Both the position numbers and the translations under genes were made by a program. From NCBI GenBank assembly GCA_029006155.1, contig JAQXGF010000050.1, positions 1-64,000 on the forward strand: 64,000 nucleotides of DNA, given 5' to 3'. Positions 1-64,000 of the stretch are shown piece by piece. How positions within the stretch are numbered: the first letter of the stretch is position 1; each line of letters opens with the position of its first letter. The notes under the pieces are model-generated. The model was not told the origin of the DNA. It did not search any database and saw only the letters and a program-made list of their open reading frames with translations. This stretch comes from Lachnospiraceae bacterium. Its GTDB lineage: Bacteria; Bacillota; Clostridia; Lachnospirales; Lachnospiraceae.

Positions 1-16
1 GTAGAGGAGGTTTGAA

Positions 17-832
17 ATGAGTGTACAATTGCTGGACAAGACCAGGAAAATAAATCAGCTCCTTCATAACAACAACACGAGCAAGGTTGTATTCAATGAT
101 ATCTGCGATGTGCTGACAGGGATTCTGAATTCCAATATTCTGGTAATCAGCCGCAAAGGTAAGGTGCTGGGCGTCGGATTATGTGACGGCGTGGAAGAAA
201 TCCGGGAATTGATTGTAGACCGTGTAGGCGGATATATTGATCCGTTGCTGAATGAGCGTCTTCTCGGGGTTCTTTCGACAAAGGAGAACGTCAATCTGGA
301 GACCCTTGGTTTTGAAGGAGACAATGTACGGAAGTATCAGGCGATCATCAATCCGATTGATATTGCAGGAGAGCGGCTCGGTACTGTATTTATGTACAAG
401 AGCGGCAGCCAGTATGAGATTGATGACATTATCTTAAGTGAGTATGGCACGACAGTTGTCGGTCTGGAGATGATGCGTTCCGTAAATGAGGAGAATGCAG
501 AGGAGAACCGCAAGATTCAGATCGTAAAGTCCGCGATCAGCACCCTGTCCTTCTCAGAGATGGAAGCGATCATTCATATTTTTGATGAGCTGAACGGTAC
601 AGAGGGGATTCTCGTGGCGAGCAAAATCGCAGATAGGGTCGGAATCACACGTTCTGTCATCGTCAATGCACTGCGGAAGTTTGAGAGTGCAGGTGTTATC
701 GAGTCCCGGTCTTCCGGTATGAAAGGAACCTACATCAAGGTGCTCAATGATGTCGTATTCGATGAGCTTGAGGAGATTCGGAAGAGTAAGAATATCAGCA
801 ATTATGCCAGAACCGGAAAAAAGGAAGACTAG
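17..832 (+). CDS. codY: CodY, GTP- and branched-chain-amino-acid-sensing repressor
   Basis: Global nutritional regulator of low-GC Gram-positive bacteria; it binds DNA when GTP and isoleucine/leucine/valine are plentiful. The 271-residue product has the family layout: an N-terminal GAF sensor (about residues 1-155, starting MSVQLLDKTRKINQLL) and a C-terminal winged helix (about 185-255). The recognition helix region reads ASKIADRVGITRSVIVNALR, which is the highly conserved CodY motif. A GAGGAGG ribosome site lies 6 bp before the ATG. The length is slightly above the roughly 260 residues of Bacillus CodY because of a short lysine-rich tail. The gene ends in its own terminator, so it is not co-transcribed with the downstream kinases. 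The family assignment is near certain; ligand specificity is inferred from the family. Confidence 0.97.
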   Translation: MSVQLLDKTRKINQLLHNNNTSKVVFNDICDVLTGILNSNILVISRKGKVLGVGLCDGVEEIRELIVDRVGGYIDPLLNERLLGVLSTKENVNLETLGFEGDNVRKYQAIINPIDIAGERLGTVFMYKSGSQYEIDDIILSEYGTTVVGLEMMRSVNEENAEENRKIQIVKSAISTLSFSEMEAIIHIFDELNGTEGILVASKIADRVGITRSVIVNALRKFESAGVIESRSSGMKGTYIKVLNDVVFDELEEIRKSKNISNYARTGKKED

Positions 833-873
833 ACAAAGGATAGAAAGATACAGAAACATACAGAAACGTACAG

Positions 874-920
874 CCTTCTGGATTCATGTGGGAATGTGAA
901 TCCAGGAGGTTGATTTTTTA
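874..920 (+). terminator. Intrinsic terminator of codY
   Basis: A 13-bp stem (874-886 with 897-909, one G-U pair) closes a 10-nt loop and is followed by a T-rich tail at 911-920. It lies 41 bp after the codY stop and separates codY from the kinase operon. I see no gene between 921 and 1020. Confidence 0.85.
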
Positions 921-1020
921 TTCCTGCAGGCAACGAGCCAGACAGCCATGCCAACCCACGGCTCATCAAAAACACAAATTTTCAGAAGAAACTGGTAAAA
1001 TGGATAAAAGAAAATAGAAT

Positions 1021-1049
1021 TTGACATTGTATGCATTTACATCTAATAT
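1021..1049 (+). promoter_or_regulatory. Sigma-A-type promoter of the kinase operon
   Basis: TTGACA at 1021-1026 and TAATAT at 1044-1049 are separated by exactly 17 bp. Transcription would start near 1056, giving a leader of about 210 nt before the first kinase. That leader contains the structured repeat at 1098-1228. Confidence 0.8.
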
Positions 1050-1097
1050 AAATGATGACTATGACTGGTGCAGTGAATCAAAACGTCCGAAGAGAAA

Positions 1098-1228
1098 GGA
1101 GTGGTGCGAGCCACTCCTGATAAGCTGTGAAGCAGCATTCGGTTATGACATATCATAAGGAGGGACCCGCTTGCGGGAGGATTCCTTGTGATCCTACAAG
1201 TAGCGAAGCGGATTGCGAATATCCGCTT
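1098..1228 (+). repeat. Structured intergenic repeat, copy A, in the kinase leader
   Basis: A chain of hairpins starts with a 7-bp stem GGAGTGG/CCACTCC (1098-1104 with 1111-1117). It continues through CTGATAAGCTG and GAAGCAGC and ends with AAGCGGAT/ATCCGCTT closing a TGCGAAT loop (last base 1228). Most of the same sequence recurs at 55867-55948. Copy A carries about 45 extra bases in the middle, themselves including a CCCGCTTGCGGG-type hairpin. An open frame runs through this element into the kinase gene, but the repeat content argues that it is untranslated leader. It could be a REP/MITE-like DNA repeat or a leader RNA; the sequence alone does not decide. Confidence 0.7.
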
Positions 1229-1264
1229 GACCCAGAAACGGAAAGAGAAGAGGCTAAGAAACAT

Positions 1265-3313
1265 ATGGAAAATTTGAACATTCAGCTGCCATGGCCTGGA
1301 TGGCGGGCAGTGAAGTATCTTGGAAACGGTCAGTTCGGGCAGGTATATGAGATTGAGCGCACGCAGGCCGGGATCACGGAGCATGCGGCGGTGAAGATCG
1401 TCACACGGCCAAAAGATGAGAGCGAGCTGGAAGCACGGTATGAAAACGGGTTTGATGAGGAAAGCGTTGCGGCGTCCTACGCGGAGGAACTGCAGCAGTA
1501 TGCCAGCGAGTACCGTCTGATGCTGGAGATGAAAGGGCAGTCAAATATCATCAGTTGCGATGATTTTACCCTGATCGAGAATCCGAATGGGATCGGTGGA
1601 AAGATCTATATCCGGATGGAGCTGCTGACACCGTTGAAAAAGATGCAAAAAGAGATATTTACAAAGGAAGAGACCGTGATCCGGCTCGGTATGGACATCT
1701 GTCGGGCGCTGATGCTCTGCGAGGAGAAACATATTATCCACCGGGATATCAAGCCGGAGAATATCATGGTGTCACAATTTGGTGATTTCAAGCTGTGCGA
1801 TTTTGGCGTTTCCCGGTTTCTGGACCATACGACGAATGCATCTCAGTCGGGTACTCCGGCATACTGGGCACCGGAAATTGCGCATATGGAAGAATACGGA
1901 AAGTCGGTAGATCTATATTCACTCGGCATCATGATGTATTGGATGCTGAACAACCGCAAGATGCCGTTTATCGATGTGGATGAGGTGATGACTGCACAGA
2001 AAATGAATGAAGCACTGCGGCGGCGCTACAGCGGCGAGGATTTGCCGATGCCGGCGAAGGGGAGCCATCGGCTGAAGCAGATCGTACTGAAGGCCTGTGC
2101 ATATCGTCCATCAGACCGGTATACATCTGCAAATGAGATGTATGCAGATCTGGAGGCATTGCAGTCTGGTACGGGCAGAAATGAAAGCCAGTTCCATGGA
2201 AGTACTTCTGGTGGAACGGTCGGTGGAGAGCGTACTACTTTTAATGGAACGATCGGCGGGAAAAGCACCTGCGGCAGCACACAGGGGAGCTGGAGCGGCC
2301 GGACAGAGGGAAATGCATGGAACGATGATACCCAGCATACGATCGGCAAGCCAAAGCAGGCACATAAGCAAATGTGGGAAACCGACGCCGATATGGGAAC
2401 GGTTGAAGAGACCGTTGGTGTCAGACAGGCTTATGCAAAGCAGGAACAAAAGCAGAAGCAGACGATGGCTCAGGTGAAGGCAGCGGTGTCACAGGCAGAA
2501 GAAAAAAAGAAAAATGGATTGCGGTGGAAATATGGGACTGCGGATCTGTGGCTGAGTATCGCCGATACCGCGATCGTGCTGGTCGTCCATTATCTGCTGT
2601 TGTTCTGTTATCAGAAGAGTTATTTCCATAGTCAATATGGATATTCCGGGAGCGCGGATCTGGTAAATGGTACCTTGATTGCTTCCTGGTTTCTGCCGAT
2701 TCTGGCGGCAATTGCTGTAGTTCTGTTTCGCAGAGAAATGCTCCGAAATGGAATCGTGGTGAAGATGATCGCGAGCATTGCGATCGCATCTTATCTGAGC
2801 GTATACACAGAAATTGGAAGCCTGATTTTAAAGAAGTGGTCATTCTACTTTAACCATGCGATTTGGATTGATGTAGTAGCTTTTGCAAGCAGTTACGGTG
2901 CAATGCTTTTCCTCGCCAGCGGTTTGGTAGGAGATGACACTGAAACGACGAGTGAAGGAGTTCTTTGGGGGATGATGCCACTCTACTATTATTACACGTT
3001 TTATGTTATTGGCAAAAATCTGGATAATTTTGAGACAGGAGGAATTCCGATCTGGATGGGACTGATGCTCGTACCGGTTGTGATGCTGGTTGCAATTTAT
3101 ATCATGAAGAGCAGTGCTCTGGCTAAGATTGCAGGGGTAGTGTTGGGACTTGTTTTGGGCAGTATGATTCTCGTGGTTTTATTCGAAATATATCCGAATA
3201 GCAGCGACTGGTCATGGTATGTATTTGTACTGATTTCTGTTTCTATATTGGGTCCGCCTGCGCTTGGCTGGAAGATGGCAGGCAGCTGGGAAAAGGCGAT
3301 AGAAAAGTTATAG
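1265..3313 (+). CDS. Membrane-anchored Ser/Thr protein kinase
   Basis: Hanks-type kinase domain in residues 1-300: glycine loop GNGQFG, ATP lysine K44 in AAVKIV, catalytic HRDIKPEN with D161, DFG at 179-181, and a WAPE motif. A Gly/Ser/Thr-rich linker (about 305-385) and a short Gln/Lys-rich segment follow. About eight hydrophobic helices then end the 682-residue protein, so the kinase faces the cytoplasm from a polytopic membrane anchor. PASTA repeats are absent, unlike PrkC/Stk1. I chose ATG 1265 because its N-terminus matches the paralogue at 3347 and because the in-frame upstream codons lie in a structured repeat; an AGAAGAGG ribosome site precedes it. The gene is 33 bp from the next kinase, so the two form an operon. 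Substrates and the signal sensed by the membrane domain are unknown. Confidence 0.9.
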   Translation: MENLNIQLPWPGWRAVKYLGNGQFGQVYEIERTQAGITEHAAVKIVTRPKDESELEARYENGFDEESVAASYAEELQQYASEYRLMLEMKGQSNIISCDDFTLIENPNGIGGKIYIRMELLTPLKKMQKEIFTKEETVIRLGMDICRALMLCEEKHIIHRDIKPENIMVSQFGDFKLCDFGVSRFLDHTTNASQSGTPAYWAPEIAHMEEYGKSVDLYSLGIMMYWMLNNRKMPFIDVDEVMTAQKMNEALRRRYSGEDLPMPAKGSHRLKQIVLKACAYRPSDRYTSANEMYADLEALQSGTGRNESQFHGSTSGGTVGGERTTFNGTIGGKSTCGSTQGSWSGRTEGNAWNDDTQHTIGKPKQAHKQMWETDADMGTVEETVGVRQAYAKQEQKQKQTMAQVKAAVSQAEEKKKNGLRWKYGTADLWLSIADTAIVLVVHYLLLFCYQKSYFHSQYGYSGSADLVNGTLIASWFLPILAAIAVVLFRREMLRNGIVVKMIASIAIASYLSVYTEIGSLILKKWSFYFNHAIWIDVVAFASSYGAMLFLASGLVGDDTETTSEGVLWGMMPLYYYYTFYVIGKNLDNFETGGIPIWMGLMLVPVVMLVAIYIMKSSALAKIAGVVLGLVLGSMILVVLFEIYPNSSDWSWYVFVLISVSILGPPALGWKMAGSWEKAIEKL

Positions 3314-3346
3314 ATATAAAAGGAAAGAAAAGAGGGAAAAATAAAT

Positions 3347-4882
3347 ATGGAAGATTTCAATATTCAGCTGCCATGGCCTGGATGGCGGGCAGTAAAGTAT
3401 CTTGGAAGCGGTCAGTTCGGGAGTGTCTATGAGGTCGAGCGCGCGCAGCTTGGCATCACGGAGCGGGCTGCGGTGAAGGTGATTGCGCGGCCGAAGGATG
3501 AAGATGAGGTGGAGCAGCTGTATGAGAGCGGCTTTGATAAAGAAAGCGTTTCAGCGTATTATGAAGAGAGTCTGAATCGCTATATTCGTGAATACCGTAT
3601 GATGATGGAGCTGAAAGGCCAGTCCAACATCGTCAGCTGTGATGATTTTGCACTGATTCCGAATCCGGATGGGCTAGGCTGGAAAATTTATATCCGGATG
3701 GAGCTTCTGACTTCCTTAAAAAAGGTACCGAAGGAGATGCTGGAAAAGGATTCCGGCGTCATTCGGCTGGGCATGGATATTTGCAGAGCCCTGATGCTGT
3801 GCGAGCAGAAGCATATCATCCACCGGGATATCAAGCCGGAAAATGTGATGGTATCTTCGTTTGGAAATTTCAAGCTGTGTGATTTCGGGATTTCCAGAGT
3901 GCTGGACCATACGACCAATGCGACGAAGGCGGGGACTCCGCTCTACTGGGCACCGGAAGTGGTACGCATGGAAAAGTACGGACAGACGGTTGATATTTAT
4001 TCGCTTGGAATTATGATGTATGAGATGCTGAACAACCGCAGAGTGCCATTTATCCGCGCGGATGAACCGATTACAGCGAAGAAAATCGATGAGGCAATGG
4101 ACCGCAGACAAAGAGGAGAGCAGGTGCCGCCGCCGGCAAACGGTCACCCGGAGCTGAAACGGATCGTATTGAAGGCGTGTGCATACCGTCCGCAGGATCG
4201 ATATGCCTCTGCAGAAGAGATGTATGCGGATCTGGAGACACTGGCAAATGGCGGGGAGAATATCAGCTCGCAGACCTTTCGCTCGCAGTGTGGAATGGCA
4301 GAAAGGAATAAGCCAGAAGTTCAGAATGCCTGGAAGACGATGGGAAGCCAGGGCAGTTCGTATGACCGGGGCTGGAAGACGCAGGGCAGTCTGGATGACC
4401 GGGCAGACTGGGGAAGCCAGATTAGCGGTGGTCGGAATGAAACGCAGGATCGCCTTATCTTCGATGGCGGGTATCTCTCAGAGGATATGATCACAGAGCC
4501 TGACACGCAGGAAGCCGTGCTGGAGGATGTCTATGTCCTGCTTGTGGGTCGGAAGATCAACAATATAGAGGAGCTGCGGTATAAATTTTTCGGACAGATC
4601 ATACCAGACAACCGGAAGCTGCTGCTCGTTGCGAAAGATTACAGCAGGGATGCATACGAGCAGCTTGGCAGATTCGTGCGTCAGGGCTTTGTCCGGATGG
4701 TGGCGGTATGGGCGCCGGAAGAAAAAGGAACCTTAGAGGAGATAGCGTCCTTGACCGGTACCAGAATCATCGGTGCGGAACCGATCAGCTATGTGACACT
4801 TGATGAGCTGGGACATGCGGAGCGTGTCCGTGTATGGGAAGATGGGATGGAGCTTACTAAAAAATCTTCAAAAAAACGATAA
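3347..4882 (+). CDS. Ser/Thr kinase fused to a GroEL apical-like domain
   Basis: Residues 1-300 are a complete Hanks kinase: K44, HRDIKPEN with D161, DFG at 179-181 and WAPE. It is clearly paralogous to the kinase just upstream. After a Ser/Gly/Arg linker (301-368), residues 369-506 align with residues 190-330 of the GroEL encoded at 5572-7197. The matches include FDGGYLS with FDRGYIS, EAVLED with EAVLDD, KINNIEEL with [17 protein letters not shown] with RKLLIIAED, and LDELGHAERVRV with [12 protein letters not shown]. My hand alignment finds 43 identities over about 125 positions, with gaps of only four and three residues plus one insertion. This span equals the apical domain, without equatorial or intermediate domains. 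No membrane segment is visible, so the product should be cytosolic. The gene lies 77 bp before the groESL promoter with no terminator between. A chaperone-linked role is inference; the domain homology is directly visible. Confidence 0.9.
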   Translation: MEDFNIQLPWPGWRAVKYLGSGQFGSVYEVERAQLGITERAAVKVIARPKDEDEVEQLYESGFDKESVSAYYEESLNRYIREYRMMMELKGQSNIVSCDDFALIPNPDGLGWKIYIRMELLTSLKKVPKEMLEKDSGVIRLGMDICRALMLCEQKHIIHRDIKPENVMVSSFGNFKLCDFGISRVLDHTTNATKAGTPLYWAPEVVRMEKYGQTVDIYSLGIMMYEMLNNRRVPFIRADEPITAKKIDEAMDRRQRGEQVPPPANGHPELKRIVLKACAYRPQDRYASAEEMYADLETLANGGENISSQTFRSQCGMAERNKPEVQNAWKTMGSQGSSYDRGWKTQGSLDDRADWGSQISGGRNETQDRLIFDGGYLSEDMITEPDTQEAVLEDVYVLLVGRKINNIEELRYKFFGQIIPDNRKLLLVAKDYSRDAYEQLGRFVRQGFVRMVAVWAPEEKGTLEEIASLTGTRIIGAEPISYVTLDELGHAERVRVWEDGMELTKKSSKKR

Positions 4883-4958
4883 ATGAGTAAAACGGAGAAA
4901 AACGGAGAAAATCAGAGAATATCAAAAGAATACATATAAAAACAGGAAACTGATGAAT

Positions 4959-4987
4959 TTGCATTATTCCGGTAATTTCATTAATAT
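4959..4987 (+). promoter_or_regulatory. groESL promoter
   Basis: TTGCAT at 4959-4964 and TAATAT at 4982-4987 are 17 bp apart, placing the transcript start near 4994, immediately before the CIRCE operator. The transcript would carry an untranslated leader of about 150 nt with further possible hairpins, for example AGCCGAA pairing with TTCGGTT around 5042-5080. Confidence 0.8.
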
Positions 4988-4998
4988 AGCATTGTTGA

Positions 4999-5025
4999 TT
5001 AGCACTCAAGCTTGACGAGTGCTAG
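4999..5025 (+). promoter_or_regulatory. CIRCE operator (HrcA binding site)
   Basis: TTAGCACTC and GAGTGCTAG are inverted repeats separated by 9 bp. This matches the canonical CIRCE element TTAGCACTC-N9-GAGTGCTAA at all but the final base. It lies just downstream of the -10 box, the normal position for repression of groESL by HrcA. hrcA itself is not in this window. The upstream kinase genes lie before CIRCE, so they should escape this repression. Confidence 0.95.
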
Positions 5026-5148
5026 CAAATAAAAGCGAATTTAGCCGAATCACCGCAATGGCCGTTCGGTTATAAGCGGGCAGTATGTGGACGACAGGTT
5101 CACCTGCCACAATGAATCTGGATGAAACCATCTAAGGAGGAATTAAAA

Positions 5149-5433
5149 ATGAAGTTAGTACCGTTAGGCGACAGAGTTGTATTAAAGCAGTTTGAAGCAG
5201 AAGAGACGACCAAGTCCGGCATCATCCTGACCAGCAAGACGCAGGAAAAGCCGCAGGAGGCAGAGGTCATCGCAGTAGGACCGGGCGGACTGGTAGACGG
5301 CAAAGAAGTGACCATGCAGGTAAAGGTCGGCGATAAGGTAATCTACTCCAAGTATTCAGGAAACGAAGTAAAGCTTGGTGAGGAAGAGTACATCATCGTA
5401 AAGCAGGGCGACATTCTCGCAGTGGTAGAGTAA
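5149..5433 (+). CDS. groES: Co-chaperonin GroES (Hsp10)
   Basis: The 94-residue product has the full GroES fold sequence: MKLVPLGDRVVLKQ at the N-terminus, the mobile loop around residues 16-35 with TTKSGIILTS, the roof loop region, and the conserved YSKYSGNEVKLGEEEYIIV near the end. It forms the heptameric lid of the GroEL folding chamber in the cytosol. ATG 5149 is preceded by AAGGAGG at 5134-5140; an in-frame ATG nine codons upstream lacks a good ribosome site and would extend past the conserved start. The gene is repressed through CIRCE. The 138-bp gap to groEL is long for this operon and holds two hairpins (see 5450-5543). Confidence 0.98.
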   Translation: MKLVPLGDRVVLKQFEAEETTKSGIILTSKTQEKPQEAEVIAVGPGGLVDGKEVTMQVKVGDKVIYSKYSGNEVKLGEEEYIIVKQGDILAVVE

Positions 5434-5449
5434 GGAAAATGGCGCGGGC

Positions 5450-7197
<1,748 letters not shown>

Positions 7198-7230
7198 TAA
7201 AGCATTGAGACGTGCAAGGATGTCGAGAAA

Positions 7231-7316
7231 GCAAGAGAATCACTTGTGATTCTCTTGCTGGATCGGCAGACTTGTGGGGCGATAGCCCCTCAGCGAAAGA
7301 GCGAAGCTCTTGAGCT
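7231..7316. repeat. Cluster of GAA/GATA-loop hairpins after groEL
   Basis: Three compact inverted repeats follow each other: a 12-13-bp arm at 7231-7243 with 7246-7258, a GGGGC/GCCCC stem closing GATA near 7277-7291, and AAGAGC/GCTCTT closing GAA near 7298-7312. No T-tract follows, so they are not an ordinary terminator. Their style resembles the structured repeats at 1098 and 55867, but the sequences are not homologous. Confidence 0.55.
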
Positions 7317-7349
7317 GTAGTACGTCTATTCATTCCTAAAATCTTTATA

Positions 7350-7384
7350 AAATGAGGGTAAACAATAGACGTTTACCCTCATTT
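7350..7384 (+). terminator. Probable groESL terminator, possibly bidirectional
   Basis: A perfect 14-bp inverted repeat (7350-7363 with 7371-7384) has A residues at the 5' side and T residues at the 3' side of the stem around a 7-nt loop. The T-tract is short and lies mostly inside the stem, so efficiency is uncertain. Confidence 0.65.
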
Positions 7385-7457
7385 GTGTTAAACTGAAAAA
7401 AGTGCAGGAATTTTCTGATAAATCATCTGCAAAAACGAACATATGAAGGAGCAGAGT

Positions 7458-8138
7458 ATGGACGAACGATCAATCCGGGAGATCATACGGGAGGAGTTAA
7501 AAAAGCTGAAAGGCATGACGTGGGGACAGAGACTCGGCTACATATGGGATTATTACAAGCCCCTGATGGCGGCGATTCTCGCAGTGATTCTGGTGATTTC
7601 GATCGGAGTCAGCATTTACCGGAATATGCAGATCAATCATCTCCTGAATGTATATTTCGTCAACTGTAACTCGACGGAGATGGATGCGCAGGCGATCACG
7701 GATGACTTTGCGGAGTACATTGGCGGGATCGGCGCGAAGGATGAGATACTGATCGATACATCGACGGTATTGGACGCAGAGGATACATCCCAGTATTCGA
7801 TGGCGAGTCAGATGAAGTTCACCGCGGTAGCGGCGGCAGGCGACATTGACGTGGCGGTGTTTGATACGGAGCAGTATGAGAAGTACCGTGATGGCTACGG
7901 ACTCGAAGATCTCTCCAAGATCCTATCGGAGGAGCAGCTTTCCAAATGGAAAGATTCTCTTGTCTATGGAACGGATGAAGAGACCGGCAAGGAGATTCCG
8001 GTAGCGCTGGATGTGCAGAACGCTTCGCTGATTAAACAGTCCAATGCGTACAATGGCGAAAAAGCATATGCTGCGGTCATGGTGAATTCGTCTCATACAG
8101 ATATGAGTGCGAAGTTTCTGGAATATCTCATGCAGTAA
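7458..8138 (+). CDS. Single-pass membrane protein of unknown function
   Basis: The 226-residue product has a charged cytoplasmic N-terminus (residues 1-35, rich in Arg/Glu/Lys), one strong transmembrane helix at about 36-56, and an extracytoplasmic acidic domain of about 170 residues without cysteines near the membrane. I do not recognise the family. ATG 7458 is used because AAGGAG lies 6 bp before it; an ATG at 7443 overlaps that site. It lies 60 bp upstream of another small membrane protein, probably in the same transcript. Confidence 0.75.
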   Translation: MDERSIREIIREELKKLKGMTWGQRLGYIWDYYKPLMAAILAVILVISIGVSIYRNMQINHLLNVYFVNCNSTEMDAQAITDDFAEYIGGIGAKDEILIDTSTVLDAEDTSQYSMASQMKFTAVAAAGDIDVAVFDTEQYEKYRDGYGLEDLSKILSEEQLSKWKDSLVYGTDEETGKEIPVALDVQNASLIKQSNAYNGEKAYAAVMVNSSHTDMSAKFLEYLMQ

Positions 8139-8198
8139 GGGTATCAGATGAAGAAGGCTTCAAAAGGTGTGAACGGGTAAAAACGAGGGAGGAACGAC

Positions 8199-8699
8199 AT
8201 GAACGATTCATACAAAGAAATACTGATTAAACGAAACACCCCAGTGGGGAACAAGATTCTGAAAGGGCTGCTGATTGCCCTGGCTGCGATCAGCATTTTT
8301 ATCGGCCTGGTATTCTGGCCGCTTCTGATCGTCGGCGCGGTGCTGGTCGTCGTCTGCTGGCTGTTTGTCCCGAAGCTCGAGGTAGAGTATGAATACTTAT
8401 ACGTCAACGGAGAGCTGGATATCGATGCTATCTACTCCAAACAGAAGCGGAAAAAGATGGGAAGCTACGATGCATCCGAGCTGGAGATCCTGGCTCCGGA
8501 AAATTCCCATGAGCTGGATTCCTTTAAGAACAAAAAGGATCTGAAGCTGAAGGATTACACCTCCTTAGATCCACATGCGAAGTGCTACATCCTCGTATTC
8601 AATAAGGAAAAAGGACAGGAGATGATCAAGGTCGAACTGGATGAGTCCATTCTGAACGATCTGCGCCGGATCGCTCCGCGAAAAGTAAATCTGTATTAA
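8199..8699 (+). CDS. DUF6106-like membrane protein
   Basis: The 166-residue protein has two adjacent transmembrane helices (about residues 24-42 and 45-63) and a C-terminal cytoplasmic domain of about 100 residues containing VEYEYLYVNGELDIDAIY and a basic KQKRKK stretch. The overall pattern resembles the uncharacterised DUF6106 family of Lachnospiraceae; this naming is from memory and moderately secure. An AGGGAGGAACGAC ribosome region precedes ATG 8199. A terminator follows at 8761. Confidence 0.75.
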   Translation: MNDSYKEILIKRNTPVGNKILKGLLIALAAISIFIGLVFWPLLIVGAVLVVVCWLFVPKLEVEYEYLYVNGELDIDAIYSKQKRKKMGSYDASELEILAPENSHELDSFKNKKDLKLKDYTSLDPHAKCYILVFNKEKGQEMIKVELDESILNDLRRIAPRKVNLY

Positions 8700-8760
8700 T
8701 CAAAGGTGCTGCAGCGGTTTGATGAAAGCTTGTTTCCTATATGATTCATGAATAACAAAA

Positions 8761-8799
8761 GGAAGACGCCACATTTGTATAAGTGGTATCTTCCTTTTT
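8761..8799 (+). terminator. Intrinsic terminator
   Basis: A stem of about 12 bp (GGAAGACGCCAC with GTGGTATCTTCC, one mismatch) around a 10-nt loop is followed by TTTTTC. It ends the 7458-8699 transcript. Confidence 0.85.
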
Positions 8800-8856
8800 C
8801 TTTTCCTGAAAAGATGGATCTTATCAACCGAGTTTTACTATGCAGCTGAACGATCC

Positions 8857-9462
8857 CTACAGCTCCGTATAATCGGTATCGATCACACTGTCATCGTCAA
8901 AATTCCGGTGCAGGGAATTCCAGAAGCGCTGGCCGGCTTTTTTCAAAGCGTGGACTGTGAGCAGTCGGGTGATGCCGTCCAGAATCAGGGTGATGCCGAT
9001 GTAAAGTGACATGGTAGCGACCGCTTCCCACGGGCAGAAGACGAGGACGACGCCTGCAGCAGTGACCAGAATATTCAGGATCAGGCTCAGCACGCTTCCG
9101 GAGATGCCGGCGTGGAGCAGATGCACAGATTTCTCGATTCCGGTGATTCCCTCGGTGAGAATGTAGATGCTGAACAGAAAGCCTAAAAAGACGGTCGCTG
9201 TCACCTTATGGGACAGCAGGAAAATGCCGATCAGAAGTTTTAAAATACCGCTGAACATGCTGCCCTTTGTCTCCATCAGGTAGCGTTCGCCGAGGAAAAA
9301 CTCCGCCAGACTGATCACGCCTCCGATGATCAGCAGAATGCAGACGACGGTGATCAGGATATCGTTGGCACTTTCCGGACGCATGCAGAATAAAAGTCCT
9401 GCCAGGATCGCGAGAAGTGCGTGGATGATCGAACATGTTTTGATCTGTTTTACATATTTCAT
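8857..9462 (-). CDS. DUF308 (HdeD-like) membrane protein
   Basis: The 201-residue, very hydrophobic protein has about six transmembrane helices arranged as three similar hairpins. These are typical of DUF308/HdeD-type proteins, which are linked to acid resistance in Escherichia coli but uncharacterised in Firmicutes. A short charged tail (about residues 180-201, DDDSVIDTDYTEL) ends it. ATG at 9462 follows AAAGGAGG with ideal spacing; an 18-codon upstream in-frame extension would run through the promoter. It is a single-gene minus-strand unit with its own promoter. Confidence 0.85.
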   Translation of the reverse strand: MKYVKQIKTCSIIHALLAILAGLLFCMRPESANDILITVVCILLIIGGVISLAEFFLGERYLMETKGSMFSGILKLLIGIFLLSHKVTATVFLGFLFSIYILTEGITGIEKSVHLLHAGISGSVLSLILNILVTAAGVVLVFCPWEAVATMSLYIGITLILDGITRLLTVHALKKAGQRFWNSLHRNFDDDSVIDTDYTEL

Positions 9463-9487
9463 AATGATTCCTCCTTTGTTTGCCCCT

Positions 9488-9516
9488 ACTATAGTGCGGC
9501 GAAATTTGGTTGTCAA
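9488..9516 (-). promoter_or_regulatory. Promoter of the DUF308 gene
   Basis: On the minus strand TTGACA (9516-9511) and TATAGT (9493-9488) are separated by 17 bp. The start point would be about 20 bp upstream of the DUF308 start codon. Confidence 0.8.
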
Positions 9517-9628
9517 CGGGACAATATCCGGATTTTGTCAGAAAAAATTTAACTTTGCCATCGTAATTATTTAGATCCGTTTGGTATTCTGAGATATCAA
9601 TGGATAGTTGCGATTTGCTGACAGATGA

Positions 9629-9656
9629 TTGTAATTTTTTTTACCTGCGTTATAAT
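9629..9656 (+). promoter_or_regulatory. Promoter of the two-component operon
   Basis: TATAAT at 9651-9656 is preceded at 16 bp by the weak -35 TTGTAA (9629-9634). The spacer is T-rich. No terminator separates this transcript from the downstream lipid-carrier genes. Confidence 0.6.
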
Positions 9657-9691
9657 AAGGGCAGTGCAGCTATCCAGAAAGGACGGATGAG

Positions 9692-10861
9692 ATGAAAAAG
9701 GAGACAGTAAAACGAAGCATTTTTATTTCCAATGCGCTGATGGTACTGGTTATACTGCTGATCTTTCTGGCGATCAATCTGCTGGTCGTGAAGGTCTATT
9801 CGGAGACGATCGAGCAGGAGATCCAGGCGTCGGTGGAGCAGATGGTCGGGGAAGAAGGGCTGAAGGATTTCATTATGGACTGGACGGTGCAGCGAAATGA
9901 ATTTCTGCTGCTCTTCGCTCTGGACGGGATTGTGTGTGCCATCGTGCTCGTGCTGATCAGCCAGATGTTTACAAGGCATCTGACGAGGCGGATCATGGAG
10001 CCGCTGGAGGCGTTGAGCGAAGGGGCGGAGCGCATCCGGGAGAATGATCTGACAAAGGATGTCATGTATGTCGGAGATCTGGAGTTTGAGCAGGTATGCA
10101 GGACGTTCAATGAGATGCAGCGGCATATTCTGGCGGAGCAGGAGAAGAACCGGAAGTATGAGAAAGCGCGGACCGAGATGATTGCTGGGATCTCCCACGA
10201 TCTGCGGACGCCTCTGACCGCCGTGCGGGGGACGATCAAAGGGCTGCTTGACGGGATTGTGACGACACCGGAACTGCAGGGAAAATTTTTACAGGCGGCG
10301 TACCGCAGGACCGGCGATATGGAGCTGCTTCTGAACCAGTTGTTTGATCTCTCGAAGGTGGAGACCGGCAATCTGCCGCTTTCCCTCTGTGATCTGGAGC
10401 TGTCGGAATTTTTGCAGAGCTATGTCACAGGGAAACAGGGACTTCTGGAGGCGGACGAGGCGATGACACTCGATGCGAATGGAGTACAGGCGCAGGTGCA
10501 GATCGATCCGGAGCAATTTCAGCGGATTCTCGACAATCTGTTTGAGAACAGCCGCAAATACGCGGAGCGAAAGCCGCTGCTGGTCAAGCTCTGGATGGAA
10601 CGAAGCCCGCTGGGAGTCCGGATTTGCTTTTGCGACAATGGGGTCGGTGTGCCGGACGAAAAGCTGCCGCACATTTTTGAAGAATTTTACCGCGCGGACG
10701 AGTCCAGAGGCCGGAAGGAAGGAAACGGGCTCGGTCTGTACATCGTCCAGTCGCTTGTGCAGGCGATGCAGGGGCGCATCTGGGCGGAAAATGAAGACGG
10801 GCTGGCCGTCTGGATCGAATTGCCGGTCGCGGGAAAAGGAGGATGGCAGGATGGAGAATAG
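9692..10861 (+). CDS. Membrane sensor histidine kinase
   Basis: The 389-residue class I kinase has a transmembrane helix at about 10-35, an extracytoplasmic loop of only about 35 residues, a second helix at about 70-92, HAMP (about 93-150), HisKA with ISHDLRTPLT (H169), and HATPase with N, DNGVGVP and NGLGLYIV boxes. The small external loop suggests sensing within or near the membrane, as in intramembrane-sensing kinases that respond to envelope stress. It overlaps the response regulator gene by 11 bp. Its position upstream of lipid-carrier recycling genes suggests an envelope signal, but that is inference. Confidence 0.93.
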   Translation: MKKETVKRSIFISNALMVLVILLIFLAINLLVVKVYSETIEQEIQASVEQMVGEEGLKDFIMDWTVQRNEFLLLFALDGIVCAIVLVLISQMFTRHLTRRIMEPLEALSEGAERIRENDLTKDVMYVGDLEFEQVCRTFNEMQRHILAEQEKNRKYEKARTEMIAGISHDLRTPLTAVRGTIKGLLDGIVTTPELQGKFLQAAYRRTGDMELLLNQLFDLSKVETGNLPLSLCDLELSEFLQSYVTGKQGLLEADEAMTLDANGVQAQVQIDPEQFQRILDNLFENSRKYAERKPLLVKLWMERSPLGVRICFCDNGVGVPDEKLPHIFEEFYRADESRGRKEGNGLGLYIVQSLVQAMQGRIWAENEDGLAVWIELPVAGKGGWQDGE

Positions 10862-11558
10862 AAAACGGATTCTGATCGTGGAGGATGATCCGGATATCAG
10901 CATGGTCGAGGAGGCTTATCTGGAAGCGGCGGGATTTGCGACAAAAATCATTGCGGATGGTGCCAGGGTACGGCCACTGCTGGAAAAGGAGACCTTTGAC
11001 CTGATCCTGCTGGATCTGATGCTTCCGGGACAGAATGGCTATGAAGTTTGCCGCGCGATCCGGGATCAGGTCGATATCCCGATCCTGATGGTGACAGCGC
11101 GGACGGAGACAGTCGATAAGATCCGGGGACTGGGCGTCGGTGCGGATGACTATATCGCAAAGCCATTTGACCCGGCGGAGCTGGTCGCGCGCGTGCACGC
11201 CAATCTGCGCCAGTACGAGCGGATCCGGAAGTCGAGCGGGCAGGAAGCGGAAGCACCGGAAGAGATCCGCATCCGGGATCTGCGCATTCTGGTGAACAGC
11301 TGGAAAGTCTATAAGGGTGATCAGGAGATCAAATTTCCAAACCGGGAGTTTGAGCTTCTGAAATTTCTGGCGCAAAATCCAAACATCGTGTTTTCAAAGG
11401 AGCAGCTGTTTGAGAAGATCTGGGGCTATGATTATACCGGAGACAGTGCGACGGTCATGGTGCATATCAATCGCATCCGGGAGAAGATCGAAGATGACAG
11501 CAAGAATCCGAAGATCTTAGAGACTGTCTGGGGAGCCGGATACCGGCTGAATCGATAA
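10851..11558 (+). CDS. OmpR/PhoB-family response regulator
   Basis: The 235-residue protein consists of a receiver domain (residues 1-120, acidic pocket E11-D13, phosphoacceptor D55 in ILLDLMLPG, and KPF lysine) and a C-terminal winged helix (about 138-235) with FELLKFLAQNPN and the recognition helix TVMVHINRIREKIE. It starts inside the histidine kinase stop region at ATG 10851, preceded by GGAGGATGGCAGG. The partner is the kinase at 9692. Likely targets include its own operon and perhaps the downstream DUF368-PAP2-GT2 genes. Confidence 0.95.
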   Translation: MENRKRILIVEDDPDISMVEEAYLEAAGFATKIIADGARVRPLLEKETFDLILLDLMLPGQNGYEVCRAIRDQVDIPILMVTARTETVDKIRGLGVGADDYIAKPFDPAELVARVHANLRQYERIRKSSGQEAEAPEEIRIRDLRILVNSWKVYKGDQEIKFPNREFELLKFLAQNPNIVFSKEQLFEKIWGYDYTGDSATVMVHINRIREKIEDDSKNPKILETVWGAGYRLNR

Positions 11559-11655
11559 AGAAAATATAGTTTAAGAATTGTTTAGAAAACAGCCTTCTGT
11601 TTATTTAGGGTGGATTGGTAAGATGATCCCAGAAAATGAACAGGAGGTTTTTTCT

Positions 11656-12579
11656 ATGATAAAAGAAGGAATCAGTGGATTTTGTATGGCACTGGCCGAC
11701 AGTGTGCCGGGCGTCTCAGGTGGTACGGTGGCATTCATCATGGGATTTTATGATGAATTCATAGGCTCCATCCACAATGTCGTATTTGGAAACCGGGGGA
11801 AAAAGAAGGAGGCGCTTCGGTTTCTTGTAAAACTCGGGATTGGCTGGGCGATCGGAATGCTTCTGGCTGTTTTGATCCTCTCATCGCTGTTTGAGAGCCA
11901 TATCTATGTCGTCAGCTCTCTGTTTATCGGATTTATCGCGGGCTCGATTCCGCTGATCATCCGGGAAGAGCAGGAGAGCTTCCGTGATGTCGGAAAAGGG
12001 ATTTTGTTTGGCGTGCTCGGCATTGCGATTGTCGTTGGTATCACCTGGGCAAATGGCAGGACGGGAAATGCGTCGATGGATCTGAGTCAGTTCTCCATCG
12101 GAATGGGGATCCGGCTGTTTCTGATCGGGATGGTCGCGATCTCGGCGATGTTCCTTCCGGGTATCTCCGGATCGACCTTACTTCTGATCTTTGGTGCCTA
12201 TCTGCCGGTGATCTCAGCGATCAAGGGATTTCTCGGACTGGATTTTGCATATGTTCCGGGGCTGTGCTGCTTTGGATGTGGCGTACTGGCCGGAGCGGTG
12301 ACGGTCGTAAAAGGGATTCAGGTCTGCCTGGAAAAATTCCGGACGCAGTCCGTCTACATGATTCTGGGCATGATGATCGGTTCGTTTTATGCGATCCTTC
12401 AGGGACCGACCACGCTGGCCGTCCCGCAGGCGGCTATGAGCCCTGGAACCTTTCAGGTCATCGCGTGCCTGGCCGGTATCGCACTGGTGCTCGGCATGCA
12501 GATGATGGCAAAGCAGACCGAAAAGAGACAGCCGGAACGGCATTCAGAAAGAAGGCGGGTACATGGAAATCGAGCTTAG
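11656..12579 (+). CDS. DUF368 polyprenyl-phosphate flippase
   Basis: The 307-residue polytopic protein has the DUF368 hallmarks near the N-terminus (SGFCMALADSVPGVSGGT) and a repeated LPGISGSTLLLIFGAY segment about 150 residues later; these are the two inverted halves of the fold. DUF368 proteins (PopT) are known to return undecaprenyl phosphate to the inner leaflet for envelope synthesis. ATG 11656 follows CAGGAGGT; upstream in-frame codons lack a ribosome site. It overlaps the PAP2 gene by 17 bp, and that phosphatase could produce the flippase substrate. Confidence 0.9.
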   Translation: MIKEGISGFCMALADSVPGVSGGTVAFIMGFYDEFIGSIHNVVFGNRGKKKEALRFLVKLGIGWAIGMLLAVLILSSLFESHIYVVSSLFIGFIAGSIPLIIREEQESFRDVGKGILFGVLGIAIVVGITWANGRTGNASMDLSQFSIGMGIRLFLIGMVAISAMFLPGISGSTLLLIFGAYLPVISAIKGFLGLDFAYVPGLCCFGCGVLAGAVTVVKGIQVCLEKFRTQSVYMILGMMIGSFYAILQGPTTLAVPQAAMSPGTFQVIACLAGIALVLGMQMMAKQTEKRQPERHSERRRVHGNRA

Positions 12580-13126
12580 AATTCTGGACTGGATACAGAC
12601 GTGGCATACGCCCGTTCTGGATGGGCTGATGTGTGCCATCACGACACTTGGAAATGCGGGGGCGATCTGGATCCTCCTTGGGCTGCTCCTGTTCCTGAAT
12701 ACGAAAACGAGAAAAACCGGAGCGGTCGTTATGGCAGCGCTCGTACTGGACGTGCTCTTTTGCAACGTGCTCTTAAAGCCGTACATTGCACGGGTTCGCC
12801 CGTGTGATGTCAATACAGCGGTATCACTTCTGATCGCGAGACCGAAGGATTTTTCCTTCCCGTCCGGACATACGGCGGCTTCCTTTGCAGCGGTGGCTGC
12901 GCTCTGGTTCGCGGGAGAAAAGAAGCTGGTAAAGCCGGCGTTTGTGCTGGCGTGCCTGATTGCATTTTCCAGACTGTATCTGTATGTACATTACCCGACG
13001 GATATTCTGGGGGGCATTGTAGTCGGAATGGTAGCCGGTTATCTTGGATACCGAATCGTGCAAAAGGGAATCGCTTATTATACAGAAAAACAGGACCGAA
13101 GTGGCTGGCATATAGAAAGAGGATGA
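12563..13126 (+). CDS. PAP2-family lipid pyrophosphate phosphatase
   Basis: The 187-residue membrane protein has all three PAP2 motifs: KPYIARVRP (about residues 73-81), PSGHT (about 100-104), and SRLYLYVHYPTD (about 136-147). Small single-domain PAP2 proteins of this kind in Firmicutes (BcrC type) dephosphorylate undecaprenyl pyrophosphate outside the membrane. Its overlap with a DUF368 flippase gene fits that substrate strongly; phosphatidylglycerophosphate is the main alternative. Four bases separate it from the following glycosyltransferase gene. Confidence 0.9.
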   Translation: MEIELRILDWIQTWHTPVLDGLMCAITTLGNAGAIWILLGLLLFLNTKTRKTGAVVMAALVLDVLFCNVLLKPYIARVRPCDVNTAVSLLIARPKDFSFPSGHTAASFAAVAALWFAGEKKLVKPAFVLACLIAFSRLYLYVHYPTDILGGIVVGMVAGYLGYRIVQKGIAYYTEKQDRSGWHIERG

Positions 13127-13130
13127 TAGG

Positions 13131-14342
13131 ATGTTGACGGTAATGATACCGGCGTATCAGCCGGATGAGGCGTTGGTCGATCTCACGGATGAGCTCTGGT
13201 CTTACGGATGCAGGATGATTGTGGTGGACGACGGAAGCGGTGCTTCCTATGAGCCGGTCTTCCGGCAGATCAAAGATATTTGTACCGTTCTTACCCATCC
13301 GGAAAATAAAGGAAAAGGAGCTGCAATTAAAACGGCACTGACCTATATTCAGCAGGAATTACCGGAAGAGGATCTGATCGGTGTGATGGATGCCGATGGG
13401 CAGCATTTGCCGGAGGATATGATGAGGCTGTTTGCATATGCCGGAGCGCACCGGAAGACGATGGTGCTCGGTGTGCGCCAGGTAGGAAAGGATATGCCGC
13501 TGCGGTCCAGACTGGGAAATCAGATTACACGGACGGTATTTCAGCTCGTGAGCGGAGTAAAGGTATCGGATACACAGACCGGACTGCGGGCGTTCGATTC
13601 AGAGCTGATCCCGCAGTTGCTTGCGATAGACGGAGTGCGGTACGAGTATGAGATGAATGTGCTGATTGCGCTGGCGAAGGGCGGCTTCCCAATCGAAGAA
13701 GTGCCGATCCATACGATTTACCGGGATCAGGAAAATTCGACCTCCCATTTCCGGGCGGTGCGGGACTCTCTGCGGATTTACCGGGATATTTTTAAATTTA
13801 CCCTGTCGTCGCTTTCCAGTTTCTTGCTGGATTATCTCTTATTCTCATTGCTGATGCTGATTCTTCCACACACGGCAATCCCGGTGCTCGCAGCCAATGT
13901 ACTCGCGCGGTGTGTCAGTGCTTTTTACAATTACAGTATGAATTGCCGGTTTGTATTTCACACAAAAAAGACGTTTAACACGGCGGTGAACTATTTCGAG
14001 TTGGCGCTTGGCATTTTACTTATGAACAATCTGATCCTCGGTCTGCTGGTCGAGAAGCTTCACATGGTCGTCTATCCGGCGAAGCTCTGTACCGAGCTGT
14101 TCCTGTTTCTGATCAGCTGGCTGATTCAGAACTGTGTGATCTTCCGGAAGCAGAAGGATATACCACATGAGGGAAGCGGTGCGCAGGCATGCGGAAGCAT
14201 ACCGGCTGCGGAACCGTCCGAGGACAGAGCCGGAAAGCAGGATCATTCATCCCGGTCCCGGCGCTTCCATTTTTTCAGATACAGGCACAAGGCCGTAATG
14301 GTGCATCCGGCGACAAAGGCGGCGATGCCGATGACGACGTAG
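13131..14342 (+). CDS. GT2 glycosyltransferase fused to a GtrA-like flippase
   Basis: Residues 1-220 are a family 2, dolichyl-phosphate-mannose-synthase-like transferase: VMIPAYQP, VVDDGS, MDADGQH (the DxD-type metal site) and DTQTGLRAF. Residues 222-345 form a four-helix GtrA domain. Such fusions attach a sugar to polyprenyl phosphate and flip it for decoration of surface polymers; the sugar is unknown. This fits the preceding lipid-carrier genes. The last 58 or so residues (from about 346) are polar and unlike the family, and the final 100 bp run antisense into the gene at 14243-14554. Confidence 0.88.
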   Translation: MLTVMIPAYQPDEALVDLTDELWSYGCRMIVVDDGSGASYEPVFRQIKDICTVLTHPENKGKGAAIKTALTYIQQELPEEDLIGVMDADGQHLPEDMMRLFAYAGAHRKTMVLGVRQVGKDMPLRSRLGNQITRTVFQLVSGVKVSDTQTGLRAFDSELIPQLLAIDGVRYEYEMNVLIALAKGGFPIEEVPIHTIYRDQENSTSHFRAVRDSLRIYRDIFKFTLSSLSSFLLDYLLFSLLMLILPHTAIPVLAANVLARCVSAFYNYSMNCRFVFHTKKTFNTAVNYFELALGILLMNNLILGLLVEKLHMVVYPAKLCTELFLFLISWLIQNCVIFRKQKDIPHEGSGAQACGSIPAAEPSEDRAGKQDHSSRSRRFHFFRYRHKAVMVHPATKAAMPMTT

Positions 14343-14554
14343 GCGCTCGCGCCGCTGTGCAGCAGGACGGAGCTGTAGCCACCGGGAACGGTAGAGGAGC
14401 CCATCCCTGCGCGGGAGAGGAGCGGGAGCATACCACCGGAGAGGAGCAGGCAGAGCATGCCAAGGATGGCGAGCGTCACCTGCTCCTGGCGCCTCCGGTA
14501 CTGCCGGGTCCTGCGCCGGATTTCTTTTTGGATTTGTTCATAGGAATGTTTCAT
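14243..14554 (-). CDS. Small two-helix membrane protein, possible anti-sigma component
   Basis: The 103-residue product has an Arg/Lys/Gln-rich cytoplasmic N-terminus (residues 1-26), a transmembrane helix (about 27-48), an external loop of about 25 residues and a second helix (about 70-92), ending in KKWKRRDRDE. Layout and the second-helix region resemble the 113-residue protein at 15952-16293 in the same operon, so the two look like paralogues. Being last in an operon with an ECF sigma factor and a PrsW-type protease, it may be an anti-sigma factor or a protease substrate. Its 3' 100 bp overlap the GT2-GtrA gene. Confidence 0.7.
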   Translation of the reverse strand: MKHSYEQIQKEIRRRTRQYRRRQEQVTLAILGMLCLLLSGGMLPLLSRAGMGSSTVPGGYSSVLLHSGASAYVVIGIAAFVAGCTITALCLYLKKWKRRDRDE

Positions 14555-14607
14555 GTGCGGCCTCCGTGAACAGGGGTGATTGCGGGATTCTACCTATATA
14601 AATACGG

Positions 14608-14635
14608 GTGGGAGAGAAATCTCTCACTCTTTTTT
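14608..14635 (+). terminator. Plus-strand terminator for the GT2-GtrA transcript
   Basis: GTGGGAGA/TCTCTCAC forms an 8-bp stem with a GAAA tetraloop, followed by TCTTTTTT. It is the first terminator after the GT2 gene. The plus transcript would therefore cross the whole small gene at 14243-14554 antisense and reach into the PrsW gene's 3' end. Confidence 0.75.
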
Positions 14636-15343
14636 ACTTTTTACGGATTTTTTTGCTGATTCAGAAAACGGATATACTAAGTTTCTTCTGGAATCCGGTT
14701 CCGCCTCAGACAGAATGATTCCGGGCACCAGCAGATGCCTTGCGAGAAACAGCACCAGAATCAGCACCGACGGGAACGCATACCCGATGCGCTTCCAGAT
14801 GCCGTCCGCGGTGATGAGCAGGTTGTAGCAGGCGTGCAGGATGATGCAGGCGCCGAGCAGGCCGATCGTGCCGGTGAGCCGCAGCCAGCGGTGGTAAAAG
14901 ACATAGGCCATGCCACAGCCGATCAGGATGCCGCAGAGGATGTGCACCGCTCCGGCGGAAATGCCGCGGACCAGCAGAAAAGAGAACTGGGAGGCTCCGT
15001 TTTCCGTCAGATAGCAGACATTCTCGAAGGTCGCAAAGCCGACGGAGAGTGCGATGGCGGCGTGTGTCACCTGCTTTTTCTCCGGTTCAAAGATCAGGAA
15101 ATAAAAGAGCAGCGGGAGCAGCTTCATCACCTCTTCGCAGACCGGGGTGATCTCGATCGTAGTCGTGATGGCATCGGTCTGATAATAATTCATGAAAAAG
15201 CTGCTGACGTAAGCCGAGAGCAGGCAGACGGCCATCCCTGCGACGACAAAGAGGGTAAAGACGCGCTGGCGGTGCTCGGTGAAAAATAAAGACAGCAGCA
15301 TCGGAATCGCGACGCAGACGAAAATATTTTCAATGTAGATCAT
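14624..15343 (-). CDS. PrsW-type intramembrane glutamic protease
   Basis: The 239-residue polytopic protein carries the conserved PrsW pattern: CEEVMKLLP (E70, E71, K74), FATFENV (E107, N108), H134 in VHILCG, and LHACYNLL (H170, N174). PrsW proteases perform site-1 cleavage of membrane anti-sigma factors, as PrsW does to RsiW for SigW in Bacillus subtilis. The internal ATG at 15343 has GGGAGG upstream and overlaps the preceding gene by 14 bp; longer in-frame starts would intrude deeply into that gene. Neighbouring ECF sigma and two small two-helix proteins make a regulated-proteolysis circuit the likely role. Confidence 0.87.
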   Translation of the reverse strand: MIYIENIFVCVAIPMLLSLFFTEHRQRVFTLFVVAGMAVCLLSAYVSSFFMNYYQTDAITTTIEITPVCEEVMKLLPLLFYFLIFEPEKKQVTHAAIALSVGFATFENVCYLTENGASQFSFLLVRGISAGAVHILCGILIGCGMAYVFYHRWLRLTGTIGLLGACIILHACYNLLITADGIWKRIGYAFPSVLILVLFLARHLLVPGIILSEAEPDSRRNLVYPFSESAKKSVKSKKE

Positions 15344-15962
15344 GGCGTACCTCCCGGTGCAGAAGCGGCAGCAGTGCGGCCAGCATGACAGTGAGCAGCA
15401 TATCGACGGCAAAGTACAGATTGAAGTGGACAAAATCGCTCATGAACATGGAAATAATGTAAATACTGATCTGTAAAAGGACACACAGCAAAAAGCAGTG
15501 ATCCAGGTGGGATGGCCACCGTCCGTGTTTCCGGTCGAACAGGATCCGGCTCCCGGAAAGGTATACGATGGCACCAAGTGTGGCAGCACAGGCGGCACAG
15601 GGCAACAGTGCCGGACCGAAAATTTGAAACCGCAGTACGGCTGCGGCGGTCAGAAGTGCCGGGAGCAGTGCCCCGATGGAAAATGGAAGCGTCCGGTATT
15701 CGGCGCGGAGCAAAAGCAGCGAGAGAAAGAACAGATAGGCGGCGAGCCAGGAGATCTCACACGTATAAAAGATCTGTGGCACGTAGCCGAGGATCGTCAG
15801 ATGCAGGACGAAAAACAGGGTGCCCATCAGAAAACATCCGTAGCCAAATGCCAGCATGATATAACTGCGGCTCCGCTTTCGCACACCGAACCACGCGGAG
15901 AGCAGCATACAGATAAAAAGGACAGTGATCTGATAACAATTGTCGATGATCTCAAAATTCAT
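15330..15962 (-). CDS. Polytopic membrane protein of unknown function
   Basis: The 210-residue protein has about seven transmembrane helices and few conserved polar residues that I can identify. I do not recognise the family. GAAGGAGGAG precedes its ATG at 15962. It overlaps both neighbours (11 bp and 14 bp), so it is translationally coupled within the sigma/PrsW operon. A sensory or protease-partner role is possible but unsupported. Confidence 0.75.
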   Translation of the reverse strand: MNFEIIDNCYQITVLFICMLLSAWFGVRKRSRSYIMLAFGYGCFLMGTLFFVLHLTILGYVPQIFYTCEISWLAAYLFFLSLLLLRAEYRTLPFSIGALLPALLTAAAVLRFQIFGPALLPCAACAATLGAIVYLSGSRILFDRKHGRWPSHLDHCFLLCVLLQISIYIISMFMSDFVHFNLYFAVDMLLTVMLAALLPLLHREVRHDLH

Positions 15963-16293
15963 CCCGCTCCTCCTTCCTGTCGCGGAAATGGTGATGCAGC
16001 CGGTGCAGCAGTATCGTCACGCAGACACCGAGCAGAAAGGAGAGAATCCCCATCACGATGTAACCGGAAAAGGCCGAGCTCCCGATCAGGCTGGCGGTCA
16101 TTGTGGCATGTGCCACATCCCGGTTCGAGAATGTCAGGGGATCCGGGATCCACATCGCCAGCAGGAATATCAGGACGAGACTGCCTGCCACACAGGAGAG
16201 ATCGATGATTCTTGCTTTTTTCCTGGCCTGTTGCCGTTTCAGTTCACGTGTCCGCTGGCGGATGAGCGCGGTCCGCTCTTCATTTGTCCGCAT
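15952..16293 (-). CDS. Candidate short anti-sigma factor, two-helix membrane protein
   Basis: The 113-residue product has a strongly basic cytoplasmic N-terminus (residues 1-28), a transmembrane helix (about 31-50), an external loop of about 25 residues and a second helix (about 76-97), with a His/Arg-rich tail. It starts 14 bp inside the ECF sigma gene's 3' end, the position normally occupied by the cognate anti-sigma factor. It lacks a recognisable zinc anti-sigma motif (HxxxCxxC). It resembles the protein at 14243-14554. Anti-sigma function is inference from position. Confidence 0.65.
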   Translation of the reverse strand: MRTNEERTALIRQRTRELKRQQARKKARIIDLSCVAGSLVLIFLLAMWIPDPLTFSNRDVAHATMTASLIGSSAFSGYIVMGILSFLLGVCVTILLHRLHHHFRDRKEERDEF

Positions 16294-16831
16294 ATTGAAA
16301 TCCCTCCTTTTCCAGTATCGTTTTCAGGCTTTGCTTTCCGCGGTAGACGAGGTTCGTGATCTGCCGCTCATTTTTTTTCATGACCCTGGCTGCCATATGG
16401 TAGCTCATATCTTCAAAGTAGACGAGATAGAGCGCTTCCCGGTACTCCGGCTTCAGCTTTGCGAGCGCGTCATAGAGCTGATGGCGTCGCTCATTTTCAA
16501 AAAACGGCGTCTCAGCGAGCGCGTTGTCGGAGAGTTCAAACGGAAGGTCATCAAAGTGGATCCAGGAGATGCGTCGCCGCCCCAGGTGGCGCAGGGCCAG
16601 ATTCCGGCCGATTTTGTAAAGATAGGCGCGAAAGCAGCCTTCTTCCCGGATCGGGCGTGGGCGGGCAAACAGCCGTGCAAATGATTCGATCATCAGATCC
16701 TCCGACTCATGAATGTCATGCAGATAACCGTTGATGTAGAGCATCAGTGCGTCGCTGTGGGATCGCACGAGCAGATCGGCCGCGGCTTCCTCGCCGTCAA
16801 GATAGCGCTGGTAAAGCGTTTCGTCTGACAT
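16280..16831 (-). CDS. ECF-family RNA polymerase sigma factor
   Basis: The 183-residue protein has sigma region 2 (about residues 8-75, with ESEDLMIESFARLFARP) and region 4 (about 120-175, with LKPEYREALYLVYFEDMSY followed by a helix-turn-helix ending in VYRGKQSLK). Regions 1.1 and 3 are absent, as in ECF sigmas. Start 16831 is chosen because GGGGGAGGG lies 6 bp before it; in-frame ATGs at 16837 and 16864 overlap or precede that site. It heads a five-gene operon with small membrane proteins and a PrsW-type protease, and it is divergent from the Pel-like operon. Confidence 0.92.
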   Translation of the reverse strand: MSDETLYQRYLDGEEAAADLLVRSHSDALMLYINGYLHDIHESEDLMIESFARLFARPRPIREEGCFRAYLYKIGRNLALRHLGRRRISWIHFDDLPFELSDNALAETPFFENERRHQLYDALAKLKPEYREALYLVYFEDMSYHMAARVMKKNERQITNLVYRGKQSLKTILEKEGFQYADK

Positions 16832-16936
16832 GTACATCCCTCCCCCGTTTTTTACCGCGCGCACAATGCCCGGCTATTCCGGATCCACAGATTTACTGTG
16901 TCAAGCGCTGCTTCTTCCTGTGCAATATACGCTTTG

Positions 16937-16965
16937 ATTATAGTCGATCTTTTACGGCGAGGCAA
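16937..16965 (-). promoter_or_regulatory. Promoter of the sigma/PrsW operon
   Basis: On the minus strand TTGCCT (16965-16960) and TATAAT (16942-16937) are 17 bp apart. This is a housekeeping-type promoter, so basal expression should not need the ECF sigma itself. Its -35 box lies 16 bp from that of the divergent Pel promoter. Confidence 0.7.
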
Positions 16966-16981
16966 GCTGTGAACCGGAATT

Positions 16982-17010
16982 TTGACGAATTGCGACAGAT
17001 GTGCTATACT
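16982..17010 (+). promoter_or_regulatory. Promoter of the Pel-like operon
   Basis: TTGACG at 16982-16987 and TATACT at 17005-17010 have a 17-bp spacer, putting the start near 17017 and leaving a leader of about 28 nt before the first gene. No long regulatory leader is present. Confidence 0.8.
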
Positions 17011-17044
17011 TCGGACGAAAATTGCGCAAAAAGGCAGGGGCGTT

Positions 17045-19159
17045 ATGAGAGTATTACTGGTTGGCAATACAGGATACATCACAGAAACATTTATGGAGGA
17101 GGCATTTCCGGAGTGTCAGGCGCTGATTCTGGGGGAGGCGCAGGTGAAGACGAACCGGAAAAAGGGAATCGTGCACCGTCCGTTCCCGGAGGAAGAGGCA
17201 GAGCTTTCCGATCTGTTTCTGACCTATGAGTTTGAGATGGTCGTGTTCTTTTCCAACTATCTGACCTTTCACGGCAGTACAGAAGGAGAAGCGGAGAAAT
17301 TGCGCAGGGTGCTTCAGTACTGCAAAGGTGACCGCGAGGTCCGGATCCTCTATCTGACCGGGCCGGAAGGGATGTACGATACAGTGACCGGAAAGACGTT
17401 GCTCGTCTGTGAGGCAGAGGAGCTGTGCCGCAAGTATGCCGCGCTGCACGGGATCCAGGTGACGACCGTCCGTCTGCCATATCTGTATTCCGGAACCTAT
17501 GAGAAGGACTACCTGTTCCGGTTGTTTGAAGAGATGGAGGATCAGGGACGGATCCTGTTTCCGGAGTACCCGGAGCAGGGGCTGTTCTTTTTGAGTACCC
17601 TGGATCTGGCGGAACTGCTCTATAAGCTGACGGACGACTGGGAGGAGACAGAGGTGGTCTGGAACATCCCGGATGTCTTTCATCTGACTTTCTATGATCT
17701 GGAAAAGGGACTTCGCAAGCAGAACCGCTCTGTACGGGTGGAATGGAAAAAAGAGGCGGTAGTGGAGCATCTGGCAGCGGATGATAAAAAAGTGCGCTAC
17801 CGGTATGGCTGGTTCCCGAAGATTTCCATACTGGAGGAGCTGCCGGATCTGTATGCACAGTTTCTGGAGAAGACAAAGCGAAAGACCGGAAGGGCGGAAC
17901 AGCTTCGGCAGCTGTTTTCCAGGCATAAGACATTCTGGAGGATCGTGGAATTTACAGCCGGAAGTCTTTTCTTTGAGGGACTGATCCGGCTGCTTGGCAA
18001 CAGTGCCCAGTTCAAAATGATTGATCTGCGGCTTGTATGCATCGTGCTCTTTGGCAGCCTCTACGGAATCAACTACGGAATCGCGGCGGCAGCCGTTGAG
18101 ACGCTCTCTTTGCTGGCGGCATATCAGGAGCAGGGGACGGGATGGCAGACGCTGTTCTACGAGCCGTCGAACTGGATCCCGTTCATTTTCTATTTTGCCA
18201 TCGGCTCGATCTGCGGTTATGTGCGGATGAAAAACCGGGAAAATGATGCGTTCGTCCGCAGTGAGAATCGCCTGATGGAAGAAAAATTTCTGTTTATGCG
18301 GGATCTGTACCAGGAGACGTTGCAGGATAAGCGGATGTATAAGAAGCAGATACTCGGAAGCCGCGACAGTTTCGGTAAAATTTTTGATATCACGCGGAAA
18401 CTGGATATCGTGCAGCCGCAGGAGTTGTATATCGAGACGTTGCAGGTCATGGAGGAAGTGCTGGAAAATAAAAGCTTTGCCTTTTATTCGATCCGGAAAA
18501 ACAATGGATTTGGCCGGCTGGAGATCGCATCAAGGGAAATACAGGGAGTATTTCCGAATTCGATTCGGATCACAGACTTCCGGGAAGCGCTGGAGACGCT
18601 GGAAGCAGGCGAGGTGTGGGCGAACCGACAGCTGCTGGACGGGTATCCGGCATATCTTTCCGGAATCCGCAGAAACGGGGAGCTTGTGATGCTGATCTGC
18701 ATCCGGGAGGCAGGCAGTGAGCAGATGACGCTCTATTATCTGAATCTGTTCAAGATTCTGTGTGGACTGGTCGAGACGGCGCTGCTGCGGGCGATGGACT
18801 ATCAGGATGCGGTTGAATACCGGCAGTACCTTCCGGATACCCATATCCTGAAGACCGAATTCTTTGTGGAGCGACTCAGGCTGTATCACACGATGCGGGA
18901 GAAGCATCTGGCTTCTTATGTGCTGCTGGCACTTGAGCATCCGGGGATGACGCTTTTACAGGCGGATGCAAAGCTGCAAAAGCTGGTACGTGGAAATGAT
19001 GTGTGGGGCATTTCGGAGGACAACGGGCTGTACCTGATCCTGTCGCAGACGGATGAGGCATCACAGCCGGTCGTACTGGAACGATTGACGCACGCGGGCT
19101 TTGCGTGCCGGGTCATTGATGAACGGCGCGTGCATACGACGGAGGGTGAGAAGGGATGA
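17045..19159 (+). CDS. pelD: PelD-like receptor with N-terminal SDR-like domain
   Basis: The 704-residue protein begins with an extended-SDR/epimerase-like Rossmann domain (about 1-295; VLLVGNTGYI). It continues with about four transmembrane helices (about 315-405), a coiled stretch, a GAF domain (about 440-590) and a degenerate GGDEF domain (about 600-704). GGDEF is replaced by SEDNG (657-661), but the I-site-type RxxD is kept as RGND (R649-D652), the feature PelD uses to bind c-di-GMP and activate Pel synthesis. In the N-terminal domain the third glycine of GxxGxxG and the YxxxK dyad are not apparent, so it may be catalytically dead. ATG 17045 follows GGCAGGGG. First gene of the operon; overlaps pelE by 4 bp. 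Confidence 0.85.
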   Translation: MRVLLVGNTGYITETFMEEAFPECQALILGEAQVKTNRKKGIVHRPFPEEEAELSDLFLTYEFEMVVFFSNYLTFHGSTEGEAEKLRRVLQYCKGDREVRILYLTGPEGMYDTVTGKTLLVCEAEELCRKYAALHGIQVTTVRLPYLYSGTYEKDYLFRLFEEMEDQGRILFPEYPEQGLFFLSTLDLAELLYKLTDDWEETEVVWNIPDVFHLTFYDLEKGLRKQNRSVRVEWKKEAVVEHLAADDKKVRYRYGWFPKISILEELPDLYAQFLEKTKRKTGRAEQLRQLFSRHKTFWRIVEFTAGSLFFEGLIRLLGNSAQFKMIDLRLVCIVLFGSLYGINYGIAAAAVETLSLLAAYQEQGTGWQTLFYEPSNWIPFIFYFAIGSICGYVRMKNRENDAFVRSENRLMEEKFLFMRDLYQETLQDKRMYKKQILGSRDSFGKIFDITRKLDIVQPQELYIETLQVMEEVLENKSFAFYSIRKNNGFGRLEIASREIQGVFPNSIRITDFREALETLEAGEVWANRQLLDGYPAYLSGIRRNGELVMLICIREAGSEQMTLYYLNLFKILCGLVETALLRAMDYQDAVEYRQYLPDTHILKTEFFVERLRLYHTMREKHLASYVLLALEHPGMTLLQADAKLQKLVRGNDVWGISEDNGLYLILSQTDEASQPVVLERLTHAGFACRVIDERRVHTTEGEKG

Positions 19160-20049
19160 CGCAGACAGGAATCGGGCTTTTGCTGCTTTTCCTGCACCTG
19201 ATTGTCAGTGCGGTGGTCTGGTTCGGGATCCGGACGGGAGTTCTGAAGGTAAAGATGTATCTGATGTTTCTGGTCCTGTTTGTTCCGTTCTGGGGCGTGC
19301 TCTGTGTGCTGTTTCTGCATACGCAGATCTGTGCCGGGGCAGACAATGTGCGGCAGGCCGATGTGGAAAAGCTGAAAGTAAACGAAGAACGGTACAAAAA
19401 TATTTTTGTCTCGCAGGAGACGAAGGAGCAGGTCGTCCCGCTGGAGGATGCGCTGTTGCTGAATGAGGCAGGGGTGCGGCGGGAGCTGATCATGGACGTG
19501 CTGAATGACAATCCGGGCGAGTATATGGAGCTTCTGAAGAAGGCCAGAATGAATGACGATGTCGAGGTCGTGCACTATGCGATCACGGCGATGGTGGAAC
19601 TCTCCAAGGACTATGATTACCGCCTGCAGCAGTTGGAAAAGCGCTATGCAAGGCACCCGGAGGATCCGGCCATCCTTGCGGAATACTGTGATTTTCTGGA
19701 AGAATATCTGGATCAGGGCATTCTGGAAGCGCAGATGGAACAGATGCAGCGGCGTCAGTACATTCAGCTTTTGCAAAAGCGCAAAAAGCAGAGGGCAGAG
19801 CTCCATACGAGTATCCTTCTTACAGAAAATCTGCTGAAGCTGAAAGCGTATGGGGAAGCATACGAAGAGCTGCAGTTTATGCGGGAACACTGGTACCGCA
19901 GGGAGGAATACTGGATTCTGTATGTGAAATACTGTGCAGAGCAGAAGCAGGGGCGTGCGCTTGCGCAGGCATTATCAGAGATGAAGCGGGAACATATTTA
20001 TCTCTCGTCAAAAGGAAAGGAGGCGCTGGCTCTTTGGCTGGATACATAA
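19156..20049 (+). CDS. pelE: PelE-like membrane TPR protein
   Basis: The 297-residue product has two N-terminal transmembrane helices (about residues 5-25 and 32-54) and then an all-helical region with TPR-like repeats (for example AYEELQFMREHWYRREEYW and YDYRLQQLEKRYARHPEDP). This is the PelE layout, a membrane protein that works with PelD to activate the PelF synthase. ATGA overlap with pelD and a 16-bp overlap with the next gene show tight operon coupling. Sequence similarity alone would be weak; gene order makes the call. Confidence 0.8.
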   Translation: MTQTGIGLLLLFLHLIVSAVVWFGIRTGVLKVKMYLMFLVLFVPFWGVLCVLFLHTQICAGADNVRQADVEKLKVNEERYKNIFVSQETKEQVVPLEDALLLNEAGVRRELIMDVLNDNPGEYMELLKKARMNDDVEVVHYAITAMVELSKDYDYRLQQLEKRYARHPEDPAILAEYCDFLEEYLDQGILEAQMEQMQRRQYIQLLQKRKKQRAELHTSILLTENLLKLKAYGEAYEELQFMREHWYRREEYWILYVKYCAEQKQGRALAQALSEMKREHIYLSSKGKEALALWLDT

Positions 20050-21875
20050 AAACGCTCCGGGAATTCCGGTTTAAGGGAATGCTTGTCGTGCTGCTCGTAT
20101 TTTTACTGATGGGCGCGGTACTGTATGCGGAGCGCAGCGGCATCCGCTATCAGGAGACGGCGCGCCAGGTGGCATATATGGAGCCGGAGGATGTCGTGAC
20201 GGAACAGGAGGCGGTGAATGCCTTAAAGACAACGTGCCTGGTACTGACCGACAGCAGCCAGGAGGCCAGCGTGCAGGCGTGGCCGGAGTTTGAGCGGATG
20301 TTCATGGACATGCGGGTCGGCGTGGAGCGGATCGACGTCTCGCGCGAAGCGGTTCCGGATTTTGCGGGGTATGAGACGGTGGTCGTGCTGATGTCGGATC
20401 TGGCTCCGCTGGGAGAAACGGTGCTGGAGCTTTCCTCCTGGGTAGAACGGGGCGGCAGCGCGATGTTTGCACTGACCTTACAGAAAAATACGTACGTGTC
20501 ACTGATCGAACAGAAGCTCGGGATTCTTTCCTCCGGCTATGATAATGTGCTGGTGGACTGTATTTATTTTGAACCGGATTTTCTGCTTGGCGGCGGAGCT
20601 TCCTATGACATTACAGACGGATATGATTCTGCGTGGGAAGTGGAGCTTGGGGAGCAGGCAAAGGTCTATGCACGGGCGAAGGATGCCACAGGTACGCCAC
20701 TGATCTGGGAGACGGATTATGGAAAAGGAACCTTCGTCGTGGACAATTTTGGCCTGTATGAAAAGGCGACGCGCGGGTTCTTTGCGGCCTCTTACAGCCT
20801 GCTCACCGAGGCAGGCGTTTATCCGGTGATCAACGGGTCTGTCTTTTATCTGGATGATTTCCCGTCCCCGGTGCCGTCCGGGGATGGCGCGTATGTAAAG
20901 CGGGATTACGGTACGAGCATCCGGGATTTTTATACGAACATCTGGTGGCCGGATATGCTCTCTCTGGCGAATACGCACGGGGTGCGGTACACCGGCGTGA
21001 TCATTGAAAACTACGAGGATGACACGGACGGGATGGTCGAGGAACCGTCCGATACGGAACGGTTCCAGTATTTCGGAAATATGCTGCTGCACAACAGCGG
21101 CGAGCTGGGCTATCACGGCTACAACCATCAGCCGCTGAGCCTGTCGAATACCGACTATGGGGAGGTACTTCCCTACAAGACCTGGAAAGACTGGCAGGCG
21201 ATGGATCAGGCGGTCACGGGGCTGATCGATTTTGGAAAAGAGATGTTTCCGGGGACGACGCTGTCGGTCTATGTGCCGCCGTCCAATGTGCTTTCCGAGG
21301 AGGGACGGGCGCTGCTGGCATCCAAATATCCGCAGATCCGGACGATTGCCAGCAACTACTTTACCGGAGAATTTGCCTATGTGCAGGAATTTGAAGTCGC
21401 AGACGACGGGATCGTGGAGCAGCCGCGTATCATTTCGGGTGGAATCATCGACAGCTATATGCAAATGGCGGCGTTATCCGAGCTGAATATGCATTTCGTC
21501 AACACGCATTTCATGCACCCGGACGACCTGCTCGATGAGGACCGCGGTGCGGCGCTTGGCTGGGAGACGTTAAAGAACCGGCTGGATGAATATATGACGT
21601 GGCTTTACACATCAGCGCCGCCACTGCGCAATCTGACCGGCTCTGAGCTCTCCGGTGCGATCCAGCGCTACGGCGGTCTGACGGTGGAGAAGGAGATCAC
21701 GGATGGGGCGATCCATTTGCAGCTTGGAAATCTGTATGATGAGGCATATCTGTTCGTGCGGGTAAACGAAGGCACTCCGGGCAAAGTGACCGGCGGCAGC
21801 CTGACCCGCCTGACCGGGAATCTGTATCTGCTTTGCGCCGATGCCCCCGAGGTCGTCATCGAAGTGGAAAAGTAA
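20034..21875 (+). CDS. PelA-type polysaccharide deacetylase, DUF2194
   Basis: The 613-residue protein has an N-terminal signal anchor (about residues 14-30), a Rossmann-like region (about 60-250), and a carbohydrate esterase 4-like barrel with FYLDDFPSP (D274, D275), HGYNHQ (H361, H365) and THFMHPDD (H492, H495) as candidate metal and catalytic residues. A C-terminal beta domain follows. This matches the deacetylase part of PelA. The GH166 hydrolase domain found in Gram-negative PelA is absent. Translation probably starts at TTG 20034 with AAAGGAGG 10 bp upstream. It would remove acetyl groups from the exported amino-sugar polymer outside the membrane. Confidence 0.83.
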   Translation: MAGYIKTLREFRFKGMLVVLLVFLLMGAVLYAERSGIRYQETARQVAYMEPEDVVTEQEAVNALKTTCLVLTDSSQEASVQAWPEFERMFMDMRVGVERIDVSREAVPDFAGYETVVVLMSDLAPLGETVLELSSWVERGGSAMFALTLQKNTYVSLIEQKLGILSSGYDNVLVDCIYFEPDFLLGGGASYDITDGYDSAWEVELGEQAKVYARAKDATGTPLIWETDYGKGTFVVDNFGLYEKATRGFFAASYSLLTEAGVYPVINGSVFYLDDFPSPVPSGDGAYVKRDYGTSIRDFYTNIWWPDMLSLANTHGVRYTGVIIENYEDDTDGMVEEPSDTERFQYFGNMLLHNSGELGYHGYNHQPLSLSNTDYGEVLPYKTWKDWQAMDQAVTGLIDFGKEMFPGTTLSVYVPPSNVLSEEGRALLASKYPQIRTIASNYFTGEFAYVQEFEVADDGIVEQPRIISGGIIDSYMQMAALSELNMHFVNTHFMHPDDLLDEDRGAALGWETLKNRLDEYMTWLYTSAPPLRNLTGSELSGAIQRYGGLTVEKEITDGAIHLQLGNLYDEAYLFVRVNEGTPGKVTGGSLTRLTGNLYLLCADAPEVVIEVEK

Positions 21876-21888
21876 AGGAGAGGGACTA

Positions 21889-23313
21889 TTGAAGATCTGT
21901 CTTGTCCTGGAGGGGTGCTATCCGTATGTGTTCGGCGGCGTGTCGACGTGGATGCACCAGTATATCAACAATATGAAAGAACACGAATTTGTCCTCTGGG
22001 TCATCGGGGCAAATGCGAAAGACCGGGGAAAATTCGTCTATGAACTTCCGGAAAATGTCACGGCGGTTCATGAAGTATTCCTGGACGATGCCTTACGGGT
22101 AAAAGCGTCCGGGAAGATGCGGCACCGTTTTTCTAAAGAGGAGATGGACAGCCTGCGGGAGCTGATGATCTGCGGGCGGCCCGACTGGGAAGTGCTGTTC
22201 TCCTTATATCAGGAAAAGCAGCTGAATCCGATGTCGTTTCTGCAAAGTGAGGAATTTCTGAATATTCTCACGGAATCCTGCCTGACGCACTATCCGTATA
22301 TCGCGTTTGCGGATGCCTTTCATACGATGCGTTCCATGCTGCTCCCGGTGCTCTATCTGCTCGGGACCGAAGTGCCGGAGGCGGATGTGTACCATGCGAT
22401 CTGTACCGGGTACGGAGGGATGCTGGCGTGCCTCGGCGGATGGATGTATCAGAAAAAGGTATTGCTGACCGAGCACGGCATCTATACGCGGGAGCGTGAG
22501 GAGGAGATCATCCGCGCCAAATGGGTCGTCCCGTCATTCAAAAAGCAGTGGATCTCGTTTTTCTATATGCTCTCGGATATCATTTACCGTCGGGCGTTTC
22601 AGGTCACCTGCCTCTTTACGAATGCGATGCAGACCCAGATCCAGATGGGCTGTGATGCGAAAAAATGCAGGGTCATTGAAAATGGCATTCACTATGAGCG
22701 GCTCTCGCAGATTCCGCTGAAGCCGGAAGATGGCTGGGTCGACATCGGGGCAGTCGTGCGGCTCGCCCCGATCAAGGATATCAAGACGATGATCTATGCA
22801 TTTTTTGAGCTGTCCTTAAGAAAGAAACATGTGCGGCTGCACATCATGGGCGGCGTGGATGACGAGGAATATGCGGCGGAGTGCCATGCGCTGGTGGAAC
22901 AGCTGAAGCTGGAACACGTGATCTTCACCGGGCGTGTCGATATCGTCTCTTATATGGAAAAGCTGGATTTTACGATCCTGACGAGTATTTCGGAAGGGCA
23001 GCCGCTCTCCGTGCTGGAATCATTTGCGGCCCGCCGTCCGTGTGTGACGACGGATGTCGGCTGCTGCCGGGAGCTTTTAAACGGCCGGGCAGGTGATCCG
23101 TTCGGGGAAGCCGGCTACTGCGTGCCGCCGATGTACCGCGAGGGTCTGGCCTCTGCGATGGAAATGATGTGTGAATCGCGCAGCCGGAGGCTTCGGATGG
23201 GGGCAAACGGGCAGGCGCGGGTAAAGGCGTACTACCGGCAGGAGCGCATGCTTGAGAAGTACCGGGAGCTGTATGGGGAGGTGGAAAAGAGCGATGGCGG
23301 GAATCGGATTTGA
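21889..23313 (+). CDS. pelF: PelF-like GT4 polysaccharide synthase
   Basis: The 474-residue GT-B-fold transferase starts KICLVLEGCYPYVFGGVSTW, the PelF signature, with GGVSTW in the acceptor loop and an EX7E nucleotide-sugar motif in SEGQPLSVLE (E369, E377). PelF polymerises the Pel backbone from UDP-amino sugars in the cytosol. The start is TTG 21889 with AAAGGAG 8 bp upstream; an in-frame ATG at 21841 lies inside the preceding gene and lacks the family start. It overlaps pelG by 20 bp. Confidence 0.92.
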   Translation: MKICLVLEGCYPYVFGGVSTWMHQYINNMKEHEFVLWVIGANAKDRGKFVYELPENVTAVHEVFLDDALRVKASGKMRHRFSKEEMDSLRELMICGRPDWEVLFSLYQEKQLNPMSFLQSEEFLNILTESCLTHYPYIAFADAFHTMRSMLLPVLYLLGTEVPEADVYHAICTGYGGMLACLGGWMYQKKVLLTEHGIYTREREEEIIRAKWVVPSFKKQWISFFYMLSDIIYRRAFQVTCLFTNAMQTQIQMGCDAKKCRVIENGIHYERLSQIPLKPEDGWVDIGAVVRLAPIKDIKTMIYAFFELSLRKKHVRLHIMGGVDDEEYAAECHALVEQLKLEHVIFTGRVDIVSYMEKLDFTILTSISEGQPLSVLESFAARRPCVTTDVGCCRELLNGRAGDPFGEAGYCVPPMYREGLASAMEMMCESRSRRLRMGANGQARVKAYYRQERMLEKYRELYGEVEKSDGGNRI

Positions 23314-24745
23314 GCTGAAAAAACTGTTTAAGCGGCGCGGGCTTTTTGCCGCTTTCCGCGCCTATGGCTACGCCGGGGTCGTATGTACCGGGCCGATGCT
23401 GCTCGGGATCGTGCTGCTGCTCGGTGTCATGTATCTGTGCGATACGACCGGAGCGTCCCGCCAGGAGCGGGAACTGCTCGTCTGCATGATCACCTACACG
23501 CTGCTGGCCTCCCTGCTTGTGACGAGCTTTCTCTCGATGGTGGTGACGCGGTTTATCGCCGATATGCTGTATGAGGAGAAATACGAGGCGGTGCTGCCGT
23601 CTTTTTGGGGCTCGACCGGGCTGATGCTCATGGCAGGCGGCGTGCTGTATGGGATTTTTCTGATTTTTTCCGGCGCTACGCTGATGGAAGGGCTTTTGAT
23701 GCTCGGACTGTTCGGCGAGCTGATCGTCACATGGAACGCCATGAGCTATCTGACCGCGATCAAGGATTATAAAGGGATCCTGCTGTCTTTTGCGGCGGCA
23801 ATTGTCGTTACCTTTGCGGTCGGCTGGCTGCTTTTAAAGCTCGGAATGCCACATGTCATCGCCCTTCTGATCGCAGTGTCGGTCGGCTATGGCATCATGC
23901 TGTTGTGGGATGTCGTTTTGCTGTACCGGTATTTTCCGCAGGGAAACATAAGTGCTTTTTTGTTTCTGCGCTGGGTGGATGCATTTCTTCCGCTGGCATT
24001 TACCGGACTGTTTGTGAATCTGGGGCTGTTTGCACATCTCGTGCTCATGTGGACGGGACCGATCCGGGTACAGGTGAAGGGGCTGTTTTACGGCGCGCCT
24101 TATCACGATGTACCGGCACTGGTCGCATTTCTGACGATTCTCGTGACGACGGTGAATTTTGTTGTCTCGGTCGAGGTCAATTTTTATCCGAAGTACCGGA
24201 ATTACTACAGCCTGTTCAATGACGGCGGTGCGATCGGCGACATCATGCAGGCGGGCGAGGAGATGCTGCGGGTGCTGAATATGGAGCTGAAGTATACGGC
24301 GATTAAGCAGCTGCTTGCGACGGCGCTTGCGATCTCGGTCGGAGGCGTCGTGCTGGACTACCTGCCGCTCGGATTTAATGACCTGATGGACGGATATTTC
24401 CGGACGCTCTGTGTCGGATACGGCATTTATGCGGTGGGAAATACGATGCTGCTGCTCCTCTTATATTTTACCGATTATAAAGGGGCGATGGCAGCGTCCG
24501 GGGTGTTCGCAGCGACGACGACGTTATTTACGGTGGTTTCGCTGCAGTTTTCTGAGGTGTATTTTGGATTTGGATTTTTGCTTGGGAGCGCGATCTTCTT
24601 TCTGATCTGTGCTGTGCGCCTGAACCAGTTTACGAGGCGGCTTCCATATTATATTCTGAGCACCCAGCCAGTCGTGGCAGAGGATCGGGCCGGTGTTTTT
24701 ACAGAACTTGGGTGCTTTCTCGATAAAAAGCTGGAGCATATTTGA
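23294..24745 (+). CDS. pelG: PelG-like polysaccharide transporter
   Basis: The 483-residue protein has about 12 transmembrane helices and starts MAGIGFELKKLFKRRGLFA, the typical PelG N-terminus of the MATE/flippase superfamily. PelG forms the inner-membrane export complex with PelD and PelE and moves the polymer made by PelF. ATG 23294 is inside the pelF 3' end; an in-frame ATG at 23273 is possible but would remove the family N-terminus from its usual position. It ends 17 bp before the CotH-like gene's likely start. Confidence 0.92.
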   Translation: MAGIGFELKKLFKRRGLFAAFRAYGYAGVVCTGPMLLGIVLLLGVMYLCDTTGASRQERELLVCMITYTLLASLLVTSFLSMVVTRFIADMLYEEKYEAVLPSFWGSTGLMLMAGGVLYGIFLIFSGATLMEGLLMLGLFGELIVTWNAMSYLTAIKDYKGILLSFAAAIVVTFAVGWLLLKLGMPHVIALLIAVSVGYGIMLLWDVVLLYRYFPQGNISAFLFLRWVDAFLPLAFTGLFVNLGLFAHLVLMWTGPIRVQVKGLFYGAPYHDVPALVAFLTILVTTVNFVVSVEVNFYPKYRNYYSLFNDGGAIGDIMQAGEEMLRVLNMELKYTAIKQLLATALAISVGGVVLDYLPLGFNDLMDGYFRTLCVGYGIYAVGNTMLLLLLYFTDYKGAMAASGVFAATTTLFTVVSLQFSEVYFGFGFLLGSAIFFLICAVRLNQFTRRLPYYILSTQPVVAEDRAGVFTELGCFLDKKLEHI

Positions 24746-24759
24746 AAGGGGATGGAAGA

Positions 24760-26529
24760 TTGAGACGAAACAAAACAGGCGTCCTGCTTTTGCTGTCGCT
24801 TTTGCTTGCCGGACTGTGCAGCGGCTGCGGAACGGAAAAAACGGTGACCGAAGAGACGGAGCAGACCGAAGCAGGAACCGTCGTAAAAGAGGCGGTCAAA
24901 GATATCAATTCGGTGCATCTGCGGGATAAAGAGACTTTGTATGAAAATGACGATGAGGACAGCGTGGTCACGATGTATCTGACCGTCTCGCGGGGCAATA
25001 CCTCGGAGCATACCGACCACTCGTGGGAGGAGATCAACAGCTACTCCGCTTACGACTACGAAGATATGGGTGTGGCGCGCTATCAGGTGAACGGCCTGTT
25101 GCAGGTCGGGGACGAGGATGGCCCGGTGGCCGGTGAGGTCGGCTACGGGGAGAGCGTGCCGAACGCGACGGTGCAGATCCGCGGGCAGACGTCGAGCCGG
25201 AATGCACAGAAAAACTATAAAATCGAGCTGAAAAAGAACAAAGGGACATGGCGCGGACAGCGGACGATCAATTTAAACAAACATATGACAGAAGGGTTGC
25301 GGTTCCGGAACAAGCTCTCCTATGACCTGATCAAGACCGTGCCGCAGATGATTGGCCTTCGGACGCAGTTCGTCCATCTGTACGTGAAAGATCTCACGGA
25401 GGATGACGATGCCGCATTTGAGGATTACGGGCTGTATACGCAGGTCGAGCAGCTGAACAAGACCACCCTGAAAAATCACGGGCTGGATGCAAACGGACAG
25501 CTCTATAAGATCAATTCGTTTGAATTTTACCGGTATGAGGATGTCATCCGCATGAAAGAGGATCCGGATTATGACCAGACCGCATTTGAAGAACTGCTTG
25601 AGATCAAAGGGGATTCTGACCACAGCAAGCTGATCGCGATGCTGGAGGCGGTCAATGACAATTCGATTCCGATCGGGACGGTGCTGGACCGGTATTTTGA
25701 CGAGGAAAATCTGACGTACTGGATGGCATTCCAGATCCTGACCGGAAATGTGGATACGCAGAACCGGAATATGTTCCTCTACAGTCCGTTGAATTCGGAT
25801 ACGTGGTATTTTCTGGACTGGGACAATGATGGCAGTTTTATGCGCCCGGAATATGAGATGACCGGATTTTCCGATCAGGGCAGCTGGGAGATCGGCATCA
25901 GCAATTACTGGGGAAATGTGCTCTTTCAGCGCTGTCTGAAGTCGGAAGAGTTCCGCGATGCGCTGGATGCGGCGATCCAGGATCTGAGAAGTTCTTTTAC
26001 AGAGGAACGGCTGCAGACGATGGTGGATGGCTATAAAGCGGTCGTAAAGCCATATCTGTATTCGATGCCGGATCAGATGAATGCACCACTGACGAGCAGC
26101 CAGTATGACGAGATCGCCGCGGCGCTGCCAAAGGAAATCGAGCAGAACTATCAGCTCTATCTGGAGAGCCTGAAAGAGCCGATGCCGTTTTATATCGGGG
26201 TACCGAAGGCAGATGGCACGAATCTTTCGCTGACCTGGGATGTCTCGTTTGATTTTGATGCGGAGGATATCACTTATACCGTAGAGGTGGCGAAGGATTA
26301 TCAGTTCCAGAATGTGATTTTCCAGAAGCAGGGGCTGAAGATCCCGGAGGCAGAGATGGAGCTTCCAAAGGCAGGGCAGTACTTCCTGCGGGTGCGGGCG
26401 GAAAATGCGTCTGGGTACACACAGGATGCATTTGACTACTATGTGACCGATGAAGGAAAGCATTATGGAATGATCTGTTTCTACGTCACGGAGGATGGCG
26501 CGATCGAGGAAGATGTCTATGAAGAGTGA
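24760..26529 (+). CDS. Secreted CotH-like kinase
   Basis: The 589-residue product begins with a signal peptide and a likely lipidation cysteine (GLCSGCG, residues about 16-22). The CotH kinase-like domain follows at about 110-440, with QTSSRNAQKNYKIEL and FLDWDND (candidate metal-binding aspartates). A fibronectin-type beta domain lies near 480-580. CotH of Bacillus is an atypical kinase phosphorylating spore coat proteins; homologues also occur in polysaccharide loci. TTG 24760 is chosen because AAAGGGG lies 8-9 bp before it and it gives a clean signal peptide; TTG 24742 is an alternative. A target in the extracellular matrix is inference. Confidence 0.85.
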   Translation: MRRNKTGVLLLLSLLLAGLCSGCGTEKTVTEETEQTEAGTVVKEAVKDINSVHLRDKETLYENDDEDSVVTMYLTVSRGNTSEHTDHSWEEINSYSAYDYEDMGVARYQVNGLLQVGDEDGPVAGEVGYGESVPNATVQIRGQTSSRNAQKNYKIELKKNKGTWRGQRTINLNKHMTEGLRFRNKLSYDLIKTVPQMIGLRTQFVHLYVKDLTEDDDAAFEDYGLYTQVEQLNKTTLKNHGLDANGQLYKINSFEFYRYEDVIRMKEDPDYDQTAFEELLEIKGDSDHSKLIAMLEAVNDNSIPIGTVLDRYFDEENLTYWMAFQILTGNVDTQNRNMFLYSPLNSDTWYFLDWDNDGSFMRPEYEMTGFSDQGSWEIGISNYWGNVLFQRCLKSEEFRDALDAAIQDLRSSFTEERLQTMVDGYKAVVKPYLYSMPDQMNAPLTSSQYDEIAAALPKEIEQNYQLYLESLKEPMPFYIGVPKADGTNLSLTWDVSFDFDAEDITYTVEVAKDYQFQNVIFQKQGLKIPEAEMELPKAGQYFLRVRAENASGYTQDAFDYYVTDEGKHYGMICFYVTEDGAIEEDVYEE

Positions 26530-27268
26530 GGAAAAAAAGGAAATCTACCGGAATGAGTGGAAATACCTCATCAGCCCGTCCGAAAAAGAGCTGCTGAAGC
26601 TCCAGATGAAGCCGTTCCTCGTGCCGGATCCGCATGCGAAGGACGGTGGATATCTGATCCGGAGCCTGTACTTTGATGATTACTGGAACAGTGCGTATGA
26701 GGAGAAGGAAGCGGGGGTGCTGATGCGGAAAAAGTACCGGATCCGCATTTACAATTACAGCGATGCGTCGATTAAACTGGAGCGGAAAAAGAAGTTCGGA
26801 AGCTACATTTACAAAGAGAGCGCACCGCTGACCCGCCATGAGGTGGAGAGGATTCTGGATGGCGATTATGCATTTTTGCTGAAAAGCCCGTATGCGCTGT
26901 GCCGGGAATTTTACATCGAGTGCACGAGCCATATGATGCGGCCACGCACGATCGTCGACTATGACCGGGAGCCGTGGATCATGGACATCGGGACGGTGCG
27001 GATCACGTTTGACTCGGATGTCCGGGCGGCGATCGGAGGGTTTGACCTCTTTGATGCTACCCTTCCGACGCTTCCGGTGCTCGAGCCGGGAAAGCTGGTG
27101 CTGGAAGTCAAATTTACCGAGCTGCTGCCACAGATCGTGCGGAACGTCCTTCCGCCGCGGGCCGCAGAATTCACAGCGGTATCAAAATATGTGCTGTGCT
27201 ATGAGAAGACAAGATATCTGAACGGGTTTGAATACTGGTATGAGACACAGGAGAGGAAAATGATATGA
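26519..27268 (+). CDS. VTC-domain polyphosphate polymerase-like protein
   Basis: The 249-residue protein is a stand-alone VTC/CYTH-like tunnel domain: NEWKYLIS at the start, basic tunnel residues in RKKYRIRIYN and KLERKKK, acidic residues in DYDREPW, and LVLEVKFTE near the end. Eukaryotic VTC4 makes polyphosphate from ATP; bacterial stand-alone members are mostly uncharacterised and often sit beside CotH and DUF4956 genes. ATG 26519 (10-bp overlap with cotH) has CGAGGAAG upstream. Whether it makes polyphosphate or handles another phosphorylated substrate cannot be told from sequence. Confidence 0.87.
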   Translation: MKSEEKKEIYRNEWKYLISPSEKELLKLQMKPFLVPDPHAKDGGYLIRSLYFDDYWNSAYEEKEAGVLMRKKYRIRIYNYSDASIKLERKKKFGSYIYKESAPLTRHEVERILDGDYAFLLKSPYALCREFYIECTSHMMRPRTIVDYDREPWIMDIGTVRITFDSDVRAAIGGFDLFDATLPTLPVLEPGKLVLEVKFTELLPQIVRNVLPPRAAEFTAVSKYVLCYEKTRYLNGFEYWYETQERKMI

Positions 27269-27936
27269 GCGTAAAAGATGTGATAAAAAAGTCGGTACTG
27301 GAATCAGGCGTATTTGACCAGTACAACATTCCGGAGATGCTGACAGCCCTGATCGCGGCGATGCTGTTCGGAATTCTGATTTATGCCGTTTACCGAAAAT
27401 TTTATGCAGGGGTCATCTATTCGAGAAGCTTTGCGGTGACGCTGGTCGGGATGACCGTGCTGACGTGCATGGTGACTCTGGCGATCAGCACCAATGTGGT
27501 GATCTCGCTTGGTATGGTCGGCGCATTGTCGATCGTGCGGTTCCGTACCGCGGTAAAAGATCCGCTGGATCTTCTGTATCTGTTCTGGGCGATCACGTCC
27601 GGCATCACAGCGGGAGCCGGGATGTACGTGCTGGCACTGCTCTCGGCGGTGGTGATGATCGCGATGATTTTTCTGTTTTATCATAAGCAGCAGAAGGGGA
27701 GAATCTACATTGCGGTCATCCATTATCACGGCGATGAGGCAGGAGATGCCGTGATCCGCTGCTTTGGGAAGCGGAAATATTTTATCAAGTCCAGAACGAT
27801 GCGCAAGGAGCAGACCGAGCTTGCGGTCGAAGTGTTCTGCCGGAAGAACGACTGTGATTTTATGGAAAAAATGCGTGAAATTTCCGGCGTGGAGGATGTG
27901 ACACTGATTCAGTATAATGGAGAATATCATGGCTAA
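27265..27936 (+). CDS. DUF4956 membrane protein
   Basis: The 223-residue protein has about four transmembrane helices (residues about 25-135) with the conserved SLGMVGALSIVRFRTAVKDP motif of DUF4956 and a cytoplasmic C-terminal domain of about 85 residues (ferredoxin-like by pattern). DUF4956 genes regularly accompany VTC-domain genes, so a joint membrane complex is likely. It overlaps the VTC gene by 4 bp and the next gene by 8 bp. Function is unknown. Confidence 0.9.
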   Translation: MSVKDVIKKSVLESGVFDQYNIPEMLTALIAAMLFGILIYAVYRKFYAGVIYSRSFAVTLVGMTVLTCMVTLAISTNVVISLGMVGALSIVRFRTAVKDPLDLLYLFWAITSGITAGAGMYVLALLSAVVMIAMIFLFYHKQQKGRIYIAVIHYHGDEAGDAVIRCFGKRKYFIKSRTMRKEQTELAVEVFCRKNDCDFMEKMREISGVEDVTLIQYNGEYHG

Positions 27937-29299
27937 AATAGGAAAATGGCTGCTGGCAGGTGGCGTTTTATTACTGGTGGTGGCAGGTATATGCACGGTA
28001 ATGATCCGGCGGCAGGCACATCCGGGGAAAAAGACGTATGCGAAGTCGGAGGAAGTATTTGGCAATCCACTGATGGGCTATGCGCCATCGGCGTGGCATG
28101 AAGAGGTGGCAGATGATATCCGGCTTCTGTATATGGACATTACATGGGCGGAGCTGGAGCCGGAAGAAGGCGTCTATGACTGGGCCTCGATCGAGCAGGA
28201 GAATCAGGTGGAGCGCTGGCGGCAGGAGGGAAAGCACCTCATCTTGCGGTTTGTCTGCGACATCCCGGGGGAGGAACGCCATATGGATATCCCGGACTGG
28301 CTGTATGAAAAGACCGGGGAAGCGGGTACCTGGTATGACGGCGAGTACGGAAAAGGCTTCGCGCCGGACTACAACAATGAGGAACTGATCGCCTGCCATG
28401 CGAAGGCGGTAGAAGCGCTCGGCGAGCATTTCGGGACAGACGGGCTGGTCGCCTATGTGGAGCTTGGCAGTCTCGGACACTGGGGCGAGTGGCATGTGAA
28501 TTATGAGGAAGGAATCCAGCGCATGCCAAAAGAGAAGATCCGGGATCAGTATGTCGCGCCGTGGATTCTGGCGTTTCCGAACGCAAAGCTGCTGATGCGC
28601 AGACCGTTCCATGCGGCAGACCAGTATGGAATGGGACTGTACAATGATATGGCCGGGCATGCCGAAGCGACCGAGGAGTGGCTGCAGTGGATCGGGGAGG
28701 GCGGCGATTACGGACAGGCCGAAGAGGAGGATGCCTTATCACCGATGCCGGACTTCTGGAAAACGGCGCCATCCGGGGGCGAACTGACGAGTTCCATCTC
28801 GATGGAGGAGCTGCTGCAGACGAATCTGGATGAGACGGTACAGCTGATCCGGGATTCCCACACAACGTTTCTCGGACCAAAGATTGCAGATGAGGCGTAT
28901 CCGAAAGGATACGGGGCTGTGCTTGGGCAGATGGGCTACCGGATCCGGATCCTGGAGGCAGCACTTGGAGCAAACAAGGAGGAGACGTCTTTGCGGCTGA
29001 CCTGGGAGAATGATGGCGTTGCTCCGTTTTATGGCGACTGGCCGGTGTATGTGTATGTCGAAAATGCCGACGGAGAGACGATAGAAAAAGAACCGGTCAC
29101 GATGCAGTTACCGTCCCTGCTGCCGGGCGTACAGATGGTGACCGATACCGCGCTTACGACGCAGGATCTGCAGAAGTCGGTACTGGAAAGCGGGACATAC
29201 CAGATCTGGATCGGCGTAGAGGATCCGATGACCGGCCAGCCGGCCCTGCGGCTGGCGATGGATGCGGAATATGCGGATGGAAAAAACCGATTATATTAA
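27929..29299 (+). CDS. DUF4832 glycoside-hydrolase-like protein
   Basis: The 456-residue protein has an N-terminal signal anchor (about residues 6-25), a TIM-barrel-like region (about 45-300; YMDITWAELEPEEG, YVELGSLGHWGEW with a candidate acid/base Glu) and a C-terminal beta-sandwich of the DUF4832 type (about 340-450). It closes the Pel-like operon. Because the PelA homologue here lacks its hydrolase domain, this protein is a candidate for the matrix-trimming hydrolase; that is inference. ATG 27929 follows GGAG and overlaps the DUF4956 stop (ATGGCTAA). Confidence 0.8.
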   Translation: MAKIGKWLLAGGVLLLVVAGICTVMIRRQAHPGKKTYAKSEEVFGNPLMGYAPSAWHEEVADDIRLLYMDITWAELEPEEGVYDWASIEQENQVERWRQEGKHLILRFVCDIPGEERHMDIPDWLYEKTGEAGTWYDGEYGKGFAPDYNNEELIACHAKAVEALGEHFGTDGLVAYVELGSLGHWGEWHVNYEEGIQRMPKEKIRDQYVAPWILAFPNAKLLMRRPFHAADQYGMGLYNDMAGHAEATEEWLQWIGEGGDYGQAEEEDALSPMPDFWKTAPSGGELTSSISMEELLQTNLDETVQLIRDSHTTFLGPKIADEAYPKGYGAVLGQMGYRIRILEAALGANKEETSLRLTWENDGVAPFYGDWPVYVYVENADGETIEKEPVTMQLPSLLPGVQMVTDTALTTQDLQKSVLESGTYQIWIGVEDPMTGQPALRLAMDAEYADGKNRLY

Positions 29300-29313
29300 T
29301 AATTGGATTTTTT
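29287..29313 (+). terminator. Possible terminator of the Pel-like operon
   Basis: A 7-bp stem (29287-29293 with 29300-29306, one G-U) with a 6-nt loop precedes a T-run at 29308-29313. It overlaps the stop codon of the last operon gene, which is unusual but not rare. Confidence 0.5.
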
Positions 29314-29389
29314 GGAAAAAATGTCCTGTGTTCACACAAAGTTCACAATTATATGTTATACAAGAACTATCCGAATTGAATACGTGCAA

Positions 29390-29545
29390 AGGTTATAGCA
29401 TAAAGGTTGCATCCAATGGATGCGCAAAAGAGAATCCGGTGAGAATCCGGAACGATGCCGTCACTGTGTAAGGGAGCTGCTTTCAAAGCCACTGGGAGAC
29501 CGGGAAGGGAAAGCGGTGATGATCTAAGTCAGGAGAACTGCCTTT
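29390..29545 (+). ncRNA. Cobalamin riboswitch upstream of the chelatase gene
   Basis: The conserved core is readable: GAATCCGGTGAGAATCCGG, GCCGTCACTGT, then AGCCACTGGGAGACCGGG, and the B12 box AGTCAGGAGAACTGCC at 29527-29542. It precedes a strong terminator at 29646 and the exported CbiK-like gene, giving a normal OFF switch in which adenosylcobalamin or a related corrinoid promotes termination. The aptamer boundaries are approximate. I find no convincing promoter between 29314 and 29390. Confidence 0.93.
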
Positions 29546-29645
29546 ATGTAGAATTTCAGGACTGCGGTTCACAGAGCCTGTATTCTCATAACGAGACGAT
29601 GTTTTTCTGAAAGATTCCAGAGATCGTGCGATTATGGGAAATGGG

Positions 29646-29670
29646 CAGCCGCATATGCGGCTGTTTTTTT
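29646..29670 (+). terminator. Riboswitch-controlled terminator
   Basis: CAGCCGC/GCGGCTG forms a 7-bp stem closing ATAT, immediately followed by seven T residues. It lies between the cobalamin aptamer and the start of the chelatase gene, so it is the likely expression platform. Confidence 0.9.
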
Positions 29671-29756
29671 GCGTGTGAATGTTTCAAAGGAGCGTTCCCG
29701 TAGCCAGTCCTTGCAGCATTCTTGCGGAAATTCAAGAAAAAGAAGAGGATAAGGAA

Positions 29757-31004
29757 ATGAAAAGAAAATCAGTAATGGCACTTCTGCTGTCTCTGTCTAT
29801 GGCGACGGCAATGATGGGATACGGCGGAGCAGTTGCATCAGCAGAGTCCACGGAGGCAGTGACCGAGGCAACGACAGAAGCCGCAACAGAGGCTACGACG
29901 GAAGCAGGATCAGAGGCTTCCGATGATCAGGCAGCTGCAGATAAGGTAGCAGCACTGATCGATGCGATCTACGTACAGGAGCGCAACGACAATACAGATG
30001 CACAGTGTGAAGAGGCAAAGGCAGCATGGGATGCACTGACCGATGCACAGAAGGCACTCGTGGAGGGCGAGGAGGCAAGCCCGGAGTATTTTGGACGTGA
30101 TACCGGAGACGCTTCCAAGGACGATCCGCGCAATCAGGACGAGATCGGTGAGAATGAGCTGCTCGTAGTCAGCTTCGGTACTTCCTTCAATGACAGCCGT
30201 GCAGAGGACATCAAGGGTATTGAGGACAAGCTGCAGGAAGCTTATCCGGACTGGTCCGTAAGAAGAGCATTTACCGCACAGATCATCATCAATCACGTAC
30301 AGGCAAGAGACGGCGAGAAGATCGACAACATGCAGCAGGCACTGGACCGTGCAGTTGCAAACGGCGTCAAGAACCTGGTTGTACAGCCGACTCATCTGAT
30401 GCATGGCGCAGAGTACGATGAGATGGTAGAAGCCGTTGACGAGTACAAGGATAAATTCGAGTCCGTAGCGATCGCAGAGCCGATGCTCGGTGAAGTAGGC
30501 GAGGATGCAACCGTCATCAACGATGATAAGAAAGCAGTCGCAGAAGCGATCACGAGCCAGGCTGTTTCCGAGGCAGGCTATGACAGTGTAGACGCAGCTG
30601 CTGAGGATGGCACTGCATTCGTATTTATGGGACATGGTACTTCTCATACAGCAAATGTGACTTACGATCAGATGCAGACACAGATGGAGAATCTGGGCTA
30701 CAAGAACGTATTCATCGGTACGGTTGAGGGTGAGCCGGAAGATACTGCATGCGACGTTGTTATCGACAAGGTAAAAGAAGCAGGCTATAAGAAAGTCATT
30801 CTTCGTCCGCTGATGGTAGTAGCAGGCGACCATGCGAACAACGATATGGCAGGCGACGACGAGGATTCCTGGAAGTCTCAGTTTGAGGCATCCGGCGCAT
30901 TCGACAGTGTAGATGCACAGATCGAAGGTCTTGGCAGAATCGATGCAGTTGAGCAGCTGTATGTAGACCATACAAAGGCAGCGATTGATTCTCTTGGAAA
31001 GTAA
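29757..31004 (+). CDS. cbiK: Exported CbiK-like sirohydrochlorin cobaltochelatase
   Basis: The 415-residue protein has a signal peptide (about 1-29, ending AVASA) and a Thr/Glu/Ala-rich linker (30-55). A short helical segment of sugar-binding-adhesin-like character (about 57-105) precedes a full CbiK class II chelatase domain (about 134-412). The domain carries VVSFGTSFNDSR, PTHLMHGAEY (H213, H216), FMGHGTSH (H293, H297) and VVAGDHANNDMAG (H359). CbiK inserts cobalt into sirohydrochlorin in the anaerobic B12 pathway, normally in the cytoplasm; periplasmic versions are known in Desulfovibrio. Export here implies metal insertion or tetrapyrrole binding outside the cell. ATG 29757 is the first start giving a signal peptide. 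It is under cobalamin riboswitch control. Confidence 0.9.
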   Translation: MKRKSVMALLLSLSMATAMMGYGGAVASAESTEAVTEATTEAATEATTEAGSEASDDQAAADKVAALIDAIYVQERNDNTDAQCEEAKAAWDALTDAQKALVEGEEASPEYFGRDTGDASKDDPRNQDEIGENELLVVSFGTSFNDSRAEDIKGIEDKLQEAYPDWSVRRAFTAQIIINHVQARDGEKIDNMQQALDRAVANGVKNLVVQPTHLMHGAEYDEMVEAVDEYKDKFESVAIAEPMLGEVGEDATVINDDKKAVAEAITSQAVSEAGYDSVDAAAEDGTAFVFMGHGTSHTANVTYDQMQTQMENLGYKNVFIGTVEGEPEDTACDVVIDKVKEAGYKKVILRPLMVVAGDHANNDMAGDDEDSWKSQFEASGAFDSVDAQIEGLGRIDAVEQLYVDHTKAAIDSLGK

Positions 31005-31109
31005 TTGAGTAATCGATCAAGAGCATAGGACTTGCGACAGATTGCGGGAAGGATTCCGGCAGATAGTTGCAATCATATGCGATATGCGTTAATATTTACA
31101 GAAAAGAAT

Positions 31110-31146
31110 AACAGCCGCCCGGAGTGCACACAGCCTCCGGGCTGTT
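31110..31146 (+). other. GC-rich hairpin before the small NEAT-like gene
   Basis: AACAG and CCCGGAG (31110-31124) pair with CTCCGGG and CTGTT (31135-31146), leaving a 3-nt bulge and a 10-nt loop. No T-run follows, so it is an mRNA structure or weak attenuator about 10 bp before the ribosome site region rather than a full terminator. The rest of the 165-bp gap (31005-31169) shows no gene. Confidence 0.5.
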
Positions 31147-31169
31147 GCTGTGTGAAAGGAGATTTTATT

Positions 31170-31757
31170 ATGAAAAAGAAAACCGTAATGAGCCTTCTGG
31201 CTGTGATGAGTGCTTCCATGATGCTGATGTCCGCAGGGGCATTTGCAGCGGAGACGGAAGGAGTGACGGAGGCAGCGACCGAGATTTCCACTGAGGCGGA
31301 GTCCGAATCCGAGTCTGAGGCAGAGGAGCTCGAGGATGGCGTTTACAGTGCAGAGTTCGATACCGACAGCGGTATGTTCCATGCAAATGAGGCGTGTGAT
31401 GGAAAAGGTACCCTGACCGTAAAGGACGGGAAAATGACATTCCATGTCAGCCTTGCATCCAAAAATATTTTAAATCTCTTTGTGGGAACCGCGGAGGATG
31501 CACAGAAAGATGGAGCTAAGTTGCTTGAGCCGACGACTGATACGGTGACTTACAAGGATGGTGCAACGGAAGAAGTCTATGGATTTGATATTCCGGTGGA
31601 AGAAGTTGGGAAGGAGTTTGATCTGGCGCTGATCGGTACGAAGGGAAAATGGTACGATCACAAAGTCAGCATCAAGAATCCGGAGAAGCTCGACGAGGCA
31701 GAGAGCGAGTCGGAGAGTGAGACGGCTACGGAAGTAGAGTCTGAGACAACGAAGTAA
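31170..31757 (+). CDS. Secreted protein with one NEAT-like domain
   Basis: The 195-residue product has a signal peptide (about 1-27), a Glu/Ser/Thr-rich linker (28-53) and one beta-rich domain (about 54-170). That domain starts LEDGVYSAEF, continues GKGTLTVKDGKMTFHVSL and ends GKWYDHKVSI; a second Glu/Ser-rich tail follows. The pattern matches domains repeated in the large protein at 34133 and resembles NEAT haem-binding domains. Tetrapyrrole or corrinoid binding is inferred from the neighbourhood. ATG 31170 follows GAAAGGAG. No LPxTG sorting signal is present, so attachment to the wall is not indicated. Confidence 0.75.
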   Translation: MKKKTVMSLLAVMSASMMLMSAGAFAAETEGVTEAATEISTEAESESESEAEELEDGVYSAEFDTDSGMFHANEACDGKGTLTVKDGKMTFHVSLASKNILNLFVGTAEDAQKDGAKLLEPTTDTVTYKDGATEEVYGFDIPVEEVGKEFDLALIGTKGKWYDHKVSIKNPEKLDEAESESESETATEVESETTK

Positions 31758-31772
31758 TCAGATAAAAATTTC

Positions 31773-31801
31773 TTGACTTTAGGATAATACAGCGCTATAG
31801 T
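31773..31801 (+). promoter_or_regulatory. Promoter of the glycine-riboswitch transcript
   Basis: TTGACT at 31773-31778 and TATAGT at 31796-31801 have a 17-bp spacer. Transcription would begin near 31808, just before the first glycine aptamer. Confidence 0.8.
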
Positions 31802-31821
31802 ATATGACAGTGACAGCAATA

Positions 31822-32000
31822 ACGAGGTGAAGTTTACAGGAAAGCGGCAAATGCCCACCGAAGGAGTAAAACTCTCAGGTCCCCGCATCCGGGGGAAAAC
31901 TGTAGATGGATCGTTCTCTGGAGACACCTGCAATGCAGGGGCCGAAGGTGCAACGACGCATAAGCGTCTGGAATCTCTCAGGCAAAAGGACAGAGTAATG
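31822..32000 (+). ncRNA. Tandem glycine riboswitch
   Basis: Two gcvT-type aptamers lie in series. The first contains CACCGAAGGAGTAAAACTCT followed by CAGGTCCCCG and AACTGTAGATGGA. The second contains GGGGCCGAAGGTGCAACG followed by CTCTCAGGCAAAAGGACAGAG, the family hallmark. It lies 110 nt before an AGCS amino-acid symporter gene, so it likely tunes glycine/alanine uptake. I see no strong terminator after it, so control may be at translation; the mechanism is not decided. Confidence 0.93.
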
Positions 32001-32110
32001 CTTTCTTTGCATAAGATTTTTTGCGTGTGTAAAAGTAAGAGTTACGCTTCTTTTTGGAACGGTCAGCCACAGGTTTGCTGCATAAGTTCTCAAAAAGGAG
32101 CGTTTTTATT

Positions 32111-33526
32111 ATGTGGAAGGTAGTCAATGATTTTCTGGTTTCCGTGGACGATTTTGTATGGGGCGTGCCGCTGATGGTACTGATCCTGGCCGGTGGCATT
32201 TTGCTGACGACAAGGCTTGGCCTTTTGCAGGTGCGAAGGCTTCCGCTGGCACTCAAATGGATGTTCAAGAATGAGGAAGAAGGAGACGGCGAGATCTCCA
32301 GCTTCGCAGCTCTTTGTACGGCGTTGAGTGCGACGATCGGTACCGGTAACATCGTCGGTGTTGCGACGGCGGTCTGTGCGGGCGGACCGGGCGCACTGTT
32401 CTGGATGCTGGTAGCGGCGTTCTTCGGAATGGCGACAAAGTATGCGGAAGGTCTTCTGGCGGTCAAATACCGTGTCGTAGCGGAGGACGGACACAGCCTT
32501 GGCGGACCTTTCTACTACATAGAAAAAGGTATGGGATCCAAATGGAAATGGCTGGCAAAGATTTTCGCATTCTTCGGCGTCTGCGTCGGACTGTTCGGAA
32601 TCGGTACATTCAGCCAGGTAAATGGTATTTCCAGTGCCGTACAGAATTTCTTTGATCCGGATAAGGCAAACTGCATTACGATTCCGTTCCTTGGCAGCTA
32701 TTCCTGGGCGGTTGTGATTTCTTCTTTGATTCTGTCCATTTGTGTTGCACTGATTCTGATCGGAGGACTGAAGCGGATCGCGACGGTCAGCCAGATCATT
32801 GTGCCGTTTATGGCAGTGATCTATTTTGTGTTCAGCATCTGCCTGATTGTGATTAACATCCGTGAGGTTCCGGCAGCAGTCGTAATGGTCGTAGAAGGTG
32901 CATTTAATCCGAAGGCTGTGACCGGTGGCGTCGTCGGCAGTATGATCGTAGCGATGCAGAAAGGTATCGCGCGTGGTATTTTCTCGAATGAGGCAGGACT
33001 CGGAAGTGCTCCGATCGCAGCGGCAGCGGCACAGAGCAAGGAGCCGGTACGTCAGGGACTTGTGAGCATGACCGGTACGTTTATTGACACGATTATTATC
33101 TGTACCTTAACCGGACTTTCGATCGTGCTGACCGGTGCATGGCAGGTAGAGGGAATTGAAGGTGTACAGGTCACGACCTATGCATTCCAGCACGGACTTC
33201 CGGTTCCGGCACGGGTATCCGCATTCATCCTGATGCTCTGCCTGGTATTTTTCGCATTTACGACGATCCTCGGATGGGACTATTACAGCGAGCGCTGTCT
33301 GGAATATCTGACCGGCGGCCATAAGAAGACGATCCTGACTTACCGCTGGCTGTACATTCTGGCTGTATTCATCGGACCGTACATGACTGTAAAAGCGGTA
33401 TGGACGATCGCAGACATTTTCAACGGTCTTATGGCGATCCCGAACATGATCGCGCTGTTTGCACTGAGCGGTGTAGTCGCAAAGGAGACACGCAGCTTTT
33501 TCGCAGACGGGAAGCACAAGCTGTAA
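32111..33526 (+). CDS. AGCS-family sodium:alanine/glycine symporter
   Basis: The 471-residue polytopic protein carries the AGCS core motifs: TALSATIGTGNIVGVATAV, GGPGALFWM, FSNEAGLGSAPIAAA and TILGWDYYSERC. About eleven transmembrane helices are expected. These carriers import alanine or glycine with Na+. The glycine riboswitch directly upstream argues for glycine transport. ATG 32111 is preceded by AAAAGGAG with a slightly long spacing; in-frame starts further upstream would encode unrelated residues. It is paralogous to the carrier at 50859. Confidence 0.93.
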   Translation: MWKVVNDFLVSVDDFVWGVPLMVLILAGGILLTTRLGLLQVRRLPLALKWMFKNEEEGDGEISSFAALCTALSATIGTGNIVGVATAVCAGGPGALFWMLVAAFFGMATKYAEGLLAVKYRVVAEDGHSLGGPFYYIEKGMGSKWKWLAKIFAFFGVCVGLFGIGTFSQVNGISSAVQNFFDPDKANCITIPFLGSYSWAVVISSLILSICVALILIGGLKRIATVSQIIVPFMAVIYFVFSICLIVINIREVPAAVVMVVEGAFNPKAVTGGVVGSMIVAMQKGIARGIFSNEAGLGSAPIAAAAAQSKEPVRQGLVSMTGTFIDTIIICTLTGLSIVLTGAWQVEGIEGVQVTTYAFQHGLPVPARVSAFILMLCLVFFAFTTILGWDYYSERCLEYLTGGHKKTILTYRWLYILAVFIGPYMTVKAVWTIADIFNGLMAIPNMIALFALSGVVAKETRSFFADGKHKL

Positions 33527-33618
33527 TAGAAATCAGGCTTTCATCGGAATGTATCAGATGATGTGACAAAATAACGAAGATCAACCAGTGCAAAAGTTGC
33601 ATTTTTGTCGAAAGTTAC

Positions 33619-33646
33619 TTGACATTCCAAATGACACTGCTATACT
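33619..33646 (+). promoter_or_regulatory. Promoter of the second cobalamin-riboswitch operon
   Basis: TTGACA at 33619-33624 and TATACT at 33641-33646 are separated by 16 bp. A weak hairpin with a T-run (about 33588-33606) just upstream may end the preceding symporter transcript. Confidence 0.8.
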
Positions 33647-33654
33647 CAGGGTTG

Positions 33655-33820
33655 AGCTTTTCAGTGCCTGCCAGATGCGACTGGTGGGATAATAGGGAAT
33701 CAGGTGAAAGTCCTGAACGATCCGGTCACTGTGAGCAGGGAGTGAAGCCCGAGAGCCATTGCACAGAATGTGTGAGAAGGCGGGAGGAACGACGATCTGC
33801 GAGTCAGGAAACCTGCTGGA
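33655..33820 (+). ncRNA. Cobalamin riboswitch of the uptake operon
   Basis: Recognisable core: ATAGGGAATCAGGTGAAAGT, CGGTCACTGTGAGCAGGGAG, GAAGCCCGAGAGCCATTG and the B12 box GAGTCAGGAAACCTGC at 33801-33816. It leads to a terminator at 33916 and then to the corrinoid-type uptake genes. Its boundaries are approximate. Confidence 0.93.
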
Positions 33821-33915
33821 GAGCTGGTGAACAGCTTCCGAAGAAAGCAGAGATCCACAGCCGATTGATGACCGTATGAAAGATATAAAATACCGAAATC
33901 AATACATAAAACGGT

Positions 33916-33959
33916 AACAGGGTTTGCTTCTCCAGAAGGGGAAGCAGATCCTGTTTTTT
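33916..33959 (+). terminator. Riboswitch-controlled terminator
   Basis: AACAGG and TGCTTC on the left pair with GAAGCA and CCTGTT on the right around a loop of about 9 nt; TTTTTT follows. It lies between the cobalamin aptamer and the large surface-protein gene, so it is the probable OFF-state terminator. Confidence 0.88.
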
Positions 33960-34132
33960 CGTTTTTGGTATTACATCTTTGACAAGGATGCATCTGGCAG
34001 AATCAGAACGCAAGTACAGGAATGATGTTCAGACTCATGGATGCCACTTCCGGGGATGATGCGGAAGTGACACCGGACCTGGCGGACCGAAAAGTGTTTC
34101 GCTATAGTGGTTGGAAAGGAAGGACAGGTAGT

Positions 34133-37100
34133 ATGAACAAACGGGGAAGAAAGTTTCTTTCTGTTTCACTGGCAGCAATGATGACGTTAAACATGCTTCC
34201 GGCTGGAACGATTTACGCGGAAGAGACGGTCACAGAGGCGTCCAGCGAGAGCAAGGAGACGCAGGCAGAGGCAAAGAAGCCGGAGACCGAAGCGTCAAAG
34301 CAGGAGACTGTGCCGACAGAGGCCGCGACACAGCCGGAGACACCAAAGACAGAGGAGACGAAAACGCCTGAGACAGCAGGGGAGACAGCAGAGACGACCG
34401 CAACAGAGCCTGCATCAGAGACAACAGATGCCACGCAGGCAGAGACGACCGTTCCTGCGTCTGAGACAGCAGCCTCGGAGGCAGAAAAGGAAACTGCCGG
34501 CGAGCATATCAAGACAGAGCCGGAGAAAAAAGCAGAGCAGCCGAAGATCGTGAAGACAGAGCTGGAGGAGAAGGACGGGAAAACCTATGTTCGTGTATAT
34601 ACGGACAGCAAGACGTATGACCGCCTGTATGTCGGAAAAAAAGAGGACGCTGACAAGACGCCGGTCATCGAAGGCCAGAAAGAAGCGGATGGTTGCTATA
34701 GCTTTGCCTTCCCGGCAGATGAGACCAAGTACGGACAGATGATCACCGTAGTACCAGGTGTGAAGGAAGCGGACAGCTGGTATACGGATGCAGATATCTA
34801 TGTGCAGATGCCGGTGAAGAATGAGACACTGCCGGAGACTCCGGCGGAGGAGCAGACGGAAGCGGCAGGAGAGACGGCAACGGCTGAGTATGCAGCATCT
34901 AATGAAAATGGAGATGCGGTGGCGCTGGCGGCTGAGGAGTCAGAATCGGATGCTGGAATTAAAACGATTTACAGTAATTCGGATAAAAATGCAGAGGATA
35001 AGCGTGGAAAAGATTATTCAATGTTTAAAATAGTAAAATCCACGGCAAAGCGTAATGGAGATAAAATACATGTAACAGTGTATCCGGCTAAACCGTCAAG
35101 TGGCAGTTATACATATGATGCACTCTATATAGGGGATGACTTTGACGAGAAGAATATTGATACGAGTAAAATTGTAGTGGGCAAAATAGAGAACGGAGTT
35201 CAAAGTTTTGAGTTTGATATACCACTTTCAAAACAGGGTGAAGAAGTAATATTTGTTCCAAGAAATGGCCGCACACAGGCATATAGTACAAGAAACGTGT
35301 TGGCATTAAAAATTCCGGATTTTGGATTTCAACCAGAATCTGAAAGCGAGTCAAATGCACAGTCAGAAGCGCAGGAAAAAACAATAACGGTAGATAATGG
35401 CATCAGTGCAATCTATGGCTCGACGGATTCCAAGAAGCCGGGGCAGACATACAGCATGTTTAAAATTGCAAAGTCTACCGCAAAGAAAACCGGGGATAAG
35501 ATCGACATTACGATTTATGTAAGGCCGGCATCCAGTGGCAGTTTTTCATATGATGCGCTTTATATTGGAAGCCGGGACGATGAAACGAAAGAACCACTTG
35601 TAATGGGAACAGAAGTGGAGGATGAACAGGAAGGAAAACTTCAGAAGTTTGAGTTCAGTGTTCCATTTACCGGGCAGGGTCAGGAGGTAACGTTTGTACC
35701 TCATAGTGCGTCCAAGGGAACGTTTAGTGTGAGCAGTGTACTCGCATTGAAAATGCCGGAATTTTCGGAGCAGTCAGAGTCAGAAAGTGAATCTGAATCG
35801 GAATCTGCAAGTGAATCGGAGTCAAAATCCGAATCAGAGACTGGTACAGGCACAGATCAGTCCGAAGCTGATGTTACGGTAGAGCAGGGCGGTACGGCAA
35901 GCAAGTTTAACGATTTTATTGTAAAAAATTCCACTGCAAAGCTGAACGGAGATACTCTGACAGTGACATTTACGGTATCCGGAACAAAGTATAATCGTAT
36001 TTATCTTGGAAAAAGAGAGGATGCGGTAAAAACCCCGGTTATTGACGGAACGTTGGTAAATGATGGGGCAGATGTAGCATTTACCCTTACGGTTCCGGCT
36101 GAAAAACAGGGAATGTATGTTCCAATTACACTCGGAAAGACAAATGGAACATGGCTTACGTCTGGAACACGAAATCTGTTTATCAAGATTCCAAATATCA
36201 ATAAAGAATTTAAATCAGATTCGTATCAGAATGGTATCTATGATTTATACGGCAGTGCTCATACAGGAAATAGTGTATTTAATATTGAATCAGACAGTAC
36301 GATTACTGTAAAGGGCGATAAGGCAATTGTGACCATCTATTCCGGCTCGACTTCTTATGATAAGCTCTATCTGGGAAATGTATCTGATTCTGACGCGGTG
36401 AAGGAAGCGAATGCGGTAGAAGGGAAATTGCTTGGAGATTCTGATCCGTCGAGACCAGAATACCGGGTATATACATTTGAGATTCCAAAGTCTGCACTTG
36501 GAACAAATATTAGCTTTGTATTACGCTCCAAGTCAGGAAAATGGCTGACAAAACAGGATTCTTTAAATCTGCCGCAGTTTATGCAGAAGATCGGTGATGT
36601 ACAGGATACCGATCAGCCGGACCAGACCGAAGAGACGAATCCGACTGAAAAGCCGGACCAGACCGAAGAGACGAACCCGACCGAAAAGCCGGATCAGCCG
36701 TCCGGTCCGTCCAACGGCATTTACAATACGACGGCGACGACCGGCGCAGCGATGTTTAAGGTACAGAACGTCGAGCTGACAGTCAAGAACGGTAAGATGA
36801 CGGCACTGATCACCCTGACCGGTACGGGCTATGATTATCTCTTTATGGGAACCGGCGCACAGGCGGCAGCTGCAGGGGAGAGCCAGTGGATCAAGTATAA
36901 AGACGAAGTGACCTATACGCAGGACGGCGAACAGAAGAGCGGCCGTAGATATGAGATTCCGGTATCTGCACTGGATACGCCACTTCCGGTAGCGTCTTAT
37001 TCACACAAAAATGCAAAGTGGTATGATCGCACGATCACGATCAGTTCGAAAAATCTGAACAAAACAGCAGACCTTCCGGCAGAGAACGCGCCGGCAAACG

Positions 37101-38809
37101 GTATTTACAGCACGACGGCGACGACCGGCGCAGCGATGTTCAAGGTCGTAAATGCACAGCTGACGGTGAAAAACGGACAGATTCAGGCATTGATTACTTT
37201 AAGTGGTACAGGATATGACTACCTGTACATCGGCACCGGCGCACAGGCGTCCGCAGCCGGCCAGGGTCAGTGGGTAAAATGGCAGGATGAAGTGACTTAT
37301 ACGGAAAATGGTGCACAGAAGACGGGACGTCGCTATGTGATTCCGGTATCTGCACTGGGCGAGCCGATCACGGTGGCTTCTCATTCGGAGAGCCATAACA
37401 AGTGGTATGACCGCACGATTACCTTCAGCACTGCGGATTTGAAGAAGATCGGAGATCTTCCGGCAGATGATACACAGGATCCGAATAATGGTGGCGGCGA
37501 GACCGAGACGGAGACAAACAATACGACAAATAATACGACGAAACCGAAGCCGGACAAGAAGCCGGATAAGGAGTCAAAGTATGAGTCTGACCTGAGCGGT
37601 TCGACCAGCGCGGTAAATAACAGTACCGGACTGGCAGATGGTGTCTACACACCGGACAGCTTCTCTTTCAGCGGCGGCAGCGGACGGATCAGTATCAGCT
37701 GTACAAAGATTACGGTGACGGGTGGAAAAGCACTGGCGACGATTGTGTTCAACAGCAGCTATTATGGATATGTAAAGGCAAACGGAAATAAATATTTCCC
37801 GACGCACAGCGGCAATACTTCGATCTTTACGATTCCAGTCAATCTGAATGCAAATACGACGATCATCGGTATGACGACCCGTATGAGCGCGGCGCATGAG
37901 ATTACTTACACGATCTACGTCGGATTGAATGCGGCGAAGAATGCAGATGGCAAGGGCACTACAGCAGGCAATGAATCCGGAAATAAGAAGCTGGATGAGC
38001 AGGCACCGGATATCAGCGGACTGACCTATCAGTCTGAGACGAAGCTGGACTATGCAAAATACTTTAAGCTGTACCATTACGATCAGGATATTACCCTGCT
38101 CGAAGTCGATATGACGCAGGCAGAAAAGGCAGCAGACGGAACGAAGGCTGTGTATGCAGAGTCTGAATCAGAGACGGAGACAGAAGCAGCGGCTGCGACA
38201 ACCGCAACCGCGACGGAAGACGGCGAGGCAGTCGTACAGACGCAGGGCGAAAAAGTATCAGAGCTGTATCAGGCAGACGTTGTAAAGTATCTGATCATTC
38301 CGGCGGATTCGACGGCAGAGCTTCCGGCAGGCATTGAGAAGGAAATGATACTTGTACATCAGCCGATCGAGGCTGCATATGTATCGGATGATACCGCGCT
38401 TGCGACGCTGGATGAGCTTGGGTTACTCGATGCAGTCAAGACTGTTGGCGTCGAGCAGGATACGACGACGGTAGAGGCTGTGAAGAATGGTCTTTCCGAC
38501 GGCAGTATCACGTATGCCGGCGCAGCAGATGATCTGCAGTATCGGGAGCTGGTAAAGAGCAAGTGCGATTTTGCAGTGCTTCCGGCAGATATCCTTTCCG
38601 GTGATGCGACCGATGCAGCTGCAAAGAATAAGCTGAGTGATGCGGCAGACAGCTTTGCGACGCTGGATGTACCGATGCTGGTAGACCGTTCTTCCGATGA
38701 GGAGACCGAGCTTGGCAAACGCGAGTGGATCAAGGTCTACGGCGCACTGTTTGGATGCAGCGATCAGACGGACAGCCTGTTCCAGAAGGCGGTAGACGCA
38801 GCAAAGTAA
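34133..38809 (+). CDS. Giant secreted protein: eight NEAT-like domains plus half a binding protein
   Basis: The 1,558-residue product has a signal peptide (about 1-30) and a Thr/Glu-rich stalk to about 135. About eight beta domains related to the one at 31170 lie near residues 137-226, 275-397, 423-544, 589-689, 700-817, 861-970, 989-1100 and 1167-1265. The sixth and seventh are nearly identical (NGIY-TTATTGAAMFKV, KWYDRTIT). SESESE and TEKPDQ linkers separate domains. Residues 1294-1558 match only the N-terminal lobe of the binding protein encoded next (KLDYA, IPVFIDRSS-like PMLVDRSS, TEWVKLYGA-like REWIKVYGA). No LPxTG, SLH or C-terminal membrane helix is seen. Likely captures corrinoid or haem outside the cell; the ligand is inferred. 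ATG 34133 gives the signal peptide. Confidence 0.85.
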   Translation: MNKRGRKFLSVSLAAMMTLNMLPAGTIYAEETVTEASSESKETQAEAKKPETEASKQETVPTEAATQPETPKTEETKTPETAGETAETTATEPASETTDATQAETTVPASETAASEAEKETAGEHIKTEPEKKAEQPKIVKTELEEKDGKTYVRVYTDSKTYDRLYVGKKEDADKTPVIEGQKEADGCYSFAFPADETKYGQMITVVPGVKEADSWYTDADIYVQMPVKNETLPETPAEEQTEAAGETATAEYAASNENGDAVALAAEESESDAGIKTIYSNSDKNAEDKRGKDYSMFKIVKSTAKRNGDKIHVTVYPAKPSSGSYTYDALYIGDDFDEKNIDTSKIVVGKIENGVQSFEFDIPLSKQGEEVIFVPRNGRTQAYSTRNVLALKIPDFGFQPESESESNAQSEAQEKTITVDNGISAIYGSTDSKKPGQTYSMFKIAKSTAKKTGDKIDITIYVRPASSGSFSYDALYIGSRDDETKEPLVMGTEVEDEQEGKLQKFEFSVPFTGQGQEVTFVPHSASKGTFSVSSVLALKMPEFSEQSESESESESESASESESKSESETGTGTDQSEADVTVEQGGTASKFNDFIVKNSTAKLNGDTLTVTFTVSGTKYNRIYLGKREDAVKTPVIDGTLVNDGADVAFTLTVPAEKQGMYVPITLGKTNGTWLTSGTRNLFIKIPNINKEFKSDSYQNGIYDLYGSAHTGNSVFNIESDSTITVKGDKAIVTIYSGSTSYDKLYLGNVSDSDAVKEANAVEGKLLGDSDPSRPEYRVYTFEIPKSALGTNISFVLRSKSGKWLTKQDSLNLPQFMQKIGDVQDTDQPDQTEETNPTEKPDQTEETNPTEKPDQPSGPSNGIYNTTATTGAAMFKVQNVELTVKNGKMTALITLTGTGYDYLFMGTGAQAAAAGESQWIKYKDEVTYTQDGEQKSGRRYEIPVSALDTPLPVASYSHKNAKWYDRTITISSKNLNKTADLPAENAPANGIYSTTATTGAAMFKVVNAQLTVKNGQIQALITLSGTGYDYLYIGTGAQASAAGQGQWVKWQDEVTYTENGAQKTGRRYVIPVSALGEPITVASHSESHNKWYDRTITFSTADLKKIGDLPADDTQDPNNGGGETETETNNTTNNTTKPKPDKKPDKESKYESDLSGSTSAVNNSTGLADGVYTPDSFSFSGGSGRISISCTKITVTGGKALATIVFNSSYYGYVKANGNKYFPTHSGNTSIFTIPVNLNANTTIIGMTTRMSAAHEITYTIYVGLNAAKNADGKGTTAGNESGNKKLDEQAPDISGLTYQSETKLDYAKYFKLYHYDQDITLLEVDMTQAEKAADGTKAVYAESESETETEAAAATTATATEDGEAVVQTQGEKVSELYQADVVKYLIIPADSTAELPAGIEKEMILVHQPIEAAYVSDDTALATLDELGLLDAVKTVGVEQDTTTVEAVKNGLSDGSITYAGAADDLQYRELVKSKCDFAVLPADILSGDATDAAAKNKLSDAADSFATLDVPMLVDRSSDEETELGKREWIKVYGALFGCSDQTDSLFQKAVDAAK

Positions 38810-38825
38810 AGAAAAGGAGTAATTT

Positions 38826-40076
38826 ATGAGAAGAAAACAGATATGCAAACGGGTTGCCGCGGTGTTTCTGAGTGCGGCGATGCTGATGGGAAGCATGAGC
38901 ATGGCGTATGCAGAGGAATCAGCGACAGAGGCGCCGGCAGCACAGACAGAAGAGAGCACGGAAGTGACTGCAGATGCAGCTTCTTCTGATACCGACACCT
39001 CCTGGATGACGACGGCGGAGGATGCGCCGGATGTCGCAGGGCTGACCTGTACCGGGAAGCTGAAGCTGGACTACGCGACCGGGTTTGACGTATACTATTA
39101 TGAAAATGATTATGCGCTGATCGATGTCCATGACAGCGCGCAGTACCTGCTCGTTCCGGATGGAATGGAAGCGCCGGACGGTCTGGCATCGGATGTGATC
39201 GTACTGCAGAAGCCGCTGAACAAAATTTATCTGGCAGCCAGCTCTGCGATGGCGCTCTTCCGGGCGCTGGATTCGCTGGACTGCATCAAGATGACCGGAA
39301 TCGATGCTTCCGGATGGTACATTCAGGAAGCGAAAGATGCGATCGAGGAAGGCGCGATGCAGTTTGCCGGGAAATACAGCGAACCGGACTATGAGATGCT
39401 CGTCGATGAGGACTGCGATGTGGCGATCGAGTCGACGATGATTCTGCACACACCGAAGGTACAGGAGATGATCGAGAATCTTGGCATTCCGGTATTTATC
39501 GACCGCTCCAGCTATGAGACGCATCCACTTGGCCGTACCGAGTGGGTCAAGCTCTACGGCGCGATGATGGATAAGGAAGCAGAGGCTGCGGACTTCTTTG
39601 CAAAGCAGGCAGAGGTCATCAGCGAGATGGAGGATTTCCAGAATACCGAGAAAACGGTAGCATTTTTCTTCGTGAGCACGGATGGAACAATCGTCGTGCG
39701 CAGGACGGAGGACTACATCCCGAGCATGATCGAGCTGGCAGGCGGCCGGTATGTATTTCAGGATCTGACCGGAGCAGAGGCGACGAGCTCCTCGGTATCT
39801 CTGAGCATGGAAGAGTTTTATGCGGCGGCGAAAGATGCAGATTATCTCGTGTACAATGCGACGATCGATAATCCGATCACGAGTGTGGACGAGCTGCTCG
39901 CGAAAAATGAGCTGTTCGCAGACTTTAAGGCAGTAAAAGAAGGAAATGTGTGGTGCGTGGGCAAGTATATGTATCAGGCGACGGATATCGTCGGACAGCT
40001 GATCCGGGACTTTCATCTGATGCTGACCGATGGCGATCCGTCCCAGATGACGTTCCTCACAAAGGTAAGTGAGTAA
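38826..40076 (+). CDS. BtuF-like ABC transporter substrate-binding protein
   Basis: The 416-residue exported protein has a signal peptide (about 1-28), an acidic linker (29-65), and both lobes of a helical-backbone periplasmic binding fold. The N-lobe contains LIDVHDSAQYLLVPDG and IPVFIDRSSYETHPLGRTEW; the C-lobe contains AFFFVSTDGTIVVRR, SMIELAGGRYVF and VWCVGKYMYQ. This is the cluster of binding proteins for cobalamin, haem and siderophores. No lipobox cysteine is visible, so anchoring is unclear. The cobalamin riboswitch upstream points to a corrinoid ligand. It lies 16 bp after the giant protein, whose C-terminus duplicates its N-lobe. Confidence 0.9.
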   Translation: MRRKQICKRVAAVFLSAAMLMGSMSMAYAEESATEAPAAQTEESTEVTADAASSDTDTSWMTTAEDAPDVAGLTCTGKLKLDYATGFDVYYYENDYALIDVHDSAQYLLVPDGMEAPDGLASDVIVLQKPLNKIYLAASSAMALFRALDSLDCIKMTGIDASGWYIQEAKDAIEEGAMQFAGKYSEPDYEMLVDEDCDVAIESTMILHTPKVQEMIENLGIPVFIDRSSYETHPLGRTEWVKLYGAMMDKEAEAADFFAKQAEVISEMEDFQNTEKTVAFFFVSTDGTIVVRRTEDYIPSMIELAGGRYVFQDLTGAEATSSSVSLSMEEFYAAAKDADYLVYNATIDNPITSVDELLAKNELFADFKAVKEGNVWCVGKYMYQATDIVGQLIRDFHLMLTDGDPSQMTFLTKVSE

Positions 40077-40141
40077 GCAAAGGTCCGTGGAACTATGTAA
40101 TGACAGAAGGAGGAAGGACAGCCGTCAGACTGGCGGAGCAG

Positions 40142-40169
40142 AACAGGGCAGGAGAGATCCGGCCCTGTT
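40142..40169 (+). terminator. Attenuator-like hairpin inside the uptake operon
   Basis: A perfect 8-bp stem AACAGGGC/GCCCTGTT closes a 12-nt loop and is followed by a short TT-CG-TCC-GTTTT region rather than a solid T-run. It lies in the 149-bp gap between the binding protein and permease genes. It may reduce permease expression relative to the secreted capture proteins, or protect the upstream mRNA 3' end. Confidence 0.45.
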
Positions 40170-40225
40170 TCGTCCGTTTTCCGGCGCAGTGTTTTTGCGG
40201 CGCTGGTAAGGCTGGAAAAGAAACT

Positions 40226-41290
40226 ATGAAAAAAGAAAAAGTAACAGGGGCGGCAGGCATGGACTTTCACCATGAGAATTTTCTGCGCAGAAGTCGTTAT
40301 GTGACGGTATTTCTTGTGCTGCTGGCCGCATTTGGCGCGATTACGGTGCTGAACATCAATACTGGAAATGTACATATTTCCGTGGGAAACATCCTGAAAA
40401 TCATTTTTCTGAGACAGGGCGAAGAGATGGAATACAATATCATCTGGAAAATCCGTCTGCCGCGAATTCTGATGGCGGCGATCCTGGGCGGGGGACTGTC
40501 CCTGTCCGGCTTTCTACTGCAGACATTCTTTGAAAATCCGATCGCGGGACCATTTGTGCTCGGTATCTCGTCCGGTGCCAAGATGGTCGTAGCGCTTGCA
40601 ATGATCTATTTTCTCGGCCGGTATCAGGTCGTGTCGTCTTATACGCTGATTATCGCTGCATTTATCGGATCACTGATTGCGACAGGGTTCATTTTGCTCG
40701 TTTCCAGAAGGGTGCAGCATATGGCGACTCTGCTCGTAGCCGGCATCATGATTGGCTATATCTGCTCGGCGGTGACAGATTTTGTCGTGACATTTGCGGA
40801 GGATTCGGACATCGTAAATCTGCACGGCTGGTCGCAGGGCAGTTTCTCCGGTATGAGCTGGAGCAATGTGCAGGTGGCGGCAGTCGTGGTCGGGATCACG
40901 GCACTGCTTGCGTTTCTGATGTCGAAGCCGATTGGGGCGTATCAGCTCGGCGAGGCGTATGCGCAGAGCATGGGTGTGAACATCAAAGCGTTCCGGGTGA
41001 TTCTGATTTTGCTCTCGAGCATTCTCTCCGCCTGTGTGACGGCGTTTGCAGGTCCGATTTCCTTTGTCGGAATCGCGGTACCGTATCTGATTAAACGCGG
41101 ATTGAGTACCTCCCGGCCGCTTGTCGTCATTCCGGGGACATTTCTTGGCGGGGCGGTATTCTGTATGTTCTGTGACCTGATCGCGCGGATGGCCTTTGCA
41201 CCGACGGAGCTGAACATCAGTACCGTGACGTCTGTATTTGGCGCGCCGATCGTCATTTTCATGATGCTGCGCAGAAAGAGAGGAAACTGA
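40226..41290 (+). CDS. FecCD/BtuC-family ABC transporter permease
   Basis: The 354-residue protein has about ten transmembrane helices and family motifs: IRLPRILMAAILGGGLSLSG, QTFFENPIAGPFVLGISSGA, LGEAYAQSMGVN (coupling helix), and FVGIAVPYLIKR. It forms the membrane channel of a class II importer for cobalamin, haem or siderophore. ATG 40226 has a weak ribosome site; ATG 40259 (MDFHHENF) is an alternative. It lies 2 bp before the ATPase gene, forming the transporter with the products of 38826 and 41293. Confidence 0.92.
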   Translation: MKKEKVTGAAGMDFHHENFLRRSRYVTVFLVLLAAFGAITVLNINTGNVHISVGNILKIIFLRQGEEMEYNIIWKIRLPRILMAAILGGGLSLSGFLLQTFFENPIAGPFVLGISSGAKMVVALAMIYFLGRYQVVSSYTLIIAAFIGSLIATGFILLVSRRVQHMATLLVAGIMIGYICSAVTDFVVTFAEDSDIVNLHGWSQGSFSGMSWSNVQVAAVVVGITALLAFLMSKPIGAYQLGEAYAQSMGVNIKAFRVILILLSSILSACVTAFAGPISFVGIAVPYLIKRGLSTSRPLVVIPGTFLGGAVFCMFCDLIARMAFAPTELNISTVTSVFGAPIVIFMMLRRKRGN

Positions 41291-41292
41291 GG

Positions 41293-42387
41293 ATGGAATC
41301 GTATTATTTTCAGATGGAGGAGCTGTCGGTCGGCTATAACGGCAAACCGCTGATCGAGCATATCAATATCGGCATAAAAAAAGGGGAGATCGTGACACTG
41401 ATCGGCCCGAACGGCTCCGGAAAATCGACGATACTGAAGAGTATCACGCGGCAGTTGCGGCTGCTCGGCGGACGGGTCAGTTTTGATGAACAGGATATCC
41501 ATCAGATGTCCTACAAAGAAATGTCTACCAAAATGGCAGTCGTGCTCACAGAACGGATGCGTCCGGAGCTGATGACCTGCCATGACATCGTGGCGACCGG
41601 CCGATATCCGTACACCGGAAGACTTGGCATCCTCTCACGGGAGGATGAGGAAAAAGTCGAGGAGGCGATGCGCGCCGTCCATGCAGAGGAGCTTGGCAGC
41701 CGGGATTTCAATGCGATCAGTGACGGACAGCGGCAGCGCGTACTTCTGGCGCGTGCCATCTGCCAGGAACCGGAGATCATTGTGCTGGATGAGCCGACGT
41801 CGTTTCTGGATGTCAAGCACAAGCTGGAGCTGCTCGCGATCCTGCGCCGGATGGCGAAGGAAAAGCAGATCACCGTCATCATGTCTCTGCACGAGATCGA
41901 TCTGGCCGAAAAGATCGCGGATAAGATCATCTGTGTCCGTGGCGACCATCTTTTCCACTACGGGACACCGGAGGAAATCTTTCAGGAAGAGACGATCCGG
42001 GAGCTCTATGAGATCGATAATGGGTTTTTCGATCCGTGCTTTGGCAGCATTGAGCTGCCACGTCCGGAGGGAGTGCCGGAAGTATTTGTCATCTCTGCGT
42101 GTGGCAGTGGAATCCCGGTCTACCGCAGGCTGCAAAAGGAGAATATCCCGTTTGCTGCCGGCATTTTATATACGAACGACATCGACTATCAGCTGGCACG
42201 GCTGCTCGCTTCCGAGGTGATTACGGAAAAGCCGTTTGAGCCGATCCGGGAGGAGACGCTGGAAGAGGCGAAGCGGTGTATGGAAAACTGCAAAAAAGTG
42301 CTGCTCTGTGATTTTCCGGTCGGTGAGGGCAACCGGAAGATCGAGGAGCTGATCCGTATGGCAGGGGAGAAGCTGAAGCGGATCTGA
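41293..42387 (+). CDS. BtuD/FecE-type ABC transporter ATPase with extra domain
   Basis: Residues 1-245 are a normal importer ATPase: Walker A GPNGSGKST (38-46), Q-loop region TERMRPE, signature SDGQRQRVLLARAI, Walker B IIVLDEPTSFLD and the switch histidine in MSLHEID. Residues 250-364 form an additional alpha/beta domain (VFVISACGSGIPVYRRLQK, CKKVLLCDFPVGEGNRKIEE) that ordinary BtuD lacks; it may be regulatory or bind a nucleotide or corrinoid. It energises the permease at 40226. Confidence 0.92.
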   Translation: MESYYFQMEELSVGYNGKPLIEHINIGIKKGEIVTLIGPNGSGKSTILKSITRQLRLLGGRVSFDEQDIHQMSYKEMSTKMAVVLTERMRPELMTCHDIVATGRYPYTGRLGILSREDEEKVEEAMRAVHAEELGSRDFNAISDGQRQRVLLARAICQEPEIIVLDEPTSFLDVKHKLELLAILRRMAKEKQITVIMSLHEIDLAEKIADKIICVRGDHLFHYGTPEEIFQEETIRELYEIDNGFFDPCFGSIELPRPEGVPEVFVISACGSGIPVYRRLQKENIPFAAGILYTNDIDYQLARLLASEVITEKPFEPIREETLEEAKRCMENCKKVLLCDFPVGEGNRKIEELIRMAGEKLKRI

Positions 42388-42416
42388 GAATATTTACCGA
42401 ACTTGCCGGATAGTGC

Positions 42417-42445
42417 TTGCGCCCCGCTCCGATCAAGGCTATAAT
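42417..42445 (+). promoter_or_regulatory. Promoter of the hybrid-kinase operon
   Basis: TTGCGC at 42417-42422 and TATAAT at 42440-42445 have a 17-bp spacer, giving a leader of about 90 nt. The rest of the gap 42446-42543 shows no distinct structure. Confidence 0.7.
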
Positions 42446-42543
42446 AAAATGATACATGTGGAACTGGCAGTTTAGACCGGACAGGACAGAGGTTCCTTAT
42501 TATGATAGAATGACAGAAGCGAAAGATCGGAGCACACGTCTCT

Positions 42544-45500
42544 ATGATTACACGGGATAATATTATTCATTTTTACGAAAAGTATAAACGAAATCTGAAA
42601 ATAGAGGAGCAGACTATCAGCAAGATTCTCGATGCAGAAGATCAGGAAGCATGGATGGAGAATCTGCGCGGCAAGTCCAGGATCATGCGCAGCCTGTATA
42701 TCGAGAATGAGGCACTGCTGAATCTCTATGTCCGTCCGTTCATTGAGGAGGAGAACCGCCTCAATGATGAGCTGGCGGAGGAATTTCTGAATCAGATCCT
42801 GGAGGCGGACCGGGAGGAGTACGAGGATGATCTCGCGATGCGCAGTATGCTGGAGGTACTGTCGCATTATTTTAAGAAGCGCGGCAATCTCGCTTCCTAT
42901 ATCTGGAGCCTGAATACCTTAGGCGGTTTCTACAACCGTGCAGCGGAGGAAAGCGGCGGGAAGCGTTCGGCGGAATATTTTGAGAAGCTGCGCGGCATGA
43001 AATCGCACTATTTTGAACTGACAGATTTTAATGTACGCAAGCGGATTATCTATTCTTTCTACAATTATCCGGTCGTACTTTACAATTTTCATCTGGCAGA
43101 AGCACCGCTGATCAACCAGCTTCTGGATGAGGCACTGGAATTTTACAATGATCCGAAGGTGCGTGCTTTAGACGGGGAGCAGTTTGACTTTCCGGAGCTG
43201 ATCGAAGAGCTGAATTATGATGTTCTGGGAAATTATGTCCTGAGCCATGACCGCTGGACGATCGACCAGACGCTTTTGAAGCGGGCCAAAGAAGCGCTCG
43301 GCGCGATCTATCAGCGATATCTGGACGATGGCTGTGCCCCGTATGACATTCCGGATGAAGTCTACTGCAATTATCACCGCTGCCTGTTTTTTTCCGGTGA
43401 GATCACCTGTACAGAATATGTCGAGAATTACAAGCGCTTCTGCGATTACAGCATTGCGCATGATTCGATGGAGAATCCGGATGGCGCGGACTTTTATGAC
43501 AGCCGCCTGTTTCAGATCGCCATCAACCATCTGCCGAACATCATTGAGACACTCCGTCTCTATAAAGACGAATACCATGGGGATCCGACGATCCAGAAGA
43601 GCTGTGTCGAGCAGTATGTGCAGGTCATGCGGGAGGTACCGCGGGTCGGACGGGTCGCTTTTGTCAATGATGTCATGAGCCGTTCGATCATTGAAGTGCT
43701 GCGTCTGGTATCGGATGACGATGAGAACTGTGGCGTACTGATGGAAGTGATGCTGATGCGGGACGAGATCACGCTTGTGCATGCTTCGATGGTGGAGCGG
43801 ATCGCCCGCCGGATCTTACATGCGGTGCTGGATCAGAAGCCGGAACTGCTGGTCGGGTCTGCCGGCTGTGAAAATGTCGTCGAGGTACTGGAGCGCAGAG
43901 AAGAATTGCTGGACTATGCCACGCAAGCTGCAAAGCTGTTTGACATTGGCAAGATCGAGATCGCCGAGATCGTGAACAAGCAGTCGCGCCAGCTGACGGA
44001 ACGGGAAAAACGCCGGATCCGCGAGCATCCAAAGCGCGGGGCAAAGCTGCTCGAGGACATTCCGGCGTTCCGCAAATACCGGGACGTCGTCATCGGCCAC
44101 CACAAATCGTGGAACGGGAAGCTGGGCTATCCGGCAGACTTTGATAATACGGCATCCCCATACCGCTTTTTCATCGAGCTGATCCATATCAGCGACTGTC
44201 TGGATGCCGCGACGGATTATATCGGGCGAAGTTACCGCAGCAGCAAGCGCTTTGAAGACTGTATGGAGGAGCTTGTCCAGGGAAAGGGACGTGTCTATTC
44301 GCCGGATCTGGTCGATATACTGGCGGAGGATGTTACCCTGCAGGAGGATCTGTCGTATCTTCTGAGTGCCGGCCGGGCGCGGACCTGCTATGAGGTGTAT
44401 CGCAGAATGATTCACGCACCGCAGGTGAAGGCAGAGGAGATGCCGGAGGGCTTCTGGCATGGGACACCGGATACGGCAGTTGAGGATGAGAAGCAGGAGT
44501 TGCTGGATCTGCTGCATGAGGCCGGAAGAGAGAACCGGAATCTGATCAAGGCACTCTCCAGAAACTCGCTGCTGATTTTGTATGTCAATATGATGTCCGG
44601 TGATTATAAAGTGTCTTATCGCAGCAGTCAACGGCTGTTTGCCCATCTGGCAGACGGAAGGTATGAGACTTTTTTAAAGGAACAGCTGGAGAAAACGGCA
44701 TTTCCGGAAGACTGGGAACAGGTGCGGCGGAAGCTGCGCCTTCCTGAGCTGTCACAGATTTTTGTGGAGCAGGGCGGAAATTATGAAGCAGAACTGCGGC
44801 TTCTGATCGGGGACGAGTATCGCTGGACCCGTCTGCAGTTTATACAGATCGACGAGTCGAACGGGATTCCGCGCATGATGGCAGTCCTGCTTCAGGATGT
44901 GCATGACACGCGCAGCCGGACGGAACAGATTATGACGGCATTAAAGGAGGCTTACCAGTCTGCGGAAAATGCGAATAAGGCGAAGAGCCTGTTTTTGAGT
45001 AATATGTCACATGACATCCGGACGCCGATGAACGGCATTATCGGTATGACGCAGATCGCATTGAATCATTTGACGGATCAGGCGCGCGTGCTCGACTGTC
45101 TGCGCAAGATCGATGAATCTTCCCAGCATCTGCTCGGGCTGATCAATGAAGTGCTCGATATGTCCAAGATCGAGAGTGGCAGTACCGAGCTGCATATGGA
45201 GCCGGTGGCGCTCGCACCTCTGCTGCGCGGTGTGGCGGATGTCTGCCTGCCGATGGCACAGAAGAAGGAACAGAAGTTCCAGACAAGGCTGGAGTCGGTC
45301 GGCGAGGATTATGTCCTGACCGATCCGGTAAGGCTGCGCCAGGTATTTATCAACCTCGTTTCCAATGCGGTCAAGTATACGCCGGATGGCGGTGAAGTGC
45401 TTTTTGAGGCAAAGCGGCTGCAGGAGGAGCGTTCCGGATATCTGAATTATCAGTTTGTTGTCAAAGACAATGGAATCGGAATGTCGGAAGAATTTCTGGA

Positions 45501-46161
45501 GCGGCTGTTTGAGCCGTTCGCGCGGGAAGATAACAGCATGACGAATGTGACGCAGGGAACCGGACTCGGACTGTCGATCGCGAAGTCGATCCTTGGTATG
45601 ATGGGCGGCGGGATCGAAGTAAAAAGTAAGCAGGGACTTGGGACGACATTCCTCGTGACATTGCGGCTGGCGCGCGCAAAAGAGGCCGGTGTGGAGCATC
45701 ATTTACAGCCGGGAACATCGATGGCAGACCGGATGCGTTTTGCCGGGACGCGCATTTTGCTGGTCGAGGACAATGCACTGAATATGGAGATCGCCTGCGA
45801 GCTGCTCTCAGAGACCGGGCTTGTGATCGAGACAGCAGAAAATGGCCAGGATGCGGTGGAGAAAGTAAAGCAGCACCCGGATGGCTATTACCGGCTGATC
45901 TTTATGGATATTCAGATGCCGGTCATGAACGGATATGATGCGGCGCGGACGATCCGTCAGATCGGGACAGACTATACCGGCCAGTTGCCGATCATTGCGA
46001 TGACGGCAAATGTATTTCAGGATGATATCGTCAATGCGCTTGAGAGCGGCATGAATGACCATGTGACGAAGCCGATTGATATGGATGTGGTCTGTGCGGT
46101 ACTGGAGAAGTGGCTGGGTGATGCCCAAAAGAAAGAGCAGGAGATCGAGCATGGAGCGTAA
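42544..46161 (+). CDS. Cytoplasmic hybrid histidine kinase with degenerate HD-GYP
   Basis: The 1,205-residue protein has no transmembrane segment. In order: a helical N-terminal region (about 1-390); an HD-GYP-like domain (about 400-640) in which the HD dyad is FD (F466-D467) while HH519-520 and LGYP (527-530) remain; a PAS-like region (about 670-790); HisKA with NMSHDIRTPMNG (H823); HATPase with DNGIGMS and GTGLGLSI; and a C-terminal receiver with phosphoacceptor D1122 in FMDIQMPVMNG. Loss of the metal-binding His suggests the HD-GYP part senses rather than cleaves c-di-GMP. No DNA-binding partner lies nearby, so the receiver may act through protein contacts. The next gene starts inside its 3' end. 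Confidence 0.9.
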   Translation: MITRDNIIHFYEKYKRNLKIEEQTISKILDAEDQEAWMENLRGKSRIMRSLYIENEALLNLYVRPFIEEENRLNDELAEEFLNQILEADREEYEDDLAMRSMLEVLSHYFKKRGNLASYIWSLNTLGGFYNRAAEESGGKRSAEYFEKLRGMKSHYFELTDFNVRKRIIYSFYNYPVVLYNFHLAEAPLINQLLDEALEFYNDPKVRALDGEQFDFPELIEELNYDVLGNYVLSHDRWTIDQTLLKRAKEALGAIYQRYLDDGCAPYDIPDEVYCNYHRCLFFSGEITCTEYVENYKRFCDYSIAHDSMENPDGADFYDSRLFQIAINHLPNIIETLRLYKDEYHGDPTIQKSCVEQYVQVMREVPRVGRVAFVNDVMSRSIIEVLRLVSDDDENCGVLMEVMLMRDEITLVHASMVERIARRILHAVLDQKPELLVGSAGCENVVEVLERREELLDYATQAAKLFDIGKIEIAEIVNKQSRQLTEREKRRIREHPKRGAKLLEDIPAFRKYRDVVIGHHKSWNGKLGYPADFDNTASPYRFFIELIHISDCLDAATDYIGRSYRSSKRFEDCMEELVQGKGRVYSPDLVDILAEDVTLQEDLSYLLSAGRARTCYEVYRRMIHAPQVKAEEMPEGFWHGTPDTAVEDEKQELLDLLHEAGRENRNLIKALSRNSLLILYVNMMSGDYKVSYRSSQRLFAHLADGRYETFLKEQLEKTAFPEDWEQVRRKLRLPELSQIFVEQGGNYEAELRLLIGDEYRWTRLQFIQIDESNGIPRMMAVLLQDVHDTRSRTEQIMTALKEAYQSAENANKAKSLFLSNMSHDIRTPMNGIIGMTQIALNHLTDQARVLDCLRKIDESSQHLLGLINEVLDMSKIESGSTELHMEPVALAPLLRGVADVCLPMAQKKEQKFQTRLESVGEDYVLTDPVRLRQVFINLVSNAVKYTPDGGEVLFEAKRLQEERSGYLNYQFVVKDNGIGMSEEFLERLFEPFAREDNSMTNVTQGTGLGLSIAKSILGMMGGGIEVKSKQGLGTTFLVTLRLARAKEAGVEHHLQPGTSMADRMRFAGTRILLVEDNALNMEIACELLSETGLVIETAENGQDAVEKVKQHPDGYYRLIFMDIQMPVMNGYDAARTIRQIGTDYTGQLPIIAMTANVFQDDIVNALESGMNDHVTKPIDMDVVCAVLEKWLGDAQKKEQEIEHGA

Positions 46162-46504
46162 AGAAGAACTTTTGTATCAGCGCTTTTTAAATACTGCACA
46201 GGAGGCTGTGCGACTGACGGCAGCACTGGAAGGATTTTTCTCAAAGGCGGATATCCCGGAGGAGCAGCGGGATGCCTATGCCGCTTACCTGAAGCGCCGG
46301 ATCCGTCCCGCGATGGAACGGCTGATCCGGGAAAATGCCCTGGAGAAACTGGATGCACTGGAGCAGCTCGGCTGGTTCGGGGCGCGGGAGATGGATGCGT
46401 TTATTTTGCAGGCGCAAAGACTCGGACAGGAGGCGGCGATGCTCTGGCTGATGCGGAGAAAGGGGGAACGGTATGGATACCACGACCGGGATTTCACCCT
46501 CTAG
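46151..46504 (+). CDS. Small helical protein of the MoxR/VWA operon
   Basis: The 117-residue charged protein is predicted to be all helix (MERKEELLYQRFLNTAQEA; LERLIRE-type heptads) without cysteines or membrane segments. I do not recognise a family. ATG 46151 overlaps the hybrid kinase stop by 11 bp and follows CAGGAGAT. Its 3' end overlaps the VWA gene by 32 bp. The tight coupling between a sensor kinase and a MoxR/VWA pair suggests that it adapts one to the other, which is inference. Confidence 0.7.
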   Translation: MERKEELLYQRFLNTAQEAVRLTAALEGFFSKADIPEEQRDAYAAYLKRRIRPAMERLIRENALEKLDALEQLGWFGAREMDAFILQAQRLGQEAAMLWLMRRKGERYGYHDRDFTL

Positions 46505-47777
46505 CGTGGAGACTCTGGCGCTGCGGATCCTTGGCAGCTGCCGCAGTGTGGTTTACCGGCAATATCCGCATCTGGATGCCGCGCTTGCCGCGCTCGTTCC
46601 GGAATGTGCCAAGGAGACTGAGATAGTCGGAACCGATGGGCTCCGGCTTTTCTTTTCGGGGCAGAAGGTGCTTGCCGACTATGCAGCCTGTCCGCAGCGG
46701 ATGCACCGGAGGTATCTGCATCTTCTGCTGCACGGCCTGTATCTGCATCTGCCCGGTGCAAAGCAGTATGAGCCGCGGCGGTGGGATCTGGCGTGCGATC
46801 TTGCGGCAGAGCGGATGATCGGGCAGATCTGCAAAGACCGGGCAGAATTTTGTGTTCCATTCGGGGAAGCGGAAGAAGAGATTCGCCAGGGGATGGAGAA
46901 GTGGCTTGGCAGCCGCGCATTGTCTGCAGAGCAGATTTATGCCAGACTGCGCACGGAGGAGCCGCCGTATACACTGGAACAGCTCTCGCAGATCTACACA
47001 TGGGACGATCACCGCCCGTGGCGAATGGCCGAAGTGGACGGGGAGGGGCTCCGGAAAAAATGGGAACAGATCCGGGCGCATTCCGGGAGCTGGGCCGGTG
47101 GCGTTGGAGGCCACAGTGCCGGAACAGAAGCAGGGGATAGCGTTGACCTGCTGCAGCCGCTTCATCCCGGTGGACGTTATGATTATCACCGGTTTCTGCG
47201 GCAGTTTGCGACGCTTAAGGAGGAGCAGGAGCTCGACCTGGAGAGCTTTGATCCGGTGCAGTATCAGTTTGGCATGGCGCATTATGGAAATATCCCGCTG
47301 ATCGAGCCGCTGGAATACCGGGAGGTCCACAGGCTCTCGGAGCTAGTGATCGCGATCGATACGTCGGGTTCGTGTGAGGCAGAGACGGTGACGCAGTTTT
47401 TGCAGGAGACGTACGCCATCCTTTCGGAGCAGGAGAACTTTTTCCGCAAAATGAAGGTGTACCTGATCCAGTGCGACTGCTGCGTGGAACAGGTGCAGGT
47501 GATCCATTCCAGAGAAGAGTGGGAGAAGTGCAGCCAGAGCATTACCATTCAGGGGCGGGGCGGTACGGACTTCACGCCGGTGTTCCGGTATGTGGAGGAA
47601 CTGCGCAGAAAAAAAGAGTTGTCCAACCTGCGGGCCATGATTTATTTTACTGATGGAGATGGCATTTATCCGCGGACAGCCCCGGACTATGAGACGGCCT
47701 TTGTCTTTGTAAGGCGCACGGATGGGATGCGTCAGGTGCCGAAGTGGGCGCGGGTGTTCTGTACAGCGGACGTGTGA
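46473..47777 (+). CDS. VWA-like (DUF2201) protein
   Basis: The 434-residue protein has an N-terminal metallopeptidase-like region (about 1-280; the HExxH-like site is HLLLH near residues 91-95, without Glu, so probably inactive). A C-terminal von Willebrand factor A domain follows with a full MIDAS: DTSGS (296-300), GGTDFTP and FTDGDG. VWA proteins of this type work with MoxR-family AAA ATPases, such as the one that follows, in assembly or metal-insertion chaperoning. The start is inside the preceding gene, following GGGGGAACGGT. Confidence 0.85.
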   Translation: MDTTTGISPSSVETLALRILGSCRSVVYRQYPHLDAALAALVPECAKETEIVGTDGLRLFFSGQKVLADYAACPQRMHRRYLHLLLHGLYLHLPGAKQYEPRRWDLACDLAAERMIGQICKDRAEFCVPFGEAEEEIRQGMEKWLGSRALSAEQIYARLRTEEPPYTLEQLSQIYTWDDHRPWRMAEVDGEGLRKKWEQIRAHSGSWAGGVGGHSAGTEAGDSVDLLQPLHPGGRYDYHRFLRQFATLKEEQELDLESFDPVQYQFGMAHYGNIPLIEPLEYREVHRLSELVIAIDTSGSCEAETVTQFLQETYAILSEQENFFRKMKVYLIQCDCCVEQVQVIHSREEWEKCSQSITIQGRGGTDFTPVFRYVEELRRKKELSNLRAMIYFTDGDGIYPRTAPDYETAFVFVRRTDGMRQVPKWARVFCTADV

Positions 47778-47845
47778 TACTGCGGGATATGTTACCAGCA
47801 GAAAGCCAGAGGATATATATCAGAAACAGGAGAACAGATGGGATT

Positions 47846-49360
47846 ATGAACATACAGGAAGCAAAGGAAGAGATCACACATACTCTGCGGGCATACCTGC
47901 ATAAGGATGAGATGGGAAACTATACCTTTCCGCTCGTGCGGCAGCGTCCGATCCTTCTGATCGGGCCGCCGGGCATCGGGAAGACGGCAGTGATGGAGCA
48001 GATCGCCAGGGAATGCCAGGTCGGACTGGTCAGCTATACGATGACGCATCACACGCGGCAGAGCGCGATCGGGCTGCCGAAGATCGTGGAGCGGGATTAT
48101 GCCGGGACTGCAATGACAGTGACGGAATATACGATGAGCGAGATCATAGCCTCGGTCTATGACTGCATGGAGCGGACCGGAAAAAAAGAAGGCATTCTCT
48201 TTATTGATGAGATCAACTGTGTCTCGGAGACTCTGGCGCCGACGATGCTGCAGCTGCTTCAGAACAAGCAGTTTGGAAATCACCGGATCCCGGATGGCTG
48301 GATCCTCGTAGCCGCGGGCAATCCGGCAGCCTATAATAAATCTGTACGGGAATTTGACATTGCGACGCTCGACCGCGTCCGTCTGCTGAATGTGGAGGCC
48401 GATCTGGATGCATGGCTTCGGTATGGCATTACACACCAGATCCACGGGGCGATCCTGTCGTATCTGCAGATCCACAAGGAGCATTTTTACCTTGCAGAGT
48501 CGGAGGGCGGGCATAAATCGTTCGTCACGGCACGTGGCTGGGAAGATCTGTCCTGCCTGCTTAAAAGCTACGAGGAGGAGGGGATCCCGTGCGGTGGTGT
48601 GATGCAGCAGTACCTGCAGAAAAAAGAAGTGGCGGAAGAATTTGCACGCTACTATGAGCTGTACGGCAAGTATGGAATGGACTATGATATCCCGGGGCTG
48701 TTAAGCGGCAGAATCGAAAAAGGGACGGCACTCTACGAGGAGAAGCGGCAGATGGCCGGGCATGCTCCGTTTGATGAGCGGATGATGGTGATCCAGCAGA
48801 TGCTCACGTGGCTGGATGACGGATTTGCCGGATTTCATCAGGCAGATCAGGACTGTGTACAGCTGCACGCATGGCTGGCTGCATTTTTAAAAGGGACCGG
48901 GGCATTCTCTGGATTTGTAAAGGAACAGGGGGAGCGGCTGGCGGTAAAAGAGCAGATGGAGCTGCTGACCCGGGAGGAGGCGCGGGTACAAAAGCGGGCG
49001 CTCGGCATCCTGACAGACTATGGGCAGGAGCTGAAAGCACAGCGGGTGAGCACGCGGGAAGCGCAGGAAGCTGTGCTCCGGGCATGTTTTCAGGAGCAGG
49101 TGCGGCAGCGGCGTGTAAAAGTAGAGCAGCTGCAGGAGCAGCTTTCGCGGGCATTTGCGTTTGTATCCGACTGCTTTGGACGGGAGCAGGAGATGATCCT
49201 GCTCGTGACCGGGCTGACGCGGAATGACCGGGCGATGGACTTTATCCGGCTGTGCGGCTGTCCGGAATATCTGGACTGCGCCGGGGTATTGCTGCCGGAA
49301 GATACAGAGGATCTGCAGGAGCAGGCAAGACAGCTTCTGAAAAAGGAAGCAAAGGAGTGA
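47846..49360 (+). CDS. MoxR-like AAA ATPase
   Basis: The 504-residue protein has an AAA domain in residues 1-260: Walker A GPPGIGKT (40-47), Walker B ILFIDEINC, sensor-1 VAAGNPAAYN and an arginine finger region in LDRVRLL. A long helical C-terminal region (about 260-504) follows with heptad-like segments. MoxR ATPases remodel VWA-protein clients. ATG 47846 starts the conserved helix; the VWA gene stops 69 bp earlier. It is followed within 2 bp by a MATE exporter gene. Confidence 0.88.
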   Translation: MNIQEAKEEITHTLRAYLHKDEMGNYTFPLVRQRPILLIGPPGIGKTAVMEQIARECQVGLVSYTMTHHTRQSAIGLPKIVERDYAGTAMTVTEYTMSEIIASVYDCMERTGKKEGILFIDEINCVSETLAPTMLQLLQNKQFGNHRIPDGWILVAAGNPAAYNKSVREFDIATLDRVRLLNVEADLDAWLRYGITHQIHGAILSYLQIHKEHFYLAESEGGHKSFVTARGWEDLSCLLKSYEEEGIPCGGVMQQYLQKKEVAEEFARYYELYGKYGMDYDIPGLLSGRIEKGTALYEEKRQMAGHAPFDERMMVIQQMLTWLDDGFAGFHQADQDCVQLHAWLAAFLKGTGAFSGFVKEQGERLAVKEQMELLTREEARVQKRALGILTDYGQELKAQRVSTREAQEAVLRACFQEQVRQRRVKVEQLQEQLSRAFAFVSDCFGREQEMILLVTGLTRNDRAMDFIRLCGCPEYLDCAGVLLPEDTEDLQEQARQLLKKEAKE

Positions 49361-49362
49361 AC

Positions 49363-50730
49363 ATGAAAGTATTTGAATTTTTCAGAGATGACACGATGTT
49401 TTATGCGAAGCTGCGAAAGCTGGTGCTGCCGCTTGCGTTTCAGCAGTTCATGCTCGCGGCGGTCAGCGCGTCCGATGCGCTCATGCTCGGTGTGCTGTCG
49501 CAGGATTCTCTTTCTGCGGTATCGCTGGCAGGGCAGATTACGTTTATCTTTAATCTGTTTCTGAGCGGATTTACGACCGGGACGAGCATCCTCGCCGCGC
49601 AGTATTATGGAAAAGGCGATCAGGTATCGCTGGAAAAGATCTTTGCCTATGTCATCCGGATATCGGCGATGGTCTCGGCCGTCTTCTGCCTGGCTACGCT
49701 CTTTGTCCCGGAATATCTGATGCGGTTCTTCACATCGGATGCGGTGCTGATCCGTGGCGGGGCGGACTATCTGCGTGTGGTGGCGGCTTCTTATCTGTTT
49801 ACGGGCATTTCCCAGATTTATCTGTGCATGCTCAAAAATACCGGAGGTGCCATGCTGAGCACGGTCATCAGCTCTACGGTGGTCGTGCTCAATATTGGGC
49901 TGAATGCGGTGCTGATCTACGGGATTGGCCCGGCACCGCAGATGGGGATCGCCGGAGCCGCACTTGCCACGACGCTTTCCAAGCTGGTGGAGCTGATCTG
50001 GGCGTATGCCGCATCCTTGCAGGAGGGGCGGGTACGGCTGCGGATCCGATATCTGTTTGGGGCGGTTGGCGTGCTGGCGAAAGACTACTGGCGGTATTCC
50101 GCCCCGATGTTTGCGGATTTTCTCGTATGGGGCTTTGGATTTTCGATGTATTCGGTCATCATGGGACACCTTGGAAATGATGCGGTGGCAGCAAATTCGA
50201 TTGCCAATATCGTAAAGAACCTGATTGTCTGCTTCTGCGGTGGTCTGGCGAACGGCGGAGGGATCCTTGTCGGAAATGAGCTTGGAAAGGGTGAGCTGAA
50301 GCAGGCGAGAAGATACGGGGATCTTTTATTCTGGCTGAGCATTGTCTGCGGAGCGGCATCCGGTGCCATCCTTCTGCTTTGCAGGCCGGTGATCCTGCAC
50401 TTTGTAAATCTGAGCCCGGTAGCGGCCGGATATCTGCAGTGGATGCTGCTTCTGTGCGTATTTTATATGGTAGGAAAATCCTTCAACATGATGACGATCT
50501 CCGGTATTTTCCCGGCGGGCGGCGATTCGAAATTTGGTCTGATTTGCGACATCATCAACATGTGGTTTGTCATATTGCCGTGTGCCTTTCTGGCCGCATT
50601 TGTGCTGAAATTGCCGGTTGTACTGGTATTCCTTGTGATCAATCTGGACGAGGTCACAAAGCTCTGGGCGGTCATCCGGCACTACCGGAAGTACGGCTGG
50701 GTGAAAAATCTGACGCGCACGGAAGCATGA
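49363..50730 (+). CDS. MATE-family efflux transporter
   Basis: The 455-residue protein has twelve expected transmembrane helices in two halves and MATE features near the start (KLVLPLAFQQFMLAAVSASD, SALSLAGQ-like AVSLAGQITFI) and in the second half (DFLVWGFGFSMYSVIMGHLG). It expels drugs or metabolites using a cation gradient; the substrate is unknown. ATG 49363 follows AAGGAG. It is co-transcribed with the MoxR gene. The paralogue at 54343 is on the opposite strand. Confidence 0.92.
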   Translation: MKVFEFFRDDTMFYAKLRKLVLPLAFQQFMLAAVSASDALMLGVLSQDSLSAVSLAGQITFIFNLFLSGFTTGTSILAAQYYGKGDQVSLEKIFAYVIRISAMVSAVFCLATLFVPEYLMRFFTSDAVLIRGGADYLRVVAASYLFTGISQIYLCMLKNTGGAMLSTVISSTVVVLNIGLNAVLIYGIGPAPQMGIAGAALATTLSKLVELIWAYAASLQEGRVRLRIRYLFGAVGVLAKDYWRYSAPMFADFLVWGFGFSMYSVIMGHLGNDAVAANSIANIVKNLIVCFCGGLANGGGILVGNELGKGELKQARRYGDLLFWLSIVCGAASGAILLLCRPVILHFVNLSPVAAGYLQWMLLLCVFYMVGKSFNMMTISGIFPAGGDSKFGLICDIINMWFVILPCAFLAAFVLKLPVVLVFLVINLDEVTKLWAVIRHYRKYGWVKNLTRTEA

Positions 50731-50746
50731 TTTGTGAAATTAACAG

Positions 50747-50775
50747 TTGAACGATGCATAAAATCAGGCTATAAT
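50747..50775 (+). promoter_or_regulatory. Promoter of the AGCS-glmS transcript
   Basis: TTGAAC at 50747-50752 and TATAAT at 50770-50775 have a 17-bp spacer. It is the only clear promoter before both the symporter and, 53 bp after it, glmS. Confidence 0.75.
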
Positions 50776-50858
50776 GGGCGTATGTCGCGTTTGCGGCGGA
50801 CAAAAGAACGTGGCGGGCGGAAATTTCCGGCCGTGCATGAAAAAGAAAGAGAGAAATT

Positions 50859-52250
50859 ATGATCCAGATTATCGAAAAGGTAAACAGCATGGTAAACAAC
50901 TTCATCTGGGGCGTACCGGCGATGGTGTGCATCTTCGGAGTCGGTCTGTACCTGAGCATCCGGACCGGGTTTTTGCAGATCCGGAAGTTCCCGTATGCGA
51001 TCCGCACGACGATCGGGCGGATTTTCCGCAAACGGAATGCCTCAGATGGCGCGCTGACCCCGTTTCAGGCCGTCTGTACGGCGCTGGCGGCGACCGTCGG
51101 TACCGGCAATATCGCAGGTGTCGCAGGCGCGATCGCGATCGGCGGACCGGGTGCGGTGTTCTGGATGTGGATTTCCGCGATCCTTGGCATGTGTACGAAA
51201 TTCGCCGAGGTGACTCTGGCAGTCCATTTCCGGGAAGTAAATGCAAACGGGGAACTGGTCGGCGGCCCGATGTACTACATCAAAAATGGGCTTGGCAAAA
51301 AATGGGTATGGCTCGCGTACCTGTTTTCCGCTTTTGGTGTGCTCACGGTATTTGGTACCGGAAATGCGACGCAGGTAAATACGATCACGACGGCGATCAA
51401 TTCGGCATTGCTGAATTTCCAGATCATTGATGTAGGTGCGGTCGCGACGTCGAACCTGATCATCGGAATCGTGATGGCGATTCTGGTGGCCCTGATCCTG
51501 CTCGGAGGAGTCAAGCGGATCGGTCAGGTGACAGAGAAGCTCGTACCGTTTATGGCACTTCTCTACATCGTGCTCGCGATCGGTGTCGTGCTGGTCAACA
51601 TTCAGGTACTTCCGTCTGTCTTTGCCTCGATTTTCGAGGGGGCGTTCCGTCCGTCAGCCGTGACCGGCGGTGCGATCGGAAGTATGATTACGAGTATGAA
51701 AAAGGGCGTGTCCCGCGGGATTTTCTCAAACGAGGCGGGACTTGGTACCGGCTCGATTGCGCATGCCTGTGCCGATACGAGAAAGCCGGTCAAGCAGGGC
51801 ATGTTCGGTATTTTTGAAGTATTTACCGACACGATTGTGATCTGTACGCTGACTGCGCTTGTCATTCTCTGCAGCCAGGTGCCGGTCGCTTATGGTGAGG
51901 CGGCAGGCGCAGAGCTCACGATTCAGGGCTTCACGGCGGTATACGGCAACTGGGTATCCGTCTTTACGGCAGTAGCGATGTGCTGCTTTGCCTTTTCCAC
52001 GACGATCGGATGGGGACTGTACGGTGCGCGCTGCATCGAGTTCCTGTTCTCTGAGAAGGTGATTAAGCCGTTTATGGTAGCTTATTCCCTCGTTGCCATT
52101 CTTGGCGCGACGGCGAATCTCGGACTGATGTGGAGCATCGCGGAGACCTTCAATGGCCTCATGGCGATTCCGAATCTGATTGCCCTGTTCCTGCTGGCCG
52201 GAACAGTGGTGAAGCTGACGCGGGACTATTTCGCGGGCAACGACCAGTAA
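50859..52250 (+). CDS. AGCS-family sodium:alanine/glycine symporter
   Basis: The 463-residue polytopic protein carries the same AGCS motifs as the carrier at 32111: TALAATVGTGNIAGVAGAI, GGPGAVFWM, FSNEAGLGTGSIAHA and TIGWGLYGARC. It imports alanine, glycine or a related amino acid with Na+. No glycine riboswitch precedes it, so its regulation differs from that of its paralogue. It lies directly upstream of glmS and shares its promoter region. ATG 50859 follows AGAAAGAGAG. Confidence 0.93.
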   Translation: MIQIIEKVNSMVNNFIWGVPAMVCIFGVGLYLSIRTGFLQIRKFPYAIRTTIGRIFRKRNASDGALTPFQAVCTALAATVGTGNIAGVAGAIAIGGPGAVFWMWISAILGMCTKFAEVTLAVHFREVNANGELVGGPMYYIKNGLGKKWVWLAYLFSAFGVLTVFGTGNATQVNTITTAINSALLNFQIIDVGAVATSNLIIGIVMAILVALILLGGVKRIGQVTEKLVPFMALLYIVLAIGVVLVNIQVLPSVFASIFEGAFRPSAVTGGAIGSMITSMKKGVSRGIFSNEAGLGTGSIAHACADTRKPVKQGMFGIFEVFTDTIVICTLTALVILCSQVPVAYGEAAGAELTIQGFTAVYGNWVSVFTAVAMCCFAFSTTIGWGLYGARCIEFLFSEKVIKPFMVAYSLVAILGATANLGLMWSIAETFNGLMAIPNLIALFLLAGTVVKLTRDYFAGNDQ

Positions 52251-52303
52251 ACGGATCCGAAGGAAGCGGCATGTGCCGCCATCAATGAGAGGAGAGAGAC
52301 GTT

Positions 52304-54142
52304 ATGTGCGGAATTGTTGGATTTACAGGGGACCATCAGGCAGCCCCGGTGCTTCTGGCCGGGCTTTCAAAGCTGGAGTACCGTGGCTATGATTCAGCCG
52401 GTCTGGCGGTGCGGGATGGCAGTGCGCCGACGACCGTGATCAAGGCGAAGGGACGTCTGAAGGTGCTCGCAGAGAAGACGAATGACGGGACGGCAGTGCC
52501 GGGGACCTGCGGGATCGGCCACACGCGCTGGGCGACACACGGGGAACCGTCGGAGAATAATGCACATCCACATGTCAGTGATGACGGGAATGTCGTCGCG
52601 GTACACAACGGTATCATCGAGAATTATCAGGAACTGAAGGATAAGCTGATCCGCAACGGCTATACGTTTTATTCGGAGACGGATACCGAGGTGGCGGTAA
52701 AGCTGATCGACTATTACTATAAGAAATACCTCGGCACACCGGTCGATGCGATCAACCACTCCATGATCCGTATCCGCGGCTCCTATGCGATGGCGATCAT
52801 GTTCAAGGACTATCCGGGCGAGATCTATGTAGCCCGCAAGGACAGCCCGATGGTGCTCGGCGTGGAAAACGGTGAGTCGTATATTGCATCCGATGTTCCG
52901 GCGATCCTGAAATATACAAGAAACATTTATTATATCGGCAATCTGGAGATGGCGCGCGTCCGCAAGGGTGAGATCACATTTTTCAATCTGAACGGCGATG
53001 AGATCGAAAAGACGCCAAAGACGATCGACTGGGATGCAGAGGCGGCGGAGAAGGCCGGCTATGAGCATTTCATGATGAAAGAGATCCATGAGCAGCCGAG
53101 GGCAATCACCGATACGTTAAACTCCGTCATCAAAGAAGAAGCGGTTGACCTTTCTGACATCGGGCTTACCGAAGACGCGATCAAAGGTGTGGGAAGAATT
53201 TACATCGTGGCGTGTGGATCTGCCTATCACGTCGGTATGGCAGCCCAGTATGTGCTGGAAGATCTGGCAAAGATCCCGGTGCGCGTCGAGCTGGCATCCG
53301 AGTTCCGCTACCGCAGCCTGCTGCTTGAGCCGGACAGCCTCGTGATCGTTGTCAGCCAGTCCGGTGAGACCGCGGACAGTCTTGCGGCACTGCGGGAAGC
53401 GAAGAAACGTGGGATAAAGACACTTGGCATCGTAAATGTAGTCGGCTCCTCGATCGCAAGAGAGGCGGATTCGGTATTCTATACATTAGCCGGGCCGGAG
53501 ATCTCTGTGGCGACGACCAAGGCATACAGCACACAGCTCATCGCGATGTATGTGCTCGCCGTGCAGTTTGCAAAGGTGCGCGGAGTGATTGATGAAGAGG
53601 CATATGCCGGGTATCTCCGGGAGCTTCGCAGCCTGCCGGAGAAGATCGAGAAGATCATCGAGGATAAGGAGCGGCTGCAGTGGTTTGCATCGAAGCAGGC
53701 CAATGCAAAGGATGTGTTCTTTGTCGGAAGGGGACTCGATTATGCGTGCTGCATGGAAGGCAGCCTGAAGATGAAGGAGATCAGCTACATCCACTCCGAA
53801 GCATATGCGGCAGGCGAGCTCAAGCACGGGACGATCTCGCTGATCGAGGACGGTACACTGGTCATCGGTGTCCTGACCCAGCCGGAGCTCTACGAAAAGA
53901 CCGTCAGCAATCTGGTCGAGTGCAGGAGCCGTGGCGCCTACCTGATGGCTGTGACGACCTATGGCAATTATAATATAGAAGATACGGCAGACTTTGTGAT
54001 CTACATCCCGAAGACCGATCCACACTTTACCGTATCGCTTGCGGTGATCCCGCTGCAGCTGATGGGCTACTATGTATCCGTGGCAAAGGGACTCGATGTC
54101 GACAAGCCGCGGAACCTCGCGAAGAGCGTGACGGTAGAGTAG
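52304..54142 (+). CDS. glmS: Glucosamine-6-phosphate synthase (glutamine-hydrolysing)
   Basis: The 612-residue enzyme makes glucosamine-6-phosphate from fructose-6-phosphate and glutamine, the entry to peptidoglycan and amino-sugar polymers such as Pel. The N-terminal glutaminase starts MCGIVGFTG with catalytic Cys2 and has RWATHGEPSENNAHPH; two SIS domains follow with VACGSAYHVG, SQSGETADSLAAL, and the C-terminal DVDKPRNLAKSVTVE. The length is normal. The 53-bp upstream gap is too short for a glmS ribozyme and has none of its sequence; it holds only a small GCGGC/GCCGC hairpin. A terminator follows at 54216. Confidence 0.97.
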   Translation: MCGIVGFTGDHQAAPVLLAGLSKLEYRGYDSAGLAVRDGSAPTTVIKAKGRLKVLAEKTNDGTAVPGTCGIGHTRWATHGEPSENNAHPHVSDDGNVVAVHNGIIENYQELKDKLIRNGYTFYSETDTEVAVKLIDYYYKKYLGTPVDAINHSMIRIRGSYAMAIMFKDYPGEIYVARKDSPMVLGVENGESYIASDVPAILKYTRNIYYIGNLEMARVRKGEITFFNLNGDEIEKTPKTIDWDAEAAEKAGYEHFMMKEIHEQPRAITDTLNSVIKEEAVDLSDIGLTEDAIKGVGRIYIVACGSAYHVGMAAQYVLEDLAKIPVRVELASEFRYRSLLLEPDSLVIVVSQSGETADSLAALREAKKRGIKTLGIVNVVGSSIAREADSVFYTLAGPEISVATTKAYSTQLIAMYVLAVQFAKVRGVIDEEAYAGYLRELRSLPEKIEKIIEDKERLQWFASKQANAKDVFFVGRGLDYACCMEGSLKMKEISYIHSEAYAAGELKHGTISLIEDGTLVIGVLTQPELYEKTVSNLVECRSRGAYLMAVTTYGNYNIEDTADFVIYIPKTDPHFTVSLAVIPLQLMGYYVSVAKGLDVDKPRNLAKSVTVE

Positions 54143-54215
54143 AAAAGAAAGTACAAATGAGCATGCTCCCCGTTGTATTTTTGGAAAAAATGGAGGGTGT
54201 GTATTAAGAAAAAAG

Positions 54216-54263
54216 AATCCGTCAGAAATGCAGTTATGTGGCTGCAAAATCTGACGGATTTTT
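54216..54263. terminator. Bidirectional terminator between glmS and the MATE gene
   Basis: AATCCGTCAG/CTGACGGATT forms a 10-bp stem with an inner GCAG/CTGC helix. T residues follow on the plus strand and A residues precede it, so it can end both glmS and the convergent MATE transcript. Confidence 0.88.
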
Positions 54264-54342
54264 ATGTGCTGATATAGAATGTGATTTTATGCCAAAAGTG
54301 ACAGCAACAAGGTTGGCTATTATTCGTGCATAAAAGTTATAT

Positions 54343-55710
54343 TCAGGCGGTTCGTTTTCCCGGCAGGCGTTTGCTGATATGATGGAACGTCAGCGTAAAT
54401 ACGATGCCCTTCGTGATCGATGTGAGTGTCAGCGCCCACCAGATACCGTTCAGGCCGAGCGCGGTCTGGCTGAGCACCATGGCGAGCGGGATGCGTGCGC
54501 CGGTGAGCACGATGCTGATGATGCTGCACAGCCGGGTGCGTCCGAGGCCGGAGAGCGCGCCGATCGTCAGCAGCTCGACCGACATAAATGCTTCCGAGAA
54601 TCCGATGATGATCAGGTAGTCTACGGCGATGGTGATCGCATCTGCCTCGTGGAAGAACAGCCGCGCGATCGGAGTCGGGCAAAAGACAAAGGCTGCGGTG
54701 ACGAGCAGTCCCCAGAAGGCAATGATCGCGAACGAGATCCGGTAGCCTTTGCGGATGCGGTCGGAATTGCCGGCACCATAGTTCTGGGCGGTGAAGGCAT
54801 TCAGGGCGGAGGCGAAGCCGTCTGCTGTATTCCAGGAGACCGACTCGATCTGTCCGCCGACCCGCTGTGTCGCGATTGCAGCGGCGCCGAAGGCGGAGAC
54901 CATGCGGGTCAGCACCATGGAGATGAAGCAGTAGAGCGTACCCTGGATCGCGGTCGGGAAACCGATCCGGAAAATATCCTGATAATAGTCCGGGGAGAAC
55001 CGGTGAAACATCCGTACCCTCCGCAGGATATTTGGCTCCTGTGCGCGTAAGGATCTGATGAGGAGCACGAGGAATACGAGCATCTGCGCCGTGACGGTGG
55101 CGATCGCAGCCCCGACTGTCTCAAGGCGTGGAAACGGTCCGATGCCGAGAATGAGCAGCGGGTCCAGAATCATATTTCCAACGAGCCCGAGCAGGTTTGC
55201 AGCGAGTGGTGTCTTTGAGTCGCCCTGTGCGGTGGAAAGGCCGGTCAGAGTGACGTTTAGATAAGAGAAGACAAGCAATCCGCAGGTGATCAGCATATAC
55301 GAGCGGGCGGATGCATAAGTCTCGGCATCCCCCAGCTGGAAAAAGCCGAGCAGCGGATCGATAAAGAGTACACAGACGGCGGAAAAGAGCAGGCCGAACA
55401 GAAGGGAGAGCTGCAGGGCAGAGGAGGCATAGTCGCGCGCCTTTTCATAGTCTCCGCGACCACACGCCTGCGCGGCATGAACCTGCCCGCCCATCCGCGG
55501 CAGCGACGCAAGCCCCTGCGAGAGCCAGACGTACATGCCGCCGACGCCGACTCCGGCCACGGCCTTCGCACCGAGCATGCCGATCCACGCCATATCCGTG
55601 ATATTGTAGGTCGTTGCGAGCATGGAAGATGCCATAATCGGGAGTGCAAGCTCCGAAAGTGTTTTCAGAATCGGCCCGGAGGTCAGATTCAGAGAGGTGG
55701 ATTTTTTCAT
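54343..55710 (-). CDS. MATE-family efflux transporter
   Basis: The 455-residue protein has about twelve transmembrane helices with MATE motifs such as LALPIMASSMLATTYNITDM, QGDSKTPLAANLLGLVGN and QNYGAGNSDRIRKGY. It is of the NorM/DinF-like branch and only distantly similar to the exporter at 49363. AAGGAGAC lies 5 bp before its ATG at 55710. It is a single-gene unit with its own promoter at 55755-55783. The substrate is unknown. Confidence 0.93.
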   Translation of the reverse strand: MKKSTSLNLTSGPILKTLSELALPIMASSMLATTYNITDMAWIGMLGAKAVAGVGVGGMYVWLSQGLASLPRMGGQVHAAQACGRGDYEKARDYASSALQLSLLFGLLFSAVCVLFIDPLLGFFQLGDAETYASARSYMLITCGLLVFSYLNVTLTGLSTAQGDSKTPLAANLLGLVGNMILDPLLILGIGPFPRLETVGAAIATVTAQMLVFLVLLIRSLRAQEPNILRRVRMFHRFSPDYYQDIFRIGFPTAIQGTLYCFISMVLTRMVSAFGAAAIATQRVGGQIESVSWNTADGFASALNAFTAQNYGAGNSDRIRKGYRISFAIIAFWGLLVTAAFVFCPTPIARLFFHEADAITIAVDYLIIIGFSEAFMSVELLTIGALSGLGRTRLCSIISIVLTGARIPLAMVLSQTALGLNGIWWALTLTSITKGIVFTLTFHHISKRLPGKRTA

Positions 55711-55754
55711 TAGTGTCTCCTTATTGAATTACCTGTTGAAAACGTAACATTTCT

Positions 55755-55783
55755 ATTATAAAGAGGATGAGAGTATTTTGCAA
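55755..55783 (-). promoter_or_regulatory. Promoter of the minus-strand MATE gene
   Basis: On the minus strand TTGCAA (55783-55778) and TATAAT (55760-55755) are separated by exactly 17 bp, about 45 bp before the start codon. Confidence 0.8.
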
Positions 55784-55800
55784 TGTAAATTTATCGAGTC

Positions 55801-55857
55801 AAGCAAGACCCCTGCTTCAATTGCGTGGAGTAATAAGCAGTGGGTGGGGGCTTGCTT
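55801..55857. repeat. Nested hairpin next to the structured repeat
   Basis: AAGCAAG/CTTGCTT (55801-55807 with 55851-55857) encloses CTGCTT/AAGCAG (55812-55817 with 55835-55840). It abuts repeat copy B and lacks a clear T-tract on either strand. Confidence 0.5.
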
Positions 55858-55866
55858 GTATCAGGA

Positions 55867-55948
55867 GGAGTGCAAACTCCTTCTGATAAGCTGCGAAGCA
55901 GCTACTCGGTTATGAGCAAGTAGCGAAGCGGATTGCGAATATCCGCTT
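55867..55948 (+). repeat. Structured intergenic repeat, copy B, downstream of sleC
   Basis: This is the second copy of the element at 1098-1228. It has GGAGT/ACTCC closing GCAA, then CTGATAAGCTGCGAAGCAGC, CTCGGTTATGAGC, and TAGCGAAGCGGATTGCGAAT followed by ATCCGCTT. The first stem differs in sequence from copy A but keeps pairing, which suggests structure is maintained. It ends 5 bp from the sleC stop, on the strand opposite to that gene. Confidence 0.7.
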
Positions 55949-55952
55949 TGAT

Positions 55953-57218
55953 TCATCCGCCTTCCGCGATCTGTGTGACCGCGACATAGATATCCTGAAT
56001 CTTATACCACGTGCGGCTGCCGACGACACCATCCTGTGTCAGCCCGAAGATGCGCTGAAAAGTACGGACGGCATTCTGAGTCGCCTCGCCGAAGATCCCG
56101 TCCGGGACGAGCTTTGGGATCAGCGGATAGTTGTCAGAGATGCGGTTCAGCTGTTCCTGAATTTTCATGACATCACTGCCACGGCTGCCGACCGAGAGCG
56201 GATAGCCCGGATAGGAAGCGGGGACACCGGAGACTTCTTCGGCGGTATTGATGTAGATGCTGCCTCCGTAAAAAGCGCGCAGGATCTCGATCGCCGAGTA
56301 GCCCTGCTCGCCTAAGGTCTTGCTTTCCCACTGCCGCATCCATTGCGGGCACTGTACCTGCTTGCCGTCGCAGTACTGGGTGAGAAGCGGCTGGCGGACA
56401 TTTGGCCGGGAGAGGTAATTGAGAAAGACGTCTTCCACGGCGTTGTCGATGCTCTCGAATACGTTGCGCCCGTAGATCCATTTCTGGTCAAAGGCGGTCG
56501 AGGAGGTGATCGTGAACGGGTAGCCCTTGTTCCGGTAAAATTCCGTGTAGATGCGGTTCATCGTGAACGATTCGATCGCGAGAATGTTCGCAATGAGCGT
56601 TTCATAAGGCCAGGTCGCATAGATCTCGCTGCTCGCCACATTTTTAATATAGTCTTTATACTTCACATAATAGTCGCCTGCCGTAGAGTCACGCGGCGTA
56701 CCGTCATGTACGACGACATATTCCGGGACGACGACGCGGTCGAGGACGATCTCACCGCTCGGCGTGATCGGTTTGACTTCGGACTCGGCGATTTTCGGCG
56801 GATAATTGCCATACAGCGTGTGCGCCGGTATCACGATGACATCGCGTGGATTTTCCGGTCCGAGCGGACGCAGGGTCACGGTCTGGAAGGAGAGCTGACG
56901 GCTCAGAAGCTCCGTGCCGCTCACGACGGCAGTCTCATAGCCGGGAGAGGAGATGCGCAGGGTATATTCCGCGTAGGGTGCAAGCTCCGAATCCGGATCA
57001 AGACTGTATTCCATAGGCGGGGTATCCAGCGTCAGGACATCGGTCTGTCCGGCGGAGTTGGTGCGCACTTCCTCTAATGTATTTTCCGGATCTCCGGTAT
57101 AAGAGATCGCGACGGTAGCATTTTCGACCGGAAGGTTCTGTTCCGATACGGCCCGTACCTGCAGCTGGCCCTGGTCAGGGAGATCATTCTGCATGGCACG
57201 AATTTTAGATTGATACAT
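55953..57218 (-). CDS. sleC: SleC-type spore cortex-lytic enzyme
   Basis: The 421-residue protein matches the SleC family of clostridial spores. The N-terminal carboxypeptidase-regulatory-like beta domain (about 15-95) has AISYTGDPENT and TLDTPPMEYSL. The central SpoIID-like catalytic region (about 150-330) has YVVVHDGTPRD, YIKNVASSEIYATWPYE and LLTQYCDGKQVQCPQWM. The C-terminal peptidoglycan-binding domain (about 345-415) has SRGSDVMKIQEQLNRIS and DGIFGEATQNAVRTFQ. SleC hydrolyses cortex peptidoglycan during germination; in Clostridium it is made as a zymogen processed by Csp proteases, which are not in this window. ATG 57218 follows AAAAGGAG; a longer in-frame version would extend through hairpins in the leader. 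It supports a spore-forming host. Confidence 0.88.
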   Translation of the reverse strand: MYQSKIRAMQNDLPDQGQLQVRAVSEQNLPVENATVAISYTGDPENTLEEVRTNSAGQTDVLTLDTPPMEYSLDPDSELAPYAEYTLRISSPGYETAVVSGTELLSRQLSFQTVTLRPLGPENPRDVIVIPAHTLYGNYPPKIAESEVKPITPSGEIVLDRVVVPEYVVVHDGTPRDSTAGDYYVKYKDYIKNVASSEIYATWPYETLIANILAIESFTMNRIYTEFYRNKGYPFTITSSTAFDQKWIYGRNVFESIDNAVEDVFLNYLSRPNVRQPLLTQYCDGKQVQCPQWMRQWESKTLGEQGYSAIEILRAFYGGSIYINTAEEVSGVPASYPGYPLSVGSRGSDVMKIQEQLNRISDNYPLIPKLVPDGIFGEATQNAVRTFQRIFGLTQDGVVGSRTWYKIQDIYVAVTQIAEGG

Positions 57219-57286
57219 AAGACGACTCCTTTTTAAAATGATTCCTGTTATCCATCCCTGCAGCTCATCTCTGCAGCTTTGCTGAC

Positions 57287-57343
57287 ATAAGCATCCCTTC
57301 CACTGCTTAGTGCTCCGCGCACTTGAAGCGGGGGAATGCTTAT
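57287..57343. repeat. Long hairpin in the sleC upstream region
   Basis: ATAAGCAT/ATGCTTAT (57287-57294 with 57336-57343) encloses further pairing ending in AGTGC/GCACT around TCCGC. On the minus strand it lies about 70 bp before the sleC start, beside a CTGCAG/CTGCAG hairpin (57258-57276). A sporulation-sigma promoter for sleC should be nearby, but I could not identify one with confidence. Confidence 0.55.
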
Positions 57344-57431
57344 CTGCGTTCAAATACGTTCTGGAATTTGTGCAAGGCAAAATACGGATAGCTGGAATTT
57401 TACTCCTGAAATAAATATATGCAGTTAGATA

Positions 57432-57460
57432 TTGAAATTTCCGGTGGGATGTGGTAGAAT
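57432..57460 (+). promoter_or_regulatory. carAB promoter
   Basis: TTGAAA at 57432-57437 and TAGAAT at 57455-57460 have a 17-bp spacer. The leader of about 50 nt is too short for a PyrR-type attenuator, so pyrimidine control, if present, uses another mechanism. Confidence 0.75.
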
Positions 57461-57518
57461 CGAAACAATTTGAGCAAAAATAAGTAAACTACTTCTGAGA
57501 AAGGAATACGGTGATAAT

Positions 57519-58592
57519 ATGAAAGCATTTCTGATACTGGAAGACGGTACCGTTTTTACAGGCCAGAGCATCGGCGCTCCTCGCGAGGTAATCAGTGAGA
57601 TCGTTTTTAACACGTCCATGACCGGCTATCTGGAGGTCCTGACTGATCCGTCCTATGCGGGGCAGGCAGTTGTGATGACTTATCCGCTGATTGGCAATTA
57701 CGGCATCTGTTATGAGGACATGGAGTCAGACCGGCCCTGGCTTGACGCATTTATTGTCCGTGAGTTATCCCGTATCCCGAGCAACTTCCGTTCGGAGGAT
57801 ACGATCCAGAATTTCCTTTTAAAATATGATATCCCGGGTATCTCCGGAATCGACACACGAGCTCTTACCAAAATTCTCCGTGAAAAAGGCACGATGAACG
57901 GCTGCATCACCACGGATGAACATTATCAGATCGATGAAATTCTCCCGAAATTAAAAGCATATACGACCGGAAAGGTAGTAGAAAAGGTGACCTGCAAGGA
58001 AAAATATGTCCTCGAAGGTGACGGACCGAAGGTAGCACTTCTGGATCTTGGCGCAAAGCGCAACATTGCACGCTCCTTAAATGAGCGCGGCTGTGAGGTG
58101 ACGGTATATCCGGCGCTTACGACGGCAGAGGAGATCCTGGCAGCGAATCCGGACGGCATCATGCTTTCCAACGGACCGGGAGACCCGAAGGAGTGCACCT
58201 CTGTGATCGAGGAGATCCGCAAGCTCTATGCATCCGATGTGCCGATCTTTGCGATCTGCCTCGGACATCAGCTGATGGCGCTCGCGAACGGCGCGGACAC
58301 CCATAAGATGAAGTACGGACACCGCGGAGGCAACCATCCGGTGCGTGACCTTTCTGACGGACGCGTTTACATTTCTTCCCAGAACCATGGATATGTCGTA
58401 GACACTGACAATCTGGATCCGTCCATTGCCGTACCGGCGTTTGAAAATGTCAACGACGGCACGAACGAAGGGCTGTCCTACACCGGAAAGAACATTTTCA
58501 CGGTGCAGTACCATCCGGAGGCATGCCCGGGACCGCGCGATTCCGCATATCTGTTTGACCGTTTTATGAAAATGATGGAGGAGAGTAAATAA
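57519..58592 (+). CDS. carA: Carbamoyl-phosphate synthase, small (glutaminase) subunit
   Basis: The 357-residue subunit supplies ammonia from glutamine to CarB for carbamoyl phosphate, the precursor of pyrimidines and arginine. The N-terminal half has LEDGTVFTGQSIGA and TGYLEVLTDPSYAGQ; the class I glutamine amidotransferase half has nucleophile C247 in FAICLGHQLMALA and a catalytic His-Glu in VQYHPEACPGP. The length is normal. AAAGGAATACGG precedes ATG 57519. Its stop codon overlaps the carB start by one base, so the two are translationally coupled. Confidence 0.97.
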   Translation: MKAFLILEDGTVFTGQSIGAPREVISEIVFNTSMTGYLEVLTDPSYAGQAVVMTYPLIGNYGICYEDMESDRPWLDAFIVRELSRIPSNFRSEDTIQNFLLKYDIPGISGIDTRALTKILREKGTMNGCITTDEHYQIDEILPKLKAYTTGKVVEKVTCKEKYVLEGDGPKVALLDLGAKRNIARSLNERGCEVTVYPALTTAEEILAANPDGIMLSNGPGDPKECTSVIEEIRKLYASDVPIFAICLGHQLMALANGADTHKMKYGHRGGNHPVRDLSDGRVYISSQNHGYVVDTDNLDPSIAVPAFENVNDGTNEGLSYTGKNIFTVQYHPEACPGPRDSAYLFDRFMKMMEESK

Positions 58593-61500
58593 TGCCGAAG
58601 AATCCAGAGATTAAAAAAGTACTTATGATTGGCTCCGGCCCGATCGTCATCGGACAGGCAGCAGAGTTTGACTATGCAGGTACGCAGGCGTGCCGTTCTC
58701 TGAAGGAGGAAGGCATTGAGGTCGTTCTTCTGAACTCGAACCCGGCGACCATCATGACGGATAAAGACATCGCAGACAAGGTCTACATCGAGCCGCTCAC
58801 AGTCGAAGTCGTCGAGCAGCTGATTTTAAAAGAGCAGCCGGACAGCGTACTGCCGACCTTAGGTGGACAGGCTGGACTGAATCTGGCGATGGAGCTGGAA
58901 GAGCGCGGATTTTTAAAGGAGCACAATGTGCGCCTGATCGGTACGACCGCTGAGACGATCAAGAAGGCGGAGGACCGTCAGGAGTTCAAGGATACGATGG
59001 AAAAGATCGGGGAGCCGGTAGCGGCATCCAAGGTCGTCCATACCGTTCCGGAAGGTGTTGATTTCACCCAGACGATCGGCTATCCGGTCGTACTGCGCCC
59101 GGCGTACACGCTTGGTGGCAGCGGCGGCGGAATCGCACACAACTATCAGGAGCTCGTGGAGATTCTGGAAAATGGTCTGCGTCTTTCCCGTGTCGGCGAG
59201 GTACTCGTCGAGCGCTGTATCGCAGGCTGGAAGGAGATCGAGTACGAGGTAATGCGTGACTCCGCAGGTAATGTGATCACGGTCTGCAACATGGAGAACA
59301 TCGACCCGGTCGGCGTACACACTGGAGACAGTATCGTAGTCGCTCCGTCCCAGACATTAGGCGACAAGGAGTATCAGATGCTCCGTACGTCCGCTTTGAA
59401 TATCATCAGCGAGCTGAAGATCACCGGCGGCTGCAACGTGCAGTTTGCCCTGAATCCGGACAGCTTCGAGTACTGTGTCATCGAGGTAAATCCGCGTGTC
59501 AGCCGTTCCTCTGCACTGGCTTCCAAGGCGACGGGCTATCCGATCGCGAAGGTAGCGGCAAAGATCGCGCTTGGCTATACGTTGGATGAGATCAAAAATG
59601 CGATTACCGGAAAGACGTATGCGAGCTTCGAGCCGATGCTGGACTACTGTGTCGTAAAGATGCCGCGTCTTCCGTTCGATAAATTCATCAGCGCGAGCCG
59701 CAAGCTGACGACGCAGATGAAGGCGACCGGTGAGGTCATGAGTATCGCGAACAATTTTGAGGGCGGCCTGATGAAGGCGATCCGTTCGCTGGAGCAGCAT
59801 GTGGACAGCCTGCTTTCCTATGATTTTTCCGATCTGGATGAGGATGCGCTGCGCCGCCAGCTCTCTGTCGTAGATGACCGTCGGATCTGGGTCATCGCAG
59901 AGGCGATCCGCAGAGGTTTCTCCTACGAGGAGATTCATGACATCACAAAAATTGACGTATGGTTCATTGACAAGCTTGCGATTCTCGTCGAGATGGAGCA
60001 GGCACTGCAGAGCCAGCCGTTGACCGTAGAGCTTCTGCGGGAAGCAAAGCGCATCGAGTTCCCGGACAATGTCATCGCACGCCTGACCGGAAAGACCGAG
60101 CAGGAGATCAAGGAAATGCGCTACGCTAACGGCATCGTGGCTGCGTTTAAGATGGTAGATACGTGCGCGGCCGAGTTTGCAGCTGCGACCCCGTATTACT
60201 ATTCGGTATTTGGCAGCGAGAACGAGGCGGTCGAGACGAGTGGCAAGAAGAAGGTGCTCGTACTTGGTTCCGGCCCGATCCGGATCGGACAGGGAATCGA
60301 GTTCGACTTCTGCTCCGTGCATAGTACCTGGGCCTTTGCAAAGGAAGGCTATGAGACGATCATCATCAATAACAATCCGGAGACGGTAAGTACCGACTTC
60401 GATATCGCAGATAAGCTGTATTTTGAGCCGCTGACGCCGGAAGATGTCGAGAGCATCGTGAATCTGGAGCATCCGGACGGAGCGGTTGTGCAGTTCGGTG
60501 GACAGACGGCGATCAAGCTGACGGAAGCGCTGATGAAGATGGGTGTGCCGATCCTCGGAACATCTGCAGAGAACGTAGACCGCGCGGAGGACCGTGAGCT
60601 GTTCGACGAGGTGCTGGAGAACTGCAGCATCCCGCGCCCGGCCGGCCATACCGTATTTACAGCAGAAGAGGCGAAAAAGGCAGCGCATGAGCTCGGCTAT
60701 CCGGTGCTCGTTCGGCCGTCCTACGTGCTCGGTGGACAGGGCATGCAGATCGCGATCAATGATGAAGATGTGGACGCATTCATCGGTATCATCAACCGGA
60801 TCGCACAGGAGCATCCGATCCTCGTCGACAAATATCTGGTCGGCAAGGAGATCGAGGTCGATGCCGTGTGTGATGGTGAGGATGTGCTGATTCCGGGTAT
60901 CATGGAGCACATTGAGCGTGCAGGTATCCATTCCGGAGACAGTATCTCCGTCTATCCGGCGCAGAGCATTTCTCCGAAGATCAAGCGCGTGATCGAGGAT
61001 TATACACGGAAGCTGGCGAAGGAGCTGCATGTCATCGGACTGATCAACATCCAGTTCATTGTGAGCAACGATGAAGTGTATGTCATCGAGGTCAACCCGC
61101 GTTCGAGCCGTACCGTTCCGTATATCAGCAAGGTGACGGGTATCCCGATCGTGCCGCTCGCGACAAAGGTCATCCTCGGCAGCAAGATCCGTGATCTTGG
61201 CTATGAGCCGGGGCTGCAGCCGGAGGCAGATTATTTTGCGATCAAGATGCCGGTATTCTCCTTCGAGAAGATCCGCGGCGCGGACATCAGCCTCGGGCCG
61301 GAGATGAAGTCGACCGGTGAGTGCCTTGGTATCGCAAAGACATTTGATGAGGCACTTTATAAGGCGTTCCTTGGCGCCGGCATCAACCTGCCGAAGCACA
61401 AGAACATGATCATTACCGTAAAGGATTCGGATAAGCTTGAGGTGATCGACATCGCCCGCCGCTTCGAGGCGATCGGCTACCGCATTTTCGCGACACGCGG

Positions 61501-61798
61501 CACCGCACGGGCGCTGCAGGAGCACGGCATCCATGCGAACCAGATCAACAAGATCGAAGGCGAGTCCCCGAACCTGATGGATCTGATCCTCGGACACGAG
61601 ATCGACCTCGTCATCGACACACCGTCCCAGGGTGTCGAGCATGCAAAGGACGGCTTCGTCATCCGCCGGAACGCGATCGAGACCGGCGTGAACGTCCTGA
61701 CTGCCCTCGACACGGCGCAGGCACTGATCACGAGTCTGGAAAACAACAACATCAATAAGCTGTCACTGATCGATATCGCGACGGTGGCGACCCGATAA
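58592..61798 (+). CDS. carB: Carbamoyl-phosphate synthase, large subunit
   Basis: The 1,068-residue enzyme has the duplicated architecture of CarB: two ATP-grasp halves starting VLMIGSGPIVIGQAAEFDYA and VLVLGSGPIRIGQGIEFDFC, an oligomerisation region between them, and the C-terminal MGS-like allosteric domain (from about 935, with FEAIGYRIFATRGTARAL). It assembles carbamoyl phosphate from bicarbonate, ATP and the ammonia channelled from CarA. It begins at the ATG in TAATG shared with the carA stop. A terminator follows at 61812. Confidence 0.98.
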   Translation: MPKNPEIKKVLMIGSGPIVIGQAAEFDYAGTQACRSLKEEGIEVVLLNSNPATIMTDKDIADKVYIEPLTVEVVEQLILKEQPDSVLPTLGGQAGLNLAMELEERGFLKEHNVRLIGTTAETIKKAEDRQEFKDTMEKIGEPVAASKVVHTVPEGVDFTQTIGYPVVLRPAYTLGGSGGGIAHNYQELVEILENGLRLSRVGEVLVERCIAGWKEIEYEVMRDSAGNVITVCNMENIDPVGVHTGDSIVVAPSQTLGDKEYQMLRTSALNIISELKITGGCNVQFALNPDSFEYCVIEVNPRVSRSSALASKATGYPIAKVAAKIALGYTLDEIKNAITGKTYASFEPMLDYCVVKMPRLPFDKFISASRKLTTQMKATGEVMSIANNFEGGLMKAIRSLEQHVDSLLSYDFSDLDEDALRRQLSVVDDRRIWVIAEAIRRGFSYEEIHDITKIDVWFIDKLAILVEMEQALQSQPLTVELLREAKRIEFPDNVIARLTGKTEQEIKEMRYANGIVAAFKMVDTCAAEFAAATPYYYSVFGSENEAVETSGKKKVLVLGSGPIRIGQGIEFDFCSVHSTWAFAKEGYETIIINNNPETVSTDFDIADKLYFEPLTPEDVESIVNLEHPDGAVVQFGGQTAIKLTEALMKMGVPILGTSAENVDRAEDRELFDEVLENCSIPRPAGHTVFTAEEAKKAAHELGYPVLVRPSYVLGGQGMQIAINDEDVDAFIGIINRIAQEHPILVDKYLVGKEIEVDAVCDGEDVLIPGIMEHIERAGIHSGDSISVYPAQSISPKIKRVIEDYTRKLAKELHVIGLINIQFIVSNDEVYVIEVNPRSSRTVPYISKVTGIPIVPLATKVILGSKIRDLGYEPGLQPEADYFAIKMPVFSFEKIRGADISLGPEMKSTGECLGIAKTFDEALYKAFLGAGINLPKHKNMIITVKDSDKLEVIDIARRFEAIGYRIFATRGTARALQEHGIHANQINKIEGESPNLMDLILGHEIDLVIDTPSQGVEHAKDGFVIRRNAIETGVNVLTALDTAQALITSLENNNINKLSLIDIATVATR

Positions 61799-61811
61799 AT
61801 CAGGAATATGG

Positions 61812-61860
61812 ACAGGCTCACACGGTAGTTGGAAGGAACTGCAGTGTGGGCCTGTTTTTT
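61812..61860 (+). terminator. carAB terminator
   Basis: A 12-bp stem ACAGGCTCACAC/GTGTGGGCCTGT (one G-U pair) closes a 20-nt loop and is followed by TTTTTT. Between 61861 and 62023 I see no gene or clear structure. Confidence 0.9.
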
Positions 61861-62023
61861 GTATGTAGACAAGTATTTGGTTGAGCCAGGCAGCAAAATT
61901 GGCTCTGTCAGTAGAGTTTCGTCGGAAGAGCATCTGGGATGAGCTGCGGGTATCTGCTTAGGATTGCCTGTAAGTGGTATCTGAGCGGAATGATTAAATA
62001 AGAAGTTAGACCTAGATAATCAA

Positions 62024-62061
62024 ATTTGAAAGTTGGTGCTATTTTGCAGTAACTTTCAAAT
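62024..62061. promoter_or_regulatory. Inverted-repeat operator copy 1
   Basis: Perfect 11-bp arms ATTTGAAAGTT/AACTTTCAAAT enclose 16 bp containing GCAGT. It lies directly upstream of the -35 box of the DUF4143 ATPase promoter and is repeated 75 bp downstream. Confidence 0.65.
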
Positions 62062-62067
62062 GGAGAC

Positions 62068-62096
62068 TTGACGCTGTTTTCATGAATTAGTATAAT
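62068..62096 (+). promoter_or_regulatory. Promoter of the DUF4143 ATPase gene
   Basis: TTGACG at 62068-62073 and a perfect TATAAT at 62091-62096 have a 17-bp spacer. Operator copies flank it on both sides. Confidence 0.85.
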
Positions 62097-62098
62097 GC

Positions 62099-62136
62099 AT
62101 TTGAAAGTTAGGTATAATATGCAGTAAGTTTCAAGT
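62099..62136. promoter_or_regulatory. Inverted-repeat operator copy 2
   Basis: ATTTGAAAGTT (62099-62109) and AAGTTTCAAGT (62126-62136) repeat copy 1 with two changes in the right arm, again around GCAGT. It covers the transcription start region, so a bound protein should block transcription. Confidence 0.65.
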
Positions 62137-62153
62137 GAACGGAGGCATGACTG

Positions 62154-63443
62154 ATGAACAAAATAATTAAAAGAGACAGTTATCTTCAAAAAATTATTGA
62201 CCGGAAGGAAAATGGTTTAATTAAGGTCATTACCGGCATTCGCAGATGCGGAAAAAGCTTTCTTTTGTTTAATCTTTTTTATGACTATCTGCTGGATTGT
62301 GGGGTAGAACCAGAACACATCATTACAATTGCGCTGGATGATGACCAATTTGTTCAATATCGGGATCCTGCGGCCCTGTCTGAGTATATCCGATCGAAAA
62401 TCACAGACCGCGAGACATACTACATTCTAATTGATGAAGTTCAGTATGCAATTGCCAGGGCAGAACTGAAAAATCCGGAGAGTATCCGACTGTACAATGT
62501 TTTGAACGGTCTGATGCGTCTGCGGAATGTGGATATTTACGTTACCGGCAGCAATTCAAAAATGTTGACTAAGGATGTATTGACGGTATTTCGTGGCCGT
62601 GGAGATGAAATTCGAGTATACCCAATATCCTTCAAGGAATATTATGCATCTGTTGGTGGAGATAAATCCGAGGCTTATGAAGAATATGCACTGTATGGTG
62701 GTATGCCACTGGTTTTATCAAAGAAGACGGATGCGGATAAGATGACCTATCTGCAAAGTCTTTTTACGGAGGTTTATTTTAAAGACATTGCAGAGCGCTA
62801 TGATATTGCACTTAAGGATGTCCTTGCGGAATTGACGGATGATCTGTGCTCCTCGGTCGGTTCCCTGACAAATGCCAGCAAGATTGCCAATACGCTTCGG
62901 ACCGTGAAGGGCATTTCCGTTTCAGGCGCGACCATTTCCAGCTATCTGGGATATTTAACCGAATCGTTTTTGTTTAGCAACGCAAAACGGTATGATGTAA
63001 AGGGTAAGAAATATTTTGAATATCCATCTAAATTTTATTGCACAGACATTGGACTGCGCAATGCACGGCTGAATTTCAGACAACAGGAAGAAACACACAT
63101 TATGGAGAATATTATCTATAATGAGTTGTTGTGCCGTGGCTGTTCCGTCGATGTAGGGGTCGTTGAGGTGAGCGCAAGAAATGGCGAGAAGCAAGTGCGG
63201 AGGCAGTGTGAAATTGACTTTGTAGTAAACTATGGCGCGAAGAAATACTATATTCAGTCTGCATTGAATGTCAGTGATCCAGATAAGATGGAAACAGAAC
63301 TCCGTCCGTTGAAAAATACGAGGGATTTTTTTAAGAAAATCATTATCAGTAAGTCCTCCATGAAACCGTGGACGGACGAGGACGGTATTTTACATCTTGG
63401 CTTGTATGAGTTCCTTTTGAATGAAAAGGCATTAGAGTTGTAG
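62154..63443 (+). CDS. AAA ATPase with DUF4143 domain
   Basis: The 429-residue protein belongs to the widespread but poorly understood AAA_14/DUF4143 family. Walker A is GIRRCGKS (28-35), Walker B is YILIDEVQ, a sensor region reads VYVTGSNSKML, and the C-terminal DUF4143 has nuclease-like elements (YNELLCRG, CEIDFVVN). GGAGG lies 8 bp before the ATG. Base use is visibly more AT-rich than in the neighbouring carB gene, suggesting acquisition by transfer. The gene has a single promoter between two copies of an inverted repeat, a layout suited to autoregulation. The cellular role is unknown. Confidence 0.88.
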   Translation: MNKIIKRDSYLQKIIDRKENGLIKVITGIRRCGKSFLLFNLFYDYLLDCGVEPEHIITIALDDDQFVQYRDPAALSEYIRSKITDRETYYILIDEVQYAIARAELKNPESIRLYNVLNGLMRLRNVDIYVTGSNSKMLTKDVLTVFRGRGDEIRVYPISFKEYYASVGGDKSEAYEEYALYGGMPLVLSKKTDADKMTYLQSLFTEVYFKDIAERYDIALKDVLAELTDDLCSSVGSLTNASKIANTLRTVKGISVSGATISSYLGYLTESFLFSNAKRYDVKGKKYFEYPSKFYCTDIGLRNARLNFRQQEETHIMENIIYNELLCRGCSVDVGVVEVSARNGEKQVRRQCEIDFVVNYGAKKYYIQSALNVSDPDKMETELRPLKNTRDFFKKIIISKSSMKPWTDEDGILHLGLYEFLLNEKALEL

Positions 63444-63648
63444 ATTTTATTCCTGTTTCGATGCTTTTGATGAAATTGGCATATAATATCTGATTCTGAA
63501 TTTTCTGGCTGATGAAAAAACAGAAGTTCTATACATTTTCGCTACGGTATTTGGAAAAGTTTTCCTGATACAGCAAATTATGGACATATGAGAACCTATA
63601 GGTTGATTTAGAAATGTATGAGATGATTATATAAAAAGGGGTGATGTC

Positions 63649-64000
63649 ATGGCAATACGATCAGTAGAGTATCTGCAGAGTCTTGTTCGGGAGCTTACGA
63701 AGCTGCCGGAGGAGACTGAGTGGGTAGAATTTAAATGTAACAATAAGCAACCTCAAATGATTGGTGAATATATTTCGGCATTAAGCAATTCAGCAGCACT
63801 ATGCGAACGCCCAAAAGCATATTTGGTTTGGGGTGTAGATGATGCAACGCATAAAATTGTTGGAACTGAATTTCAGTATCGTAAAATGAAAAAAGGAAAT
63901 GAGGAGTTGGAAGCTTGGCTTTCCAGAATGCTTTCGCCAAGAATTAATTTCCGATTTTTTGAGATCCCTATGGATGAAGGACTGGTTGTGCTGATGGAGA
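63649..64000 (+). CDS. AlbA_2-domain (Schlafen-like) protein, cut by window edge
   Basis: The first 117 codons are present; the gene runs off the right edge. The product starts MAIRSVEYLQSLVRELTKLP and contains ETEWVEFKCN, GEYISALSNSAAL and YLVWGVDD, which match the AlbA_2/Schlafen AAA_4 domain often annotated as a putative DNA- or RNA-binding or ATP-binding regulator. AAAGGGGTGATGTC precedes ATG 63649. Like the previous gene it is AT-rich, so both may belong to one transferred segment. The 205-bp gap before it (63444-63648) holds no clear promoter or structure. Confidence 0.8.
   Translation, partial: MAIRSVEYLQSLVRELTKLPEETEWVEFKCNNKQPQMIGEYISALSNSAALCERPKAYLVWGVDDATHKIVGTEFQYRKMKKGNEELEAWLSRMLSPRINFRFFEIPMDEGLVVLME

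Follow-up and report, generated by a model that had tools for sequence, protein, structure and literature searches.

A predicted Ser/Thr protein kinase of a Lachnospiraceae bacterium carries a GroEL apical domain as its C-terminal module. Its gene, here called kin2, lies in a window of 64,000 nucleotides, the first 64 kb of contig C50 (73,335 bases) in a draft genome of 3.3 Mb (150 contigs, 89.7% complete). The open frame of kin2 (3347-4882, plus strand) encodes 511 amino acids and is part of a left-to-right order, all on the plus strand, of a codY-like gene, kin1, kin2, groES and groEL. We think that there is a probability of roughly 45% that the apical domain is a cytosolic client-binding module that recruits substrates to the kinase or switches it.

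The kin2 product is probably a soluble, active Ser/Thr kinase, judging from its sequence. Residues 15-290 (3389-4216, plus strand) match the Pfam kinase family PF00069 (E = 4e-41) and contain Lys44 and the HRDIKPEN, DFG and APE motifs; K44, HRDIKPEN and DFG were invariant across five aligned kinase sequences, as in Hanks-type Ser/Thr kinases. There was no transmembrane segment by Kyte-Doolittle analysis (19-residue windows, none above 0.79). A linker follows (residues 291-368; 4217-4450, plus strand), inside which no family had its best stretch, barring short overlaps of kinase matches. The kinase domain is common to kin2 and the PASTA kinases (PknB/Stk1/PrkC), but the best NCBIfam kinase hit of kin2, NF033483, scored 144.6 bits, below the 450-bit cut-off, and Pfam found no PASTA domain.

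The C-terminal part of kin2, residues 369-506 (4451-4864, plus strand), is a homologue of the GroEL apical domain. BLASTP against the full-length GroEL encoded in the window (5566-7197, plus strand; PF00118, 4e-82; aligned part 6148-6549) gave 50 identities over 135 positions, with 8 gap positions (E = 1e-20), in keeping with an earlier count of 43 identities over about 125. The whole kin2 protein matched the NCBIfam GroEL models NF009487 (4.6e-21) and TIGR02348 (2.3e-17), and its best phmmer match in the PDB was 1srv_A, the Thermus thermophilus apical domain (6.7e-18); Pfam Cpn60_TCP1 was not reported for kin2 at E values up to 1. We rejected a chance match, because BLASTP, phmmer and NCBIfam were all significant. 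The GroEL models cover only kin2 residues 365-508 (model positions 186-336), and because the equatorial and intermediate domains are missing, kin2 is not a chaperonin.

The predicted structure of the module has the apical fold, in a model that was built with 41 GroEL sequences and is not independent of the homology. A single-sequence AlphaFold model was uninformative (pLDDT 42). The first-pass annotation had proposed a Ser/Thr kinase with a C-terminal GroEL apical domain at residues 369-506, and had named a profile search and a predicted fold as the tests that could overturn the proposal; with a significant match to NF009487 and an apical fold, if one from a model informed by GroEL sequences, the proposal and its boundaries stand. 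On this model, DSSP placed helices at residues 408-418 (4568-4600, plus strand) and 434-445 (4646-4681, plus strand), the equivalents of helices H and I, which we take to be the two sides of the client groove in GroEL. In sequence family, predicted fold and boundaries the module is close to the isolated apical fragments known as minichaperones (PDB 1srv, 1kid, 1jon); it differs from the GroEL domain in sitting behind a kinase, with no ring domains.

The kinase belongs to a subfamily with ties to T7SS genes. A tree built by a quick method from 50 kinase sequences (8 named and the 42 best-scoring others) placed kin2 in a clade of seven together with kin1, a paralogue on contig C23 of the same genome and the kinases of loci L087, L088, L064 and L065 (SH-aLRT 98). 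The last four loci all had WXG-type and PP2C hits, and three of the four had an FtsK-type ATPase hit. Kinases named TscD, TsdD and TseD, with the PPM phosphatase TscF or TseF, were assigned to T7SS subtypes in 2024 (PMC11217815, available text), and by that description the relatives of kin2 are alike in their kinase, PP2C, FtsK-type ATPase and WXG100 context. By phylogenetic place in this tree of 50 chosen sequences, kin2 falls with kinases from loci of the T7SS-linked (TsxD) type; unlike TsxD-type kinases, it has no transmembrane C-terminus, and tblastn found no FtsK, WXG or PP2C hit in the 64-kb window. Among 71 kinase loci from genome_contigs (made from 80 of 236 confirmed kinase places), the fetched stretch held a PP2C hit in 52, a long-WXG hit in 5 and an FtsK hit in 5. 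By these counts, most loci have PP2C as a neighbour, whereas T7SS-type genes accompany few of them, mainly those near the kin1/kin2 clade.

By its predicted domains, the subfamily is modular, with the kinase in front and an exchangeable protein- or ligand-binding module behind. We compared 81 C-termini from 100 kinase loci (19 were dropped, 17 not extracted and 2 too short; a few of the 81 belong to a neighbouring kinase in the locus). Among the 25 of 56 families listed were NPCBM (10), TPR_14 (9) and PASTA (6), and also LRR, RCC1 and SH3; a further family scan covered 57 of the 81 C-termini, with 25 of 35 families listed. In the subfamily, the commonest Pfam-named modules are of non-chaperone types, and nine further loci of the genus, read by eye, had no chaperone module.

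Two related kinases carry other chaperone parts. One, in a different species of the genus (G032:C5, loci L332/L353), is a 952-aa frame running from a kinase through an Hsp70-like region to GrpE (L353 3181-6036, minus strand, in a T7SS-type cluster). It matched HSP70 at 1.1e-6 (best stretch 365-429 of the 599-position Pfam model) and GrpE at 3.5e-15, up to the last position of the model; its PDB matches were DnaK (1.7e-8) and GrpE (9.0e-6). Around it lie a PP2C gene, WXG-type and FtsK genes, and another two kinases from the subfamily. The second, from another genus, is a 662-aa frame (L039, G361:C24, 1492-3477, plus strand, with a PP2C gene upstream) that joins a kinase to two DnaJ_C stretches (9.4e-22), followed by hydrophobic stretches as seen by eye. 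A J-domain-like gene, also recognized by eye (L354 4774-5424), precedes it by about 2.7 kb.

The genome of the window encodes a separate Hsp70-GrpE protein. This 653-aa protein on contig C61 (L351, G000:C61, 6407-8365, minus strand; GrpE 3.9e-15, HSP70 1.7e-12) was 28% identical to the G032 protein over 665 alignment positions (E = 4e-46). On one side it has PP2C, WXG100 and FHA-FtsK genes and on the other a 465-aa gene that matches no Pfam family, along with two more kinases; the contig ends in a kinase fragment that was 61% identical to kin2 over residues 209-307. Kinase and Hsp70-GrpE parts that are fused in one species and encoded by neighbouring genes in another are a hint that they work together. 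Both fusions were single cases among the matches listed. The DnaJ_C kinase was the only one among the matches listed from 397 genomes of the family (next best 2.8e-10, in a 396-aa frame). A search for Hsp70-GrpE proteins in 299 genomes, with G032 outside the set, gave the protein on C61 first (1.3e-28), and the other matches listed had frames of GrpE- or DnaK-like length, except one in G226 (G226:C45:19294-19611), a GrpE-like match whose frame, at 601 aa, exceeds those of the other listed GrpE matches. The Hsp70-GrpE and DnaJ_C kinases are on other branches of the tree than kin2, and the pattern consists of three kinases.

The fusion of a kinase to a GroEL apical domain is known from one genome. 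Apical-domain matches occurred in 45 of the 47 genomes of the genus (that of the window included), at 61 places; those other than kin2 lay in frames of 395-571 aa, and in the 30 of these 60 that we opened the domain was at its GroEL position. The domain was matched in 384 of 397 genomes sampled from the family and 369 of 391 from the class, samples that overlap, include the genome of the window and cover part of the family or class. Among the matches listed, beyond which a weaker second fusion may lie, none but kin2 was better than 7.6e-20 (family) or 3.1e-20 (class), with frames of 361-572 aa. An apical-domain HMM found none in the frames of 29 kinase loci of the family with their flanks, nor in the 71 genome_contigs and 18 viral-contig kinase loci with theirs. 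Apical peptide patterns picked out 54 stretches in genome_contigs and 4 in viral_contigs, none of them confirmed as a further fusion.

Searches of mobile elements gave no second copy of kin2. Whole-protein tblastn against plasmids returned 1200 records, all of them with less than 80% of the query covered, and blastn found no match to window positions 900-5000 in plasmids or to the kin2 gene in phages. With the apical domain, tblastn against phages returned 17 records; in 10 of them the matched stretch is annotated with a GroEL-type name, and the remaining 7 are unannotated. Five short unannotated 'phage' records (2-9 kb; OR848861, OR848302, OR847602, OR847265 and PQ520251) hold an ordinary-looking host groEL and are possibly host DNA. 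A second GroEL-length match, with 33-36% identity to the query, was present in 13 of the 46 other genomes of the genus (a third in two), and the genome of the window has one groEL besides kin2.

The module keeps the core of the apical domain and alters its groove. We compared it with 79 GroELs (34 other sequences from the genus, 5 of them second copies; the one from the same genome; 16 from the family; 27 from other families of the class; and that of E. coli). It was 31.8-44.2% identical to them, whereas the lowest identity between two GroELs in the set was 56.6%. At the 74 columns that are conserved in at least 95% of the GroELs, kin2 keeps 33 residues. Retention was higher at hydrophobic columns (19 of 31) than at charged ones (5 of 21; Fisher p = 0.011), indicating that the hydrophobic core was retained. 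R197, E255, R268, D283 and R285 (E. coli numbering) are changed or deleted, which, on this alignment, fits life outside the ring, and there are two loop deletions. For the groove we used a MAFFT alignment, E. coli numbering with Met as 1, and what we take to be the substrate-contact positions of GroEL. Y199 and S201 are retained; F204 is Met, as in 78 of the 79 GroELs; and the substitutions are L237F, L259Y, Y203D, V263G and V264R. The first-pass annotation had listed the same residues at 199, 203, 237, 259, 263 and 264, without positions 201 and 204. It had Arg at 234, where MAFFT aligned Tyr; one residue is inserted nearby, so either Tyr or Arg is possible. The groove positions that are aromatic or hydrophobic are thus Y199, M204, Y234 (gap-dependent), F237 and Y259, against D203, G263 and R264. 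An alignment in which the fold is kept and groove residues are changed supports the earlier description of a groove that is present but altered.

A client-binding role would make use of this altered groove. We infer peptide binding by the module, its coupling to kinase activity and the identity of its client along the following lines: exposed hydrophobic peptide segments would bind between helices H and I, coming from unfolded proteins or from one particular protein, possibly the mobile loop of GroES, and binding would either present the captured protein to the kinase as a substrate or gather or unmask the kinase. This reading is supported by the homology and fold, the kept core, the aromatic and hydrophobic groove positions, the modular family, the Hsp70-GrpE and DnaJ_C modules on related kinases, and the separate Hsp70-GrpE gene on C61. 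It is weakened by the occurrence in a single draft genome, 89.7% complete; by Asp, Gly and Arg at 203, 263 and 264; by a pattern of three kinases spread across branches, in a family with mostly non-chaperone modules and none of the chaperone type in nine further loci; and by a fold model that is not independent of homology.

The apical domain could instead be a docking or scaffold domain for a specific partner, no longer binding unfolded chains, as may hold for PIKfyve/Fab1, where the TCP1 domain of Fab1 would make the contact to Vac14. We regard this as possible but doubtful. The breaks in the groove at 203, 263 and 264 and the two loop deletions would fit it, as would fast divergence (in the apical tree the terminal branch of kin2 is 2.14 long, that of E. 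coli GroEL 0.45), but five groove positions are still aromatic or hydrophobic and two relatives of kin2 carry client-binding chaperone parts. PIKfyve/Fab1 is a lipid kinase that carries a lone chaperonin apical domain, most similar to that of CCT3 (PMC2846930, available text), and the Fab1 complex is scaffolded by Vac14 (PMC6439278, available text). It is eukaryotic and has a FYVE finger (PMC6439278), a C-terminal lipid kinase domain and a group II, CCT3-like apical domain, whereas in kin2 a group I apical domain follows a protein kinase domain, and Pfam reported Pkinase and neither a FYVE nor a PIP5K family. The earlier statement that no kinase of this architecture had been described therefore holds for bacterial protein kinases as far as the open-access papers searched go (none of those listed dealt with a GroEL apical domain on a bacterial kinase) and fails for kinases at large, with PIKfyve/Fab1 as the precedent (PMC2846930). 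We regard kin2 as a new form within a modular kinase family, with PIKfyve/Fab1 as a eukaryotic counterpart in architecture.

The kin1-kin2 pair is found at a position where 20 related loci gave no kinase hit. The gene upstream of kin1 (17-832, plus strand), which we take to be codY, was 91-97% identical at 19 of 20 loci of the genus and 80% at the remaining one. In 18 of the 20 loci fetched, codY and groES share a strand, with codY 169-1322 bases ahead, and none of the 20 had a kinase hit. Given these loci, the simplest explanation is that the pair was inserted in this lineage. Loci L078 and L083 (G019 and G015) differ from the other 18, with codY 6.3-6.4 kb from groES and on the opposite strand. 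A terminator-like stem-loop 3' of codY (871-912, plus strand) and a promoter-like site 5' of kin1 (TTGACA-17-TAATAT; 1021-1049, plus strand) are consensus matches only, from searches that gave little above chance (7 terminator-like sites versus 3.8 expected in shuffles, and 9 promoter-like sites versus 5.6). The tandem paralogue kin1 (1265-3313, plus strand; the longest listed frame starts at 1127) ends 33 bases before kin2, and the two kinase domains are 68-71% identical.

The chaperonin genes downstream probably have their own heat-shock control. Between kin2 and what is presumably groES (5122-5433, plus strand, from the open frame list) is a CIRCE-like operator (4999-5025, plus strand) with one mismatch to what we take to be the CIRCE consensus (0.02 expected by chance). 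Because this operator separates kin2 from groES and would serve groESL, the position of groESL behind kin1-kin2 does not imply that they are co-regulated. A 523-aa open frame antisense to groEL (5356-6927, minus strand) is probably a by-product of groEL codon use.

The position of kin2 directly 5' of groESL also suggests that its module might bind the GroES mobile loop, or GroEL, and that the kinase might phosphorylate GroEL or GroES and so tune the product of the neighbouring operon. A parallel makes this plausible: in another Gram-positive bacterium, six threonines of GroEL are phosphorylated by a Ser/Thr kinase, which strengthens GroES binding (PMC5460178, available text). Even so, we consider it unlikely for kin2. 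The adjacency is seen in this species only (none of 20 relatives) and may be chance, and no GroEL apical hit was present within the 20-kb regions that surround the Hsp70-GrpE and DnaJ_C kinases. V263 and V264, presumably client and GroES contacts in GroEL, are Gly and Arg in kin2.

Most likely, kin2 acquired the module on its own branch, once it had split from kin1. A TEGN-W-D-T linker, seen by eye, is common to kin1 and the paralogues on C23 and C61, and in kin1 and the C61 kinase it is followed by a hydrophobic stretch that kin2 does not have. Six hydrophobic segments (19-residue windows, >1.6) occupy the C-terminal part of kin1, where kin2 has the apical domain, and residues 301-682 of kin1 matched no NCBIfam family at E values up to 0.01. 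From these sequences, the apical domain probably replaced a hydrophobic, probably membrane-anchored C-terminus of near relatives. The kinase tree separates kin1 from kin2 by a path of 0.41, whereas the apical tree gives kin2 a terminal branch of 2.14; this suggests either that the module changed fast once captured or that its donor was unusual.

The adjacent groEL is not a supported donor. The module is 38.8% identical to it, 38.8-40.3% to the main copies of the genus with that one included (31 copies), and 38.0-44.2% to 27 GroELs from other families of the class; since identity is no higher locally, adjacency does not show that the module originated there. The trees, one of them built by a quick method, cannot place the long apical branch of kin2. 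Grouping kin2 with 20 GroELs of the family was not rejected (AU test, p = 0.40); a value of p = 0.023 for 8 main-copy GroELs is unusable because that set omits sequences of the genus and family that lie inside the group; and in the AU-test tree the kin2 branch meets that of E. coli, flagged as a long-branch join.

It is improbable that the apical fragment was attached by recombination as a functionless decoration. The fusion does come from one species only, but an intact frame and a kept core at 31.8-44.2% identity indicate that the module was held through long or fast divergence, which would be unlikely without selection. We rejected an assembly chimera of a kinase and a groEL read, conceivable in a draft of 150 contigs, because the genome has its intact groEL 0.7 kb downstream (85-95% identical to 20 groELs of the genus), the module is 38.8% identical to that gene and at most 44.2% to any of the 79 GroELs, and the kin2 frame runs five residues past the domain to a stop of its own.

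Client binding by the kin2 module may be one case of a wider use of chaperone parts. Tentatively, and with the odds against it, we propose that a T7SS-rooted kinase family uses GroEL apical, Hsp70/GrpE and DnaJ C-terminal parts as exchangeable sensors or substrate grips, providing a cytosolic readout of unfolded or export-competent proteins. GTPase-centred conflict systems include chaperone parts (HSP70/GrpE/DnaJ) in some neighbourhoods and kinase/PP2C pairs in other neighbourhoods of one class; the word GroEL does not occur in the main text available for that work (PMC7159879). If the client-binding reading of kin2 is true, a cytosolic kinase that holds clients through a chaperonin domain would tie phosphorylation directly to protein folding. 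Bacteria are known to signal protein quality mostly by way of transcription factors and envelope histidine kinases, and we know of no bacterial precedent for a kinase-based cytosolic readout of unfolded or export-competent proteins. The module would be a natural minichaperone outside the ring, and it would let one study how the apical groove acts when GroES, ATP and a cavity are absent, and whether that groove can switch an attached enzyme; together with kin2, the Hsp70-GrpE and DnaJ kinases make the idea of chaperone modules on kinases testable as a class.
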